Shown here: in pieces, positions 1 to 64,000 of the stretch | How positions within the stretch are numbered: the stretch's first letter is position 1 | Layout of the letters: the number at the start of each line of letters is the position of its first letter | Assembly (NCBI GenBank): GCA_010015675.1 | Contig: ML977006.1 | Location: 364,634 to 428,633 of the forward strand | Direction of reading: 5' to 3' | DNA length: 64,000 nucleotides | DNA from: Byssothecium circinans | Lineage: Eukaryota; Ascomycota; Dothideomycetes; Pleosporales; Massarinaceae | Translations under genes and position numbers: made by a program | The notes under the pieces: generated by a model | Told to the model about the DNA's origin: nothing | The model's input: only the letters and a program-made list of their open reading frames with translations | The model's database searches: none

Positions 1-1076
1 CTCCTCTGCGCCGAGGACATCGCTGCAAGCTCGTAGAATTCGCTCAGACCATCCCGACATCCACCAACACCCACGCTCTGAAGCGCGAACCAGGAGAGTG
101 CTGTAGGCGAAAACTAGAAGCGCATGAGGCTGATGATTGCGGAGACGAAGCCAGTAGTCGTCTTCGACTGAAGCCATCCAGTTGGCGGCCGATCGGGTAT
201 GATCGCGCCCGGTCAGATATCGCTCCAAAACCCTCTGCAGCCGATGAACGGCGCTTTCGTCCGCTGGATGCTGCATTTGATTCCTTAGAGATTGCAATGT
301 TTCCCGCACCGAGGAGGCCTGGTCATCTGGAACCGCTGCTGAGAAGGGCGGGACTAAGAAGTGGCCAATGGGAGTCTCCATAACGACGGCTCGATAGAGG
401 CGGAACACTGACCGGGAACCACGTACCACGTCAATCGTAGTGAGAATGTCATCCAGCGCCGGTTGCTCCTCAGCTATCTCAGGAAACGCGTAGACCCAAA
501 TGCTGAGGAGAATCGAGTAGACGACAATGACTTCAGCTTTCTCCGGAGAAGCGGAAGCGACTTTTTCTTGGAAGAGCGGGAGCCCGACACCATGGTGGTG
601 AAGGGCACGGGTCCGGTAGAGGTCGCGCCGGGCCGGATCATCCCGGGCGCGATGAAGGGCAGTCACCGCGAGGAACCCATGCACCAACATGACATTGGAG
701 GCAGCAAAAGCAGGAACATCGTACTGCCAGACCTGACCTTGTCGTTCCCCCATGAAGAGATGCTTGCAGGTGTGGGTTGTGTAGTGGTGCATCAGTGTCA
801 TATCGAGCAGATCGAAGGACGACGGCGGTGTCCCTGATCCTACAGAGAGCGAGGGTGGGGATTCAGGATTCGTTTGACCGCGCGGATAATGGCACTTGAG
901 ACGTGTCCTCACGCATCGTCCGCATATCGGCTGGCCCTCGTCGCACTGTGGTTTGTCAATCCACCTATACGGCGGGAACGAGTCCTTGCACGTTGGGAAC
1001 TCTCGTATACCTTAACCCGCCGCAGCTTGCATTCGGTACATCCAAAACGAGACTTGTTGTGGAACCGGCGTGGCAT
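1..1076 (-). CDS. Zn2Cys6 fungal transcription factor, 3' part outside window
   Basis: Nuclear DNA-binding regulator of the fungal Zn(II)2Cys6 class. Two exons are visible: 1076-1011 (22 codons, ATG at 1076) and 945-1, where the frame is still open at the window edge. The intron 1010-946 (65 bp) starts GTATAC and ends CACAG. Splicing joins CTECKLRRVK to CDEGQPICGRCVRTRLKC, giving the full C-x2-C-x6-C-x6-C-x2-C-x6-C cluster at residues 13-40; unspliced, the motif is lost. Downstream, a segment beginning FDLLDMTLMHHYTTHTC resembles the start of the regulatory domain of UPC2/sterol-uptake-like regulators. That family link is by memory. No internal stop is seen in 337 codons, so it looks intact as far as visible. 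It faces away from the P450s at 2.5-6.6 kb; a regulatory link to them is only a guess. Confidence 0.85.
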
Positions 1077-2229
1077 TTTGATAGTGTCGCAATCCCTGGG
1101 TAAACGAGAGGGGACTAAGTGACATGACACAGTAGTAATGGAATGGCTCCTGGATGATGAAAGCCAATTCGCTTGCATGGATCGGGTGATTAAGTTTTGA
1201 TTTAATTTGCTGACAACCCTTGCATTACCTATAGGATGCTCTTAAAACGAGCTAAATGTCCAATCACAAGGGTTCAATCGCGGCTACTAAGCTTACTTGC
1301 GCCTCTCTAGGAAGGATATTAGGGTAATCTAATTGGTTAAAGCCCTGGTCAAAGAACACGCTAGGCTCCCGAGCCGGGGTTGTGAGTGTATAATGCCTAG
1401 GTCTACTTGATCAGCGGCGTCAACAGTGTCCTTCCCACGCTGGTGGTAGACGGTTCAAGCATCTGAAGCTGAAGTGGAGCCTTCGTCAGGTTTCGTGGCT
1501 GATGGCAGACAGCGACCAGGATTCGTCTCTCCTCTGGCTTGCTTCGAGGGTCAGAATAATAGCCACTGGCTGCAGAAGATCGTCATTAGCGTCTGACGAG
1601 GTGCTTCGCAGATCCTACCGACACTCGGACAATTTGACTATCTCCGCCCTTTCCGCACGAACGACTGGCTCGGCCACCTTCGCCAAAACGACTCTAGGAT
1701 TCGTTCCCAAAGGTCAGCACGTTCGAGACTGAGACTCTCGCTAGACGATTTGGTTAGTTATTGCTACTTGCTTCAAATAAACCACTGCGGATTGGAGACA
1801 AACCAAGGACAGCTCGGACTATGGCGCATGGGTGGCTGACGTTAGCAGAGCTGGCCGTTCCATGCTGGCGGTAGGCCCCAACACCTGCACGGCCACGTTG
1901 CTAAGAAATCGGAATGCAACCCTCCGTCAGGTTCCCACAGGATTGGAATTCGCCTCATTGCCAAATTGATCATATGTTCGGCAGTATATACAGATCGGAG
2001 AGGAGCCTGTCAAGATGCGGGTCCGATTAGCTCAAGCTTTCAACGAGGTAGACAGCTTAACTGCTTACTATCGGCTTTTCTTAATTGGTTTCCTCTTTCC
2101 TATACCACCTCAGCAGATGCGCCGTGTACTCCTCAGCTAATCCGAGCGAGATGGCGCCGCTTGTGAGCCAACATCCATTATTGAACCACCACCAACAGCT
2201 CTGGACCGACTTCAGGCACACTCGCTAGA
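1077..2229. other. Intergenic, no gene recognised
   Basis: Promoter side of the Zn2Cys6 gene followed by about 1 kb of mixed sequence. Frames are short and resemble nothing I recognise. No tRNA, TIR or tandem repeat was seen. Confidence 0.5.
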
Positions 2230-2480
2230 TTATGTACGCCCTCCATTCACTGTCCCGAGTGGCATGCTTACGAAACGGAGCTCGCGCGTCGCCTCCCCTA
2301 CCAGCACGATCCCCGCCGGTGGCCCTGGGTAGAGGGTCGTGTTTCCGTTGATGCGGAGCCATGCATACGACTCATCGAGGATGACGTCCTACGCCGTGAA
2401 GTTCGCTCCGTTTACTATTTTGAGCCCTTGATGCGTGTTCCGGTTCACGACCATGGGCATGCCAGGGTCCTCAGAGCGTG
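2230..2480 (-). pseudogene. Fragment resembling the C-terminus of a PIF1-like helicase
   Basis: Reading the minus strand from about 2465 downward gives a continuous frame with NRNTHQGLKIVNGANF, then a TAG stop, then DVILDESYAWLRI and PPAGIVLVGEATRELRF. The N-R-N-T...GL-x-NGA pattern recalls the C-terminal region of PIF1-family DNA helicases, which in fungi are often spread by mobile DNA. Only about 80 residues are present, with one nonsense codon, so this is a relic. It lies directly behind the decayed P450 end, suggesting an old insertion or rearrangement there. The assignment is from pattern memory. Confidence 0.35.
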
Positions 2481-2486
2481 CGATTT

Positions 2487-4266
2487 GGTGACAGAGGATT
2501 AAGGCTTGTGTTCAGTTGGTGTCTTTTCTTATACACTTTGCATAGACGGAAAAGGCCAACTTGGTATTGAGCTCCAGCCTGATCAATCCCTCCTGTGGTC
2601 GTGACTCGCTTATGAGTGAGATGCTTTCGTACTCTTGGCAGAGCCTTGCGAGGAAGTATTCCATCTGAACATTGGCCAACTATTGACCAAGGCAAATCAG
2701 CGGCCGGTGATCGAAGGTTACAAATTCCCACTTGCTTCTAGGCTTCCAAGTTCCTAGTGGAAATTCGTTAATTCTATCCCTGGCTTCTTTAAGTCCAGTA
2801 TGCGGCACTTACCCCATCTCTCCGGACGCCAGTCGCTGGCGTCATCGGCGCCAAGGTCCTCGCGATTTTGTAGTGATAACAAGCTGTAAACTACGCCTTT
2901 CAGTCAGTGACGGATTTTTACAGCCTTAGGAAAAGGAAGGACTCGCTGATCTGGGTGCCTTTCAAAACAGCCGCTGAGGATCGGCCGTCGGGTCCACCCA
3001 CTCGCGGCAGGATGATATCTTTGACCGGCCCTCGAGGATTGTATCCCACGGACGGCGAAAGGCTTGGATTAGCGCGCGAAATATACGAAAGATGGCATGA
3101 AAATACTCACGGGGATGATGATTTCGAAGAGTTTCTTTGATGACCATCTTGATGTACTTCAATTTCCGCAGGTCAGCTAAGGCCGGCAAGGCGTTTGAAA
3201 CGATGCTGTTTGGGGGTTACATAATTTGAAGTAGGCGGAGCATGCTTGCTTCACTGTTCTTCCACCTCAGTCATCATTTTGTGAACACTTGTGGTCTTTT
3301 TCCGATTTCATGAATCGAGAAGGCCAGAGCGGTGACACAAGGATCCTTACAAGCACTCACAGTCCTGGTCACTGCATCCTTAATGTCTTAGCGACTCTTT
3401 TCCTGGCGGATGAGGCCATCGATAAGACAGGTCGACGAGGCTGTACTGTCATCGGTCTTCAAGAAGGCTTTGTCCGCCATGATATTCTGGTAGTTTTGAA
3501 GATATCGAACGGCCATCGAGCCAGACGCCGACTCGTCCCAGAAGCTGTCGCGGACATCAATCTTCCGCAATATTTTATTTCCATTGCCGTGCGAAATTGC
3601 TCCTGGTTCGAAGTCAGAGAGTTCGTTGACTCGCCAAGGAACACCTCTGTCACAACGTCCAACTGTAAAGGATCGACGATATCTGCAACATCATTACCTT
3701 CCCTATCGAGTAGAGCAAAAGAGTTAATGATGTGTCTCTCGGTTACGGTCAGGACCGAATCTCGAACGTGGCTCAAATGCACTCGGTACAATGCTGCTTC
3801 AGCTTTCCACTCCTCTCCGTTCATCCAAAAACTGGCATCGCCAAAGACGTGCTGGAATATTATACGCTGCTCCTCCGCCTTAGCAAGCTCGGAGAAATGT
3901 GTTTCCTGAATCGCCTGAATATTCTCGGGATCATCGATCATGACCAGTTTCTCGCCAAACATCCGCAGTTCCATGGTGTGATTATGCTTCTCTGGAAGAT
4001 TTTGACTCCAAACGTGGACTTTCTGGCTTTTTACCGCTTATAGCATGCCAATAAACAGTCTGGGGCCTGGACGCAATTAGTGTCCATGTGTTCAGAGTCT
4101 GGAAGCGGATTATACCAAACAGGTCCGACGAAACTACCGCCGGAGCGTTTGCACCCAAGGCACCACACTGCCGATTAGCACGAAAGGCAGAGTACGGATT
4201 TGGAATGGCAAAGAGAAACAAAGCGACAATACCGCCAAGGGTGAGTGTGGTCATGTCAAAATCCAT
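2487..4266 (-). pseudogene. Decayed cytochrome P450, CYP52-like
   Basis: Remains of a microsomal P450 of the alkane/fatty-acid hydroxylase type. The N-terminus from ATG 4266 has a hydrophobic anchor (LTLGGIVALFLFAIP). The best-kept block is 3974-3459, with IDDPENIQAIQ, FGDASFWMNGEEWK and VVTEVFLGE, the order expected for CYP52-like proteins. About 3190-3070 carries LRKLKYIKMVIKETLR, containing the ExxR helix-K motif. The haem loop near 2700-2680 reads DHRPLICLGQ and is followed at once by TAG (2682-2680) where Gln is usual, then LANVQMEYFLARLCQEY. The I-helix region is barely recognisable and several frame changes are needed, so no functional protein is possible. C-to-T changes fit RIP-type decay. 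It is transcribed convergently to nothing and lies head-to-head with the intact P450 at 4828. Confidence 0.75.
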
Positions 4267-4827
4267 CGTCTTAGCTGGAACGAGTGTAAAAGTCTCGATG
4301 TCGCGGTGGACATATGAAAGCTCATCAGGTGATCGGAGGATTGTTCTCTCGGCTCTGTGTATATAGTCTTATCCGATCTCACCTCAATACACAAGAGCTT
4401 CGCCCTCCTGAATCTCTTCTCCTGAGCTCGAATTTCCTCCACACTCGATTAGCTCGTGGGGGAAGTTATTCGAATGGCACAGGCATGCCACAAGGTAATC
4501 AATCGCGGGAAGACATTCACAATGGATGGGAGGCGTAGTTTCGGCTTGGCCGCCACTGCCACACCGCTCCCCCCTTGTGGGATTTTTAATCTACATGCTG
4601 ACGACCATCAGCTGTTCGCGCAGAACTCCTCTCGAGAAAAGGGTGACCGGATCGTTGATTTGTTTGGCACGTGCGCATGCGTGAGCGAGGCGCGGTTTAC
4701 ATCTGTTAAAATCCGGCGCAGCACCCTGTTCCACAAATTGCAAGAAACACTGACTGACTTACTTCCCGTTCTTCCTCCAGCGACACGATACACCTCACTC
4801 GACTTCGCACTACGCGCTGTTTCAACC

Positions 4828-6582
4828 ATGTTGGATACGTTGATGTCAGCTTCGAGCCTTGCGGGAGGATTCTTCTGGCTTTGCGCGCTCGTGCCTATCT
4901 GTGTTCGTCTCCTTCCAAGCAGTTTCGCAGGGTAGGAGCAGGTTCGCTGATGCACGCAACAGATTTTCGCGAATGCGTTTTACAACGTATACTTGCATCC
5001 TCTACGGCATGTGCCAGGACCTTTCTGGGCCAGGGCAAGCGCCATACCGTCATGGTACTACACGGCCGGCGGTAAGCGACATATTTGGCTGTGGCAGTTA
5101 TTCCAGATCTATGGCAAGAGGATCCGCGTCGCGCCCAATTTGGTCCTTTTCTATGACCCAGAGGCTCATGCGGCCATCTATGGCATGAAGTCCAATGTTC
5201 GACGGAGCACATTCTACGTGGGATTGACAAAGAACATTCGGGAAAAAACAACTCTGAATACCATAGACCCCGCAGAGCACGCCCAGAGACGCAAGATGCT
5301 CAACAGATGCTTCACTGATCAGTCGGTGACTGCTGTCTCTGCTTTCATAAGTCAGCATGTCGACCGTTGGCACGAGATTTTGTTGAACGAGCACGACAGC
5401 ACGACGGAGTGGTCCGATTCTCTGGACCTTGGGGAAGAATTGGATCACCTTGTGTTTGACATCATGGGCGACCTCTGCTTTGGTAGATCATTCAATATCA
5501 AGGAGCCTGGTGATAACCCCCTGAGGGAGGTACCGCATAACATCATCGAATATCTGAAATTCTATTATCCGGTAGGAACCATTCACTCCATAACTCAGCG
5601 AGGTGCGGCTCGTGGACATGATTGCTGACTTGGAATGAAGATGTGCCGCTCGCCTTTCCTGAGTTTGATTATTTGGCTCAAACCTCGAGGCTTAGATCGG
5701 CTCGTGGAGCTCATCACCCCGCCAGCTGTACGGAATTTTAACGACTTTGTCTTCGATAGTGTTACGAAACGACTTGAGCTATACAAGAAGCAGGAGCACA
5801 TTCCCGAGGACGAGCGTCGTCAGGATATGTTCTATTTCTTGTGCAAAGGTCAAGATTCCAGCACAAAACAAGCAGCGTATACTGAGGATGAGCTTCGCGC
5901 AGAGGCTAATTTGCTTATCATTGCCGGGGCCGATACTACAACTGCCCCCCTTGCTAGCATCTTTTGGTACCTTGTCAGAGCGCCAAGGTGTTATCAAAAA
6001 CTTGTTGAGGAATTACAGAAGACATTCAAAACAGCAGAAATTGTTATCTACGGTCCGAAGCTGATGGGTTGCACGTATCTTCGGGCATGTATCGATGAGG
6101 GAATGCGTCTTGTCCCTCCTGGGCCCTGCGAACCTCCCCGAGAGGTCCTTGCCGGTGGCCTCAATGTTCTGAACGACTATTACCCCGAAGGAACTATAGT
6201 TGGCACAGCTCCGTGGTGCGACTCCCTCAACGTGGATGTCTATGGAGATCCAGGAGTTTTTCGACCTGAGCGCTGGGTTGTGGATGATGCTGCGGGAGTC
6301 ACCAAGGCGATGGTAGCCGAGATTCGCACCAACTTTCACCCATTTCTAACTGGCCCAGGTAGTTGTGCCGGGAAAAACATAGCACTGGCGGAAATCCACC
6401 TTGTATTAGCCAGGACGTTGCTTCGTTTTGAGCTGCGAAAAACACCTGGATCGACCTTGGGGGAAGGCAGCCCTGAGCTGGCCTGGGGTGAGAGGAACAG
6501 GAAGCAGTTTCAAGTAGTCGATGCTTATATCTCTCTCAAGCAAGGTCCAGCAGTTCAATTCAGGAAGAGGCTGGTTCCTTAA
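4828..6582 (+). CDS. Cytochrome P450 monooxygenase
   Basis: Haem-thiolate monooxygenase, expected in the ER membrane and probably acting in secondary or xenobiotic metabolism; the substrate is unknown. Proposed exons are 4828-4890, 4963-5571 and 5641-6582 (537 aa). Intron 2 (69 bp, GTAGGA...AAG, branch GCTGAC) is well supported. Exon 1 supplies the N-terminal anchor; its donor is uncertain (4891 or 4932; the first gives a 72-bp phase-0 intron). Exon 2 begins IFANAFYNVYLHPLRHVPGP, a standard P450 proline-rich hinge. I-helix AGADTT lies at about residues 319-324, ExxR as EGMR at 377-380, FRPERW at 431-436, and the haem loop FLTGPGSCAGKN with Cys at about 466. The haem loop has GPGSC rather than GxRxC. 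No stops are seen, so it appears functional. Confidence 0.88.
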
Positions 6583-7797
6583 GCGAAGAATGACCGAGCA
6601 TGAGCTAGAATAGACAATGGTGAAGATTGCATAGCTCGAGCTGGAGGTCTCGCTTCGGAATATTGGCCAATTTTTCACAACACATACCTTGCACGCCATC
6701 TCTGTTCTCACTAATCTGCTCCTTTACGTTATGGTCACCTCTCTCTTAGTGAGATCTGGCTAACCGTCGGAGCCACGTCATCGTGATAGTTTACTTACCC
6801 CAGCCTCAAGCCAAGCACAGCCGCTCAAAGCGGCAATTGCTGCAAAACCTGTATATGAACACGCCGCTTGATGCAACGCCAGTCTTCCACTGAAGTTGGG
6901 GCGGAGTTTATCTCTATTTGGGAAATGTGCGGCGCAGTCAGGTTATAGTATGGGTTTGATCTGCACGCGTAGACCGCGGAGTGTGTGGTATATATACCAT
7001 ATGCAGGAAGTGCCGTTAGCCTGCCACATATCATCACCCATATCGCCATCTTTGTTCTACCCTTGTCGAGGCTGTATCATCTTATGACTAACAAGGGAGG
7101 GAAGTTGGGGATATTTCTCATGTTCACCACGGGAAGCTTATGGGTTCTCGTTTCATAAGGAAGTAAGAGCTTCGCTGGTTGCATGTTCTCTGCGTTCTCA
7201 TCACAAAACTGATCTGTGTCCTTTTTGGTTGCAGGGACATTATCATCGCCACCAAGGTAGACAGTCAGTACGGCTCTAGCACGGATAGAAGTGGTCAGTC
7301 TGAGATAACTCTCGGACACCTCAAGAGCAGCCACGGGACATCGATCCGGGGAATAAAAATCTTGTCAAGGGGTGATGATGCTAAGCCCAACTTCATTCGT
7401 CTTGACGAGTCCATTGATGTGGATGCTTCGCCACCGTATGGCGGAGGAAGAGTCTGGCTGGAACGAAGCAATTGTATCATCTTGTATGATCGCGGAAATA
7501 TAATGCATGGAAATGCGAATCTGATCATGAGAGGAAAGGAGTTGTTGCATGTAGCTACATGTTCCCGTATCAAATACCAATGAGGAAAGCTCCTCACCTG
7601 TTCAGTCGCTCAAGTAATCCTAGGTACAACCACAGAACAGCAGTCGTTGTATGAGCAATCCTAGAGAGCATAAGCTGTCTCGTTTGTTTGCTGCTACTAT
7701 ATATTAACACCAGGAGGAACTAACTACCGTGCTTGTACAATCAGGCTAGGCCTCAAAAAAATTCGAGGGTGCCATTAAATTCTCGCAGTACCGGCAT
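6583..7797. other. Intergenic, no gene recognised
   Basis: Frames of up to 134 codons occur on both strands around 7180-7600, but none has a recognisable domain and opposite-strand frames overlap fully. I see no clear gene. Confidence 0.4.
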
Positions 7798-8661
7798 TCA
7801 ACTTTCCATGATCCTCTTGACAATGTCCCAGTACCGAGTCTCGTCCTTCCGTAGATGTGAAACATGTGCCGAACCCTCGTACTTCTCCAACGCAACGGAG
7901 AAACCGTCAGACTTAGCCTCAGCCGCATGTGTCTCGACATCTTTGTAGTCGGTCAATGCATCAGTGGGGCTGTAGATATACACCCGTCGCACTTCGGCGG
8001 TATTGGCCACGTTATGGTTGTGCGACTTGTACCAGTTGCCCAAGGAATTAGGTAACAGGCCCAGGGCCATCGAGGCAGTCCAGAAAGCGGCGAAAGCGTA
8101 AAGGAAAGGCACAGCGATCAGCTTCTGGAAAAATGGGAGACCGACACTAACGAAGGCCACGGCGCGAGGGATGCGGAAGAGGCCTGGACACGAATCAAAG
8201 ATTGTGACGTGTGGGGGAAGGCGCTTGTCATCGTTGGGGCCTGCCGTGGCAGCGAATTGCTCGTATAAGTTTGCGATGCTGGAGGAGCCGCCGTTGGAGA
8301 ATGCGTGAATGAGAAGAGGCGGTGAAGACGACAACACTGGTGCCTGGAACGCGGCACGAATGGCGGAAGCAGCGACTCTCATGAGAGGACCGATCTGTGA
8401 CGGGCGAAAGATGCAGCCCATAGTGCTCCTCAGAAGCAGTATCTGAGCAGCAGGATACATGGCCTGGTATTTGGCTATATATTTGGCGATGTGAACATCT
8501 TTGGCGTCGGTCCAACTGGAGATAACGATGAGTCGCGGTTGGTGGTCTGCACTTGTGCTTGAAGCCTCAGATGGCCGGTAGATGAAGACGAGGGGGCCAA
8601 GCTTCTCCATGAAGGAGAGAGGCTTGGTCGCAGTTGCTGGTGCTGGTGAAGTGGATGACAT
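7798..8661 (-). CDS. DUF829/TMEM53 family protein, PaxU-like hydrolase fold
   Basis: A 287-residue single-exon protein of the DUF829 (TMEM53, PaxU) family, alpha/beta-hydrolase-like proteins found in indole-diterpene and other fungal clusters; their reaction is not settled. I chose ATG 8661 because the open frame upstream has only a GTG and runs into a transposon. Visible family features are LIVISSWTDAKDVHIAKYI near the N-terminus, the nucleophile-elbow-like LLIHAFSNGGSSS, HVTIFDSCPG, and a C-terminal VRRVYIYSPTDALTDYKDVE followed by EGSAHVSHLRKDETRYW, which supplies the expected acidic residue and His. No stops are seen. A Fot-type transposon begins only about 70 bp upstream of the start codon, so the original promoter has probably been displaced. 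Confidence 0.85.
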   Translation of the reverse strand: MSSTSPAPATATKPLSFMEKLGPLVFIYRPSEASSTSADHQPRLIVISSWTDAKDVHIAKYIAKYQAMYPAAQILLLRSTMGCIFRPSQIGPLMRVAASAIRAAFQAPVLSSSPPLLIHAFSNGGSSSIANLYEQFAATAGPNDDKRLPPHVTIFDSCPGLFRIPRAVAFVSVGLPFFQKLIAVPFLYAFAAFWTASMALGLLPNSLGNWYKSHNHNVANTAEVRRVYIYSPTDALTDYKDVETHAAEAKSDGFSVALEKYEGSAHVSHLRKDETRYWDIVKRIMES

Positions 8662-8749
8662 GGTGCTGCGAAGATGGATAGGTGGTGGAGATGAAGTTGA
8701 CGCTTGGCTTGATGTGTTGATGGCGAACACTACCGTGTCCGTGCGCGTA

Positions 8750-10862
8750 ACGTGTCCGTGCGCGTGATGCACGGATTCGCGTGATGCACGCACATCACCA
8801 CAACAGCTCTACGAGAAATAAGGCTATAGAGCCACATATAGTAGCGAATATTGCGAGATTTTTTAGTGGAGTGCTCTATTGATGCTTGCGATCAACCTGC
8901 GCTACTGATATTTACTTGGAAGCTTAACGTTGCGGCCGCGCCGCGTAGTCTTGGGTGGAGCTGCTAATGCGGCACCTGAGACCTCCTTAGTAGCTAGAGC
9001 GTCAACCACACGTTTCTGACGCTTATTGCTCTGTATAGATGGCTGCGAGGCCTTTCTCTTACCCTTTTAGGCAGATTGTAGAGCTTTTGCTGCGTTACGA
9101 GCCTCCTTTTCGCGAGCGCGCTCTGCTGCCTTCTCAGCCCTCTCCGTCTCCCTGGCTACCTTGGCTGCCTCCCGCGCCACACGCTTCTCCTCTGCGATTT
9201 TTTCCTTGTACAGCTTAGCTGCCTTCCTTAACTTAGCTGTCTCAGCTTTTTAAAGTTTCTGCTCCTTATCCTCTTGCTCCTTCACAGACTAACGTACACG
9301 CGCCTCCCTAACCTTCCTTGGTAACTAGAAAACTGCACCTCTATAGTATTCTTAACGTTGCTAAAGGTTAAGAGGCTTGCTATTCTTCTTATACTTCTTC
9401 TTAACTAATAGTGCCTCCTTTAGCCTATTAATTTTATAGCAAAGTAGCTTATTTTAAATAGAGATGTAGTAGAGTGAGCAGCTAAGCTTCTACGCGTCCT
9501 TACTACCCTAGTCTTCTACTATAGACTATATAAGGTGATCTAGTTTACGCTAGTTAGATCTACTAAGTACTAACGTAGAGCTCTCTTATAATACCTACTT
9601 ATCTTAGGTAGTTTAGGTAAACCTTTTAAGTATAACCTCTAGGTTAAATAGTAATATACTAGTTACTTTAAAAGACTTAAATATCATCTCCTCCTTAAAG
9701 GAGCTCATCTATACCTTCTAGAAAAGGGGGAAGAAGTTACTTTTCTTAATTAGGACTAGGCCTTAGCTCTTTTAGAGGTGGGTTGTAAGCTTAGCTAAGT
9801 ACGCTAATAAGAGAGGCTTAAAGAGCACTACATTAAGTAGCTAGAGCGTATGCGTTAAATAAGGGGGAAGTATAGCTAGGAGGATCCTATTCCTATTATA
9901 GTAATTAATAAAATCTATAGTAACATAAGATCTATAGCTATTAAGGATAAGTAGCTAGTAAGATTATTAAGCTTTTACCTTTATATAGTGATTAAACACC
10001 TACTTAAGCTAGGTAAGGCTAATATTATTATTAGTCTAGCCTAAGGGTAAAGAGGAGATATGCATGCTATATTTTCCTACCTTAATATCCTTAACCTAGC
10101 TTAATTATATAGCCTTATTGGTAGCCTAATAGATAAGGCTTAGTAGTAACGCTAATCTATTAGCGTATATATATGCTAGGAGGGTAATCTATTCATAGCA
10201 GCTATCTTAGAGAGCTATTTTAACTTCCTTCTTCTCCTATATTCGCCTGCTGAATACCTGTTTTAATTAGCTAATAATACTAATTAGGAAGCCCTTTTTA
10301 TCTATATTATACGTGTGATAAGGCTTAATGTCATATTCCTTAATTTTATTACCTAGGAAGTTAAAATATAGGCTATATTTATTAGCTAAGTTAGCGTTAT
10401 AGTAATTACTATCCATACTAGCTACCTATTAAGAGATTAGATAGATGCTGTATTAGTTAATAAAGTAAGTAACCTAGCTCTTACTTACTAGCTCCTTAGC
10501 TATTATTAACGCGAAATTTTGTATTATCTCTCTTATAGGTAGTAAGTGACGCGCTATAAGCCCTTCTATATATTTAATAAGCTCTACCTCTTATTATAGA
10601 GTAAGCTTTTATTAGTTAGTAATCTTTAACATATGCAACTATATAACTACGTAGTGCTGCCGTGATAGAGTTAAGCACTTAATGCTATGCTTATTAGCTA
10701 TTTTCATATAATAGAGTTTATTACTAGGATCTAGCAAGTCTATCTCTATAAGCGCATCATTAATTAGAGCTATATTAGTAGAGTTATATAGTATAGAAGT
10801 TTAACATATTTTTAGGCTAAGTGTGCATTACGCGAATCTATATATTATACGCATGGACACGT
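8750..10862 (-). mobile_element. Fot1/Pogo-type DNA transposon A, nested in B
   Basis: A 2,113-bp element flanked by TA (8748-8749 and 10863-10864). The left terminal repeat begins ACGTGTCCGTGCGCGTGATG and contains an internal duplication of the GTGATGCACG unit; the right end carries the same sequence inverted, with several C-to-T and G-to-A changes. A is the same subfamily as C at 12951-15044. The first 600 bp (8750-9350) are almost unmutated and GC-rich, while the rest is AT-rich and full of stops. Confidence 0.88.
8902..10803 (-). pseudogene. Transposase of element A, RIP-degraded
   Basis: Pogo/Fot-type DDE transposase on the minus strand. The C-terminal end is the best-preserved part: a Lys/Arg-rich tail ending in VKLPSKYQ and a TAG at 8904-8902, a tail shared with the other Fot-like copies here. 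Upstream is a long Ala/Glu/Lys-rich coiled-coil-like segment (AKEARN, EEKRVARE). The DDE core and the N-terminal helix-turn-helix are recognisable only by comparison with copy C and the element at 50-54 kb. Dozens of stop codons stand where Gln is expected. Non-functional. The start is approximate. Confidence 0.7.
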
Positions 10863-10999
10863 TAATGATTAGAGTCGCATAATAATTACTAAACACTATA
10901 ATAGCTCTATTAGTAATAAGGTAATAGAGCTACTAATAATAAATTTTATTACATAATCTTCTAGAGTAGTACTATGTTAATCCTTATAATTAATTTGCT

Positions 11000-12880
11000 C
11001 TATTTATATCTACTAGGAAGCTTAACGTTGTGGCCGCGGCGCGTAGAGATAGCTAGGGTACTAGATATGCCCTCTAAGGCCTCCCTAATATCTAGAGCAT
11101 TAATACTACGCTTCTAACGCTTTCTATTCTATAGAGATGGCTGTAAGGCCTTTCTCTTACCCTTTTAGGATAGTTATAGAGCCTTTTTAGCGTTACGGAT
11201 AGACTTCTAGGTAGCGCGCTAAGCTGCCTTTTTAGCTCTCTCCTTCTCCTTTACCTCTTTAGCTGCCTCTCGCGCTGCATGCTTTTCTTGCTAAATTTTC
11301 TCCTTGTAGAGCTTAGCTACCTTCTTTAGCTCTGCTCTCTCTACTTTTTAAAGCTGCTGCTCCTTCTCCTCTTACTCTCTAATAGATTAATGAACGCGTG
11401 CCTCCCTTATCTTCCTTAGTGACCAGAAGACTACTCTACCATAATATTCCTAGCGCTGTTAGAGATCTAGAGCTTTACCCTTCTTCTTACGCTTCTCCTT
11501 AATAGATAGCGCCTGCTTGATCCCATCTATCTCATGCTTAAGTAGCTTATTTTAGATAGATAGGTGGTGGAGCGAGTGGCGAAGCTTCTTTGTATCCTAG
11601 CTACCCTAATCCTTTACTACTGATTAAACAAGCCTATCTATCTTTCTCTAGTCATGATTACTAAGCCCTAATGAAGAGCTATTACCTAATTCTTTATTAT
11701 GGGTGAACCTATCAAGGATAGGATTAGGATCTAGTAGTGATATGCCTATGGCTCTAAAAGAGCTAAGGATAGTTGATTCCTTAAATGAGGCCTCCTATGC
11801 TTTCTAGAATAGAGGGAAGAAATCTCCCTTCTTAATAGAAACTAGGCCTTAGCTTGCATAGAGATATCTTGATAGCTTAGCTAAGTAGGTAGTTGATAGA
11901 GGTTTGAACATCCCTATATTAAGTAGCTAAAGCGTATGCGTTAAATAAGAAGGGAGGATGACTAGGAGGATCCTATTCTAATTATAGTAGTTAATAAAAT
12001 CTATAGTAATATAGGATCTATAGCTATCTAGGACTAGGAGTTAATACACTTATTAGGTCTTCTCCTTTATATAGTAATCAAACACCTATTCAAGCTAGGC
12101 AAGCCTGATATCATTATTTGTCTAACTAGAGGCTAATAAGGTAATAAAGACTTAATAATCTCTTACCCTAATTTCCTCTACCTAGCTTAATTAGATGCCC
12201 TTGTTCACAGTATTATAGATAAGGCTTAGTAGTAGAGCTAATCCATTAGTGCAGATACATGCTAGGAGCGTAATCTAGGCGTAGTTACTATCCTAGAGTA
12301 ATGCTCTAACCTCCTTCTTCTCCTACATTCATCTACTAAATATCCTTTTTAATCTGCTAGTGATACTAATTAGGAAGCCTTTCTCATCTATATTGTAGGT
12401 ATAACGAGGATCTATATGATATTGATTAATCTTGCTATATAGGAGGCTAAAATAGAGGTAATATTTATCCTCTAAATTAGCTTTATAGTGATTACTGTCC
12501 ATGCCAGCCATCTATTAGGAGATAAGCTAAATGCTATATTAGTTAATAAAGCAGGTAACCTAGCTCTCGCTAACTAGCTCCTTTACTATTATAGAGGCGA
12601 AATTCTATACTATCTCTCTAGTAGGAGGTATATATCTTTCTATAAGTTTTTTAATATATTGTATAAGCTCCTGCTCTTGCTAGGCGTTAAGCTTTTATTA
12701 ATTAATTCTCTTAGTTATTCATGATGATTAGACCTTCCTATAATTCCGTAAGAGGGTATTGTAATCAATACTATACCTACGCGCTATTTTAGCGTACGTA
12801 AAGGGTTCTCCTAGATTAAGCGATTTAATCTCATTAATCATAGCCTGAATTAGGTCCATATTGATAGAATTATAACGTAT
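11000..12880 (-). pseudogene. Transposase of element B, RIP-degraded
   Basis: Pogo/Fot-type DDE transposase, divergent from the A/C subfamily but in the same order: N-terminal DNA-binding region near 12.8 kb, catalytic region near 12.5-11.7 kb, coiled-coil tail ending near 11000. The clearest block, 12511-12329, reads MAGMDSNHYKANLEDKYYLY... then YNIDEKGFLISI, matching the Asp-containing MDEKGF motif of this family. Stops are frequent, mostly TAG/TAA. Non-functional; limits approximate. Confidence 0.65.
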
Positions 12881-12950
12881 AGAAGGTTAAGGTAGTTTAG
12901 TGTTTAGTAATTATTACGCGACTCTAATTATTACGCGCACGGACACGGTA

Positions 12951-15044
12951 ACATGTCTATGCGCGTGATGCATAGATTTGCGTAATGCACGCATATTACT
13001 ATAATAGCTCTATAAGAAATAAGGCTATAGAGCTACATATAGTAGTAAATATTATAAGATTTTTTAGTAGAGTACTCTATTAATGCTTGCGATTAACCTA
13101 CGCTACTAATATTTACTTAGAAGCTTAACATTGCAGCCACGCTACGTAGTCTTAGGTAGAGCTACTAATATAGCACCTAAGACCTCCTTAGTAGCTAGAG
13201 TATTAACTATACGTTTCTAATGCTTATTACTTTGTATAGATAGCTGTAAGGCCTTTCTCTTACCCTTTTAGGTAGATTATAGAGCTTTTGCTATATTATA
13301 AGCCTCCTTTTTATAAGTGTACTCTACTACTTTCTTAGCCCTCTCTATCTTCCTAGCTACCTTAGCTACCTCCCACGCTACACGCTTCTCCTCTATAATT
13401 TTTTCCTTATATAGCTTAGCTACCTTCCTTAACTTAGCTATCTTAGCTTTTTAAAGTTTTTACTCCTTGTCCTTTTACTCCTTTATAGACTAACGTACAC
13501 GCGCCTCCCTAACCTTCCTTAGTAACTAGAAAACTATACCTCTATAGTATTCTTAACATTACTAAAAGTTAAGAGGCTTACTATTCTTCTTATACTTCTT
13601 CTTAACTAATAGTGCCTCCTTTAGCCTATTAATTTTATAGTAAAGTAGCTTATTTTAAATAGAGATATAGTAGAGTAAGTAGCTAAGCTTCTACACGTCC
13701 TTACTACCCTAGTCTTCTACTATAGACTATATAAGGTGATCTAGTTTACGCTAGTTAGATCTACTAAGTACTAACGTAGAGCTCTCATAATACCTACTTA
13801 TCTTAGGTAGTTTAGGTAAACCTTTTAAGTATAACCTCTAGATTAAATAGTAATATACTAGTTACTTTAAAAGACTTAAATATTATCTCCTCCTTAAAGG
13901 AGCTTGTCTACGCCTTTTAGAAAAGGGGGAAGAAGTTACCTTTCTTAATTAGGACTAGGCCTTAGCTCTTTTAGAGGTAGGTTATGAGCTTAGCTAAGTA
14001 TACTAATAAGAGAGGCTTAAAGAGCACTATATTAAGTAGCTAAAGCGTATACGTTAAATAAGGGGGAAGTATAGCTAGGAGGATCCTATTCCTATTATAG
14101 TAATTAATAAAATCTATAGTAACATAAGATCTATAGCTATTAAGGATAAGTAGCTAGTAAGATTATTAAGCTTTTACCTTTATATAGTAATTAAACACCT
14201 ACTTAAGCTAGGTAAGGCTAATATTATTGTTAGTCTAGCCTAAAGGTGAAGAGGAGATATATACGCTATGTTTTCCTACCTTAATATCCTTAACCTAGCT
14301 TAATTATATAGCCTTATTAGTAGCCTAATAGATAAGGCTTAGCAGTAACGCTAATCTATTAGCGCATACAAATGCTAGGAGGGTAATCTATTCGCGGCAG
14401 CTATCTTAGAGAGCTGTTTTAACTTCCTTCTTCTCCTACATTCACCTACTAAATACCCGTTTTGATTAGCTAATAATACTAATTAGGAAGCCCTTTTCAT
14501 CCATATTGTACGTGTGATGAGGCTTAATGTCGTATTCCTTAATTTTGTCACCTAGGAAGTTAAAATATAGGCTATATTTATTAGCTAAGTTAGCGTTATA
14601 GTAATTACTATCCATACCAGCTACCTATCAAGAGATTAGATGGATGCTGTGTTAGTTGATGAAGTGAGTAACCTAGCTCTCACTTACTAGCTCCTTAGCT
14701 ATTATTGACGCGAAATTTCGTATCATCTCTCTCGTAGGTGGCAAGTGACGCGCTGTGAGCCCTTCTATGTATTTAACAAGCTCTGCCTCTTGTTATGGAG
14801 TGAGCTTTTGTTAGTTAGTGATCTTTGACACATGCGACTATGTAACTGCGCAGTGCCGCCGCGATAGAGTTGAGCGCTCAACGCCATGCTTGTTAGCTAT
14901 TTTCGTATAACAGAGTTCATCGCTAGGATCTAGCGAGTCTATCTCTGCAAGCGCATCGTCAATTGGAGCCGTATTGGTGGAGTTGTGTGGTGTGGAAGTT
15001 TGACATGTTTTCGGGCCGAGCGTGCATCACGCGCACGGACACGT
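12951..15044 (-). mobile_element. Fot1/Pogo-type DNA transposon C, same subfamily as A
   Basis: A 2,094-bp element that shares the TA at 12949-12950 with the right end of B and has TA at 15045-15046 on its right. Left end ACATGTCTATGCGCGTGATG is the mutated form of A's terminal repeat; the right end is clean (CATCACGCGCACGGACACGT) but lacks about 17 bp of the internally duplicated motif present in A. In contrast to A, C is mutated on its left and nearly clean over its last 400-450 bp. Insertion at the TA bordering B explains the tandem arrangement. Confidence 0.85.
13103..14999 (-). pseudogene. Transposase of element C, RIP-degraded
   Basis: The N-terminal part is the best-preserved copy of this family in the cluster: DDALAEIDSLDPSD, then TKIANKHGVERSTLSRRH, a Psq/CENP-B-type helix-turn-helix, then a second DNA-binding block PPTREMIRNFASIIAKEL, and further on YNMDEKGFLISI, the first catalytic-Asp motif. 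Nonsense codons (TAG/TAA) interrupt it at positions where related copies have Gln, and the catalytic half is badly mutated. No obvious ATG remains at the 5' end, so the start given is approximate. Confidence 0.7.
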
Positions 15045-15046
15045 TA

Positions 15047-16164
15047 AAGCTGGTAAAAAATAATAATTAATGGAGGGGTGCTGATATTAATCCCGCACGC
15101 GCCAATGTGGCGTAGTTTTCAGTCAGAGAGGTACAATTCGGCAGGTGCTCTGTCTAGAACAGAAAAGCGATGCTACTTTCGATGCGATCCCGGTAGCTGT
15201 GCCACCTCGGCGATCCGGGGGCCAGAGCAGGCGTTGTGCCGACTCCCGGTCGAAGCGCAGGCATACTGGTGACCTTACGGGGATCGTGCCTTCTCAAAAC
15301 ACACAGTTAATGAGTCGTTCCTCCCTCAAGCTTAATTCCTCCACGTGTACCTCTCATAAACAAGCAATAAATGAGCTGTAGATGGGTTTGAATTAAGAAA
15401 TAGCTGTTAATAAATTGTTCTGAGAACGTCAGATCCCTCTAAGGGACAGCCTGTGTCACGTTCAGTGAAAGATTGAGATCTAGTCGAGGAGGTGTCTTTT
15501 ATCAAAGAAGGAGCAATCATCGCCACTAGTACTGAGTACAGTAGGGTATCAACACAAGGAAAAAACACGATAAGGATAAGGCGCACCGGCCTCAGAACTC
15601 GAACGACTTAGGATGAACGATTACGTAAGCGGAGCGGATTAACCTGCATCCGACAGAGGTGTCTTTTATATTCGTCGTGCCCGGACGCTCACGTCTGTTG
15701 CTTGACCAAAGACCTCGGCATGATACCTGCTCGTCGCGACAGCCTCAGAGTCATCCTCTATCACAGGCCGCTCACCCTCTACATGATGCAGATACCGGGG
15801 GAAGCTCGAGCCCAGCTTTAAAGCTCGCAACCCTATCCCCGAGGCCCAATGGTACCACATGAAGCTAGCCCCTAACGCTTAGGCACTACTACCTATAAAT
15901 ATAACACTGTAAGCCTAATTACTTAATTCACTAGCTGTATTACTACGCTAAACCTATCGTATAACACTCCAGTCCTGTTTGAAAAACCTCACACTACCCC
16001 CTGAAAACGGGGCGGTGCAGATGATTTCGCAGGTCACCAATACCAAGTTGTGCTCGCTGAGATTCGTAGCCTCTCTTCCAAAACGGTCCTCAAGCCGAGG
16101 AAAGAACCCCGAATCATATCAAAGACGGCAGTAGATATGTACCCCGCGGCTTCGAGGTGCGACT
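15047..16164. other. Intergenic, no gene recognised
   Basis: After the transposon cluster the sequence returns to normal base composition. Short frames at 15078-15381 and 15659-15862 lack start context or recognisable motifs. No RNA gene was seen. Confidence 0.4.
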
Positions 16165-16686
16165 TCAACTAGCCATATCAGTGCGGCCTCGCTTCCTATT
16201 GCGCTTTTTTGACAGTGTTGAGAGCGAAGTTGTCGGTGTCGGTGCTAGTGTGGTAGCTGCAATTGCGGCATCCGATCTCATTGCTCTTTCCGCGATCCTG
16301 GCACTGTGGCGTAAAGATTTAAATGTTCGCGACTGATCTGAAGAAGCTTCGCCATTCATCTTCCGAGGTTCGCATTCTCGCTTTGGGGTAAGTGTTCCGC
16401 TTGCTGAATTTGGATCTGCTGGATTGAATACTGCGTTGTTTGAGAGCCTCGTAGAGCGCCTTGGCCGCTTAGAGGGTGGCTCTTGGAAACTGGCAACCGC
16501 TGGTGCAAGTCGGTCCGAGTTGGGGCCGCTCACACCTTCACCGCGGCTCTGCTCTTGTGAATTTTCATCGAGCTCTTCGGATCGATTACGGTTGCGTTTG
16601 AGCACGTTGTTTCTAACTCTTGTGTCCGATTCATGTTCGTTCGGCGGATTCAGCTCGGCCTCAACCAAGGGAACTTGCTGAAGCAT
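16165..16686 (-). CDS. Hypothetical basic, low-complexity protein
   Basis: A 173-codon frame starting at ATG 16686. The product is hydrophilic and rich in Arg, Ser, Asn and Glu, with several basic clusters (PPSKRPRRSTR, SKKRNRKRGR) that look like nuclear-localisation signals. No transmembrane segment, signal peptide or known domain was seen. A second minus-strand frame just upstream (16892-16650) could be an extra 5' exon, but I found no convincing splice junction. It may be a small nuclear protein or the 3' exon of a larger gene. I do not recognise it. Confidence 0.4.
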   Translation of the reverse strand: MLQQVPLVEAELNPPNEHESDTRVRNNVLKRNRNRSEELDENSQEQSRGEGVSGPNSDRLAPAVASFQEPPSKRPRRSTRLSNNAVFNPADPNSASGTLTPKRECEPRKMNGEASSDQSRTFKSLRHSARIAERAMRSDAAIAATTLAPTPTTSLSTLSKKRNRKRGRTDMAS

Positions 16687-16899
16687 CCATCGCAAAGCGG
16701 TGCGGGTTTGGTCAAGCGATAGGGTTCATGTGTGTATGGATCCGGTCGCGACGTACGATTCGCACTTCTTTTCTCTAGGAGTTCATTTGCAATTTGATGC
16801 GATTGGATCAAGAGGAGAGGACTTGATCCGACCGTGAGCGAATATCGGCTGGTAGACCTTTCCCCGTTCAGAGAAGCCTCAATACGATTCAAATGTGGG

Positions 16900-18888
16900 C
16901 AGAAGATGCAAACTACCCATCAGAGGAAGCATCCTGGGTCGTGGAGGCAGGCCAGCGGGGCGTCTTCCCACCAACAGTAACCTCAATGATAGGTACCGAA
17001 AAGCTAGTAAACCCATGAAAATTGCTCTAGACATGAGCGAATTTCGTTTTGGCCACGGTGGTCATAATAATCTCTTTTAGTGGAGATATTCGCAAGTCAT
17101 CGCTTCGGAGGAAAGATAATTGAAAAGTCATGGAGTTGGGAAGGAACTTCCTGCAAGAGATCCTATCTCCTGCAATGGAGGCGTCGGACAGGGGCAATGT
17201 GCCTTTTTAGTATTATCCAATGAACTGCTAAACTACCTAATGTGCGTTTAATTACAGGGGCAGATACCCTTGGATACTCGCGTCGGTTCACCAGTGTAAA
17301 CGCCGCTCTCTTCCAGAAATAGTAAACCAAGAGAAAAAGTAATTCCGCGAGCCGCGGAGTGCTAGTTGGTGTAGTAAGCGTGTACGCCTTGTCTTCAGGC
17401 CCTAAATGCCTGCTCAAATCTTCGTCGCGAGCAAGGACCACAGTTGACACATGTGCGCGAAGACACGATCTTGAATTTACCTTTAGAGTGACACTATCGA
17501 CCTGGTCTGCGGCACTGAAGTCACTTAAGTGTTCGCGATAGTTGCCATCCACGAGCGGTCATCTAGCGAGGCTTGAAGACAAGCACCCCACGTGGGTCAC
17601 TGGACGATATTCACCAGCGAGAAGCCGTGTAGCTCACGTTTGAAAGTCCAAGAACCTCGAGAAGTCGGCCTTCAAACACCCAAAGCATTAATAAAAGTGC
17701 GCGCGAGCAACGTCCCACAGACGATCTAGAAGAGCTGAAGTATCATCGTCGTAATCCAAGTGGGGACGGAATCACTGCGGGTGGTTGTTGTACGGGCATT
17801 AGCGTGGAGGTGGAAACCGATAACACAACCTTAGAACTAAATAGGGCAAGAAGCGGACAGTCCAGGTGTCCTAAAGCAGCCAATCATCCCGTCGCAACAA
17901 ACAGGCGGCCCGCCTAGCACTAGTATGGACGTCTACATCTTAAGAGTTACAGCTCGCTAGTCTAGAGAGATAATATAGAGGATCTAGAGAGCAAAGACGG
18001 CATTGAGTAGAATGCCAGGGCGCTAAAGGCGATTACTGATAAAACTAAGGAGGTTGGTGTGGGTAATACAAGAACATCTACAATTGGGGGTGACATGAAG
18101 CTAAGATCGTTGCAGGCGAAACGGTACGTCAGTTTAAAGGAAGCCGTTGACCGCGTCCACGCCGACGCACATGCCGCTTCCGATACAGGACTTTGCAAGC
18201 GCGCGCACGTCGCCGCGTCAAGTGCCAATGCTAAGGACGTTGTCGCCAGCACGCAGGCTGGCGCTCTAGATGGCAAGCTTGCAGGCAGTCGATGTATGTT
18301 CGGCAGAGTACTCATTGACATTGGCGGGTGTGTAATACGTGGGTACCATGTATGACGGATAATTGAGGGGAAAGCTATGCTTTTACTCAGTCAAAGCACT
18401 GGCTCATCCGAGGGTTGCAAGAAATCCTGCGGAAGAATCACCTTACTGTGAGTAGTCAGATTGTCCGATGTCTGAGGGAAGATGTGGATTGGGGAGAAGA
18501 AACAGGTACGGTAGGATGCTTCAATACCCTTACCAACGCGAAGTCGACTACACGGGCATCCGCTATGTTGCCGCATACGCACACCGCCTTGGGATGTTCG
18601 TCGCGCTATCGTTTGCACCGAGAGACCGGTGGGGGTTAGGGAGGAGATAAAGGCTGGATCCCTGTCTGACAGCGTGCATGAAACTGGAGAGCTACCTACT
18701 GATAGATGGAGCGAAGAATTGGCTAGCATCATTAGTCGTGTGCAAGGCTGCGGCTGCCTTTCCGTGGAACAGTATGCAAAATTGGTATTGAAATGGCCTT
18801 GCTTTCCATCCCGGGTCACCTCGTCGCTAAACCAACCCAAACCAACCTTCCATCAGACATCTCTCTCTCCATCCCCACTCCCCACCCC
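16900..18888. other. Gene-poor stretch with unsupported frames
   Basis: Frames at 17552-17163 (minus, 129 codons) and around 17962-18355 (both strands) are open but overlap each other, show no domain and lack clear gene context. I cannot support a gene here, though a small lineage-specific one is possible. 18640-18888 is the 3' side of the MFS gene. Confidence 0.35.
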
Positions 18889-20725
18889 TCACACATGCGC
18901 ACCCTGCTTCGTCTCAACCGCGACATCCACCTCACTCCCCCCATCCCGCAAGCTGCCCAGCCCCATCTTGCTTGTGTCATACCCGTGGCTCGTCAAATAC
19001 TCCCTAAATGTCACATCCTCCATATCGATAGTATCCTGCCCGATATGCGGGAGCAGCAGCACGAGGCCGCCGGCGAGGAAAGCAAGAGCACTGGCGACAA
19101 AGAAGGGATTCCGTCCAGCGGCGATTTTGTCGTCGCCGGCCGCAAGTTGGATGGCATTGAGGGCGTAGGAACCTACAAAGGCGCCGACTTTGCCCATTGC
19201 GGCCGCGATGCCGTAATACTGCCCACTACTCCTTGTCAGCATATATAAACCCAAGGGTGTACGGGCTAACGAAGTGGAGTAGAATAAGAAGAGGGGGTAA
19301 TGCATACCGGATACCAGTCGCACAAGTCTTCGAAGCAATAAGCCCAATATTATCCCCGGGTCCAAACTCGCCCAGCGCAAGAAAAATCCCATAAACCACC
19401 GCGAAGCCCGCTACATTCTTCGGCTCACTGAGCTGCGGATAACACCCGGCCATAATAAACCCGATAACGCCCTGTAACGTGACGCCGATGAACAGCGTCT
19501 TCTTCGGCCCCATGCTCTTCAGATCCGCCACGAAGGCTCCCGCTAGACACCCGGGCATGTAGAAGAAGTTGATCAAGATGTTCCACGCCAGCGTCTTGTA
19601 CAGAGGCTCGCTGGGACCGAGGAGGTTGGAGAGAATGTCCGTCGCGTAGATGCCGAACGAGTAGGCGGAGAAGTCGTAGATGAACCAGATTATGCTGACG
19701 ATGGTGAGGCGCTTCCAGTAGAACTTTGCGACGAGCGCCCAGGGCGTTTTGGTGTGGGCCAGGGATTCGCGCTTGAAGGCTTCGGGTTCTTGGAGCTTGA
19801 GGCGGAGGTAGAGGAGGGAGAGGGGTGGGAGGATGCCGATTCCGAGGCAGATGCGCCAGGCGGCTCGGAGATGGTTTTCGCCGGTTGCGATGACCTGTGG
19901 TTTTTTTTTTTTGGTTAGGGGTGGGATGGGCGGGTCGGGGAGCGGAGGTGAAGGGGAGAGGTACGTACGACGACCGTGGCGACGATGGCGGAGATGAAGA
20001 ATGCTAGGTCGATTTGGACGTTTGTGAAGAGGATAAACCATTTATTCCTCGATCCTTCTTTCAGCTCGCCGGTTCCTTCAGCGCAGCCAACACTGCCAGC
20101 AGGGTATTCTCCCCCGATTCCTTTTTTAGCTCAGGTTAGCTATCATGACACACACATTCCCTGCGATCAATAGATTATTCACTCACCAATGCCCAAGAAA
20201 AACCGGTAAGCTACAAGCGCAGATATCAAACCCCCAGGACTCCCGCCCGCGCCATACGACCCCGTTCCCAGCGTGGCAAATAGAATAATGATAAGCGTCG
20301 ACGCAAAAAGCGACCATTTTCTCGAGTAATGGTCGCTCGTGTAGCCGAAGAACAGCATTCCGAGCACAGTGCCTGCGAAAGTGATACTGGAGACATTGGC
20401 CTGTGCCGAAGAGTTCTTGTATGCGCCGGGGTAGATGGTTTTCAGCATCGTGCTCACGGGTCCGATGATCTATGAGCATAGTTAGAAAAACTCTGTTGTC
20501 TCATTGGGAAGCATCGTTGTTGCTTTTGGATTGGGAAGTTGGCGTGGCGGATGGCGCATGTGGGAAACGAACATTGTTGAGATAGCCATCGCTGAAAAGT
20601 CCTGCACCGCATGCGATTACAGGCCACATTCTCTCCATGCGACTTTTCTCGGTCCTCGCGATACTTGGGCGACGCCCTACCTCGGCCTCCATGGGCGCGT
20701 GGGATTTGACCGGCTCTTGCGACAT
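18889..20725 (-). CDS. MFS permease, Git1-like glycerophosphoinositol/phosphate transporter
   Basis: Plasma-membrane proton symporter of the phosphate/glycerophosphodiester branch of the major facilitator superfamily. Five exons splice cleanly: 20725-20573, 20469-20187, 20120-19969, 19894-19308 and 19225-18889 (503 aa). Introns are 66-103 bp, and all start GT and end AG. Exon 1 holds a soluble N-terminus and the first helix (GAGLFSDGYLNN). Exon 2 has FFGYTSDHYSRKWS, the loop 2-3 MFS signature. The exon 2/3 junction recreates GIGIGGEYPAGS, diagnostic of the Git1/Pho84 group. The exon 4/5 junction recreates GIRGQYYGIAAA. The C-terminal tail is hydrophilic. Git1-type proteins import glycerophosphoinositol under phosphate limitation; whether this one prefers that or phosphate cannot be told. 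No lesions were seen. Confidence 0.92.
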
Positions 20726-21548
20726 CTTGACGGGTGGGATCGCGGAGAGTGGAAAAGAGTGGGGTGGAGTGGAGGTGGAGACAGATGGTGTGCGGAAGAC
20801 GTCAAAAGGCGATCTTGAAGTGTCTCGTGAGTAGTTCAGTGTCGTTCCGCGGATCTCAGTTTCAAGCCTCCTATGGAAGAATCACAGAAAGCTTTCGAGG
20901 TCCTGCGGGAAACAAGCGCGACGCGACGAAGATGCAGGTAGCCAAACGGCGGCATCTTAAGAAAATCCGTTGACAGTGCACGTGCTAGATCTCCTCTCCG
21001 TGCGACATTCCCATCTGGGACTGATTCCGATAGGTACGACCTGTTCTTCAATGCCTGCTGAGCCAGTGAGAGGCAGACGTTTAGCCAGGGTGTGGCCGCT
21101 GGTTGGGGATGTAGAGACGGCTTTGCCGCCGTTGGCTTCAGACCTGGTTAATTGGGCTTTAGTGGTGTTCTGGTCACCTCCATCCGTGGACAATAGAGCA
21201 TGGATTACGCCTGTCCAACCTCCAATTCGGTCCTTACCTTACGGTACCGCGCATGTGAACTTGCTGAAACGCAGGTCTGCCACCTAGCCGGATAGGAATT
21301 GATGAACCCCGCACCTCACCCTCGTCGCGAACGTGCTGGAAAAAGACCACCTAAAGCCACACAACAGAGATGGAAAAAAAATCAATGTCGCTACCAACGG
21401 AAATCAAGCTTTGGACCACGGCACAGCAAGCTTTGAGCAGCTTCAGATCCAACCTGCTTCGGCATGGCGTTGGCGCTTCCATCGCGGGTGGCAGAAAGCT
21501 TGTCCAGTCGCCTACACAGCCGCTCATCCCAAACACCATTATTTCGAG
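20726..21548. other. Divergent promoter region
   Basis: Lies between the start of the MFS gene (minus) and the phosphotransferase gene (plus), so probably holds both promoters. An ATG at 21370 opens a 76-codon frame (MEKKSMSLPTEIKLW...) in a different frame from the downstream gene; it could be an unrecognised first exon. Confidence 0.4.
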
Positions 21549-22304
21549 ATGGATCAGAGTCAGGATCCCTTCAATGGCAAATACGGCCAGCTCCTCTTGA
21601 TCAAAGAGATCGGGTCTAAAGATTACATCGAGACCGAGCACAGCTTTACCAAGCGCCAGCCTCTCCGCGTCGTTCTCGGCGGCGCGACGGGCTGGAAATG
21701 GGGCCCGCAGCGTCTCTACAACGAGGCCGTCGTTCTCGACTTCATCTCCCAGAACACCACGATCCCGGTGCCGCGGCTGCTCCAGCATGGCTACGATAGC
21801 AGCGGTCGATATTACGTTACGATGGAGCGCATTAGTGGTGTAGAACTCTATTCGATCGGTAATCAATGTCGCAAGCCAGGCGGTGTTCAGCATGTCATAT
21901 CGGGGCGCTGCGGAGTGTGCCAAGATATTGCTCGGAAGAATGCCGACGACTTCATCTCCCGGGACGTTATTCCCCAGCTACAATCGTTCCGGTCATACGA
22001 GACGGGGTTTGAAGGTTTTGTCCTCCCGCCGCCTCGCATCGTGGAGATGCACGAGCGCGACAGCTGGTTGGTCAAGAGATCCCTGGCAAAGGAGTATTGC
22101 CTTGTCCATGGAGACCTCGCGGCTCATAACATCATGATGTGCCCGGACACGCTTCGGGTTAAGTATATCTTCGATTGGGAGCAATGTGGATACTACCCTC
22201 CTGAGATGGAGCTGGAGTTGTGGAACATGCAGGGCATGGGCTACTACAAGCTGTTCGACAACGATGAACTTATTGACCGGGAGATCCGCCTCATCACGCC
22301 GTAG
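21549..22304 (+). CDS. Aminoglycoside-phosphotransferase-like kinase-fold protein
   Basis: Member of the APH/choline-kinase-like family that is greatly expanded in filamentous fungi; substrates are mostly unknown. The first ATG in the frame is 21549 (251 aa), but the frame is open upstream to 21333 without ATG, so a 5' exon may be missing. Evidence: an N-lobe segment KRQPLRVVLGGATGWKWGPQ, PVPRLLQHGYDSSGRYYVTM, the catalytic-loop motif CLVHGDLAAHNIMM (HGDxxxxN) and the metal-binding-like YIFDWEQCGYYPPEMELELW. The order and spacing match the family. The final residues after LFDNDELI are short. No stop or frameshift. It is divergently arranged with the MFS permease. Confidence 0.8.
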   Translation: MDQSQDPFNGKYGQLLLIKEIGSKDYIETEHSFTKRQPLRVVLGGATGWKWGPQRLYNEAVVLDFISQNTTIPVPRLLQHGYDSSGRYYVTMERISGVELYSIGNQCRKPGGVQHVISGRCGVCQDIARKNADDFISRDVIPQLQSFRSYETGFEGFVLPPPRIVEMHERDSWLVKRSLAKEYCLVHGDLAAHNIMMCPDTLRVKYIFDWEQCGYYPPEMELELWNMQGMGYYKLFDNDELIDREIRLITP

Positions 22305-22513
22305 ATATGGAGGGAGGGAGGGGGCAGCACAAGACGGTGTTGCCTTAGTTATTGAGATTTAACTGCATCACTAGGTCATCTAAGACCGAGTTTTGTCGTT
22401 CCGTCAACATTGGATCGTCAAAGCTGCACCCCCCATCCATCTACCACCCGAAAACCCCCCTCCTTAGCCTCAGCCCCTCCCAAGTCCTACTAGCATACCT
22501 CGTCTCCCCCACC

Positions 22514-24106
22514 TCATTCAAATCCCCATACCGTAAACACAACCGGCCGCCCATGCCCATCCATCCAACTCTCATAACCCCAGTGATCATACACCCCCTC
22601 TCTCTCCATAGCCCTAGGGACCCGTCGGTCCCTCGTCGCCGCCACCAACCTCGTGTGCCCCTTGATACCAACGTGATCAGAAACGCCGTGAATAAAGCGC
22701 GGGAAGAGGAAGTTTAGGAGGCGGAAGGGGAGCGAGAGTAGGCGGTGCAGGGGCTGGGTGATGCAGCCCAAAGGTCCAAAATTGGCGAGGGCGTCGGCGG
22801 AGATGTCGCCGCTGCCTAGGTGGTTGGGGTGGGATGGGTTGGCGATGGTTTGGGTTAGGGAGGCGATGTGGTTGTTTATGAAGGGGATGATTGGAATTTC
22901 TCTTGCATTGGTGGTCGCCTTGCGGTTGGCTTTGACATCGGTCTGTCTGCTGTTTGTCAGACGGTAGTGTGGGTCCGCGTTGGGCATGTGTTGGTTTCGA
23001 GCGTGGTCTTTTGCGATAGTTGCGTTGGCTGCGTTTCCATTCCCGCCTGGCTCGGGGTGCTGGAGGGAGTGTGGGTCCGGGTTTAGATCATGTCGATTTC
23101 TTCTATCCACTACCGGCTTGACGGACTCATCGTATCCTTCACTATCCCTTCCACTCTTTCCCATCGCCTCAGCCTCAGCCTCAGCACCATTTCCACCTTC
23201 CACATCCCTCACCGCCTCCAAAAACCGCCCTCAGAACCACATCAGCGAGAACCTGGTTCGCCAAATCGTCTTGCTCAGCAACTTCGGAATGAACCCCAAC
23301 CACCCTTCTCTCCAATTCCACGGCCTTCGCCTCAAGAACCGACACGTCTAGCGTCCAGGGTCATAGTGCGTGCCCGGAAACCACATCGTCCCAACCCCCT
23401 TTGCTCTCTTTCCCTCAACTCGTGGACCACGAGACTGAGTAGCCAAGGCGGCATTGGGGAAGACGAGGCACGGCTGAAAAGCCCAGACATTACTCCCCTT
23501 TCTCATCTTCTTACAGCGGGCGGAACTCGGGTGATCGACAGCTACGGGACATCTATACGTCCTGTATACTTCTTCGCATAGCGTGTGGAGATCTCTTTCT
23601 TCAGTCACGGCTCATCTCTTGAGTAGGCCGCAGTTGTTCATCATTCCCGCTACGGAGCGCATGGTGAATGCGCCGCGACTGAATCCGAACATCCAGATCT
23701 CGTGGTCGGGGGTGAAGTGCTCGACGATGAAGCAGTATATGGGGATGCATTCAGCGGCGATGGAGGATGCTGTCATGCCATCCTATAGGTACGAGGCGAA
23801 GGGCTGGTTGAGGCCGATGCCTTCTTGGTACCCAGCGGTGACGTTGGGTGAAGATGTTATGGGATGGACGAGTGTTGGATGTGGAGGGGACGAGGTGGGG
23901 GAGAACTCGACGGTTCCGACCTGGCTTCGACATCAGTCAGGATGAATTGAGGCGAGGTGAGACTAAGTGGAGAAGACGTGATGGAACGGACTACGTACCA
24001 TGTTTGCCAGCATCCGGATGTTGCTTGGAGGTGCGTCTTCTACTTCAGTCTCTCGACCGATCCATGTTCCATCGCAGAAGATGACGAGGTGTCTGGTAGG
24101 AGACAT
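22514..24106 (-). pseudogene. Broken DUF2235 (Tle1-like alpha/beta hydrolase) gene
   Basis: DUF2235 proteins are predicted serine hydrolases related to bacterial Tle1 phospholipases. Exon 1 (24106-23999) gives SPTRHLVIFCDGTW, the family N-terminus. A GTACGT intron follows, ending at a CAG near 23919. Exon 2 carries EHFTPDHEIWMFGFSRGAF with the nucleophile motif GFSRG, then EEVYRTYRCP, VWAF, WFPGTHYDPGR and FLEAVRDV, all in one frame and in family order. Within that frame are at least four stops: after SYL, after LLKR, after YDPGR and before GRFLEAV. Two or more of these are explained by single C-to-T changes (CAG or CGA to TAG or TGA). The C-terminal part to 22514 is poorly conserved. Judged a pseudogene. 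Confidence 0.75.
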
Positions 24107-24579
24107 CAGGTTCAAAAAATATATAAGAATATAAGAATAGGGAAGGTGGGTGGGGAGTCGAGTTCTGTGTACAATGCATGAAGTGCAGAGCAAGATCCTG
24201 ACGGCGAACACGTTGTGGCCAGTCGTTCTTTCTCCCCAGGTCGCTACCCCAGTAATTGGCAATGAGAAGAAGAGTGAGGCTTTCTATAAGTGGCATATGA
24301 GATACAGTTAAAACAAGGGAGCAGAAGGTGACAAGGTGTGATGGGTGATTGTAAGATACAGAGACGATGATCAGCAGGAGTGGCCTAAAGACTCCTACAT
24401 GATAGGTACCTTGGTGATGAATCAGATAGTACGCTAGATGGTTCCCTTTGCTACAAGATTGAACTGACCAGTGCTTACATATATAACGAACATCCAATAT
24501 GGTGTATCGATTGACTGCCCCAAAGATCAATCGTGCCCATCATCGCATAGAATTACCCCGAGGAGTTGGAAACCCCTCC

Positions 24580-25530
24580 TCAAAACCCCAGAATCTCATC
24601 CAGAACCGTCCACATCTCCCTCTGCCTCGCCCTTTCCTCGTCTGCCATTACACCATCCGCACCCACCTCACTCCCCTTCATATCCTCCTCCTTCCCCACC
24701 GCCTCCCCAAACCCCTCAAGCGTCGCCATAACCCGTCCCGCCATCCGCTTCACCCCCTCAATCTCCCTTTTCTTCCTCTCAACCTGGCTCTCCATCTCCC
24801 TAATCAGCGTCTCCCTCGCCTGATGCGGCCGATACTCATTGATCAGCGCATGCATGTTCATCGACAGCGTCAATATCTCCCTCAGTATCTTATCCTTCGC
24901 CTTGTCGTACACCGGTTTCTTCGGGCCCCAGGGCTGCATGGGGTCCTCCGGCTCCTCTCTGAGCAGTATCGGGTTGCCGTCCTTGTCTTTGGAGAGGCCG
25001 GCGGGGTCGGCGGCTAGACTACCGAGAAGTTCGATGTGTTTGAGGAGTATGGAGCGCAGAAAGCGGAAGAGGTAGTTTTGCCGGTCGAGACTCGACCATT
25101 TCTCATCGGGGGAAAGCTCTGGGTACAATCTCTCGTACTCCCATAATGGCAGCAGGCCCACATTCTCGTCTTTGTTCCAGAGCCGCCCGCTCACGTATTT
25201 CATGATTTGCTCGAATTCATCGGTGCCGGAGATCTTTGTCGGTTTGCCGAAGACGCGGTACTCGGTTTCTTCGGAGGGGGGTTCGGGCGGGATGAGGTAG
25301 GTGAGCTGTTCGCGCAATTCGGCGGGGAGAGAGAGGAGGTTTGCTGCTGTGAGCTGCGGAGAGGCGGGGGCGGAGGTAGAGGTAGCGGCATTGGAGGATT
25401 CGGAGGCGAGAGTCTCTTTTGCGTCTTTGAGGGCGGAGAGATTGGTGGGGGTGAAGTGCTTGTAGAAGGGCGGCGGGAGGGGGAATATGGAGAGGATGGC
25501 TTGTCCGTCTTCTTCTGGTGGTTGCGCCAT
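24580..25530 (-). CDS. med7: Mediator complex subunit 7
   Basis: Subunit of the Mediator middle module, bridging gene-specific activators and RNA polymerase II in the nucleus. Single exon, 316 aa, ATG at 25530. The N-terminus has IFPLPPPFYKHFTPTN, the conserved Med7 polyproline/FYKxFT motif. The middle has DRQNYLFRFLRSILLKHIELLGSL and the C-terminal half forms predicted coiled coil (INEYRPHQARETLIREME, VERKKREIEGVKR), which pairs with Med21 in the known structure. Length is a little above the usual 220-280 because of fungal low-complexity inserts. No lesions. This housekeeping gene sits in the ordinary, unmutated part of the window. Confidence 0.92.
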   Translation of the reverse strand: MAQPPEEDGQAILSIFPLPPPFYKHFTPTNLSALKDAKETLASESSNAATSTSAPASPQLTAANLLSLPAELREQLTYLIPPEPPSEETEYRVFGKPTKISGTDEFEQIMKYVSGRLWNKDENVGLLPLWEYERLYPELSPDEKWSSLDRQNYLFRFLRSILLKHIELLGSLAADPAGLSKDKDGNPILLREEPEDPMQPWGPKKPVYDKAKDKILREILTLSMNMHALINEYRPHQARETLIREMESQVERKKREIEGVKRMAGRVMATLEGFGEAVGKEEDMKGSEVGADGVMADEERARQREMWTVLDEILGF

Positions 25531-26174
25531 TGTGGGTTCCCTTCTCCAGTACTCGACCGAGAGTCAAGCAGTGTAATTGATGTGAAAGGTATGGCCGACG
25601 CGTTTGGAAAGTCGAGCTCTAGGATCTTGGCGATCCCTCGGCAAAGCACAGACCTTTCACCCACACCTTACTAAAACTCACACAATAGCCTAATCCTAGC
25701 AAACATTTGCCCTTGTGAACGTTACCTAGTATGAAAGGCCCACTGAACTTAAATTAAGCCCAACACAGAAGAAAGTCCGACACGGGCGAGAAGGAAGGGC
25801 CAACGCACCCCACCTCTTGCTTGTACTCGGGGTACATTAACCATCGAGTTGGCCACCGGTTTAGCAATGCAGAGTATACGGAAGAAAGTCCTCGCATGTA
25901 ATCATGGCATACGTCACATCTCACTATAACAATATGGCATTAGGTTAGTGTGCCAACCGCGAGAAAAGTGCATTACAAATGCACATATGTAGGTACAGGG
26001 GTGGGGGGGATGAGACTCAGCACGTTATATTCCACACAATCCTTGACGTATAAATACGAGAAACTTCCCGCTTTGTTACGAACTCATCAATCAAAAACTT
26101 TCAATTAGCTTTCCTCCCCCGCCTGCCTCACTACACCACCTACCAGTGATCAAAGCATTCTTCCAACCATCGAA
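25531..26174. other. Divergent intergenic region
   Basis: Separates med7 (minus) from the reductase at 26175 (plus). It contains a TATA-like element near 26050 and a pyrimidine-rich leader just before the reductase start. No gene seen. Confidence 0.5.
26049..26056 (+). promoter_or_regulatory. TATA-box-like element of the reductase gene
   Basis: TATAAATA lies 119 bp upstream of the ATG at 26175, followed by a C/T-rich stretch typical of fungal transcription starts. Confidence 0.45.
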
Positions 26175-27254
26175 ATGTCCACCCGCCGCGCAGTCGTCCA
26201 GAAATCCGCTGATGTCGCCGAGATCAAAGACGTTCCCCTCCCCAAACTCAGAGACGACTACATCATCGCCAAAACCAAAGCTGTAGCCCTAAACCCCACA
26301 GACTGGAAGAGTCTCGCCGGCCGTCCCTCACCGGGCGCCATCGTCGGATGCGATTACTCTGGCATCGTCACCGAGGTGGGCAAGGCTGTCACCACGCCGT
26401 TCAAGGTCGGTGACCGAGTTGCGGGATTCGTTCGAGGAGGCAAGTCGCACCGTTCCTAGGACTGCAGACGTTTGTTAACGTGTGTATTAGGCGATCCCGA
26501 GAACCACGAAAATGGCGCCTTTGCAGACTACGTAACCGCCAAGGGCGACCTCCAGATCAAGATCGCAGACAACATCTCCTTTGAAAAGGCTGCTACCCTT
26601 GGTGTTGGAATCACGACGGTCGGACAGGGTTTGTATCAAACTCTCGGCCTCCCCCTTCCACCCGCCAAGGTCGAAGAGCCCACCTCGATCCTCATCTACG
26701 GCGCCTCAACCGCCACCGGCACCTTGGCCGTACAGTATGCGAAGCTATCCGGGCTCAAGGTTTTCGCAACAGCCTCCCCGCACAACTTCAATCTGGTCAA
26801 AAAGCTTGGTGCCGACGAGGTCTTCGACTACAAGGACCCGGACGTCGGCGCTAAGATCCGCGCTGCTACCAACGACTCGCTGGGATATGTCTGGGACACT
26901 ATTTCTGAGGGTACTTCGCCTGCTATTTCCGCCGCGGCGCTGAGCTCCAAGGGGGGAAAGTACGGCACCATTCTGCCGGTGAAGGACTTCCCGCGAGATG
27001 ACGTGAAGAGGAGCTTTACGCTCGCGTATACGGCGCTGGGGGAGAAGTATAACGATACTTTTCCGGCGAATAAGCAGGACTTTGACTTTGCGGTTAAGTT
27101 CTGGAGGCTGAGCGCTGAGCTGATTAATAGTGGCAAGGTGAAGACGCATCCCGCGGAGGTTCGGAGTGGCGGGTTGGATGCCATTCCGCAGGGTCTAAAA
27201 GATTTGAAAGAGGGCAAGGTTAGTGGTAAGAAACTTGTGTACAAAGTTGAGTGA
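26175..27254 (+). CDS. Medium-chain reductase, trans-enoyl-reductase-like
   Basis: NADPH-dependent MDR-family oxidoreductase without structural zinc, similar to the stand-alone trans-acting enoyl reductases (LovC/ToxD type) and toxin-cluster dehydrogenases; the partner here is unknown and no PKS is in the window. Exons 26175-26439 and 26491-27254 give 342 aa. Features: N-terminal GroES-like domain with ALNPTDWKSL and GCDYSGIVTEVG; Rossmann-fold ILIYGASTATGTLAVQYAKL (GASTATG nucleotide loop); C-terminal VRSGGLDAIPQGLKDLKEGK and KLVYKVE. The intron is 51 bp and starts with GC, not GT (GCAAGT...TTAG): this junction alone gives the in-frame RGGDPENHENGAF. No lesions. Divergent from med7. Confidence 0.88.
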
Positions 27255-27743
27255 TGGCATGGGGTGGAGAAGTTTCTGTCAGCCGTGAAAGTGGTCCAGT
27301 AGGATGCTAGAAGTCTGTGTACACTCTACACATTTGGTCGCACGAGGACGACGCGTATTTTCTAGTGGTATTAGGCCGACACGATATGAATCGTCTCAAT
27401 CATCAATTCACAAAGGTCGTTTGGTAGTTCCATCGTAGACGTGATGAGAAGTTGTGGTGCGATTGCGATGGAAGAGGGATGTTGCCAGTGGACATGGAGC
27501 TCAGACCACAAACGTTTACCCCTTCTGGGCTTAGTACGACGAGATGGAGAAGGCTTGCACCTGTGTATAACTGTTGGATTTTGCTAAATACCAATCATAT
27601 AATCATTAGAAATAGAAAATATTCGAGGATAAGATAGGATAAGCTGACATGAATTAGAAGGTCTCCTCTGATTATGAACGTTCATGCAAGTCACATAATA
27701 CCATGGTACCTTCCCCAAACGCCGACACCAAACAGACAACCTC
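27255..27743. other. Intergenic between two convergent reductase genes
   Basis: 3' regions of two MDR genes that point at each other. AT-rich near 27590-27640. No gene supported. Confidence 0.5.
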
Positions 27744-28751
27744 TCACTTAATATGGACAATAACCTTTCCCCTTGCCCTCCCCGTCTTCAACTTCTTAAA
27801 AGCCTCCGGCGCCTTCTCAAACTCAAAAACCTCATCGACGACCGTCCTAACCTTACCCTCCTTCATCCACCTCCCAATCTGCGCCAGTTCCTCTGAGCTC
27901 GGTTTCGCCAACGGCATCTCATACTTATTCTTCCCCCCTCCCAAGAACCCCGGAAGGAGCATGTTGCTCCCCAGCTGAGCGATCTGCCGGAGACTGAAGC
28001 TTGCGCCAATCTGGCAGAACTTGCCGGTCTTCGGGATGAGGAATTTGGGAGAAGCTTTGTACAAGTTTGCGGGTGTGCCGACGTTGTCGACAATCAGTGT
28101 GAAAACTTGGCCTTTGGATATGAGAGCCGCCACGATGTCGGTGGTTTTGTAGTCGAGGACTTCGTCTGCACCTAAGGATTTGCAGAGTGGGATGTTGGCG
28201 CTGGAGCAGGACGTTGTGACATGGCAGCCGAGGGCTTTCGCGATTTGGATACCGTAGGTGCCGGTACCGCCGGATCCGCCATTGATGAATACTTTGTCCC
28301 CTTCCTTCACGTTCGGATGGATTGATTGGTATGCAGTGAGTCCGGCTACACCGACGCCCGCCATGTCGTCAACTTCCAGCCCTTCTGGCATCGCAGCAAG
28401 CATCTCTTTATCCGCCGCGATGAATTGACCCAACGAGCCGTGATCTATCTTCCCAACACGCGAGCCAAAAACCATTTCGCCAACTTTGTAGTTGTCGACT
28501 TTGCTGCCAGTCGCAGCGACTTTGCCGCAGAAGTCCATTCCTGGCGTGCATGGAGAGGGTATCATGCCTTTTGAGATGATGCCCATTTCCGGGACTTTGT
28601 GGTCGGCAGGATTGAGCGCAGCGCTGTACACTTCGACTAAGACCTGGTCATCGGTGATGGTCGGGCGCGGTGCGCCGGATGCAGGCATGAACAGCGTGTT
28701 TTCGAGACCGCCGCTCGCGGTGGTGAATTGCCAGGCTTTCATGTTCTCCAT
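27744..28751 (-). CDS. Zinc-type alcohol dehydrogenase/quinone-oxidoreductase-like protein
   Basis: Single-exon MDR enzyme, 335 aa, ATG at 28751. The GroES-like domain contains SAALNPADHKVPEMG and TPGMDFCGKVAATG. The cofactor domain contains GDKVFINGGSGGTGTYGIQIAK, whose NGGSGGTG loop fits NADPH binding in quinone-oxidoreductase-like members, and SLGADEVLDYKTTD follows. The C-terminal ARGKVIVHIK is the family's closing strand. Zinc ligands of classical alcohol dehydrogenases are not evident. Likely a cytosolic reductase of alpha,beta-unsaturated carbonyls; the substrate is unknown. It faces the reductase at 26175, but the two are not close paralogues by eye. Confidence 0.87.
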   Translation of the reverse strand: MENMKAWQFTTASGGLENTLFMPASGAPRPTITDDQVLVEVYSAALNPADHKVPEMGIISKGMIPSPCTPGMDFCGKVAATGSKVDNYKVGEMVFGSRVGKIDHGSLGQFIAADKEMLAAMPEGLEVDDMAGVGVAGLTAYQSIHPNVKEGDKVFINGGSGGTGTYGIQIAKALGCHVTTSCSSANIPLCKSLGADEVLDYKTTDIVAALISKGQVFTLIVDNVGTPANLYKASPKFLIPKTGKFCQIGASFSLRQIAQLGSNMLLPGFLGGGKNKYEMPLAKPSSEELAQIGRWMKEGKVRTVVDEVFEFEKAPEAFKKLKTGRARGKVIVHIK

Positions 28752-29829
28752 TTTGATGATGATTGAAATGAAATTTCAGGACTTTGGGTGGTGGTTGTAT
28801 AATGATTGAGGCATTGTTGGCCGTCTTTTGCACTTGTATTGCGCATTAGAAAGCAGTTACGTCATCGAATGAAGCTCTATTTTCACCTCACCAATCCGCA
28901 CCACGCCTCTACGCTTGATTTTTATATTTCATATATACTTCTATGTGCAGAATTCTATTTTCTTGTAATATAAAATGCCATAGAAGCGAAAACCGCAGTA
29001 TTCTTATGAACTTTAGGTGTTGGCGCATTTTTTATGGTCGAGTCTTAAGTCCGGAGAATCCGAGAGCTTCGCGGTTGCTGCGGGGCAAGTTCTACTCGCT
29101 ATCAAACCTCCACGGGCAGACCCACAAACCTAGACCAGTACGGAAATGTATGCAGCATAGGCTGCTTTACCGCTTCATTCAATTGAGTTAGATCATTTCT
29201 TCATAGTAGGAGGCTTGGCCTTCGTGTCTTCCTACCTCGTGAGTTTGAATGCTAGCACCACCCTATTCTTCGTCCATCCGTCTTGGCTTGGTCCCTTTCA
29301 AAAGGATCGGCAAGCTCCCAGTCGGAATTCACGTCGTCTTCGTCAGGCGTGCCGAGCGTAGGTAGAGAGTAAGCCTAATCGCATTATTGCTCCAGGAGCA
29401 AGTTTGTACCAAAACGCGCTAGTCAACGCGCTAGCCTCTTTAATCATGTCACGTGCCGGGGGCATTATGTAATCACGTTGGGGTCGACCGTGCCTCCCGT
29501 CTCAGCCTTCACCTCTCAAGCCATTACCCGTAAACGTTTCAATGACGACTCGGTCTTGAACTGCTCCTTTACCACCTCCACCTCCGCGTATGATCAGGGT
29601 TTTTACAGCAGAAACGCCCGGGAGTGCAAGAGTTCTCACATCGCGCGACCGTCACCTGCCGACTCGTCAGCTGTTCTCATTTCACCTGCAGGCAGAAGAA
29701 CCCGGATTATCGCCCCGTTTATCCATATCGGAAATCGCTCCCCCCTCTTCTTCCGCCTTTTTGCTCTATCATTCGTGCCCTTAACCCGGCCCTCTTACCA
29801 CTATTCGCACAAAACACTGCCCGATCACC
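28752..29829. other. Intergenic, divergent promoters
   Basis: Between a minus-strand reductase and the plus-strand phosphatase remnant. No recognisable coding block. A C/T-rich stretch before 29830 looks like the phosphatase leader. Confidence 0.45.
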
Positions 29830-30405
29830 ATGCCGAACCCACCAATCACCAAGATCACCGATCAACTTTACCTTGGCGATGGTAAGAGTTCTCGTGATCC
29901 TGAAATCCTCGGCAAGCACAACATCACCGCCGTGGTCTCTCTCAGCGCGGGGCGATGGATCTATTGGCACTAGCCCTGGTATAAGAAGATCATCGTTGAA
30001 GGCAATCACCTCTTCATACCGTGCGAAGACAGCATGACGATGAACCTGCTGCCCGAGCTCGCCAATATTTGCGACTTCATCAAGAAGCACCTGGATTCCG
30101 GTTCCGTCCTGGTCCATTGCGACCGGGGCGTGTCGCGGTCTGTCACGGCCTTGATCGCCTATCTAATGCAAACTCACCAGTACGACCTCGCCGCCGCCTT
30201 GGCCTTTGTGGGAGAAAAGAGGAAGATCAGGCCGAACAATAACTTCAAGGAGCAGTTAGAGGTATGGGGAGCGGTCGGGGGCAACATCTGGGCAGCTCCG
30301 GGAGTTCCCAAGGCAGAATATGCGGCTTACCTGGCGAACAGGAAAAAGCGATTGCAGGAGGCTGGGCTGACTGGAAACGAGCCAATCGGCATAACGTCCT
30401 TGTAA
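29830..30405 (+). pseudogene. Dual-specificity phosphatase with one nonsense codon
   Basis: Small dual-specificity (Tyr/Ser/Thr) phosphatase. From ATG 29830 the frame reads ITDQLYLGDG and HNITAVVSLSAGRW, the DSP N-terminal strand pattern, then a TAG at 29971-29973 (codon 48). After the stop the same frame continues without shift through PCEDSMTMNLL, the catalytic loop VLVHCDRGVSRSVTALIAYLM (HCxxGxSRS), and RKIRPNNNFKEQLEVWG, ending at 30405 after 191 codons. Everything except one codon is intact, and TAG stands where CAG would fit, so a single C-to-T change explains it. Re-initiation downstream (ATG at about 30034) could still give a fragment containing the active site. Confidence 0.78.
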
Positions 30406-30924
30406 CTAACGACCTGCTTTACCTGTACCAAATCCCATTAAAGCTTGCACCAGTCCTCACGCGCACGGTCAACACCTGTGTTGATCCTTTAGGTTGCAGA
30501 GCCCTAGACCTCCGTCCCCTTACAGGAGGTTCTCACCTTTGCTCTCTAGATAGTTACCTGTGCCCCAGTGCCGTCGGGAATCTACAATTATGGATAGCTC
30601 TATTAGTTTTTTAAACCATATGTTTCATCGATGATGTCCCTCCAAAATTTCCTGTATCACAGCTATCTTCCTCCTACCAGGGAGCGGAAACCTGTAAATG
30701 GCCTTGCATAAGCTTCTAGAGGAATGCGCAGAGCAAGGAATGCGTAATGCATTACCGAGACTCTGGTAGCCTGCTTCGAGGCTTTTATACACTTGGAAAA
30801 AAATTATTTGTACAAACTTAGCAATAAGGACTTGCATAACAATGTGGTATAGCTAGTGCTTACAAAGGAGGAGATTCCATTGCCTTGGAGATAGATACTA
30901 GGAGAGAAACAATAGCTAGAAAAG
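30406..30924. other. Intergenic; ends in hAT target site
   Basis: No gene supported. The last eight bases, TAGAAAAG at 30917-30924, are the left copy of the hAT target duplication. Confidence 0.5.
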
Positions 30925-31267
30925 CAGACTTGTCAACAATCAAGCGGCTTGCAAGCGCTTGATTGATAGCTTGATAACTATCAATCCCATCAAGTCAAGC
31001 TCGCCTATACTAATTTTTTAGCAATCCAAGCTGAGGAGGGTCAGCTTGATTGTTTAGCTTGATGGGCTTGATTAAGGTAGCGCGTAAGGTTGCTCGTTTT
31101 GCAGCAGGAGCGATCTTACGATAGGTTTTTAGTATTGTAGTCGTCGCAGTACTAGTACGTAATCAGCCTAACTTCTGCAACACTATACTCCCTCTACCAG
31201 CCACCTAAACAACCCACTATCGCGTTATTTTTTTTGCTCCCGTCGCCCTTATCGTATTGCCACCACC

Positions 31268-33169
31268 ATGCCTCCTACGAAACGCGCCTCTAATAACCTT
31301 ACTCGCCCGAAGAAACGCGTCAAATCCTCCACCACCCGCGGCACTGTCAGCCAGCCTATAGCCGTCGATAGTCAGCTATCGCCATCGCCGTCGCGTCTGT
31401 CGCCTCGCAGAGGTCTCATAGAGGCGTCCTAGGCTTCAACTTTTAAGTCGCAACTACGCGAGTCGCAGCCTGAAGACGCTATCGTCGCGCCTACCAAGGG
31501 CAGCGAGAGGGTAACAGCAGCCTCGTCGGCAGCAACCCCAGATAATGAGACCTTGTAAGAGGCGCTGGACGCGAGCCTTATAGACGACTTTAAGGGAATC
31601 AATTGGGGGCGTTTACGCAAGTATATGAAGCCGCTCTCATCATAGAAGTCGCGCAAGAGCTAGATCTATCGCTATGGCTACCGCGTTGCGCTGCTGAAGG
31701 ACCCAAGTAAGCTATACTTCGTGTGCCGTCACTGCTATGAGCATAAGTACACAGATACTGGCGTCGGGATATATGAGACGACGCTCTTAACGTCGTCAGC
31801 GCAGCGACACTTAGAGCTGCCCAAGCGCGGCCATGGCTACAGCAAGTCGGCCGTCGCTGCAAAACCTACCTAGCTACAACGCCTGCTCAAAGACGGCAAC
31901 AACAGCGTGTCGCAGAAGGTGGCTAACGAGCTCGCTGGCTTCAATACCCAGCGCTTCCGGCTAGTAGCTGTTAGCTAGCTTATTAAGAATAATCACCCTC
32001 TCTCTGAGTTTGAAACACTAGCTTTTTGACGCCTCCTTAAAGCTTCTAACCCACTAGCAGAACGAGCGCTTTGGACGTCTCATGTAAGCGTCTCCCAGTA
32101 CGTTGCGCGCTTGTACAAGCACCTAAAGCCGCGCGTTATCTTGTAACTATTGCAGGCGCTTAGCAAAGTACACCTCAGCTTTAATGGATGGACGACAAAG
32201 GGCGGCAAGCGTGGCTTTCTAGGCGTTATTGCGTACTTTGTCAACAGCAGAGGCGACCTGCAGGACTTGCCTATAGCGCTGCCCCAGCTAATAGGCGCTC
32301 ATAGTGGCGAGAGGATGGCCAAGGTCATTATAAAAACGCTGTAGGACTTTAAGATCACGTCGCAGTCAATTAGTTACTTCATGCTTAATAACGCTACTAA
32401 CAATAACAGTACTGTTGCAATATTAGCTTAAGAGTACGGTTTTAATGTCACCTACTAGCGCCTCCACTGCGGACCTTACACGCTTAACCTTATCGGCCAG
32501 ACGCTCCTCTAGGGTAAGGGCAGCGCCGCCTCATTCAACAACGACGTATAAGAGCTTACTAACGAGCACGACTTTATAGCGGAGTGGAGGCGCGTAGGCC
32601 CACTTGGCGTACTACTTAGTATCATGAACTACATTAAAACGCCGTAATAGCATAAGCTCTTTAAGGACTTCCAGCACCTCACCCACACTGAGCTGCCGTC
32701 TAGCGCGTCAGCTAACGATCGCAAGATCCTTGAGCCTGTTAAACCCGTCGTTACGCGGTGGAACTCATACTACTTATGCTTTAAGCGTGCTGTAAAGCTG
32801 TAGTTTATAGTTAACACCTACGCTACTCACCATATACAGCGGGTGCAAAGGGAGGACACGTTTGCGCAAAGTCGCGGCAACAAGCTGCTAGTTGCGCAGC
32901 CGTGGATGCGATTAGACGGCCTTATAGGTACTAATTAGGCAGTAATTACAGAGTACATGGACATATTAAAACCGCTCAAGACTGCTACAAAGCGCCTTGA
33001 AGGGCGCGGCAAAAGCGGCAGCTTTGGGGCTATTGCTGAGATAATTCTAATATTCGAATACCTCCTTACCTACTATGAGCAGCGCGTTAACGCGTACGAG
33101 GCGGTTAACTACAACGAGCACGATGAGTCGCCTGAGGATCACATTGCAATTAACTTACGCGCAGCTTGG
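31268..33169 (+). pseudogene. hAT transposase, RIP-degraded, 3' end lost in gap
   Basis: From ATG 31268 one frame can be followed for about 630 codons to the gap: a Ser/Arg-rich N-terminus; a BED-type zinc-finger-like region (YFVCRHCYEHKY followed by SSAQRHLELPKRGH); the catalytic region VHLSFNGWTTKGGKRGFLGV, containing the hAT W-T motif; HCGPYTLNLIGQTLL; VTRWNSYYL; and LKTATKRLEGRG. About 20 stops interrupt it, nearly all TAG or TAA in the place of Gln codons, with no obvious frameshift. That is the pattern left by C-to-T mutation of CpA on one strand. The C-terminal dimerisation domain is in the unsequenced gap. Non-functional. Confidence 0.8.
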
Positions 33170-33544
33170 NNNNNNNNNNNNNNNNNNNNNNNNNNNNNNN
33201 NNNNNNNNNNNNNNNNNNNNNNNNNNNNNNNNNNNNNNNNNNNNNNNNNNNNNNNNNNNNNNNNNNNNNNNNNNNNNNNNNNNNNNNNNNNNNNNNNNNN
33301 NNNNNNNNNNNNNNNNNNNNNNNNNNNNNNNNNNNNNNNNNNNNNNNNNNNNNNNNNNNNNNNNNNNNNNNNNNNNNNNNNNNNNNNNNNNNNNNNNNNN
33401 NNNNNNNNNNNNNNNNNNNNNNNNNNNNNNNNNNNNNNNNNNNNNNNNNNNNNNNNNNNNNNNNNNNNNNNNNNNNNNNNNNNNNNNNNNNNNNNNNNNN
33501 NNNNNNNNNNNNNNNNNNNNNNNNNNNNNNNNNNNNNNNNNNNN
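33170..33544. other. Assembly gap (375 N)
   Basis: A run of N inside the hAT element. Any open frame drawn through it is meaningless. Confidence 1.
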
Positions 33545-33790
33545 TGTGAGTGTGAGCGCCGAGTCAGAGAGCCGGGCCACCGAGCAGAGCCACCACGAAG
33601 ACCCCCAACAACGAAACCTAGAACCGCAACACAGAGCGGAAAAACAGGGCAAACAACGGGCCCAAAAAGCGACCACCAGAGACGACAACAAGAGACAGCA
33701 GAAGAAGACAACAGACAACGACAATACGGACCGGCGACGCGGGACGACGAAACGCAACAACAAAACTAAACACAAAACAGACCACCAAGA
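33545..33790. other. Strongly T-poor tract beside the gap
   Basis: About 245 bases in which the given strand is almost without T and rich in A, C and G (GACAACAAGAGACAGCAGAA style). It resembles neither the hAT coding sequence before the gap nor the AT-rich end after it. It may be low-complexity filler, a misassembled read end, or a genuine strand-asymmetric insert. Confidence 0.6.
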
Positions 33791-33929
33791 CAAGCAATCA
33801 AGCCTCAATCAAGCTCACGATCTCAGCTTGTTAGCCCCAACAATCCAAGCTGACGCCCTCAAAAAACGAGCAATCCAAGCTAACGCCTCAGCTTGGATTG
33901 GCTTGATTGTTGACAACTATGTAGAAAAG

Positions 33930-36455
33930 GAGTTAAGCATAGTCGCACTGTCATGCGAGGATCAGGATCACATTAGGAGTTTGTATGCCTAGAGGTGGCT
34001 GTGCTATTATTCAACTATAGACAATATGATCTGGGCAAAAGAAGTATATAGTCGAAAAATAGCTTCTCTACAGTGACCAAGCATGACGCCAAATAAGAAT
34101 CAGGGTTGGGAGTCGGTAGTAGTTGGAAAGAACAGAACAGTCGGCAGTAGCGGGGCGAGAAAAAGCACTCCGTGGTGACGGGACGTTGGCCGAGAAGATG
34201 TTCCATTATAAACACGCTGAGCCCACCTCTTTCTCTGTGTGCTCGCAACTATTATTCGCAGGATATATCATGAAGCTTCCGCTGAAGCTCCACGATTACT
34301 TCCTTGATCATGAGAGGAATAGGCCAGCTGTTCTTAAAGTAGCTATCCTCAGGATACAGGATAAGGATAGCTAAAGGATTCTTATCGGCATTAAAAGAGG
34401 AAGCTATAATAAAAGTATGTAAGGGTGTAGATAAAGAAAAAAGGTAAGTAAAAGAAATAGTAAAGCTTAAATTTTTATGGTATACGACCTTGACTAAGTA
34501 TATAATAAGTACAGGCTTAGAGAATTTAACCCGTATAAAGCTAGATATTGGTAGCAACTGCTATAAACTTGGCCTTGCGGCCCTCTATCCAACTCGCGAT
34601 GGCCGCAACTCCAGCTCATAACTATTCTCGGTCGCCAACACAATCATCATCGCCCACGCCGAATCTGAAGTACAAGTTAACTGGGCTCTTTTTACGTTGG
34701 TGGACGAGAACGGCAGGCAGACAATTACCAAAGATGGCGCGACCGCCATGAAGCTCCTCGATAAAGCTATAGCAAAGGCCACAAAAGTGCCATCCTTATA
34801 CTCAGGCCTGACCCGTGTGTTTGGATTTATTTTGGCCACCGTAAACTGGTTTTGATTTTTTCGACGAAAACCAGCGGCTGGATTTTAGCCGAAGCAGTGG
34901 AAAACCAGCCGCTGGTTTTCAAGCATTGGCCGTTCCACTCACCAGCTAGTGTAGATGATCATCAAAAAACCCACAGGTATTGATTTACCAGACACCTGGA
35001 TATAATAGAAGAAAATACTGTCGAAGAAGCTGCTCGATGATCAAAGAGCTATTCTCCCAGCGAAACCCTCCTAGCCACTCTTCCTACTCATCAACGCCAA
35101 GAACAGTGGTTCCGACACAGATAGAGCCTGGGACCAGCTCGTTGCTGGTCTCAAACGCTTAAGAGATGCAGAGACCTCAGCCGCTATGACGGTACCTCCT
35201 TTAACAAGGTCTCGTAACCGTCATTGCGTCCAGCAACCCCATCAAAGCCCAATGCTCAACCACGCTATCCCCTATCGCAAAAGCCCTTTCTAAGGCAATG
35301 AACCCGCAGCGTGCCATCTTGGTTGATTTAGTCGTCCACAACGGCTTGATGCATTTCAACTCCTCAAATGCGTGCTTTGCGAGTGCGAAGTGGAGCGATG
35401 CTGTGCCTAATGGTCTGCTAATTTTAGGGATTGCGAAGATGAAGTTGAATGAGACGCATGCAATGGGTTTTAAGGTGAGATATTAGGCTATTCTGGGGAA
35501 GGGGTGTTTGCAGCGCGTTGTGGATGCGGGGGTGAAGTTGCTTAATGTTGATTATCTTCAAGCTGTTGTGGGTGTGCGTTGGTAGCGTAGCGAACCATAG
35601 GTTCCATACCTGCCAATCAAGGGCTTTGGAATTAGAGTATATTAAAGGTGTTGAGAATACTACGGTCTTGAGATATAGCACATACGGAGTAGATTGCTAT
35701 GTGCGCTTTAGTGTAATTATATCAAGTGTTAATGTTGACTGCATCGCAGAACAAACGATTATTGGGGTTGAGTTAAAGTGTTATTTGTGTTCTTGGGGAT
35801 AGTGATGTAGCCACGATTTTGTAAAACTCTTGCACATGTTCGTAGCCATACGCCTTACATTATACACTCTAGGCCAAGTTGGAGACCGCATCTTAGCGAA
35901 GTAAGTAAGCACAAGGTACTCGAGGCCACTGAGCCAACGTCAACCCAAGCTCACTCAATTGATCCAGCAGGCGAAAGAAACAAGAAACAAGAAACAAGGG
36001 ACCATCCGTATACACAGAGTTCAGAAGCTTTCACCACACCGCTCTGCATTATAGGACACTGAGACTGGAGTTTCATAATATTGCTCATATTACTGAGTCT
36101 TTATTACGCCGTTCTAGCAGTCGTTCGATGAATCCACTCAGTTCTTGCTTTTTAACACCAAAACCCTCCTCTATCGCACCTTCCTCCACTGAAATATGGA
36201 CGACACTTCTCTAAATGCTCCTACTGGAGGCGTATGTTCGTATTGGAATGGTTGGGTGGAGGCATTGCATGGTGTTTTCTCGATGTAGGTGAAGGTGGTG
36301 GGGCTTTGGGGCGTTGAATGCCATGGAACGTCGGAGGACGTTGGGTGCGTCTTGTATCTCAAGCTGAGGTGATCTTTTCTTCACCACTCCCAGTATTGCA
36401 AAAATCTTCCGCCGTGGTGTCCACGCTGTGTGGCTCTATTGGGTAGACCCGACAG
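33930..36455. other. Gene-poor stretch with degenerate coding-like fragments
   Basis: Around 34640-34840 one frame reads as plausible protein (LFTLVDENGRQTITKDG, AMKLLDKAIAKATKVPS), and around 35298-35590 another does (NPQRAILVDLVVHNGLMHF...). I recognise neither, and both lack flanking exons, so they look like relics. The palindrome at 34900 lies here. 35800-36455 holds nothing I can support. Confidence 0.35.
34900..34920. repeat. 21-bp near-perfect palindrome with a diverged copy upstream
   Basis: GAAAACCAGC-C-GCTGGTTTTC is a palindrome around one central base. A partial copy, GAAAACCAGCGGCTGG, lies at 34866-34881, and TGGTTTT occurs at 34847. Together they could fold into a cruciform or be the end of a small inverted-repeat element. 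Confidence 0.6.
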
Positions 36456-39400
36456 TCAATTGCTCAGCTCTCGCGTGATTCGCTCGGCAAGGCTCCTAGC
36501 AAGGCCCCGACGCTGACTATTTCGCTGGGTCTGGGTCTTGTGGACGCGGTTGGGGGCCGAGGTGTGGGACCCACGCTGCGGCTGGCTATTGTTCGCCGCA
36601 GTCTTTTTCTTCGCCATGGTATTGTTATATGCCATGGTCTTTCCGTTCGCCGCGCGCTTATTATTCGCCGCGGTCTTGTTGTTCGCTCCATGATTTGCGC
36701 CTCCACCGTTGAAGGCATTGGAGCGACCATTGTTGTTAGTACGAGGGCCACTTCTGCGATATCTGCCTCTGCCGATGATGTTGAAGTCATCTGGACTGTC
36801 GTCCGGGTCGTCATCGCGGGTATTCCGGGGATTGGGCTGGTTAGGGGCAGGATGACTCATCCGTCCCCGAGAACCTGGCGATGGCGACAGCGATGGCGAC
36901 GAAGGAGGCGGCAGAGGCTGGCACTTCGGCGAAGACGCGTCGTAGGGGGGCGGCGGCAGCTCAGGGCTTCGGGACCTAGGCGCAGCAACATTTGGAGTCG
37001 TACTAGGAGTAGGCTCCACAACAGCACTGCCCTGCGCCATTGAAGGTGCTGGCGGCATGACTTCTGGAGCTTGCGGAGTTGTCTGGGGTTGGGTTAGGCC
37101 TCGAGCAATCATCTGCGGTGCCGGTTGAGTAACCACTGGCCTCCTTGAAGCTGTCACATTTGGAGTTGGCCTCCGTACAGCTGTAACTACAGGAGCTGGC
37201 CTCCGCGAAGCTGTCGCAGGGGCTGGCATCCTTGAAACTGTCCCAATAGGAGTAGGCCGCCATGAAGTTGGACCAGTAGGAGCTGCCCTCCGTGAGGCCG
37301 TCCGAATTGGACCTACGCTGTTGGGAAGTGTGGAGGAAGCACCATCATGGCGTCTCGAGGAGTAGTCGGGGTCGTTTGGGGTGCCTGCATCCGGTTTGTC
37401 ATTGTCTGAATCGACGAAGCATTTTGAGGATGCATTGCAGGCGCTTGTGGTGCTGCCATCATACGTTGCGAAACCGTCTGAATCGGCACGAAGTTTTGAG
37501 CGCACGCCGAGGGCCCTTGTGGTACTGACATCCTCTGCTGTGCAATCACTCGAGGTGCTATGCCAACCCCAAAACCCGCTGAGGATGCTCGTGGCACCGC
37601 CGTCTCCTGCTGTGTAGTGGCCTGCAGCGGGAAAGCGTTCGAAGGACCCTTTAGATGTGCTTCAGGCGTTGTCGAGCTCGGCTGCGCAGTTGACTGCGCC
37701 ATCTGCTCTTGTTGTTCAGAGCTTGCCATAGCCGTCCTGTCTACAGGGAAAAGAACAGGAAAAGCATGATCCATGCCTGCTTGTAACTGGCGAGGTCGTC
37801 GTGGAAGTGGCGCGGTATTCACTCGACGTTCCAGACTCGTGCCGTTCTCAGTAGGACTCCAATCTCTTCCTGGAATTGTCTCGTCATCCTCCGGAGTGGC
37901 TGGAGTCTCTGATGGTGCATTGAAGTCAAATCTGAGGAACATCGCCAAGAGCGTATAGTGCTGCCGTTCTTCATCCTCATCGTTCCAGGGCCTCATCCGT
38001 TCAACCCATCGTTCGCGGCCCGCGTTATCATCTCGGAGGTTATGGAAAAATCGACAAGCGTCGCCATATCTGCAGGTCCTGTATGGATACTTGTTCCTGT
38101 TCTCCTAATACCAACAAACTATCATCTTCGGGTCTTCTGGCCTTTGTATCCCAGCGAACTCATCTGGATGCGTTTTATGGCATGCGTCACCAAACAGACA
38201 CCGGCCCATGAAATAGTGGAGGCAGATATCTCTCGTTAATCGGCTTAGGAGCTTTTCGGACTCATCGATGATCTTGACAGCATCTCCGTTGTCCACATCG
38301 TCTTCGTCGTCAGAGTCAGAGTCTGAGTCGCCATCATCAGAAGGGGGAGATGGTGGGGCTCGAGGGCTACAGTTGGGCCACGGCGGCCTTCGCGCCCGTG
38401 GTTGGCTGGGAGGTGCCGAGGAGGCAATAGGAAGTCGCTTGTCATCAACTCGAGCAACGCTGCCCATATTGTTCCAAGCATTAAGGAGAAGCGCAACAAT
38501 GAGCCTGACATTATGGCACATACGGTCGTGCCAATCTTCCATTAGCGGACGGTGCGTCAGCCACAGGTAGAACAGCATCACTGAAAGCAAGTCCTAGTTC
38601 GTTGCGCCCAACTCACGCCCCAGTCACTGGTTGGTCAGGAAGCTCATAAACCGCTGCACGGCCGGAATCACGACCTTGACATTAAACTTCGCAAGGAGGT
38701 AACGGTTTACAGGACTGTGGCCGTCCTCAAAGGCTTGGAAACGCTTCCACGGAAACTCAAAAGCTTTTTGATGTAACTCCCACATGTCAGCGAGTTCGAA
38801 AACGGCCTTGTCTGCCTAATTTGCGTTGGTCTCCTCAGGCTGCCACTTTTTTCGGTACAAAGCAACGTGCGCCTTCAGTTCAGACTCAACACGTTCGCGA
38901 TCTTTAACGAGCTGCTCACTAGGTGTGAGTATGAGATCCTTTTTCTCATAAATATTGTCGTCGTCGTCGAAATCTCCGTCCGGGGCCTTTTCACGCAGTG
39001 GTTCCTTAGCGACCTCCTCAACCGGTATTTCGTGAGCTTCAGCGACAGCTTCCGAGTGGGTAACTCCAGAAGATTAGGGACCCTCTTGGAGCCTAGCCCG
39101 TTCATTGACCTTATTCCGGGCCTCCACAAGACACGCAACGATGTTCTGGACCTTATATGAGAGGGTCTTGAACATTCCCAAGGGGACTTCAGCGAGTGTA
39201 TCTTTTTCCCTGTTCAGCACGTCGAGAAAAGGCTGCACGGACTCTGCATTCCAGCCCGTCTGGAGCAGGGCTTGCAGGTCGCTGTCAAGGAGCCGCAAAA
39301 CGAGCATGCGGTGCGTCACTGGAGTGATGACTTCCAAGTTGAACCACCTAAATTGTTGATATCCGTCTAGGAGGTCGTGGAGCTCGAGCTCCTGGAAGTG

Positions 39401-39730
39401 ACGACCGTATTTTCTCCAACTCCGGGTAAGGAAGGAGATATGGTCACCATGCCATGATGTTGGCACTTTGTCAGGCGAGATCTTAGGATTGGATGCAGCG
39501 TAAACTTTGAGTAAATCTTTTTCAGCTGCTTCGAGATCGATAACCACTTGAGCATCATTGGGAAAAGTTGAACATATGTTTCGGGTGATGCGCTCCGGGG
39601 TGCGAAGACGGCGTTTTCGTGGTTTCTTTCTAGTGACGGCAATTTGGAAAGCAGGGAGGCTGTTATCGGATTTGGTTTTCTCTCCTGCGGCTGCTACATC
39701 GCTGTCGATGGTTTCGCTCTTTCTACACAC
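36456..39730 (-). pseudogene. Large CCCH zinc-finger, proline/asparagine-rich protein gene with multiple nonsense codons
   Basis: A single long frame of roughly 1,090 codons can be followed on the minus strand. The N-terminal 220 residues are globular (HGDHISFLTRSWRKYGRHF, EVITPVTHRMLVLRLLDSDL). An acidic coiled-coil region follows, then an Asp/Ser-rich stretch and two CCCH fingers: CLHYFMGRCLFGDACHKTH (C-x7-C-x5-C-x3-H) and, 40-50 residues later, YRTCRYGDACRFFHNL. After these come a Gln/Pro/Met-rich region, a 10-residue tandem repeat and an Asn/Arg-rich tail (RGRYRRSG, AANNKRAANGK). Stops interrupt the frame after QEGP, NAN, LTNQ, GATN and VCWY, and one frame change near 37313 is needed. At four stops CAA/CAG-to-TAA/TAG would suffice. 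The domain mix suggests an RNA-binding protein. The start is unresolved (no ATG near 39730). I do not know the family. Confidence 0.6.
37139..37316 (-). repeat. Tandem 30-bp repeat encoding a 10-residue Pro/Arg motif
   Basis: Six imperfect copies of a 30-bp unit (one is 27 bp) that starts GCCTCC on the plus strand. In the minus-strand frame of the zinc-finger gene it encodes variants of TASRRPAPVV. The gene's frame change lies at the edge of this array, consistent with slippage. Confidence 0.6.
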
Positions 39731-39942
39731 ACGCGTCTTACAACGTGTAAAAGTATACCATGTAAAAAGACGGACACATGTATATGGTGGGAGGTCGGGG
39801 TAGATGGTGAGAGTTGTGGTGGAAGAGATGTCGTCGGATCGGACATAAGCGACTAAGGCCGATGCCGAGAGCTAAAGACGGCGCGCACAGCAAACCTCCA
39901 GCTGATCCAAACAAACAGTGATCGATTGTCGCGCCCGCAGCA

Positions 39943-42148
39943 ATGCGCAATCCCGTGGCATGCATAACGTGTAGGAGCGCAAAGCAGAAATGCATACACA
40001 ATGGTCAGCCTAAGGCGCCGACGAGAAAGGTGATGCTGCTAACGCTGCCGATGAAAAGACGCTCCGCCGTGCGATAGATGCAAAGCATCGGGACGCGCCG
40101 ACGCGTGTGTATTTCCTGCGCCCGGCACGTCTTCCGTCCATCGCCGTCCCAAGCGGCCGCGCCAGGAATCCGAGTCTGCTGCGACGCCGCCGTCGGCTTC
40201 CTCCACCGCGCCTCTACAGGGCCCGCTCCGCGTGCCGACGGCAAACTCCACTGCCGCTCCTCACCAGTCCTCGCCGAATGCGGCGGCATCGTTGGACGGG
40301 CTAGATCCCTTTGATCTGCTCACGGACGAGGTCAAGAACAGCTATCTGCGCTGTTCGTACAAGTGGAGTTTCCACCATACGCCGACGTTGCTGCTGCGTA
40401 TTCGCGATCGCACGCTCGAGATATGGATGGTGTGGGCAATGCTGGCGCTGGCCATCAGGTACGCCGAAACCCATCTCCTTGTCGACAGCTGGCTCACCCT
40501 GCTAGATTCGTGAAAGAGCCACCAGCGCCCTTCCAGACACAGATCGAGGCCAGCAATGCCTTCGCTGCACATGCTCGCCAGATCCTGCAGTCTGATCTCG
40601 AAACACCAAGTATCAGCCGTGTACAGGCCCTCCTGATGCTAACAGGCCATGACTGGGGCGCGGGCAATGGGCGGAGAGCGTGGATCTATCTCGGCATGGC
40701 CATACGGCTTGTCGAAGTCATGGACCTTACTCAAGAGCTGAAGGCGCCGCAGAACCGCAAGCTCACACGCGAAGAGTTTATCGAGGCAGAGGTTCGCCGG
40801 CGCACAGCGTGGACCTGCTTCCTCATGGACTCGTTGCTCTCGGGCGGAAAGGGACGCAAGAAATCACTCGCTGCGAGCGACATGGCCATTCAGCTGCCAT
40901 GCGAGCGTGAATCCTTCGTCTTTGGTGAGCCTGTGTATACGGAACATCTTGACGGAAAACTTTACATGCCTCCTTCATCGGAACCCAATGACGTTGGAGA
41001 ACTAGGTATCATAGCTTACAGCATGCGGATAGCAAGCATCTGGGGCAAGGTTGCCCGATGGGCCTGTTCCGAAGAACTCAAGACAGAGTTGCCATGGGCA
41101 CCGAATTCGCAATTTTCACAGCTGATTCAGGAGTCTGATCAATGGAGAAGAGGACTACCTTCCAGACTAGACTACGACCTCTTCTCGTTGCACAGTCACA
41201 ATGCCGTCGAGCAAGGGCAAGCGTACTGCTACATGCACTGCATTTACTTTATGAGCAAAATGTTCCTGCACCGCGCGTACTTGCCCGTGCTCGGCCCGCA
41301 CAGCCATTCGGAAGAGTCGCCAGATTCTTACAGCGAGCGAAGCGATCAGTGGAGGACGTGGCAAACAACATCGCGGCGAGAGCTGTTCAAGGAAGCCACG
41401 CTAGTGCTAGAGATGCTCGATGAGATGCGCACTTTTGGCGTCTTCTTCCTGCGCGGACTGGTACCCTGGATTGGCTTCACTATCTACACGGCTGTGGGAG
41501 TCATGCTCTACAGCTACAACTTCCCCAGCTCTGAGGATGATCCGAGAATGAAGGAGAAGGCGAGAGAACGGGTCGTCGGCGGCTGCATGTTCCTCAAAGA
41601 GATGAAGACGCAATGGCCAATGTCAGAGACTTGGGTACGTCGTTCCCTCGAGATGCTGTGCCAGTGAGCTCACAAGTGCAGTTCGAAACCATCAAGCGCA
41701 TGCAGGCCTACTATAGAACTGTCTTAAGTCAAGAGGGACCTGTATCCCCCGACGAACGGCAAGTTCTGCGACGCGCCATGGTCGATTATGGTGCTTTGCA
41801 ATCCACACCTGTTCAAAAACCCACGGACACAGAGCCTCCACCCGACACCAACATAGTGAGCTCATTCGCAGCACCTGAGGCAAGTGCAGCACCCCTTCCT
41901 GTCGTATGTGCTGCTAACAGCACCAGAAGAGTGTACAGAATCCGTCCTTAACACCGACGCCCGCGCCGAGCGGTTTCAATTCGACGTTGAGCTGGGATGG
42001 GCAACAGACCATTCCACCCCTCGAAGAGGATGCGGCATTCGATACGAACTTCAACTTTTCGAGCGAGGAGATGGAGGAGATCATGATGAGTGCTACGCAG
42101 GACTTCTGGGCTTCTTTTCCCGGTGAAGTCGGCGTGGGCTTTCAGTGA
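39943..42148 (+). CDS. Zn2Cys6 fungal transcription factor
   Basis: Five exons: 39943-40003, 40059-40458, 40506-41634, 41682-41855 and 41927-42148, giving 661 aa. Intron 1 (55 bp, GTCAGC...AAAAG, branch GCTAAC) is required to join CITCRSAKQKCIHN to DAPPCDRCKASGRADAC, yielding a perfect C-x2-C-x6-C-x6-C-x2-C-x8-C cluster close to the N-terminus. A basic linker (RRPKRPRQ) and Ser/Pro-rich spacer follow. The central fungal regulatory domain includes SRVQALLMLTGHDWGAGNGRRAWIYLGMAIR and RRRTAWTCFLMDSLLSGG. The C-terminal exon is acidic and ends MSATQDFWASFPGEVGVGFQ, a likely activation region. Introns 3 and 4 (47 and 71 bp) are inferred from frame continuity. No lesions, so it appears functional. 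Head-to-head with the broken zinc-finger gene. Targets unknown. Confidence 0.9.
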
Positions 42149-42747
42149 GAGGCTCAGCACTTCCACATCTTACTGCGGAGATCGGTCGCTTGTATTGGAC
42201 CTTTGAGTCCATCAAGCTTATGTATACGCGTTCATGCATGGCATAAACCTTTCTGAGAGTAGGCAATTTTCATGTCACTGCGTGGAATGCCGGAAATGGT
42301 TTAGGAGATTTCTTGCGTTGCAGCTAGTTGTCGTGATTAAACACTTTGGCTTTTACCTGTAGGTTATATATATAGCTCTTATACATTGTGTTTCTGTTAA
42401 TGATGTGATTATATGCTTACGGTCTTGCAGCTAAATATGAAGTACATATTCGGAATTTCAATAAAGGAAGACGGACTGCGGGGCGGATCCCACATCGGCT
42501 CTTCCCGAAGCGTACTAGTGCTAACAAGGCCCCCGCATCCGATGATTGTGACTCCGAACCCACAGCAGTCATCTACTTTTACTCCAAAGCGTGCACACCA
42601 TCAAGGATTCTTCACGGGCATTTCGAGCTCCGACATCGGTGCTTATGCCAACCAGAGCACACCCCATTCAGCATCCCCCATCCCCCCATCAACTCTCCAT
42701 ATCCAAACAACTCTTCAAACACCCCTTGCAGTTTACTGAAAGAGAAG
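42149..42747. other. Intergenic
   Basis: Terminator side of the Zn2Cys6 gene and a C/T-rich leader just before the PNPOx-like start at 42748. No gene seen. Confidence 0.5.
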
Positions 42748-43610
42748 ATGGGCGTCTTCTACGAAACCATCCCCGACTCCCTCAAACCATGGATCCTCGA
42801 CCAAAAAATGCTCTGGGTCGGTACCGCCCCCCTCTCCAGCACCGGCCACATAAACATCTCCCCCAAAGGCGGGCAATCCTTCGGCATCCTCTCGCCCACC
42901 TCATTCTGGTACCTCGACCTTACGGGATCCGGGGTCGAAACGCACGCCCACCTCCACGAGCCCGGCAACGGGCGCATCTGCGTCATGTTCATGGCCTTTG
43001 ACGGACCTCCACGGATCCTGAGGATCTGGGGCACTGGCCGCGCGATCGAGAACGGGACGCCTGAGTTCGAGAGGCATGTGCAGGAGCACAAGGTGAAGAT
43101 TGTTCCCGGGGCGAGGAGTGTGATTATGGTGGATGTGCATCAGGTTGCGACGAGTTGCGGGTTTTCGGTGCCGTATTATGAGTGGAAGGGGTGGAGGCCG
43201 ATTTTGGATGACTTCTTCGAGAAGAAGGAGAGGAAGTTTAGGGAAGAGGGGAAGGTGGAGGAGAGTATGGATCAGTATGTCGCTTTTATACACTCGTTAC
43301 CTATCGGTATGTGCGATGCTGATTAGTGTGCAGTTACTGGGCTATCAAGTCTCAGCTTAGCATTGACGGTCTTCCGGGTATGAAGCGCGGGTACGAATAT
43401 GCACAGAAGAATGGCATTGCGCCGCTTAAGAAGATGGTAGGCAAGTACGCGCCAGATCCGAAGAGGCCGAGGACGGTGAATAATCAGGTTTCGCTGCAAG
43501 AGGTAGCGTTGATGGGGATTTTGTGTTTTGTGATTGGGGTGGTGGTGGCGCTCACAATTGTTAAGCCGGAAACAGTGCGGAAGATTCAGAGCAAGGAATA
43601 CTTTCTCTGA
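42748..43610 (+). CDS. Pyridoxamine 5'-phosphate oxidase-fold protein with C-terminal membrane anchor
   Basis: Flavin-binding split-barrel protein. Exons 42748-43274 and 43334-43610 (59-bp intron, GTATGT...GCAG) give 267 aa. The N-terminal domain matches the PNPOx-like family: MLWVGTAPLSSTGHINISPKGG (substrate/cofactor strand), FWYLDLTGSGVETHAHLHEPGNGRICVMF and IWGTGRAIENG. The second exon holds a basic segment (KRPRTVNNQ) and one strong membrane helix, VALMGILCFVIGVVVALTIV, near the C-terminus, so the protein is probably tail-anchored. Fungal homologues with this layout are common, but their substrate is unknown. The splice creates DHYWAIKSQL. No lesions. Confidence 0.82.
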
Positions 43611-43994
43611 AGTTACTATGTCCGAATGGGTTGCCATCCTGCGTTTACATTCAGCGCTGGTGTTCTATGATATGGCGTTTGTGAGAATGTGCAGTACTTG
43701 TAATCTTCTGGGATCGGAAGATTTTGCAACGCATGATAGATAGGCAAGTAAGCATGCCAACCCATCTATTATTGCGCATGTACTAATGCTATACAAGGCT
43801 TAGAGCTAATAATGATTGATCGTTTTATTTTCGGCAATTAGCTTATCTGCGGGCACTGCGGCGTAGTGCTTCAAAGCTCATGCCACGATGCGGCGCAGGC
43901 TTATATCTCCTCAATGCCACGCCATCATGATCAGCCTGAATTCTTTTCCTCAATCTCTTATACCTCTCTTCAGTCATTGAATTCACAATTCTCC

Positions 43995-45982
43995 ATGCCG
44001 AATTACACTTCTAAGGTTGCGAAGGCGGATGTCACCGTGCTCATCATCGGCGCAGGCGCGGGAGGCCTCGCTATGGGCTACCAGCTGAAGCATAAACTCC
44101 GATGCAACGATTTTCGGATTGTGGAACGTCGGTCGGGGATTGGAGGTCAGTTTCTCCGCAGATCCGCTTATAAGCTTCATGATCTGATCGTAGCGAAGGT
44201 TCATGGTGGTCGAACCGGTACCCCGGAGTTGTAAGTCCCCTCCGCTTCACCACATATCTAATACTTACCAACGTGCAGGCCTGCGATGTGTAAGCCAGCT
44301 TGATGTTTCTTTGATACAGGACTGAACCGTTATAGGCCAAGCGCACTATACTCTTTCTCCTTTTCACCCTACTACACATCCACACGCCTCTACCCAGACG
44401 GCTCCGAATTCCGGCAATACCTCGAAACCACCGCAGCTAAATTCGACCTAAAACCCCACATCCAGCTAAACACCGACGTCACCGATCTTCGCTGGATCTC
44501 CGACGTCTCTCAATGGGAAGCCACACTCACCCACCTCGTCCCCGGCGCCGGCGACCTCAGCACCCGCGAGCGCGAAACCAAGATCTCCTCTCAAGGCCGC
44601 GAAGCAGTTATCCTACGCACCGAAAAGATCCGCGCAAAAGTTGTCGTGAGCTGTGTCGGAGTCCTCGTCGAACCGAACCCATGACCTTCTTCCATCCCAG
44701 GCCGCGACACCTTCAAAGGCCCAGTCTTCCACACCGCGCGCTGGCGCCCCGATGTCGACCTAAATGGCAAAAACGTCGTCGTGATTGGTGCAGGTTGTAG
44801 CGCTGCACAAGTCGTTCCCTCGCTCCTCGGAGCGCCGTATCATGTCAAATCGCTAACGCAGATCATACGTCAAGCACCGTGGGTGATGTCGCGACTCGAA
44901 GAACCCTTTGGGAAAGAGAAGTTTGCTAAATACGCACCAACTGTACTCTACTACCTACCTGTGCTGGGCTGGCTGTACAGGATCGGAATACACATCCTTG
45001 TGGAAGTCATCTTTGTGAGTGTGTTCAAGAGGAAGAATGTCAAGTGGCGGAAAGCGATTGAAAAATCGACGTTGGACAGGATGAAGGAGTTAGTTCCTGA
45101 GAAGTACCATGAGATGATGACGCCGGATTATGCGTATGGGTGTAAGAGGAGGGTGTTTGATAGTGAGTGGTTGACGAGTATGCGTAAGCCGAACTTTAAA
45201 CTGGTGAATCGAGAGATTCTTGCTGTGGAGGAAAAGGGGCTGATTCTCGGCGTGCCGTATGTCGGCAGCAATACCCACAACAACTCCAGCGAGAACACTC
45301 CTCTGCGCGACATTCGCATCCCAGCCGACGCAATCATTCTAGCAACCGGTTTCCAAACCACCAGCTTCCTACACCCCCTCACCGTCCACGGTCTGTCCAA
45401 CATCTCCCTACACACCCTCTGGCGCCACCGCGGCGCCCCGCAAGCCTACATGGGCATCGCAGTAGACGACTTCCCCAACTTTTTCATGTGTCTGGGGCCG
45501 AATACCGTGAATGGGACGCACTCCCTGCTCCTTGTTATCGAGAACATGGCCGGCTATATTGGAAAGGTTGTTGAGCCAGTGGTTGCGGGGAGAGTGGCGA
45601 CGGTGGAGGTAAGGAGGGAGGCGGTGGAGAGGTGGACGGGGGATGTGAGGAGGGATTTGGGAAGCACGGTTTTTGGGGGAGGGGAAGGGGGATGTAGGAG
45701 TTGGTATGTTGAGGAGGGTAGGGTGAGTGGGGTGTTGTATCCGTAAGTTAGGTTCTTGTTTTCTGGGGACTGTTTTGGTTGGATTGAGTGAGCTTGGCTG
45801 ATCTTGCTGTTAGGCGATCGCAGAGTGAATTAACGCTAAGGTGTATGTTTCCCAAATACAGAAATTGGGTTTATAGGATGGAGGGTGGAGAGGTGTGGCG
45901 GAGAGGGAGTTGGGGGAGGGCTTGGGTGGGATGGGCGGGGAGTGTGGTGGTGGCTGTGGGGTTGTGGGTTATTTGGGGATAG
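43995..45982 (+). pseudogene. FAD-dependent Baeyer-Villiger-type monooxygenase, single nonsense codon
   Basis: Five exons: 43995-44145, 44199-44230, 44279-44289 (11 nt), 44336-45742 and 45814-45982; 589 codons. Splicing joins VTVLIIGAGAGGLAMGYQL (FAD fold) to GIGGSWWSNRYPGVACDVPS, which is family-standard only with the 11-nt exon included. FKGPVFHTARW matches the BVMO fingerprint FxGxxxHxxxW exactly; NVVVIGAGCSA is the second (NADPH) Rossmann motif; ATGFQTTSF is the late FAD motif. The one lesion is TGA at 44682-44684, between LVEPNP and PSSIPG, where relatives usually have Trp: a G-to-A change. If real, it truncates the protein at about codon 180. An in-frame ATG at 43914 is an alternative start. 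The C-terminus ends in a hydrophobic helix. Confidence 0.82.
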
Positions 45983-46997
45983 GGTGGTTAAGGGCAGTAG
46001 TTGGAGGTGAGGAGTGCTGTCTTTTGGGCGAATTAGCTGTCGCAGGGCAACAAGGTATTGTTAAGTTATCACTTGTGCGTGGGCGGTTGTCATTCTATAA
46101 CTCGCTAAGCTCACGTAGGATAGTGGCTGGATTGGGAATGCATTTCATTGCTTATGTTACGTATGGTATTTAATAGAGAAGGCGCGAAAGAATCACATCT
46201 ACGATAGAGCATATTGCGAGCTTCTCACACCCAAGTACTGTCTTTGCCACGTTAGGAACAACTCCGTGTGTGGTTATTGAATAAAGTAGGTGGTCCAGAG
46301 TATGGCATCAAATCCGTCCGTTTAGCCATCACTAGAGCTGGTAAAAGGAGTTTGTGACCGATTTACCAACAGTGTCTCTTATTCTGGTGTCCTGCCATTG
46401 GTTACGCGGCAAATTCCTCATCTACAATAAGCCTGCCGAGCCATCCACCCAGTCCTTTCCAAACATCAAAGTATTAAACGGAGAATCCAAAGTGTTGCCC
46501 TCATAATGGCCAGATGGAGTAAAAAATTAGGTATCTTCAAAACCTTATTGTCATGTAAGGAATATGTGGTGGCGCGTTTTCTCCCCATGATCGTCGTCTA
46601 ACCGATTGATCTGGCAGGGTTCACCAGGTTTCAGGTAACTAAAGAACTGGGATCCTCATTATTATTACGTTGAAACTACGCCTAGGATTATATGATAACT
46701 TTATTCAAGGTGTTTTATTAGGTGGAGAAACACGCTTGGTTTTAAGATAGAGTTGAAAGGCTGCGGTGGCATCCGATCCCTAAAATGGAGAAGATAATGT
46801 AAATCTCCCACCTTTATTTATGTTTTCGAGCGCTGGTTTGGGTTTGTATATGAGTTTCTCGTATGAATTTGGCGTCATTAGTGTTGCGAAATATATATAA
46901 GAGCGTGGGTACTGAAAGTGCTCCAGTCTGGGAGCTTGCCAAAATTGTTCGCAAGATACAAATCACTCAATCAACATTACAGCTTCGAAACTTTACG
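45983..46997. other. Intergenic, GH62 promoter side
   Basis: About 1 kb without a supportable gene. The last 110 bp before the GH62 start hold a TATA element and a transcribed leader. An ATG at 46863 in frame with GH62 exists, but the true start is the one preceding the signal peptide. Confidence 0.45.
46891..46900 (+). promoter_or_regulatory. TATA-box-like element of the GH62 gene
   Basis: ATATATATAA followed by GAGCG lies about 100 bp before the GH62 ATG, the usual fungal spacing. Confidence 0.45.
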
Positions 46998-47960
46998 ATG
47001 AAGGCTCTAACGTGCTTTGCCTGGCTCGCATTGGCGGTTAGCGTTATGGCGCAATGTTCTCTTCCCACAACATATCGCTGGACCTCGACCGGTGCTCTTG
47101 CGACACCAAAATCCGGCTGGGTTTCCTTGAAAGACTTCACTGTGGCACCCTACAATGGCAAGAAGCTCGTTTACGCAACAACGCACGACACCGGCACTAA
47201 GTGGGGTTCCATGGCCTTCAGTCTTATCAATAACTGGAGCGAGCTTGGTTCCGCTACGCAGACTGGCATGTCTGCATCCACCGTCGCACCTTCTTTGATC
47301 TACTTCGCCCCAAAAAGGATCTGGATGCTTGCCTATCAGTGGGGACCAACAGCATTCTCATACAAGACGAGCAGCGACCCAACCAATGCGAATGGTTGGT
47401 CCGGAGCGCAAACCCTCTTCAGCGGCTCCATCTCCGGTTCCAGCACGGGGCCCATCGACCAAGCCGTCATCGGCGACAGCACGAACATGTATCTCTTCTT
47501 CGCCGGCGATAACGGAAAAATCTATCGCGCCAGCATGCCCATTGGGAACTTCCCCGGCAGTTTCGGCTCCGCGTCCACCGTCGTGCTCTCAGATTCTACC
47601 AACAACCTCTTCGAAGCCGTGCAAGTCTATACCATCCAGGGAGAGAAAAGGTACCTCATGATTGTCGAGGCGATTGGTGCAAATGGACGGTACTTCCGCT
47701 CATTCACGGCGACGAGCTTGGGAGGGAGTTGGACGGGGAATGCGGCGACGGAGAGTAACCCCTTTGCGGGTAAGGCGAATAGTGGCGCGAGTTGGACGAA
47801 CGATATTAGCCATGGGGAGCTGATGAGGACCAATGCGGACCAGACGAATACGATTGATCTGTGTAATTTGCAGTTTTTGTATCAGGGTAAGGCGCCGAGT
47901 TCGGGTGGGGATTATGGTTTGTTGCCTTATCGGCCGGGTGTTTTAACACTTCAGCGCTGA
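46998..47960 (+). CDS. Secreted alpha-L-arabinofuranosidase, family GH62
   Basis: Secreted enzyme that removes arabinose side chains from arabinoxylan. 320 aa, no intron. A clean signal peptide ([19 protein letters not shown]) fixes the start at 46998. The mature chain begins [13 protein letters not shown] and runs through [20 protein letters not shown], the GH62 first blade. By family alignment from memory, Asp46 in LKDF is the general base, Asp154 in [10 protein letters not shown] the pKa modulator and Glu206 in NLFEAVQVY the general acid; all are present. It ends [15 protein letters not shown] as usual, with no carbohydrate-binding module. Intact, indicating a plant-biomass lifestyle. Confidence 0.95.
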
Positions 47961-48817
47961 GGCGTTGAAGGTTGTGGGGGGCTGTGTCGAATGTCGGTTT
48001 AAATTTTTACCCACCGTATCGATTGATGAATCGTCGCAACAGAAAGATGTAGAAAAAATCTGGTGATGTGCTCTTACGTGAAATAGTCTACTCTCGAAAA
48101 GCCGACTGAAACATTTGAGCACTGAAACGTTAATCCTGCTATTGTCAAGGCTTGGAAAGCACTGCCAAACTTTTCCTAAACAAGAGGTATCGCAATAATA
48201 ATTAGGTAGTCTGTCTTGACCAAGATATCTGCGTCGGCGAATCTTAGACATAGTGTGTGAAGTCTAGAGTCGCACGCGCCGCGCTTCGAGCCTGAGGATC
48301 TGCACACTCAGTGGAGTTCCTTTAGTGGTCGCTCCAAATATGCGTACTCTGTTTGTTACCGGAATATACTTATCTCACCCTTTTTCGATGGCTTTGAGGC
48401 CGGTTTTGGAATTGATAGATAACGGTGTACTTTAGTTGTCATCATCCAAATGTCAATAAATGAAAAGGTCGAAGAAAGTTATGAGCTCTCTCTTCTAACT
48501 CTTCAGCGATGACCTTGAGTATTCTTAATGCGTTGTGGAAAATTCATTTACGTCCAGGCCCCAGCAGAAATTGAAACGTGCCGACGCTACTGTGAATCCG
48601 GATGTACGACCTTAAACGCGAAAGAATGTGGGATTGGATATGTTGCAAACATAATCGCTGCAGCAATAGCAAACCATCATTGAAGATATGACGATAGCCA
48701 TTTATGTATGGCCAGCAAGGCGAGTCAATAGAGCATAACAACGTGATATGTATACCTCGACAGTTGAGAAAAGAGGATGTGCTCGACAAGGGATTACGAT
48801 AGCTTCTTCTGATCGCT
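47961..48817. other. Intergenic between convergent genes
   Basis: Contains no frame I can support. GH62 and the PAF-acetylhydrolase-like gene converge on it, so it holds both 3' ends. Confidence 0.45.
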
Positions 48818-49999
48818 CTAGCCTCGCAATATCTTCACCTCCGGAAATTCTTTGACCTCCTCCTTCAGTACTACATCTTCAGGCTTCTCACCTAGAGCAT
48901 AAGAAAAGAAAGCTGGCAAATAACGCCCCAGGATCTCCCAAACTCGCTGCCCTGGAATGGGCCCAATGAGGCTCTCTTTCGTTGTTTTGCTCAGCTCCTC
49001 CCGAATACCTGCAATATCGGCAAGAATATTTGGATCCCAGTACGACCCATGAGAGCTATTCTTGATAGTAAATTCTTTCCGGAAATCCACGTTCGCGCTG
49101 CTGTTCAGGCTCTCCCAAAACTGCGTCCAGCTGGGGTCTGTGAACGAAGAGTGAGGCAGTGTACTGTCGCTTCCCCACAAAATGTAGGCTTGCGGTCGAG
49201 AAGGACTCCCCAATGAAGCGTTCAACACTGGCCCAAACATCCGACCGTCAAGGTTGACGCCCGCGCGGAATCTCTTGTCGTTGAGTAAGGCCGTCGCACT
49301 CGCTGCGCCGCCAAAGCTGTGACCAAACATGACGGCATTCTCGCTTTCACGTACGCCGAGTTGATCGAGCACGAATGATGCATCACGAGCTCGAACCTCA
49401 AGCGCGTGTTCGACTGATGAGGTATCGGTATCAGTTTCGTTTTTGGGTCGTTTCACGCGCCCTCCAAAGATGACATCGCCATTGGGGAACTCGACAACGT
49501 CGGTATCATAAGGGTGATCGATGGTGATGACGGTGAATCCATGGCTTGCTATTTCCTGTGCCAAGTGGTTGGAGAAAAGGCGTGTGGTGTTTAGGCCGCT
49601 GCTGAACAAGGCCAACGGCCACCGCTTATTTTTACTCCTCCTTCCTAGGACGGTGCTATTCACGTTGCAGACTCGGTGATGGAATCGCGCCGTCAGATCC
49701 CTTGGCCACCCGTAGTCGGCTAATATCTCGTCTTCAAATGCCGCGGTGACAGTTGGGAAGTACGGCACTTCGATAAGCTGCGGACAGTGAGAGCGCGGCA
49801 CGGGATCAAACCGCGAGATCATGATGCGCCTGACGTGCGAAGAGTTGAAAGGATCCAGGCGGGAAGTATCCACCCATTCTTCATTAGTGAGTGCAGTGTG
49901 GAAATGTCCCCTGCCCTGTGGCAGGATGAGTCTTGTATTTTGTGCAAGACATAATGCAACAAGAGCCAACACCCAAAAGAAGATCTTGATGTTTAGCAT
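48818..49999 (-). CDS. Secreted PAF-acetylhydrolase-like alpha/beta hydrolase
   Basis: 393-residue single-exon protein from ATG 49999, chosen because it directly precedes a signal peptide (MLNIKIFFWVLALVALCLAQ). The catalytic triad is visible: Ser211 in FGHSFGGA, Asp234 in NLDGRMFGP and His300 in NSSHGSYWD, with the spacing of platelet-activating-factor acetylhydrolase/lipase-like enzymes. ALFSSGLNTTRLFSNHLAQEIASHGF carries the oxyanion region. Several N-x-S/T sequons (NSTV, NTTR, NASL, NSSA, NSSH) fit a glycosylated extracellular enzyme. Substrate unknown; fungal members hydrolyse short acyl esters. No lesions. Confidence 0.85.
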   Translation of the reverse strand: MLNIKIFFWVLALVALCLAQNTRLILPQGRGHFHTALTNEEWVDTSRLDPFNSSHVRRIMISRFDPVPRSHCPQLIEVPYFPTVTAAFEDEILADYGWPRDLTARFHHRVCNVNSTVLGRRSKNKRWPLALFSSGLNTTRLFSNHLAQEIASHGFTVITIDHPYDTDVVEFPNGDVIFGGRVKRPKNETDTDTSSVEHALEVRARDASFVLDQLGVRESENAVMFGHSFGGAASATALLNDKRFRAGVNLDGRMFGPVLNASLGSPSRPQAYILWGSDSTLPHSSFTDPSWTQFWESLNSSANVDFRKEFTIKNSSHGSYWDPNILADIAGIREELSKTTKESLIGPIPGQRVWEILGRYLPAFFSYALGEKPEDVVLKEEVKEFPEVKILRG

Positions 50000-50550
50000 T
50001 CTGAGTGTTAGAATATGGATTAAACTCGAGAGACAGCACAAAGTAGGCACAAAGTATTTGTATAATTGGCTTTACCGTAAGAAGTTATATGCCGCGTGAG
50101 AAAACACGAAATACGAGATGAATGAACGAGCTGCCTAAAGTGGGTAAGGGCTTAGTAGAAACGGTACCCTGGCGCCCGGCGTAGTGAGCCACCCCACCAC
50201 GACAACAACCAAACTTCAACACGCGATAACTCTACCAATATGAGCTCAATTGAGGCTGCGCTTGCAGCTCTAGAGTCGCTAAAGCCTAGAGAGAAGTTTA
50301 GCTATCGTCAAATTGCAGCAGAGTATCACTGTAATCGTACAACGCTCGCGCGGAGGCACCAGGGCGTCCAAGCCTCATGCAGCACCAAAGCAGAAAACCA
50401 GCAAGCTCTCCACCCCCAGCAGGAGCTAGAGCTCCTACGCTATATTGAGCGCCTTACAAGACAAGGTCTACCTCCTACACGGCCTATGATACGACGCTTT
50501 GCCTCAGATATCGCGAAAAAAGAGCTTGGAAAAGGCTGGGTTGATTGATA

Positions 50551-52684
50551 CCGTGCTGAATCAGCCAACGCACGTTCTCACCCCGCGCACGGTTTTGACG
50601 ATGCCTGCCACCCACTTTATGAAGCTCTACAGCGCGATATAGGTGCTACAGATGCCGAATTTTTTGTAGGAGTGAATAAGAGAGCTTGAAAATTCGATTG
50701 GGAGCGATAAATTACGTGCGATAGCGTTGTGGGGGGAGAACTTTGCGGGTGCGCGTTTCCTTCGGCACTAAGGACCCCACATCTTTAATATCCATCTTAA
50801 CTACCTCTACAGCCTTAGGGGCAGTAGTAGGTGCTGGGAGTAGTGAAGGAGCCTTTGCGCGACGCCTAGCACCCTTTTTAGAGGTCTGTAGATCCTGGCG
50901 GAGTTGTTTTTCGATCTGTTTCGCGATACGCGCCTCCTCGCGCTCAATAGCCTTACTCTGCTGCTGTTGAAGGCGGATTTCTTTGGCCGCCAGCCGTAGT
51001 CGCGCGCGCTCCTCCTGTAGATCCTTCTTCTCCTGCTTCTTCTGCTCCTTAAGGCGTTGCTGCTCCGACTTTTGAAGCTGTAGAGCCTCCTCGTTGGCGT
51101 CCTTTTGTGCCTGCCTCTCACGGGCGTCCTGAACCTTCGTAGGCGACCAAAATACGGCGCCACCATGCCAATCCTCTGGCGCTTCAAGTAGTAGGGGTTT
51201 ACCGCGTTGACGGCGCTTCTTCTTATTAAGTAGAGCCTCACGTAAACGCTCGTTTTCGTGCTGTAGTATCTGCTTTTGGGCGGAGATCGCGTGGATAGTG
51301 TGAGAGAGTTAACGCGTGCGGCGGTCATGGAGATCCTCCACTACCTGCCGTAGTAAGCGCTCGATTTTTCTCCAATCTGAAGCTGAGAGTACTGACGAGC
51401 TACTCTCACTTGAGGAGGGCCTTTCTTCTACGCGTTTATTGAATCTTTGAAGGATAACGTCAGGATCGAAAGGCGACAGTCCTATAGCTTCAAAAGCGCT
51501 TAGAATCGTCGCTTCTTTGAAGGCTGTGTGCCACGCGCGATAGAAGAGGCGGAAAAAGTCTCTTTTAGTGATTGATGAGATGCCCTGGCAGTTGTATATA
51601 AAGGCACTTAGCTCAGAGGAGTACGCCGCGGAGAGAGGCTTGAAAAGACCCACGTCAAGTGGTTGAAGCGTATGGGTAGCGTGTGGGGGGTAGATAGCAA
51701 GGAGTATTCAATTCTCGTCGCAGTATTTAATGAAATCCATCATCACGTGTGAGCCGTGCCCATCTAGGATTAAAAGGCGATACGACCGACGCGCCTTTGC
51801 CTTCGTCTCCCTATCAAATACGAGCTTTAACCACGCCAGGCCTAGCTCATTATTGGTCCATCCACTTAGTGATGAGGTGAAGAAGGTGCGGTGGATCATA
51901 GGATCAAAATCCTGTAGCCATGAATCCTGTAGGTTTCTGGAAACGGCTTAATAAATAAGGGCAGGTGTAAGAGCAGATCCGTCGGCGCAAATACATGCGA
52001 TAGTCGTTATCCACTCCCTATTACTATCCTGTATCATTTGCTTGATCTCCCCACTATCATATCGCTAGCGGGAGAAGACTCTCTTCATCCTACTGAGCAC
52101 CCCAATGAGGAAGCCTTTTTCATCCATATTGTAGATATTTCGCGGCTCGACGTCGTACTGGGTAATCTTATCACGTAGGAGCTAAAAATACAGCTTATAT
52201 TTAAAGGCGGAGTCAGCTCTGTGGCGCTGGGTATCAATGCCAGTCGTCCACTTATTTACAAGCTTGATGTTGTGCCGTGTGAGAAAGCGATCTACCTAGC
52301 ATTTTCCAGGCTCTTTTCCACCAATCTGGTGCGCGAAATTTCGTATCATAACTTTCGTCGGTGGTAGGCCTCGTACGCAGAGCTCATCAATATATTTTAT
52401 AAGCTGTTGTTCTTGGGTTTGGTTGAGGAGTCGCATTTTGGAGTCGGCATCTGCACGGGTGCCTTGAACGCCGCGCGCGCGTTTTGACAGAGTTGTGCGA
52501 TCAACGTTGTATTTTTTCGCAATCTGAGTGTAATTAGGTTTTTCTCCGAGCTTCAGCGATTCAATTGCTGCAATCGCCTCATCCATATCGTGTGTGGTGG
52601 TGGAGTTATGGATTTCTGAAGTTTGTGGTGGATTTCAGAAAAGAGAGCGCGAAAAAAGAACGTGCAAAACCCGAGGAGGAACAA
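50551..52684 (-). mobile_element. Second Fot1/Pogo-type element nested in the first
   Basis: A 2,134-bp insert bordered by TA (50549-50550 and 52685-52686). Taking it out rejoins the host transposase seamlessly in frame (…GWVD, one stop, YIKRH…). Its ends match weakly: the left CCGTGCTGAATC and inverted right TTGTTCCTCCTC differ, but both are followed by GCACGTTCT and a CGCGC motif at equal spacing. It carries its own transposase in the opposite orientation. Confidence 0.8.
50712..52586 (-). pseudogene. Transposase of the nested Fot1/Pogo-type element
   Basis: From ATG 52586: MDEAIAAIESLKLGEKPNYT and VDRTTLSKRARGVQG (Psq-type HTH), PPTKVMIRNFAHQIGGKEPG, then VDRFLTRHNIKLVNKW, YNMDEKGFLIGVLSRMKRVF (catalytic Asp block), LLILDGHGSHVMMDFIKYCDEN, YPPHATHTLQPLDVGLFKPL, and a coiled-coil tail to 50712. 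Around five in-frame stops remain (for example after GKC, LYF, FSR and RRTR), so it is dead but young: most of the frame is clean. It is a distinct subfamily from the host element. Confidence 0.8.
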
Positions 52685-54409
52685 TATATTAAGCGACACT
52701 AGGTCGATCTTATCTCACGCTGGGCGACTAGGATCGATCGCTCGCGCCACTAAGCTGACTCTTAGTCAAAGTATAGCCTCTACTTCGAGCTTCTACGCAG
52801 CAAGCTCAGCCAATACGATATAGAGCCTCGCAATACGTACAATATGGATGAGAAGGGCTTTATGCTAGGAGTGCTTACTCACTTAAAACGGGTGTTCAGT
52901 AGGAGGCTATATAAGGAGGGGAAGATTAAGGCTTACATCCAGGATGGCTCACGAGAGTGGATAACGCTGCTGGCCTGTATATGCGCTGATGGATCTCGCC
53001 TTGAGCTAAGCCTCATATATCAATTAGCCTCAGGCTCGCTCTAGGACTCGTGGCTGCAGGCCTTTAATCCTGATGATCATCGAGCTCGCTTTGCCTCCTC
53101 ACCCTTAGGCTAGACGAACAATGAGATAGGCCTAGCCTAGCTAAAGCAGGTGTTTGATCCCTCCACTAAGGCTAAGGCAGGCCGATCTTATCAATTACTT
53201 ATTCTTGATAGCCATGGATCTCACCTTACGATGGATTTTATTAAGTACTGCGATAAAAACAAGATCCTCCTTGCAATCTATCCTCCTCACTTAACCCACA
53301 CGCTCTAGCCGCTCGACGTCGTCATGTTTAAGCCTCTCTCATCAGCCTACTCAGGCTACGTAGCAGCCTTCATGGAGAGGTGCTAAGGGCTTACTTTGAT
53401 AAGTAAGAGAGACTTCTATCCCATGTTTATGGCTGCCTGGGAGGCCTCATTCAAGGAGAAGACTATACTTAAGGCTTTTGAGGCAACTGGCCTCTCACCT
53501 CTTGAACTAGAGGTGATACTCAAGAGATTCAATAGCTAGCCTATACAGGGCAGCTCGAGCGATAGCGACTCCTCAGCCTTAAGCGCCTCTGATTGGAGGA
53601 AGATTAGGCAGCTGGTTGATCGCGCTGTAGCTAATAGAGACTAGAGAAAGATCTTAAAGCTTAACTAGACGATCCACCAACTCTCGATTAGATTAGTACT
53701 AGCTGAGCATGAGAATGTGAGACTTAAGGAGGCTCTCATCAACGAGAGGCAGCGTAGAAAGCGAGGCAGAGCCCTGCCTCTAGAGGCAGAGGGGGAGTAT
53801 TACGGTGGAGCTGTATTCTGGTCCCCAAGGAAGGTGAAAGAGGCACGTGATCGCTAGCACTAACAAGGGCTTGAAGAGGAGCAACTACAACAGCAGAAAG
53901 CTAAGGCAGCTCGCCTACGTGAGGAGCAGAGGCAGGAGAAACTCCAGGCAGTTAAGGCAAGGCGTGCAGCAAGGGCAGCAGCTCAATTAATGAGGCAGGA
54001 GGAGAAGGCTCGTAAGGCAGCTAATCAAGCCTCACGATAGGTAGCTCGTAGGACTTAACAACGACTCCAGCAAGCTTAAAAAACTGCCCAAAGAGGCAAG
54101 AGGAGACGCCTTAAGGCACCTACTAATTCAGGTCTAAAAAAGAGTATAGCTACGCAGCGTAAGGGTAGTAGTAAGGCCTTAGGTGCTGCAGCAGGCCCAC
54201 CACCATCTTAATCACGACACGGCCGAGCAATTAAGCTCCCAGCAAAATATAGATAGCTATATATATTAATTAAGGCCTATAGAGCTCAACACTAAAAATT
54301 ATCGCGATAATAGCTATTGTACGTGGCTCAACAACCTCAAGTTGATTGCTAGTGTTGGTGTTCAAGGTGGCTCACTACGCCGGGCGGCTCGTTACGCCGG
54401 GCGCCAGGG

Positions 54410-54645
54410 TACTGTGGAAGCGAATAAGATTACGTCTTGATTGATCGTCATTGACTCTAGCAAGAACGAAGAGCATTCTCCGAGGTGTAGTTGCGCCCGA
54501 CTTCTCCAAGACAAAGTCCAGTTCTACCGGCTGCACGTCCCTTTTCCAACAGGCGCTCCCTAGGTAGCATTCAGGCCACCTAGCTCTTGTATCACACGTC
54601 ATCAACGTAAGCAAGGGCAAAGCTTAGTCATTGGATACCTAGTTA
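54410..54645. other. Short spacer between transposon and MITE
   Basis: Unique-looking sequence that contains the original 3' flank of the peptide-precursor gene (minus strand), up to the TA at 54644-54645. Confidence 0.5.
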
Positions 54646-55069
54646 ACGTGTTTTATCAGCAAGCTGGCCACCTTAGCAAGCTGGCCACCCGAAAACCCAC
54701 CAAAAATCGCAAAAACGGCCCCCTGCAATTTCAACAACGAGACAGTAATATCGTATAAAAATTAATAACTAACCTTTTCTATCTGCTCTAGTACTCTAGT
54801 TAACATTATATAATAATAGGCCTAGCCGTTATCAAGATATGAAGGTTTGGGGGCCAATTTAATACCAAATTGCAATATCTCTAGAACTATTCAGTATATT
54901 CTTCTATAAGTCCATTGAATACCCTAAAGCAGAGAGTAAATGATTATTATAAAATTCTAGAAGATACTAATAAGGCGTGGTTGAAATTGTAGGGGGCCGT
55001 GTTTGCGATTTTTGGTGGGTTTTCGGGTGGCCAGCTTGCTGAGGTGGCCAGCTTGCTGATAAAACACGT
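54646..55069. mobile_element. 424-bp MITE with about 90-bp terminal inverted repeats
   Basis: Non-coding element flanked by TA (54644-54645, 55070-55071). Its ends are almost perfect inverted copies for about 90 bp: ACGTGTTTTATCAGCAAGCT on the left and the same inverted on the right, each with a duplicated AGCAAGCTGGCCACC unit and a shared CCCACCAAAAATCGCAAA block. The core is AT-rich with no frame. TA duplication and end structure fit a Tc1/mariner-derived MITE. It sits in the last codons of the precursor gene at 55542-54957. Confidence 0.92.
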
Positions 55070-55542
55070 TATCGGCCCCGCGCTTACGTATAGCCTCAGC
55101 CTCGCGCTCCTTAAGTCCGCTAACGTACGTAAGGACGAACGCCTGGTCAACGCTCATAACCTCATCTTCGGCCACTTCGCGCTTGAGCATGGCTTCAACC
55201 TCACGCTTCTCCTTCAATCCACCAATTTATGCGAGAGCAAAGGCCTGATCAACACTCGCCTCGTCATGAGCCTCTTCACGCTTCTTCAATCCGCCAATAT
55301 ACGCGATAGTGTTGCCGAATGTAGTGTTAACGGATGCCCCCTTGGAGCGCTTCTTCAATCCACCAATTTAGGCAATGACATTTCCAAAAGCAGCATCGAC
55401 AGAGACCTCGTCCTGTTGGATATTAGTAATCTTTCGATGTGAAATGATGAAGGGCGTGATGAGAACTCACGTTACTAGGGACTAGTGCGCTAATGGCTTG
55501 CGCAGCAAACAGAGCTAGCAGGATGGTGTTGGCGTACTTCAT
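54957..55542 (-). pseudogene. Kexin-processed repeat-peptide (RiPP, dikaritin-like) precursor, broken
   Basis: Exon 1 (55542-55471) encodes a 24-residue signal peptide, MKYANTILLALFAAQAISAL plus a short tail. The 58-bp intron runs 55470-55413 (GTGAGT...AACAG). Exon 2 encodes four imperfect repeats at about residues 25-46, 47-69, 70-94 and 95-127. Each has an SVD/SVN-x-x-F segment, then a short hydrophobic core (AYIGG in repeat 2, TYVSG in repeat 4) and a dibasic end: LKKR, LKKR, LKEKR, LKER. This is the layout of precursors of ustiloxin-like peptides, cut by Kex2 in the secretory pathway and cross-linked by UstYa-type oxidases. Lesions: TAA at 55370-55368 and TAA at 55229-55227, both at the first position of the core, and the MITE at 55069, which replaces the original end and adds about 37 unrelated residues. 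Divergent from two UstYa-like genes. Confidence 0.72.
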
Positions 55543-55660
55543 GACGGCGACTGGGTCGAGGGATTTAAAGGTACGAACTGACGTGGCGCCCGAGTGGTTG
55601 AGGAGGAAGAAGTGACGAGGACCGGTAATCAGGTGAGCAATATAAGGTCGAGGACTTCTC

Positions 55661-55667
55661 CTTTATA
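55661..55667 (-). promoter_or_regulatory. TATA-box-like element of the precursor gene
   Basis: On the minus strand TATAAAG lies 119 bp upstream of the precursor ATG (55542), matching the spacing seen for the genes at 26175 and 46998. Confidence 0.4.
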
Positions 55668-56544
55668 CTCGCACGTCTAGAGCAGTTTCAAGTGCTGTTG
55701 TGGTACTTGAGGCACTAACAGCATATCCCGTAACATGCTGAACGCCGGGTCGTTGGGTTGCTAGCCCTGAATAGAAGGACCTTCAGGAGTCGAACCCAAA
55801 TCTCGTATTCACTGATAAAGAGTGTAGGTGGGACTTAAGTCCGATCCGAGCTCAAAGCCGGCGAGTGAAGGCCTGATTCTCTCTTAGGGGAAAGTAGTCC
55901 TTGGACAGACAGCTTCCAACATCTTGGTAGCCTTTAGGATGCAAGATAACTCGTAGAACGAAGGGTTCAGTTTAACGCCGCCAACAACTCAATACATGAA
56001 ATTTAAGGCGTGACGCTGGAGGGTCAACCTGAGAATCATCCACGTATCAACGAGCTGATGGGTCCCTCAAGACGTTGTATAGCGGCGAAGGTGCGCCTAT
56101 CAAGAGGCATGAGAGCCGCCACAACTGATCGATGTCAGATTAAATTGGCCATGCTTTAGTATACATGCAGGGTAAAAATAAAGGTGCCGAAATTATGCAC
56201 TGATTACGGCGGGAGGAAGGTGGAGGTGCTCTGGGTTACCTGAGCCTTGTTACATATCCATGTTTCGTGTGAAGACTGCCAGCAGATGCCTTTTCTGACC
56301 GCCGAACGTTTGTGCTCAATTGCGTACCTTATCTGCGGCTCCCACAGAATTGGCCTTCTGGACATTTTCAAGTACTGGCAAGCCGCTTCATCTAGGTCAC
56401 CTTGTCATTGGGATTTGTATCTCCTCACCTACCTAAACAATTATCTCACTATCGGATCATATCGTCCGTTGATTACGGTTGCGCCTCTTAGACCTTTTCA
56501 CTATCATTGCGATTTCTCAATTCTTATCTCTGCGTTACGTTGTA
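55668..56544. other. Divergent promoter region of the peptide locus
   Basis: About 0.9 kb between the precursor (minus) and the first UstYa-like gene (plus). No frame with recognisable content. A bidirectional promoter is plausible. Confidence 0.45.
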
Positions 56545-57526
56545 ATGGCCTTCCAGTTCGCCAAAGACTATTTGCCCGTCAACCAACGAGGAAGTGTCGA
56601 AGGCGGTGGAGATGCAGAGAAGAGTGGAGAGCCCTTTCTCAGGTTTCATCTCGAAGGCTTCTTACCCCCGCATCGCTCACGAGCAGCCTTCCTGCTTGTA
56701 TGGATGCGATGGATTCCTTGGGTACTGGTCGCGTGCCTTTTCATCTCTAACTGGTTCACCTAGGCCGCCGTTCAATCATTTACACCAGATAGTGAGGTCT
56801 TCAGTAAGTTTCTAGAAGCTGCATCTAGCATAAGATCACTCACAAGGAAACAAAGCTCCCGCGGAGTGAGCAATCAAGTTCAAAAGCTTGGTCTCTACCG
56901 CCGGCATCGAAGGGGATGTGAGCCTATATCAAGGACGGCCTACAAATGAGAGCGATAAGCTTTGGGAGGAACTGCACAAATGTAAGGATTGAACGCTCAT
57001 TTTCGAAGCCAAAGTTGACATCCTACTTCAGATGGTGTCACACGAATTCCTATGAGCGAAGCAGCCCAGCTCGCAAACAGAACAACACCCATACCCGGCG
57101 AACCAGGCCAGTATGTCGTGATTCTAGAGGTCTTCCAGCAGCTGCACTGCTTGGTACAATTTCTCCCTCGTCATGACTGCAGACATCTCACTGACCCAAC
57201 TGCAGAGCAACCTACGTAAACGCATATTCTAGAACGACACAACCACCTCACCTGACGACATCCCTGAGTTATCAATGAAACACACGGACCACTGCATTGA
57301 CTCCATCCGGCAAAGTCTCATGTGTTCAAGCGAAATTACGCCATTGCCGTACGCCTGGTGGCCTAAATACGAGAGGGTCCTTCCGACGGCTGGCGTCACA
57401 CACACCTGTCGCGACTTCGAAGCGATCCGGGATTGGGAAAAGTAGCACAAGGCCGACAAAATGGATCCGACGATCCGTGTTGATGATCCTCTTGGTGTCA
57501 ACGTGGAATGGAATGGAGTGTCATGA
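56545..57526 (+). pseudogene. UstYa/DUF3328-family oxidase gene, broken
   Basis: UstYa-type proteins are membrane-anchored oxidases that cross-link or cyclise fungal RiPP core peptides. Exons 56545-56803, 56856-56981, 57032-57153 and 57206-57526 splice with 50-52 bp introns. Order: cytosolic N-terminus; one membrane helix (LVWMRWIPWVLVACLFISNW); YQGRPTNESDKLWEEL, the family YxGxPxxExDxLW motif; VFQQLHCLSNLRKRI, where relatives have H-Q-L-H-C; HTDHCIDSIRQSLMC, the second HxxHC motif; ITPLPYAWWPKYERVLP; THTCRDFEAIRDW. In-frame stops are at 56761 (TAG), 56867 (TGA), 57230 (TAG) and 57443 (TAG). The first His of the first HxxHC motif is Gln, so catalysis may have been lost or altered even before the stops. 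Confidence 0.85.
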
Positions 57527-57952
57527 TAGTAGACTGATTACTTAGTGTTGGTTTTCTTGACTCTCATCAATATCATTAGACATGGCGATCTGCCGGTCAA
57601 AGTATACAGTGTCACTGTAACTCAGCCCGCGCCTAAGCGCCCGATTGTCTTGCACATTGCCTACTGTTAGAGGAACTAGTGTATGCGGGTGACTTTGCTT
57701 ACAGGGAGGAGGTTCCTTCTTGTGTTGCTTCAATCTCTTGGCGGAGAGCGTAACTTCGCATGCTTATCGCCTCGTGTATACCGACACTCCTTTACACATT
57801 GCGACACTTCGCTGAATCTTGACCTTCCTATCAGGGAACGGTATCTGCACACTTCGAAACCAACACTGCATATTCGGTTGCTGAACCTGACGCCAACCAC
57901 CCATCTCTTTATCCTTTGACAATTTTCAATTTCTCGACTATGTCGGCCCAAA

Positions 57953-58714
57953 AATGAACCAAGAGGGAGACACTTCACGAACCACGCTTTGAGACGAAGA
58001 GAAGTTCAAAGACTATTCCGACGGCGACTCTGAAGGCAGTCACACTTTCTCACTGATCTTCTATCCCGCGCGATCACGCTTCTTTCGACCTTTCATCGTA
58101 ATCTTTCTCATCGTAGTGATTTTAACGCCCCTCGTCTACCTCGCTACAACTCACAAGAAGGGCATTAAGTATGATCAATGCGGAACCACCGCTGACGAAG
58201 CGCGAGCACGGGGCTGTGTTTTCGAGACCACCGGATTCACTTGGTTGCCGAAAGAATGTTACGACCCAGTGACAGAAGAAGAGTTCCTCGATTATATCGT
58301 CAAGAGCGACCTGAATCTGTACCGCGATGTGACTACACTGAGAAAGCTTCGATCGAAGAAGTTTGCCGCGGACATGGCCCTGGCTGTAAGTACCTCTGAT
58401 TGCGAAAGTACCATGGTATTTGTTCTCGATGCTGACTATGGTTACTAGTTTTCGTACGGCAACAATATCATCTCATGCACTGCTTATTTCTAATCAAGAA
58501 GCTCCACCGGGCTCTCGCGAGCGGAAAGACTGTCGACGGGCAGATCAAGACAACACATCATACCGAACACTGTATTGGCCAACTTTTGCAATCGCACGGT
58601 TTTCGCGAGCACGACGTTCAGCTTTCGTATGCCAAGTTCCCATACTGTGGAAAGTCGGGAGGGTATAATGTGGCATGGGGGAAAGGCGCGACGGTTGGGT
58701 GGACTGATAATTGA
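57953..58714 (+). pseudogene. Second UstYa-like (HxxHC) membrane protein gene, probably broken
   Basis: Single-pass protein with a cytosolic N-terminus, a membrane helix (RPFIVIFLIVVILTPLVYLA) and an ectodomain with CGTTADEARARGC, TTGFTWLPKECYDP and, in the second exon, HLMHCLFLIKKLHRAL and HHTEHCIGQLL: two HxxHC copper-site-like motifs as in UstYa/DUF3328 proteins, though the rest is a different subfamily. The frame from ATG 57953 has a TGA at codon 13 (57989-57991). The canonical donor GTAAGT at 58386 would shift the frame; using GTACCT at 58390 with acceptor at 58448 keeps it. So there is either a minor splice site or a second lesion. Same strand as, and 0.4 kb behind, the first UstYa-like gene. 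Confidence 0.72.
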
Positions 58715-59486
58715 AGTCTGTACATTACCTTAGCCATGAGCGAAATGGATTTGCAGGACTGGAAACCTTTTTTTCACTTAAAGTTCGAGTTAGTGTTCGT
58801 CATCTTGCCTACCGCACGAAGTGTGAGGTGGTTTTCTGGAGCTCGCCTTATCTAGACAGTGATGGTTCCGGTGAACTCTAAGCCACGCTTAGCCTTTCTA
58901 TACACTTTCACCACCTTCCATCCCATCTCACTAGATTCACGACTATTGGATATTACTCTGTTCTAGTTCACTCCCTACAGCCGAAGATCTCCTCGGGGAA
59001 CCTCCGTTGATAAGAGCCCTTGGTGGTGCCAACAGAGTGGCTGAGGCGGCAGGCCTCGCCATCGGCAGTGCAGCCTCTAAGGGCAACTTAACTGCTATAA
59101 CCAAACTTCTCGAGTAGGAAAAACATGAGATCTCGATGCTTTGAATCATAAATCGCACTCACCGATACAAGTTGCAGTTCTATACGAAGCGTATGGTAGT
59201 TTACTTGCAGAATGGGTGGAGACTCCAGATTTTGGTGTTTCCAGGGGACCCAGGAAAGGGTACTGTGGTCCACCTAATAGGGGGTGGTGCTCGAAACATC
59301 ACTCACACACAATTGGCCATGCTGGTGCGCTTTAGGTTTAGCTGTACCTAGTGGGATAGAATAGGGAGAAGGTAAAAGAAACCTAAAAACAAGAAAAAAA
59401 AATTGTGCTCTGCTCTCTTTCAAGCTTGGTTTCTCCGCTCCCTGTGATATATGTTAGTAATTTTTTCTTGCGTTATGAGAGATGGG
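58715..59486. other. Intergenic, no gene recognised
   Basis: Short overlapping frames on both strands around 58940-59335 show no domain. An A-rich run lies at 59380-59402. Confidence 0.4.
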
Positions 59487-59571
59487 TGTTCCATACCAGA
59501 ATCGAACTAGGGACCTTTCGGTTACAACAGATATTACAGCCGAACGTGATAAACCAACTACACCAAGCGGA
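59487..59571 (-). ncRNA. tRNA-like sequence, tRNA-derived SINE head or tRNA pseudogene
   Basis: The minus strand contains a polymerase III A box (TGGTGTAGTTGG), a D-arm closed by GTG/CAC, an anticodon-type hairpin with stem TTCGG/CCGAA enclosing CTGTAA plus an intron-like insert, and a B box (AGTTCGATTC). The 7-bp acceptor ends (TCCGCTT and ATGGAAC) do not pair, so it is not a normal tRNA gene. The runs of T and A downstream in its orientation would fit a SINE body, but I cannot define its end. Confidence 0.45.
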
Positions 59572-59823
59572 GTGATGGCACTTTCCAGTGCCGCTTGTTT
59601 GTTAGGAACAACTGTGGATTAATGAATATATATATGTGCGCCTGTATCGTCAACTGTGCGATTTCGCTAATGCTAGCGTGTTCGCAAAAAAGGTCATTGG
59701 TCGAGGACTAAGCACTGACGCGGTAATTGTTTGCCGTCCGTGCGTCCGCCAATTAATGTGCGACTCTAACCGAGCACGTGACCAAAGCACAGAGAATTCA
59801 ACCCGTGACCCTCCATCCGGGCG

Positions 59824-61600
59824 ATGGCCGCAATTCCAACTCCGCCTGCGCATCACCTGCCGACAGATCAATCATGGCGTCGCCATCCTTTGTTCTCAAC
59901 TCAATCTACCGATCCTCAAGAGGCTGGACTCGATGTTGAGGAGCAACAATTCGCGACCTCTTTACGCCCAGCCTTGGATCAGCTAGGTGCGCGAGATATG
60001 AGAGGTCAGTAACGAATGGCCCAGCTGTTCATTGGGGTAGATACCATAGTATACTCATAGTATCGCAGAAAATCCAAAACCTATCACAAATTTGGATACG
60101 GCGTTTTGGGAATTCGTATCTTTGGAAGCTAAGAGCTGGGAAGAAAGTAGTTAATGCAACCCAACCCTAAGTACTTGGTGAATCCTTCCGGCTCGCTTGA
60201 GTCGCAGATCATTCACCATCTCCATCAGCCATCCATGTCTTCCGCAAGTCTAGAGGATGGAGAAGTTGCTGACCCTTCTAACGCCTGCGTTGCTATGGTC
60301 ATGAAGAATAGTTTCGTCAAAGGGCACACTCTAATTTACGATCACTTGCATCGGAGGCACCAGACTTCAGAGGGCTTAGAAGACTACCCTCAAGCCGTCT
60401 TACTCACTCATGAGACGTTCACACATCGTATAGAGGATTCCTCAGAAGCCAAGGTTGATGTGGTGTATGGCGGGCGCTAAAGTACAGACACGGCTTTTGC
60501 GACACCCAGATGCGCGATATACCATCCTCCCACTTTGGGGAGATTTCAAAAGAATTCTCTTATTCCTAGCATACGAGAGCAACTACAGGATCTCTTCGCA
60601 ACCCACCCGCAGAGAATATTTTACAAACCACGTGGCGCGCCAGAAGCAATTCATCAGGACCGTAGCGTTGCCGCTGCGATTCGTATGGCCGAGGGAAGAC
60701 ACTCCTATAATGGTAGACTATCACCAAAATCGGCGGTTCGGAACCTTCACTTCACGTACCTCCTTCTTGGATGACACAATCTTTCGCAGTCCTCTATCGA
60801 ACATATCCGATCGTCGGTTACACGACCTTCAGTGCACAGCAGAGCTATCAGTCAAGGGTTATGTAGAAGGTGCTGCTGGTATGGTCTCTTCAACTCAAAA
60901 CCACACAGCTATCAGACTATGCTTCAACTACTTCCAAAAGTACTTCAAAGTTCTGAAGGCAACGGGGAAGAATGGAACCACCCCCCGAATTTCCGGAACC
61001 TATCTAACAGTGGTTCAAAGGGTAAAGACACATCCGGTTCCACGACTGATAAAGTCTAGATTCAACAGATACACTGTCTGTGTACCATCGCCTATGCCCC
61101 ATCAAGTATTTCTGATGCACATGAATCTCCTTCGCTTCGGGACATGGCATATGGCATTATTAAAGCCCAGCACGACTTCCCCCACCTCCGAATCGGCATT
61201 CACGAGATCATCAACACTTTGGTACGTCCAGTATGGATTGACATGCTGCGCGGTATGCGGAGTGATTTGCCGCAAAGATGATTGGCCAAAGTGGTGTGTG
61301 AATCGTCCGGGAGTGTACTATACACGCTACCTCACGTGCGTATCACATCAGTGTCAACGGAAATGTCGCAAGATGAGACCTACTGATGCGGCTGTCAACT
61401 GTATAAAAGGCGAAACCAAAGCTCTTCAAGTAGAAGCGAACAATCACGCTTCCTGGCAGAGGTGTATACGACCAGCCGACAACAATCACGATAAACGCCA
61501 ACGGCGGTTCTTTCATGGTGCACCAAATGCCAAGAAAACACGCGACTCTCCAGAGATCGCACTGTTTTCTAAGACAATGTGCCTAGGTGGACCTTAGGTA
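59824..61600 (+). other. Coding-like remnant, unrecognised
   Basis: From ATG 59824 an acidic frame (QEAGLDVEEQQFATSLRPAL) can be spliced over 60017-60066 (GTCAGT...CGCAG) into LDTAFWEFVSLEAKSWEE, then meets a stop. Further frames at 60154-60480 (YDHLHRRHQTSEGLEDYPQA) and 60455-61597 (380 codons) follow in different frames. They may be pieces of one decayed gene. I recognise no domain and cannot assign a function. Confidence 0.3.
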
Positions 61601-62267
61601 AATCACGTCCCCTTTACCTTGAACGCAGTCCGGGCTGCTTAAGCTGCAAAACTCGTGGGAGCAGGTTCGTTCCTGTTGATGAGCGCACTCCGTCCATCTA
61701 TTACCAATCTCTGTCGACTTTCATTGAACGTTTTGGGAATTACGATGACGAGATTCTGGCTATACTACTTGATCAATGGCCGGCGTCTTCCCGTAAGGAA
61801 GAACTGTCAGGCCAACGGCTAGGACGGGATTGAAGTATATGTGGCCGCGAGTGGTACCAGCGAAGATCCTCCTGCGGAGATGACGGAGAGTAGGAGATAT
61901 GGTGACCCACCATGAGCTCAAAACTTTGCTAGAATCCGATAGCCCCTCAATGAATATCCTTGCCTTTATATCTTCGGTGTTTCTTCCGGGTAGTTTCATC
62001 GCGGGAGTTTTCAGTATGAGCAGGTTCGACTAGCAAGCCAGGAGCACCACTGGGAAGTAATAGCGGCGGAGGTGCTGTAACGATATCGGACAGATTCTGA
62101 GCCTTCTAGGTGGTTGCTATACCACTCAATTGGTCACGCTCTTAGATTGTCATTTCCGGTGGTGAGTTGGAATGAAAATATTCGAGCAGATGTTCAAGGT
62201 TGTGGTGAGAGACCCGTATTAATAGACCATTTGACTTGGAAAGGACAAGACGGAGGTGGTGACCCTA
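61601..62267. other. Intergenic, no gene recognised
   Basis: Only short frames. It ends at the TA that borders the inverted-repeat element. Confidence 0.4.
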
Positions 62268-62759
62268 TGGACGCACTCTAGTATATATTATACCAGTATT
62301 AATATTTTATACCAGTGAATAGATATTTTATACTAGTATTTTTATACTAGTTTAAAATATCTATTTAATCTAATAAAGATCGTTAAGCCACACTTTTTTA
62401 ATAAAGATTTACATATAAATAAGCTTAGATGTGTGAAGCTCTATAGGCGTCCACATAGTAGCTAAATAGAGCGTAAATATAGTTAATTTAGGTAAATCTA
62501 ACGCGCGTACGTTACTTACAGCACCTTATTTACCTTTAGTGTAGGTGCGTAGGGGTGTATATATAGGTAGTAGTACTGCACTTAGTTAGTGAGCTAACAG
62601 CCTTAGTGCTAACCACATAGAGCTTTACTATATATAGAGTAGCGTAAAACACTATATACCCCATATCTACTAACTAATTAGAGGCTAGTATACGTGACCA
62701 TTTTAGATAATTTTTTATACCAGTTTTCAGCTGGTATAAGTTATACCAGGGCGCATCCT
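62268..62759. mobile_element. Non-autonomous TIR element, AT-rich, about 490 bp
   Basis: Inverted ends GGACGCACTCTAGTATA (left) and GGATGCGCCCTGGTATA (right, inverted), continuing into TTATACCAG on both sides. The differences are mostly C/T and G/A transitions. TA occurs at 62266-62267 and 62760-62761, so a TA duplication fits. The interior is AT-rich, full of ATACCAGT/ACTGGTAT motifs and without a frame. Probably a MITE altered by RIP. Confidence 0.65.
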
Positions 62760-62761
62760 TA

Positions 62762-63209
62762 GGGGAGCAAGCACTCTTAGTGTCTACGGGGCAAAATTAT
62801 CAAGAGTGAGCTAATTTCCAAGCCTTCAACAGAGGAAGGGTTGAAGGGCACTGATAGGTGTAACAATATACACCCAGCCTAGATATACAGCCTAGACGTA
62901 TATACTCGCACCACGCACTGCCTCGCTCCGCTAGCGCAAGCTTTTGACGGGCGTAGAACCCAGCAATTCTATCAAGAGGAAATTATCCTCAATAACTGAT
63001 ACCAAGACGACTGACATACGGACTCTTATGCCTCATTTCATTTCTTTGGAAGCACTGTGCAGCACAAGGCTGAGTTTCCAGCACTTTCAGCCCATTCGAT
63101 AAGCCTGCGGGATCTCACCTTGGGCTCGGTACTCAGTCTTCCTAGTTTTGTTCACAAATTCGTAAGACTCTTTAATACAAAGATCGGTTTTAATCTGCCA
63201 TACAATATC
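62762..63209. other. Intergenic, no gene recognised
   Basis: No supported frame; 3' flank of the minus-strand secreted-protein candidate. Confidence 0.4.
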
Positions 63210-63608
63210 CTACGTTCCAGCTCGCCTTCCCTTGCCTAATCTCTCAATGATGATGCTAAGAGCCTCGAGCTTCATTTTATCCGTCACACCACGATCATCG
63301 CCAACAATTTTCCCATCTAGCATGCTCATGCTAATATGTCTGCAATCAGGTTCCCTGTATTGCTGTGAATTGTTCATGATGATGGCCACTCGAACTCCGT
63401 CACAAGCATTATAGGGCGTGCGATGGAAGGTAATGTCAAGTTTCGAATCGATCTTGCTTTCTATAAGATCGCTTATGTTATTCTTTTGCGGAACGCGCGG
63501 ATCATGTAACTCCATAGACCGCCCCTCCTGAGCAGTGTCAAGATTACACCCTGCGGTTAAGAGGGGCAGCTTAAGGCAGATGAGCAATCCTAGAGCTGGA
63601 GCTAGCAT
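63210..63608 (-). CDS. Small secreted protein candidate, unknown function
   Basis: 132 aa from ATG 63608. The first 20 residues (LAPALGLLICLKLPLLTAGC) form a signal peptide, possibly followed by cleavage near Ala-Gly/Cys. The mature part is hydrophilic, with two further Cys (NACDG, PDCRH), a central TFHRTPYNACDGVRVAIIMNN and a basic C-terminus. No known domain recognised and no intron needed. Size and secretion make it a possible effector-like or extracellular protein. Expression is unverified, so it could also be chance. Confidence 0.45.
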   Translation of the reverse strand: MLAPALGLLICLKLPLLTAGCNLDTAQEGRSMELHDPRVPQKNNISDLIESKIDSKLDITFHRTPYNACDGVRVAIIMNNSQQYREPDCRHISMSMLDGKIVGDDRGVTDKMKLEALSIIIERLGKGRRAGT

Positions 63609-63822
63609 GTCACTGCTTCGACCGTCTGCAACTGTTCTCCATTAACAAGGCTTCCCACACTTCCTCTGATCAACTGATACACTCAAATCTCACTAATTTA
63701 CTAGCGCCTTTGAGTGAGGGCTAAGATCAAATACCTTGGTTGCTCTCACATATTCCATTACCACTAATCTCAATACGACTCCCCTCACGCATAGATGAAG
63801 CCTCCCCAAAGAAAAGTTCAAG

Positions 63823-63942
63823 ATGCGTTTCTCCACCATGATCCCAGGCGTCATCGCTATACTTATCTTCCTTGCGGCCAGACTTGTCAACAGTCAATCA
63901 GTCAGTCTGGAGGGCTCGAGACTGACTGACTGGTATTTTTAG
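63823..63942 (+). CDS. Truncated secreted-protein N-terminus
   Basis: ATG 63823 opens a 39-codon frame whose first 25 residues are a good signal peptide (STMIPGVIAILIFLAARLVN). It runs into the CAGTCAGTC-type repeat and stops. Either an intron begins shortly after the signal peptide or the gene is cut by an insertion that continues past the window. Incomplete evidence. Confidence 0.35.
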   Translation: MRFSTMIPGVIAILIFLAARLVNSQSVSLEGSRLTDWYF

Positions 63943-64000
63943 AGGCGCCGGACTGACTGGACTGACTGCTAACGTAAGCAGAGGAGGTCTAAACTGGACT
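63888..64000. repeat. Dense GACTGACT/AGTCAGTC repeats at window end
   Basis: AGTC/GACT units occur repeatedly in both orientations (CAGTCAATCAGTCAGTC; GACTGACTGACTGG; GGACTGACTGGACTGACTGC). They resemble the subterminal repeats of a transposon whose body lies beyond 64000. Confidence 0.5.

What the first reader, a model, noticed from the sequence alone, without database searches (positions are those of the whole stretch)
54957..58714. Decayed kexin-processed RiPP (dikaritin-like) locus: repeat precursor plus two UstYa-like genes
Seen: a signal peptide, four repeats each ending in a basic K/R site, and a short YIGG/YVSG-type core, divergent from two genes with paired HxxHC motifs. Known: ustiloxin, phomopsin, asperipin and victorin precursors are Kex2-cut repeat proteins matured by UstYa/DUF3328 oxidases encoded nearby. 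Inferred: this was a cyclic-peptide locus with a core unlike the ones I know, now broken in all three genes. It may represent an undescribed peptide family with functional copies in relatives.
Basis: partly seen in the sequence, partly recalled or inferred. Interest (0 to 1): 0.92.

Follow-up and report, generated by a model that had tools for sequence, protein, structure and literature searches.

The report
Broken fungal cyclic-peptide gene cluster
A wrecked copy of a fungal gene set that probably made small secreted, ring-closed peptides lies in this window; the same genome carries an intact-looking relative and further sets with other peptide sequences, each with a companion gene that the standard domain library does not recognise.

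Summary
Window 55071-55542 (minus) encodes a signal peptide, an intron and four K/R-bounded repeats (YIGG/YVSG core), divergent from gene A (UstYa, PF11807) and gene B (UstYa-like, below Pfam's cut-off). The genome appears to be Byssothecium circinans. A precursor relative (51% identity, three open YIGGLK repeats) and relatives of A and B are listed with one contig length (26,888), so very probably linked elsewhere. The window's own genome holds an open trio in the same order on C9, with core NYNGLK. Searching with B-type proteins gave six genes at four loci; all four carry a secreted repeat precursor, two of them (C37, DDGWKISKR; C15, GFVTE(P)EKR) recognised only after gene B pointed there. 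C15 has no PF11807 match nearby. The locus is a new, decayed member of the known dikaritin/KEP class. The newer point is the B-type family, a Pfam-invisible companion of such precursors. No product, expression or chemistry was tested.

The parts
55471..55542 (-). precursor exon 1: signal peptide
   Evidence: best 11-residue hydropathy 2.45, in the range 2.15-2.49 of the other four precursors; no dedicated signal-peptide predictor was run
55413..55470 (-). precursor intron, 58 nt, GT..AG; the open C9 precursor has a 60-nt intron at the same place
55347..55412 (-). repeat 1, ends KKR; in-frame TAA at 55368-55370
55278..55346 (-). repeat 2 (SVNTTFGNTIAYIGGLKKR), open
55203..55277 (-). repeat 3, ends KEKR; in-frame TAA at 55227-55229
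55080..55202 (-). repeat 4 (SVDQAFVLTYVSGLK...RKR), open
54646..55069 (.). MITE-like inverted-repeat element, TA at 54644-54645 and 55070-55071, inserted at the 3' end of the precursor
56545..57529 (+). gene A, UstYa-type oxidase (PF11807), pseudogene: TAG at 56761-56763 and 57443-57445; first motif QQLHC, second HTDHC
57954..58714 (+). gene B, UstYa-like membrane protein below the PF11807 cut-off, pseudogene: TGA at 57990-57992, frame change near 58,320-58,345; motifs YHLMHC and HTEHC kept
52299..53305 (.). relics of a Tc5/pogo-type transposase on the precursor side: HTH_Tnp_Tc5 (21.5 bits, just under its cut-off, minus) and DDE_1 (32.6 bits, plus)

Best explanation
A decayed dikaritin-type RiPP cluster (Kex2-processed repeat precursor plus membrane-anchored UstYa-type oxidases) in Byssothecium circinans, a broken relative of an open trio on contig C9. 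Shown by sequence: secreted precursor with K/R-bounded repeats; divergent gene A (UstYa, PF11807) and gene B (UstYa-like; its C9 relative is modelled with a transmembrane helix and has paired HxxHC motifs); the same three genes in the same order and open at C9; lesions in all three genes here. Probable: linkage of relatives of all three in another genome (equal contig lengths). Inferred from the known class: the precursor enters the ER, Kex2 cuts after KR in the Golgi, A and B oxidise the released repeat, most likely cross-linking the conserved core aromatic residue (Tyr in Y-x-G-L-K) to a neighbour, and the core is then trimmed and exported. Inferred history: a transposon hit and point lesions silenced this copy after it had diverged from C9.
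For: Repeats, signal peptide, intron. Precursor relative P0001, E 6.7e-17, 51% identity, three open AYIGGLK repeats. P0001, P0006 (gene A relative, 80% over 56 aa) and P0038 (gene B relative, 62% over 110 aa) are each listed from source lgn, one contig, length 26,888; A and B relatives also share longest-contig lengths 16,638, 5,369 and 8,106, so 4 of 20 gene-A hits have a partner among the 47 gene-B hits. Open trio at C9:662,096-665,722. UstYa domain in gene A. The definition of dikaritins as Kex2-processed repeat precursors cyclised by UstYa homologues is in PMC10512285 (passages).
Against: No product, transcript or chemistry. Linkage in the other genome rests on equal contig lengths, not on DNA that I read. 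Trees of A and B are weakly supported and do not settle which copy is orthologous to which. Gene B is below the UstYa cut-off. No tyrosinase match at the locus, unlike ustiloxin and phomopsin clusters. By repeat score alone the window copy does not stand out: 4 of 9 background stretches score as high or higher.
Confidence: 0.86

Rival explanations
1. The repeats are an unmodified secreted Kex2 peptide (pheromone or surface-peptide type), and the UstYa-like neighbours are incidental.
For: 6,120 of 7,878 Kex2-processed repeat proteins surveyed have no DUF3328 gene nearby (PMC7329392, abstract and passages). No product is known here.
Against: In that survey alpha-mating-factor and fungal-pheromone precursors, with three exceptions, have no DUF3328 neighbours (abstract).
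Confidence: 0.08
2. The lesions are assembly or sequencing errors and the window locus is a working gene set.
For: The database carries gene A as a (partial) protein, CC80DRAFT_570938.
Against: Stops of three kinds, a frame change and a 424-bp insertion spread over three adjacent genes, while the C9 exons in the same assembly are open. The database model is marked partial and starts beyond the first stop of gene A.
Confidence: 0.04
3. The precursor similarity is chance in a K/E/A-rich stretch.
For: The strict repeat screen missed the window copy; its looser score (119) is reached by 4 of 9 background stretches (119, 145, 148, 166).
Against: E 6.7e-17 against 5.8 billion proteins to an open repeat protein; 50% identity over 115 residues to the C9 precursor, E 2.6e-11; the same intron position.
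Confidence: 0.01

Closest known systems
Dikaritins in general (ustiloxin, phomopsin, asperipin-2a, epichloecyclin, victorin), as defined in PMC10512285 (passages)
   Same: Signal peptide, Kex2-type sites between repeats, aromatic residue in the core, UstYa homologue next door.
   Different: The core letters were not found in a full-text search; only a three-gene set is recognised; the second oxidase-like gene is outside PF11807.
Asperipin-2a cluster (four genes, PMC10512285; one DUF3328 gene, PMC7329392; passages)
   Same: Compact cluster; no tyrosinase at the window locus. That asperipin lacks one is recalled.
   Different: Different core; two oxidase-like genes. The asperipin reductase and transporter are recalled; no counterparts were sought by family here.
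Kex2-processed repeat proteins (KEPs), Umemura 2020, PMC7329392 (outline, passages and part 1 of 4 of the Results)
   Same: Signal peptide plus Kex2-separated repeats; 22% lie near DUF3328 genes.
   Different: Broken copy. Its supplementary tables were not available, so whether this repeat is one of the 838 types is unknown.
Venturia inaequalis dikaritin clusters (PMC9632046, passages)
   Same: Repeat precursors beside DUF3328 genes, several per genome.
   Different: Sequences not compared (supplement not available).

Membership tests
Dikaritin RiPP cluster | Precursor with N-terminal signal peptide | tested here: met
   Read directly and by hydropathy only; no signal-peptide predictor available
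Dikaritin RiPP cluster | Near-identical repeats separated by Kex2 (KR) sites | tested here: met
   Four in the window, four in C9, three in P0001; cleavage itself not tested
Dikaritin RiPP cluster | UstYa/DUF3328 gene close by | tested here: met
   Gene A, PF11807 over cut-off, starts about 1 kb from the precursor start
Dikaritin RiPP cluster | Core peptide cyclised or otherwise oxidised | not testable with these tools
   No metabolite data; window copy is broken
UstYa family (PF11807), gene A | Profile score over the curated cut-off | tested here: met
   72.4 bits against 25
UstYa family (PF11807), gene A | Two HxxHC motifs | tested here: inconclusive
   Second motif HTDHC present; the first reads QQLHC in the window and HQLHC in C9
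UstYa family (PF11807), gene B | Profile score over the curated cut-off | tested here: not met
   18.4 bits for the window exon, 13.6 for P0033; 19 of 30 relatives reach E <= 0.1, best 3.2e-4, weaker than the E 3.3e-5 that scored 24.3 bits. No Pfam domain listed for any of the 47 hits. Not filed as a PF11807 member
UstYa family (PF11807), gene B | Two HxxHC motifs and a membrane anchor | tested here: met
   YHLMHC/HTEHC in the window; helix 42-65 in the P0033 model, mean pLDDT 80.8; profile comparison aligns both motif pairs, E 2.3e-4 but probability only 44%
Ustiloxin/phomopsin-type cluster | Tyrosinase in the cluster | tested here: not met
   None of 30 tyrosinase matches lies on C30, C37 or C15; the one on C9 is about 90 kb away

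The most novel reading that the evidence does not exclude
Gene B represents a separate, Pfam-invisible oxidase family (CG-x-[ST] ... A ... C ... W ... C, then usually two HxxHC motifs) that is a dedicated partner of secreted repeat precursors. It serves very different cores (YIGGLK, NYNGLK, DDGWKIS, GFVTE) and at C15 does so without any PF11807 gene, so that DUF3328-based mining misses such clusters and B-type genes would be a better guide to unknown fungal cyclic peptides.
Probability: 0.45. Interest if true: 0.72.

Novelty: new member of a known kind. Interest (0 to 1): 0.52.

Why it matters
Only five dikaritins were reported as of December 2022 although hundreds of precursor types are predicted (PMC10512285, passages). 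This locus shows what a dead cluster looks like beside an open relative in one genome. It also pointed, through gene B, to further precursors with Trp and Phe cores. If B-type genes mark repeat-peptide clusters that lack a DUF3328 gene, a slice of fungal peptide chemistry has been overlooked and can now be searched for directly.

Tried and rejected
Considered and dropped. (a) Repeat-induced point mutation as the cause of decay: composite indices of the three genes are negative (-0.39, -0.52, -0.26). (b) Relationship to a solved fold: nothing convincing for B by sequence (best E 0.2) or structure (33 matches, 0 at E <= 0.001), nor for A by sequence (best E 0.2); the gene A model is poor (pLDDT 57.3) and was not searched. 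(c) RNA families and tRNAs in the window: none. (d) Resolving orthology by trees: no well-supported clade holds the window rows. (e) Strict repeat screen over 16 sequences: it found only C9 (and its other reading frame), missed the window copy and the C15 precursor start in L021, and gave 0 detections in shuffled sequence. (f) Literature for the core letters: one irrelevant paper.

Results against the gene-B generalisation: a marginal B-type match at C46:150,398 (E 0.0085, with a stop) has no repeat precursor in the 3.2 kb held and was left out of the 4 of 4. One C15 B-type protein has degenerate motifs (HLWQC and PHQC). The six UstYa loci used for contrast were the six best-scoring outside B-type loci, not a random draw: 1 of 6 (C9:1.18 Mb) has a secreted repeat precursor with RR sites, and a second (C3) has repeats without any dibasic site. 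Four of 4 against 1 of 6 gives Fisher p = 0.024; counting C3 as well, 0.071. B-type loci were judged by reading the hits, not by a fixed score: the C15 left part (111) and the window copy (119) score no higher than some background.
Full report
Identity and place. The window is C30:364,634-428,633 of a 48.4-Mb genome in 109 contigs. The last exon of gene A is 100% identical to a protein named from Byssothecium circinans, and contig C9 has exactly the length (1,417,624) listed for another B. circinans protein, P0033. I take the organism to be Byssothecium circinans. C30 itself is held at 557,549 bases while the contig of the gene A protein is listed at 562,572; I do not know why.

The observation. 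The shared pattern is SV-[DN]-x-x-F ... Y-[IV]-[GS]-G-L-K followed by a basic site. In-frame TAA codons lie in repeats 1 and 3 (55368-55370, 55227-55229). The exon then runs into a 424-bp inverted-repeat element (54646-55069) with TA on both sides. Five other full-length or long partial copies in the genome are 96-98% identical, so the insertion is probably recent.

Gene A (56545-57529, plus) has the UstYa domain: 72.4 bits on its last exon alone, cut-off 25; 85.9 bits over 56807-57448. It has stops at 56761-56763 and 57443-57445, and its first motif reads QQLHC where the C9 copy reads HQLHC. Gene B (57954-58714, plus) keeps YHLMHC and HTEHC, but has a stop at 57990-57992, and its homology passes to another frame near 58,320-58,345. 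It scores only 18.4 bits with PF11807. None of the three genes shows a RIP signature.

Relatives elsewhere. Searched with exon 2 (X at the stops), 5.8 billion proteins gave one hit at E <= 1 among 18 candidates: P0001, 88 residues, E 6.7e-17, with three open repeats SVDASFVLAYIGGLK followed by KR or RR. It is listed from source lgn on one contig of 26,888 bases. The gene A search (20 hits) and the gene B search (47 hits) each returned one protein from source lgn on one contig of 26,888 bases: P0006 and P0038. By identity P0006 is the closest of the 20 gene A sequences compared (80% over 56 residues; the C9 copy is 73%); by score it ranks fifth. Three more lengths (16,638, 5,369, 8,106) appear in both the A and B lists. 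Exact coincidence of contig length in several short lists is very unlikely, so I infer linked, open relatives of the trio in other genomes; I could not read that DNA.

Open copy in the same genome. P0001 against the own genome hit C30 and C9:665,378-665,701, the latter open. C9 carries the precursor (665,240-665,722, plus; signal peptide, a 60-nt intron at the same position, four repeats SVDAAFIGINYNGLK-type), gene A (minus; exon pieces open, splice sites not proven) and gene B (662,096-662,853, minus, matching P0033 of 232 residues), in the same divergent order. Neighbours there include an HD-domain gene and an arabinofuranosidase on one side and the splicing factor SF3b1 on the other. The core differs (NYNG and NYFG against YIGG and YVSG) and the precursors are 50% identical, so the two loci are diverged relatives, not a recent duplicate. 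A DNA search with window 55063-57000 found only itself.

Gene B as a guide. Searches with one 255-residue relative and with two B-type proteins of this genome found six B-type genes at four loci: C9, C30, C37 (two genes) and C15 (two genes). C37 was in hand as a UstYa locus and weak B-type hit, C15 as weak B-type hits only. Fetching the C37 flank showed, beside a PF11807 gene, a precursor with a signal peptide and nine DDGWKISKR-type repeats. At C15 the precursor start lay in a locus already held and had been missed by the screens; reading the frames showed a signal peptide and GFVTEPEKR/GFVTEEKR repeats, partly unread in the held genome, with an LCM-type methyltransferase (59.9 bits) and a sub-threshold MFS piece nearby. 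One search lists only one PF11807 match on C15, about 700 kb away. So 4 of 4 B-type loci have a secreted repeat precursor within about 3 kb of a B-type gene. For contrast, of six strong UstYa loci without B-type genes, scanned over 9.3-9.6 kb each, 1 of 6 has one (C9:1.18 Mb), and one more (C3) has repeats without dibasic sites. A marginal seventh B-type match (C46, E 0.0085) has none in 3.2 kb and was not counted. Both HxxHC motifs are present in 5 of the 6 B-type proteins.

What gene B is. In an alignment of 30 of the 47 hits the lumenal part has invariant CGT, EAR.R.C, W and C, then nearly invariant YHxxHC and HTxHC, which P0045 lacks. Where organisms are named they are ascomycetes such as Kalmusia, Paraphaeosphaeria, Karstenula and Bimuria (their order, Pleosporales, is recalled). 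Of these, some touch UstYa at E <= 0.1, best 3.2e-4; none of the 47 hits carries a listed Pfam domain. Profile comparison with gene A relatives aligns the two motif pairs at E 2.3e-4 but with a probability of only 44%. The model of P0033 is fair (pLDDT 80.8), with a helix at 42-65 fit to span a membrane and no PDB match at E <= 0.001. I therefore say that it works like UstYa, not that it is a member.

Mechanism. Shown: architecture, homology, linkage within this genome, lesions. Inferred from the class (PMC9233826 and PMC10512285, passages): ER entry, Kex2 cutting, oxidation by the UstYa-type proteins, trimming. Each of the four precursors has an aromatic residue in its repeat core (Y, Y, W, F), consistent with a cross-link at that residue. 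None of the 30 tyrosinase matches lies near any of the four loci. The window copy itself should make nothing.

Known or new. A Kex2 repeat precursor next to a UstYa gene fits the published definition of dikaritin clusters, and new cores are common: 838 types plus 2,560 stand-alone precursors in a survey of 1,461 strains. DUF3328 proteins also occur in non-RiPP clusters (PMC12048977, section 22). The search listings showed me no report of this repeat or of the B-type family, but only searched core letters, supplementary tables were not available and subscription papers are missing. Papers seen: PMC7329392 (outline, passages, part 1 of 4 of Results), PMC12048977 (outline, sections 16 and 22), and passages of PMC9632046, PMC9233826, PMC10512285 and PMC6941272; the rest as listings. 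I rate the locus a new member of a known kind and keep the B-type family as the bolder reading.

Noticed in passing
L031:1449-1963 (C37:257,849-258,363): Open secreted precursor with nine (Q)DDGWKISKR-type repeats, with a PF11807 gene beside it and B-type genes on both sides.
   Followed up: partly
L021/L034 (C15, about 366 kb): Secreted precursor with GFVTEPEKR repeats near two B-type genes and a leucine-carboxyl-methyltransferase-type gene; the only PF11807 match on C15 is about 700 kb away.
   Followed up: partly
L054 (C9, about 1.182 Mb): Secreted repeat protein with eight VPDADTSYERFQDDV units near a UstYa match that has stops; the RR sites are followed by P, which Kex2 is expected to cut poorly (recalled).
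   Followed up: no
L059 (C3, about 310 kb): Seven 21-residue repeats DDADDLINNVWSESNPSNAPR near UstYa matches, with no dibasic site: perhaps a precursor cut by another protease.
   Followed up: no
window 54646-55069: MITE-like element; its 45-bp ends also bound stretches of about 1.8 kb on C8 and C11, possible full-length relatives.
   Followed up: partly
window 8001-16000: AT-rich block with RIP-like dinucleotide signature, composite index 0.50 to 1.39 in 2-kb steps.
   Followed up: no
window 56807-57448 / P0002: The public protein CC80DRAFT_570938 (partial) is a spliced model of this broken gene. Its contig is listed at 562,572 bases while C30 is held at 557,549; reason unknown.
   Followed up: no
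own genome G000: 56 PF11807 matches (exon by exon, a lower bound), several with in-frame stops, some of which may be introns read through: a large UstYa repertoire.
   Followed up: partly
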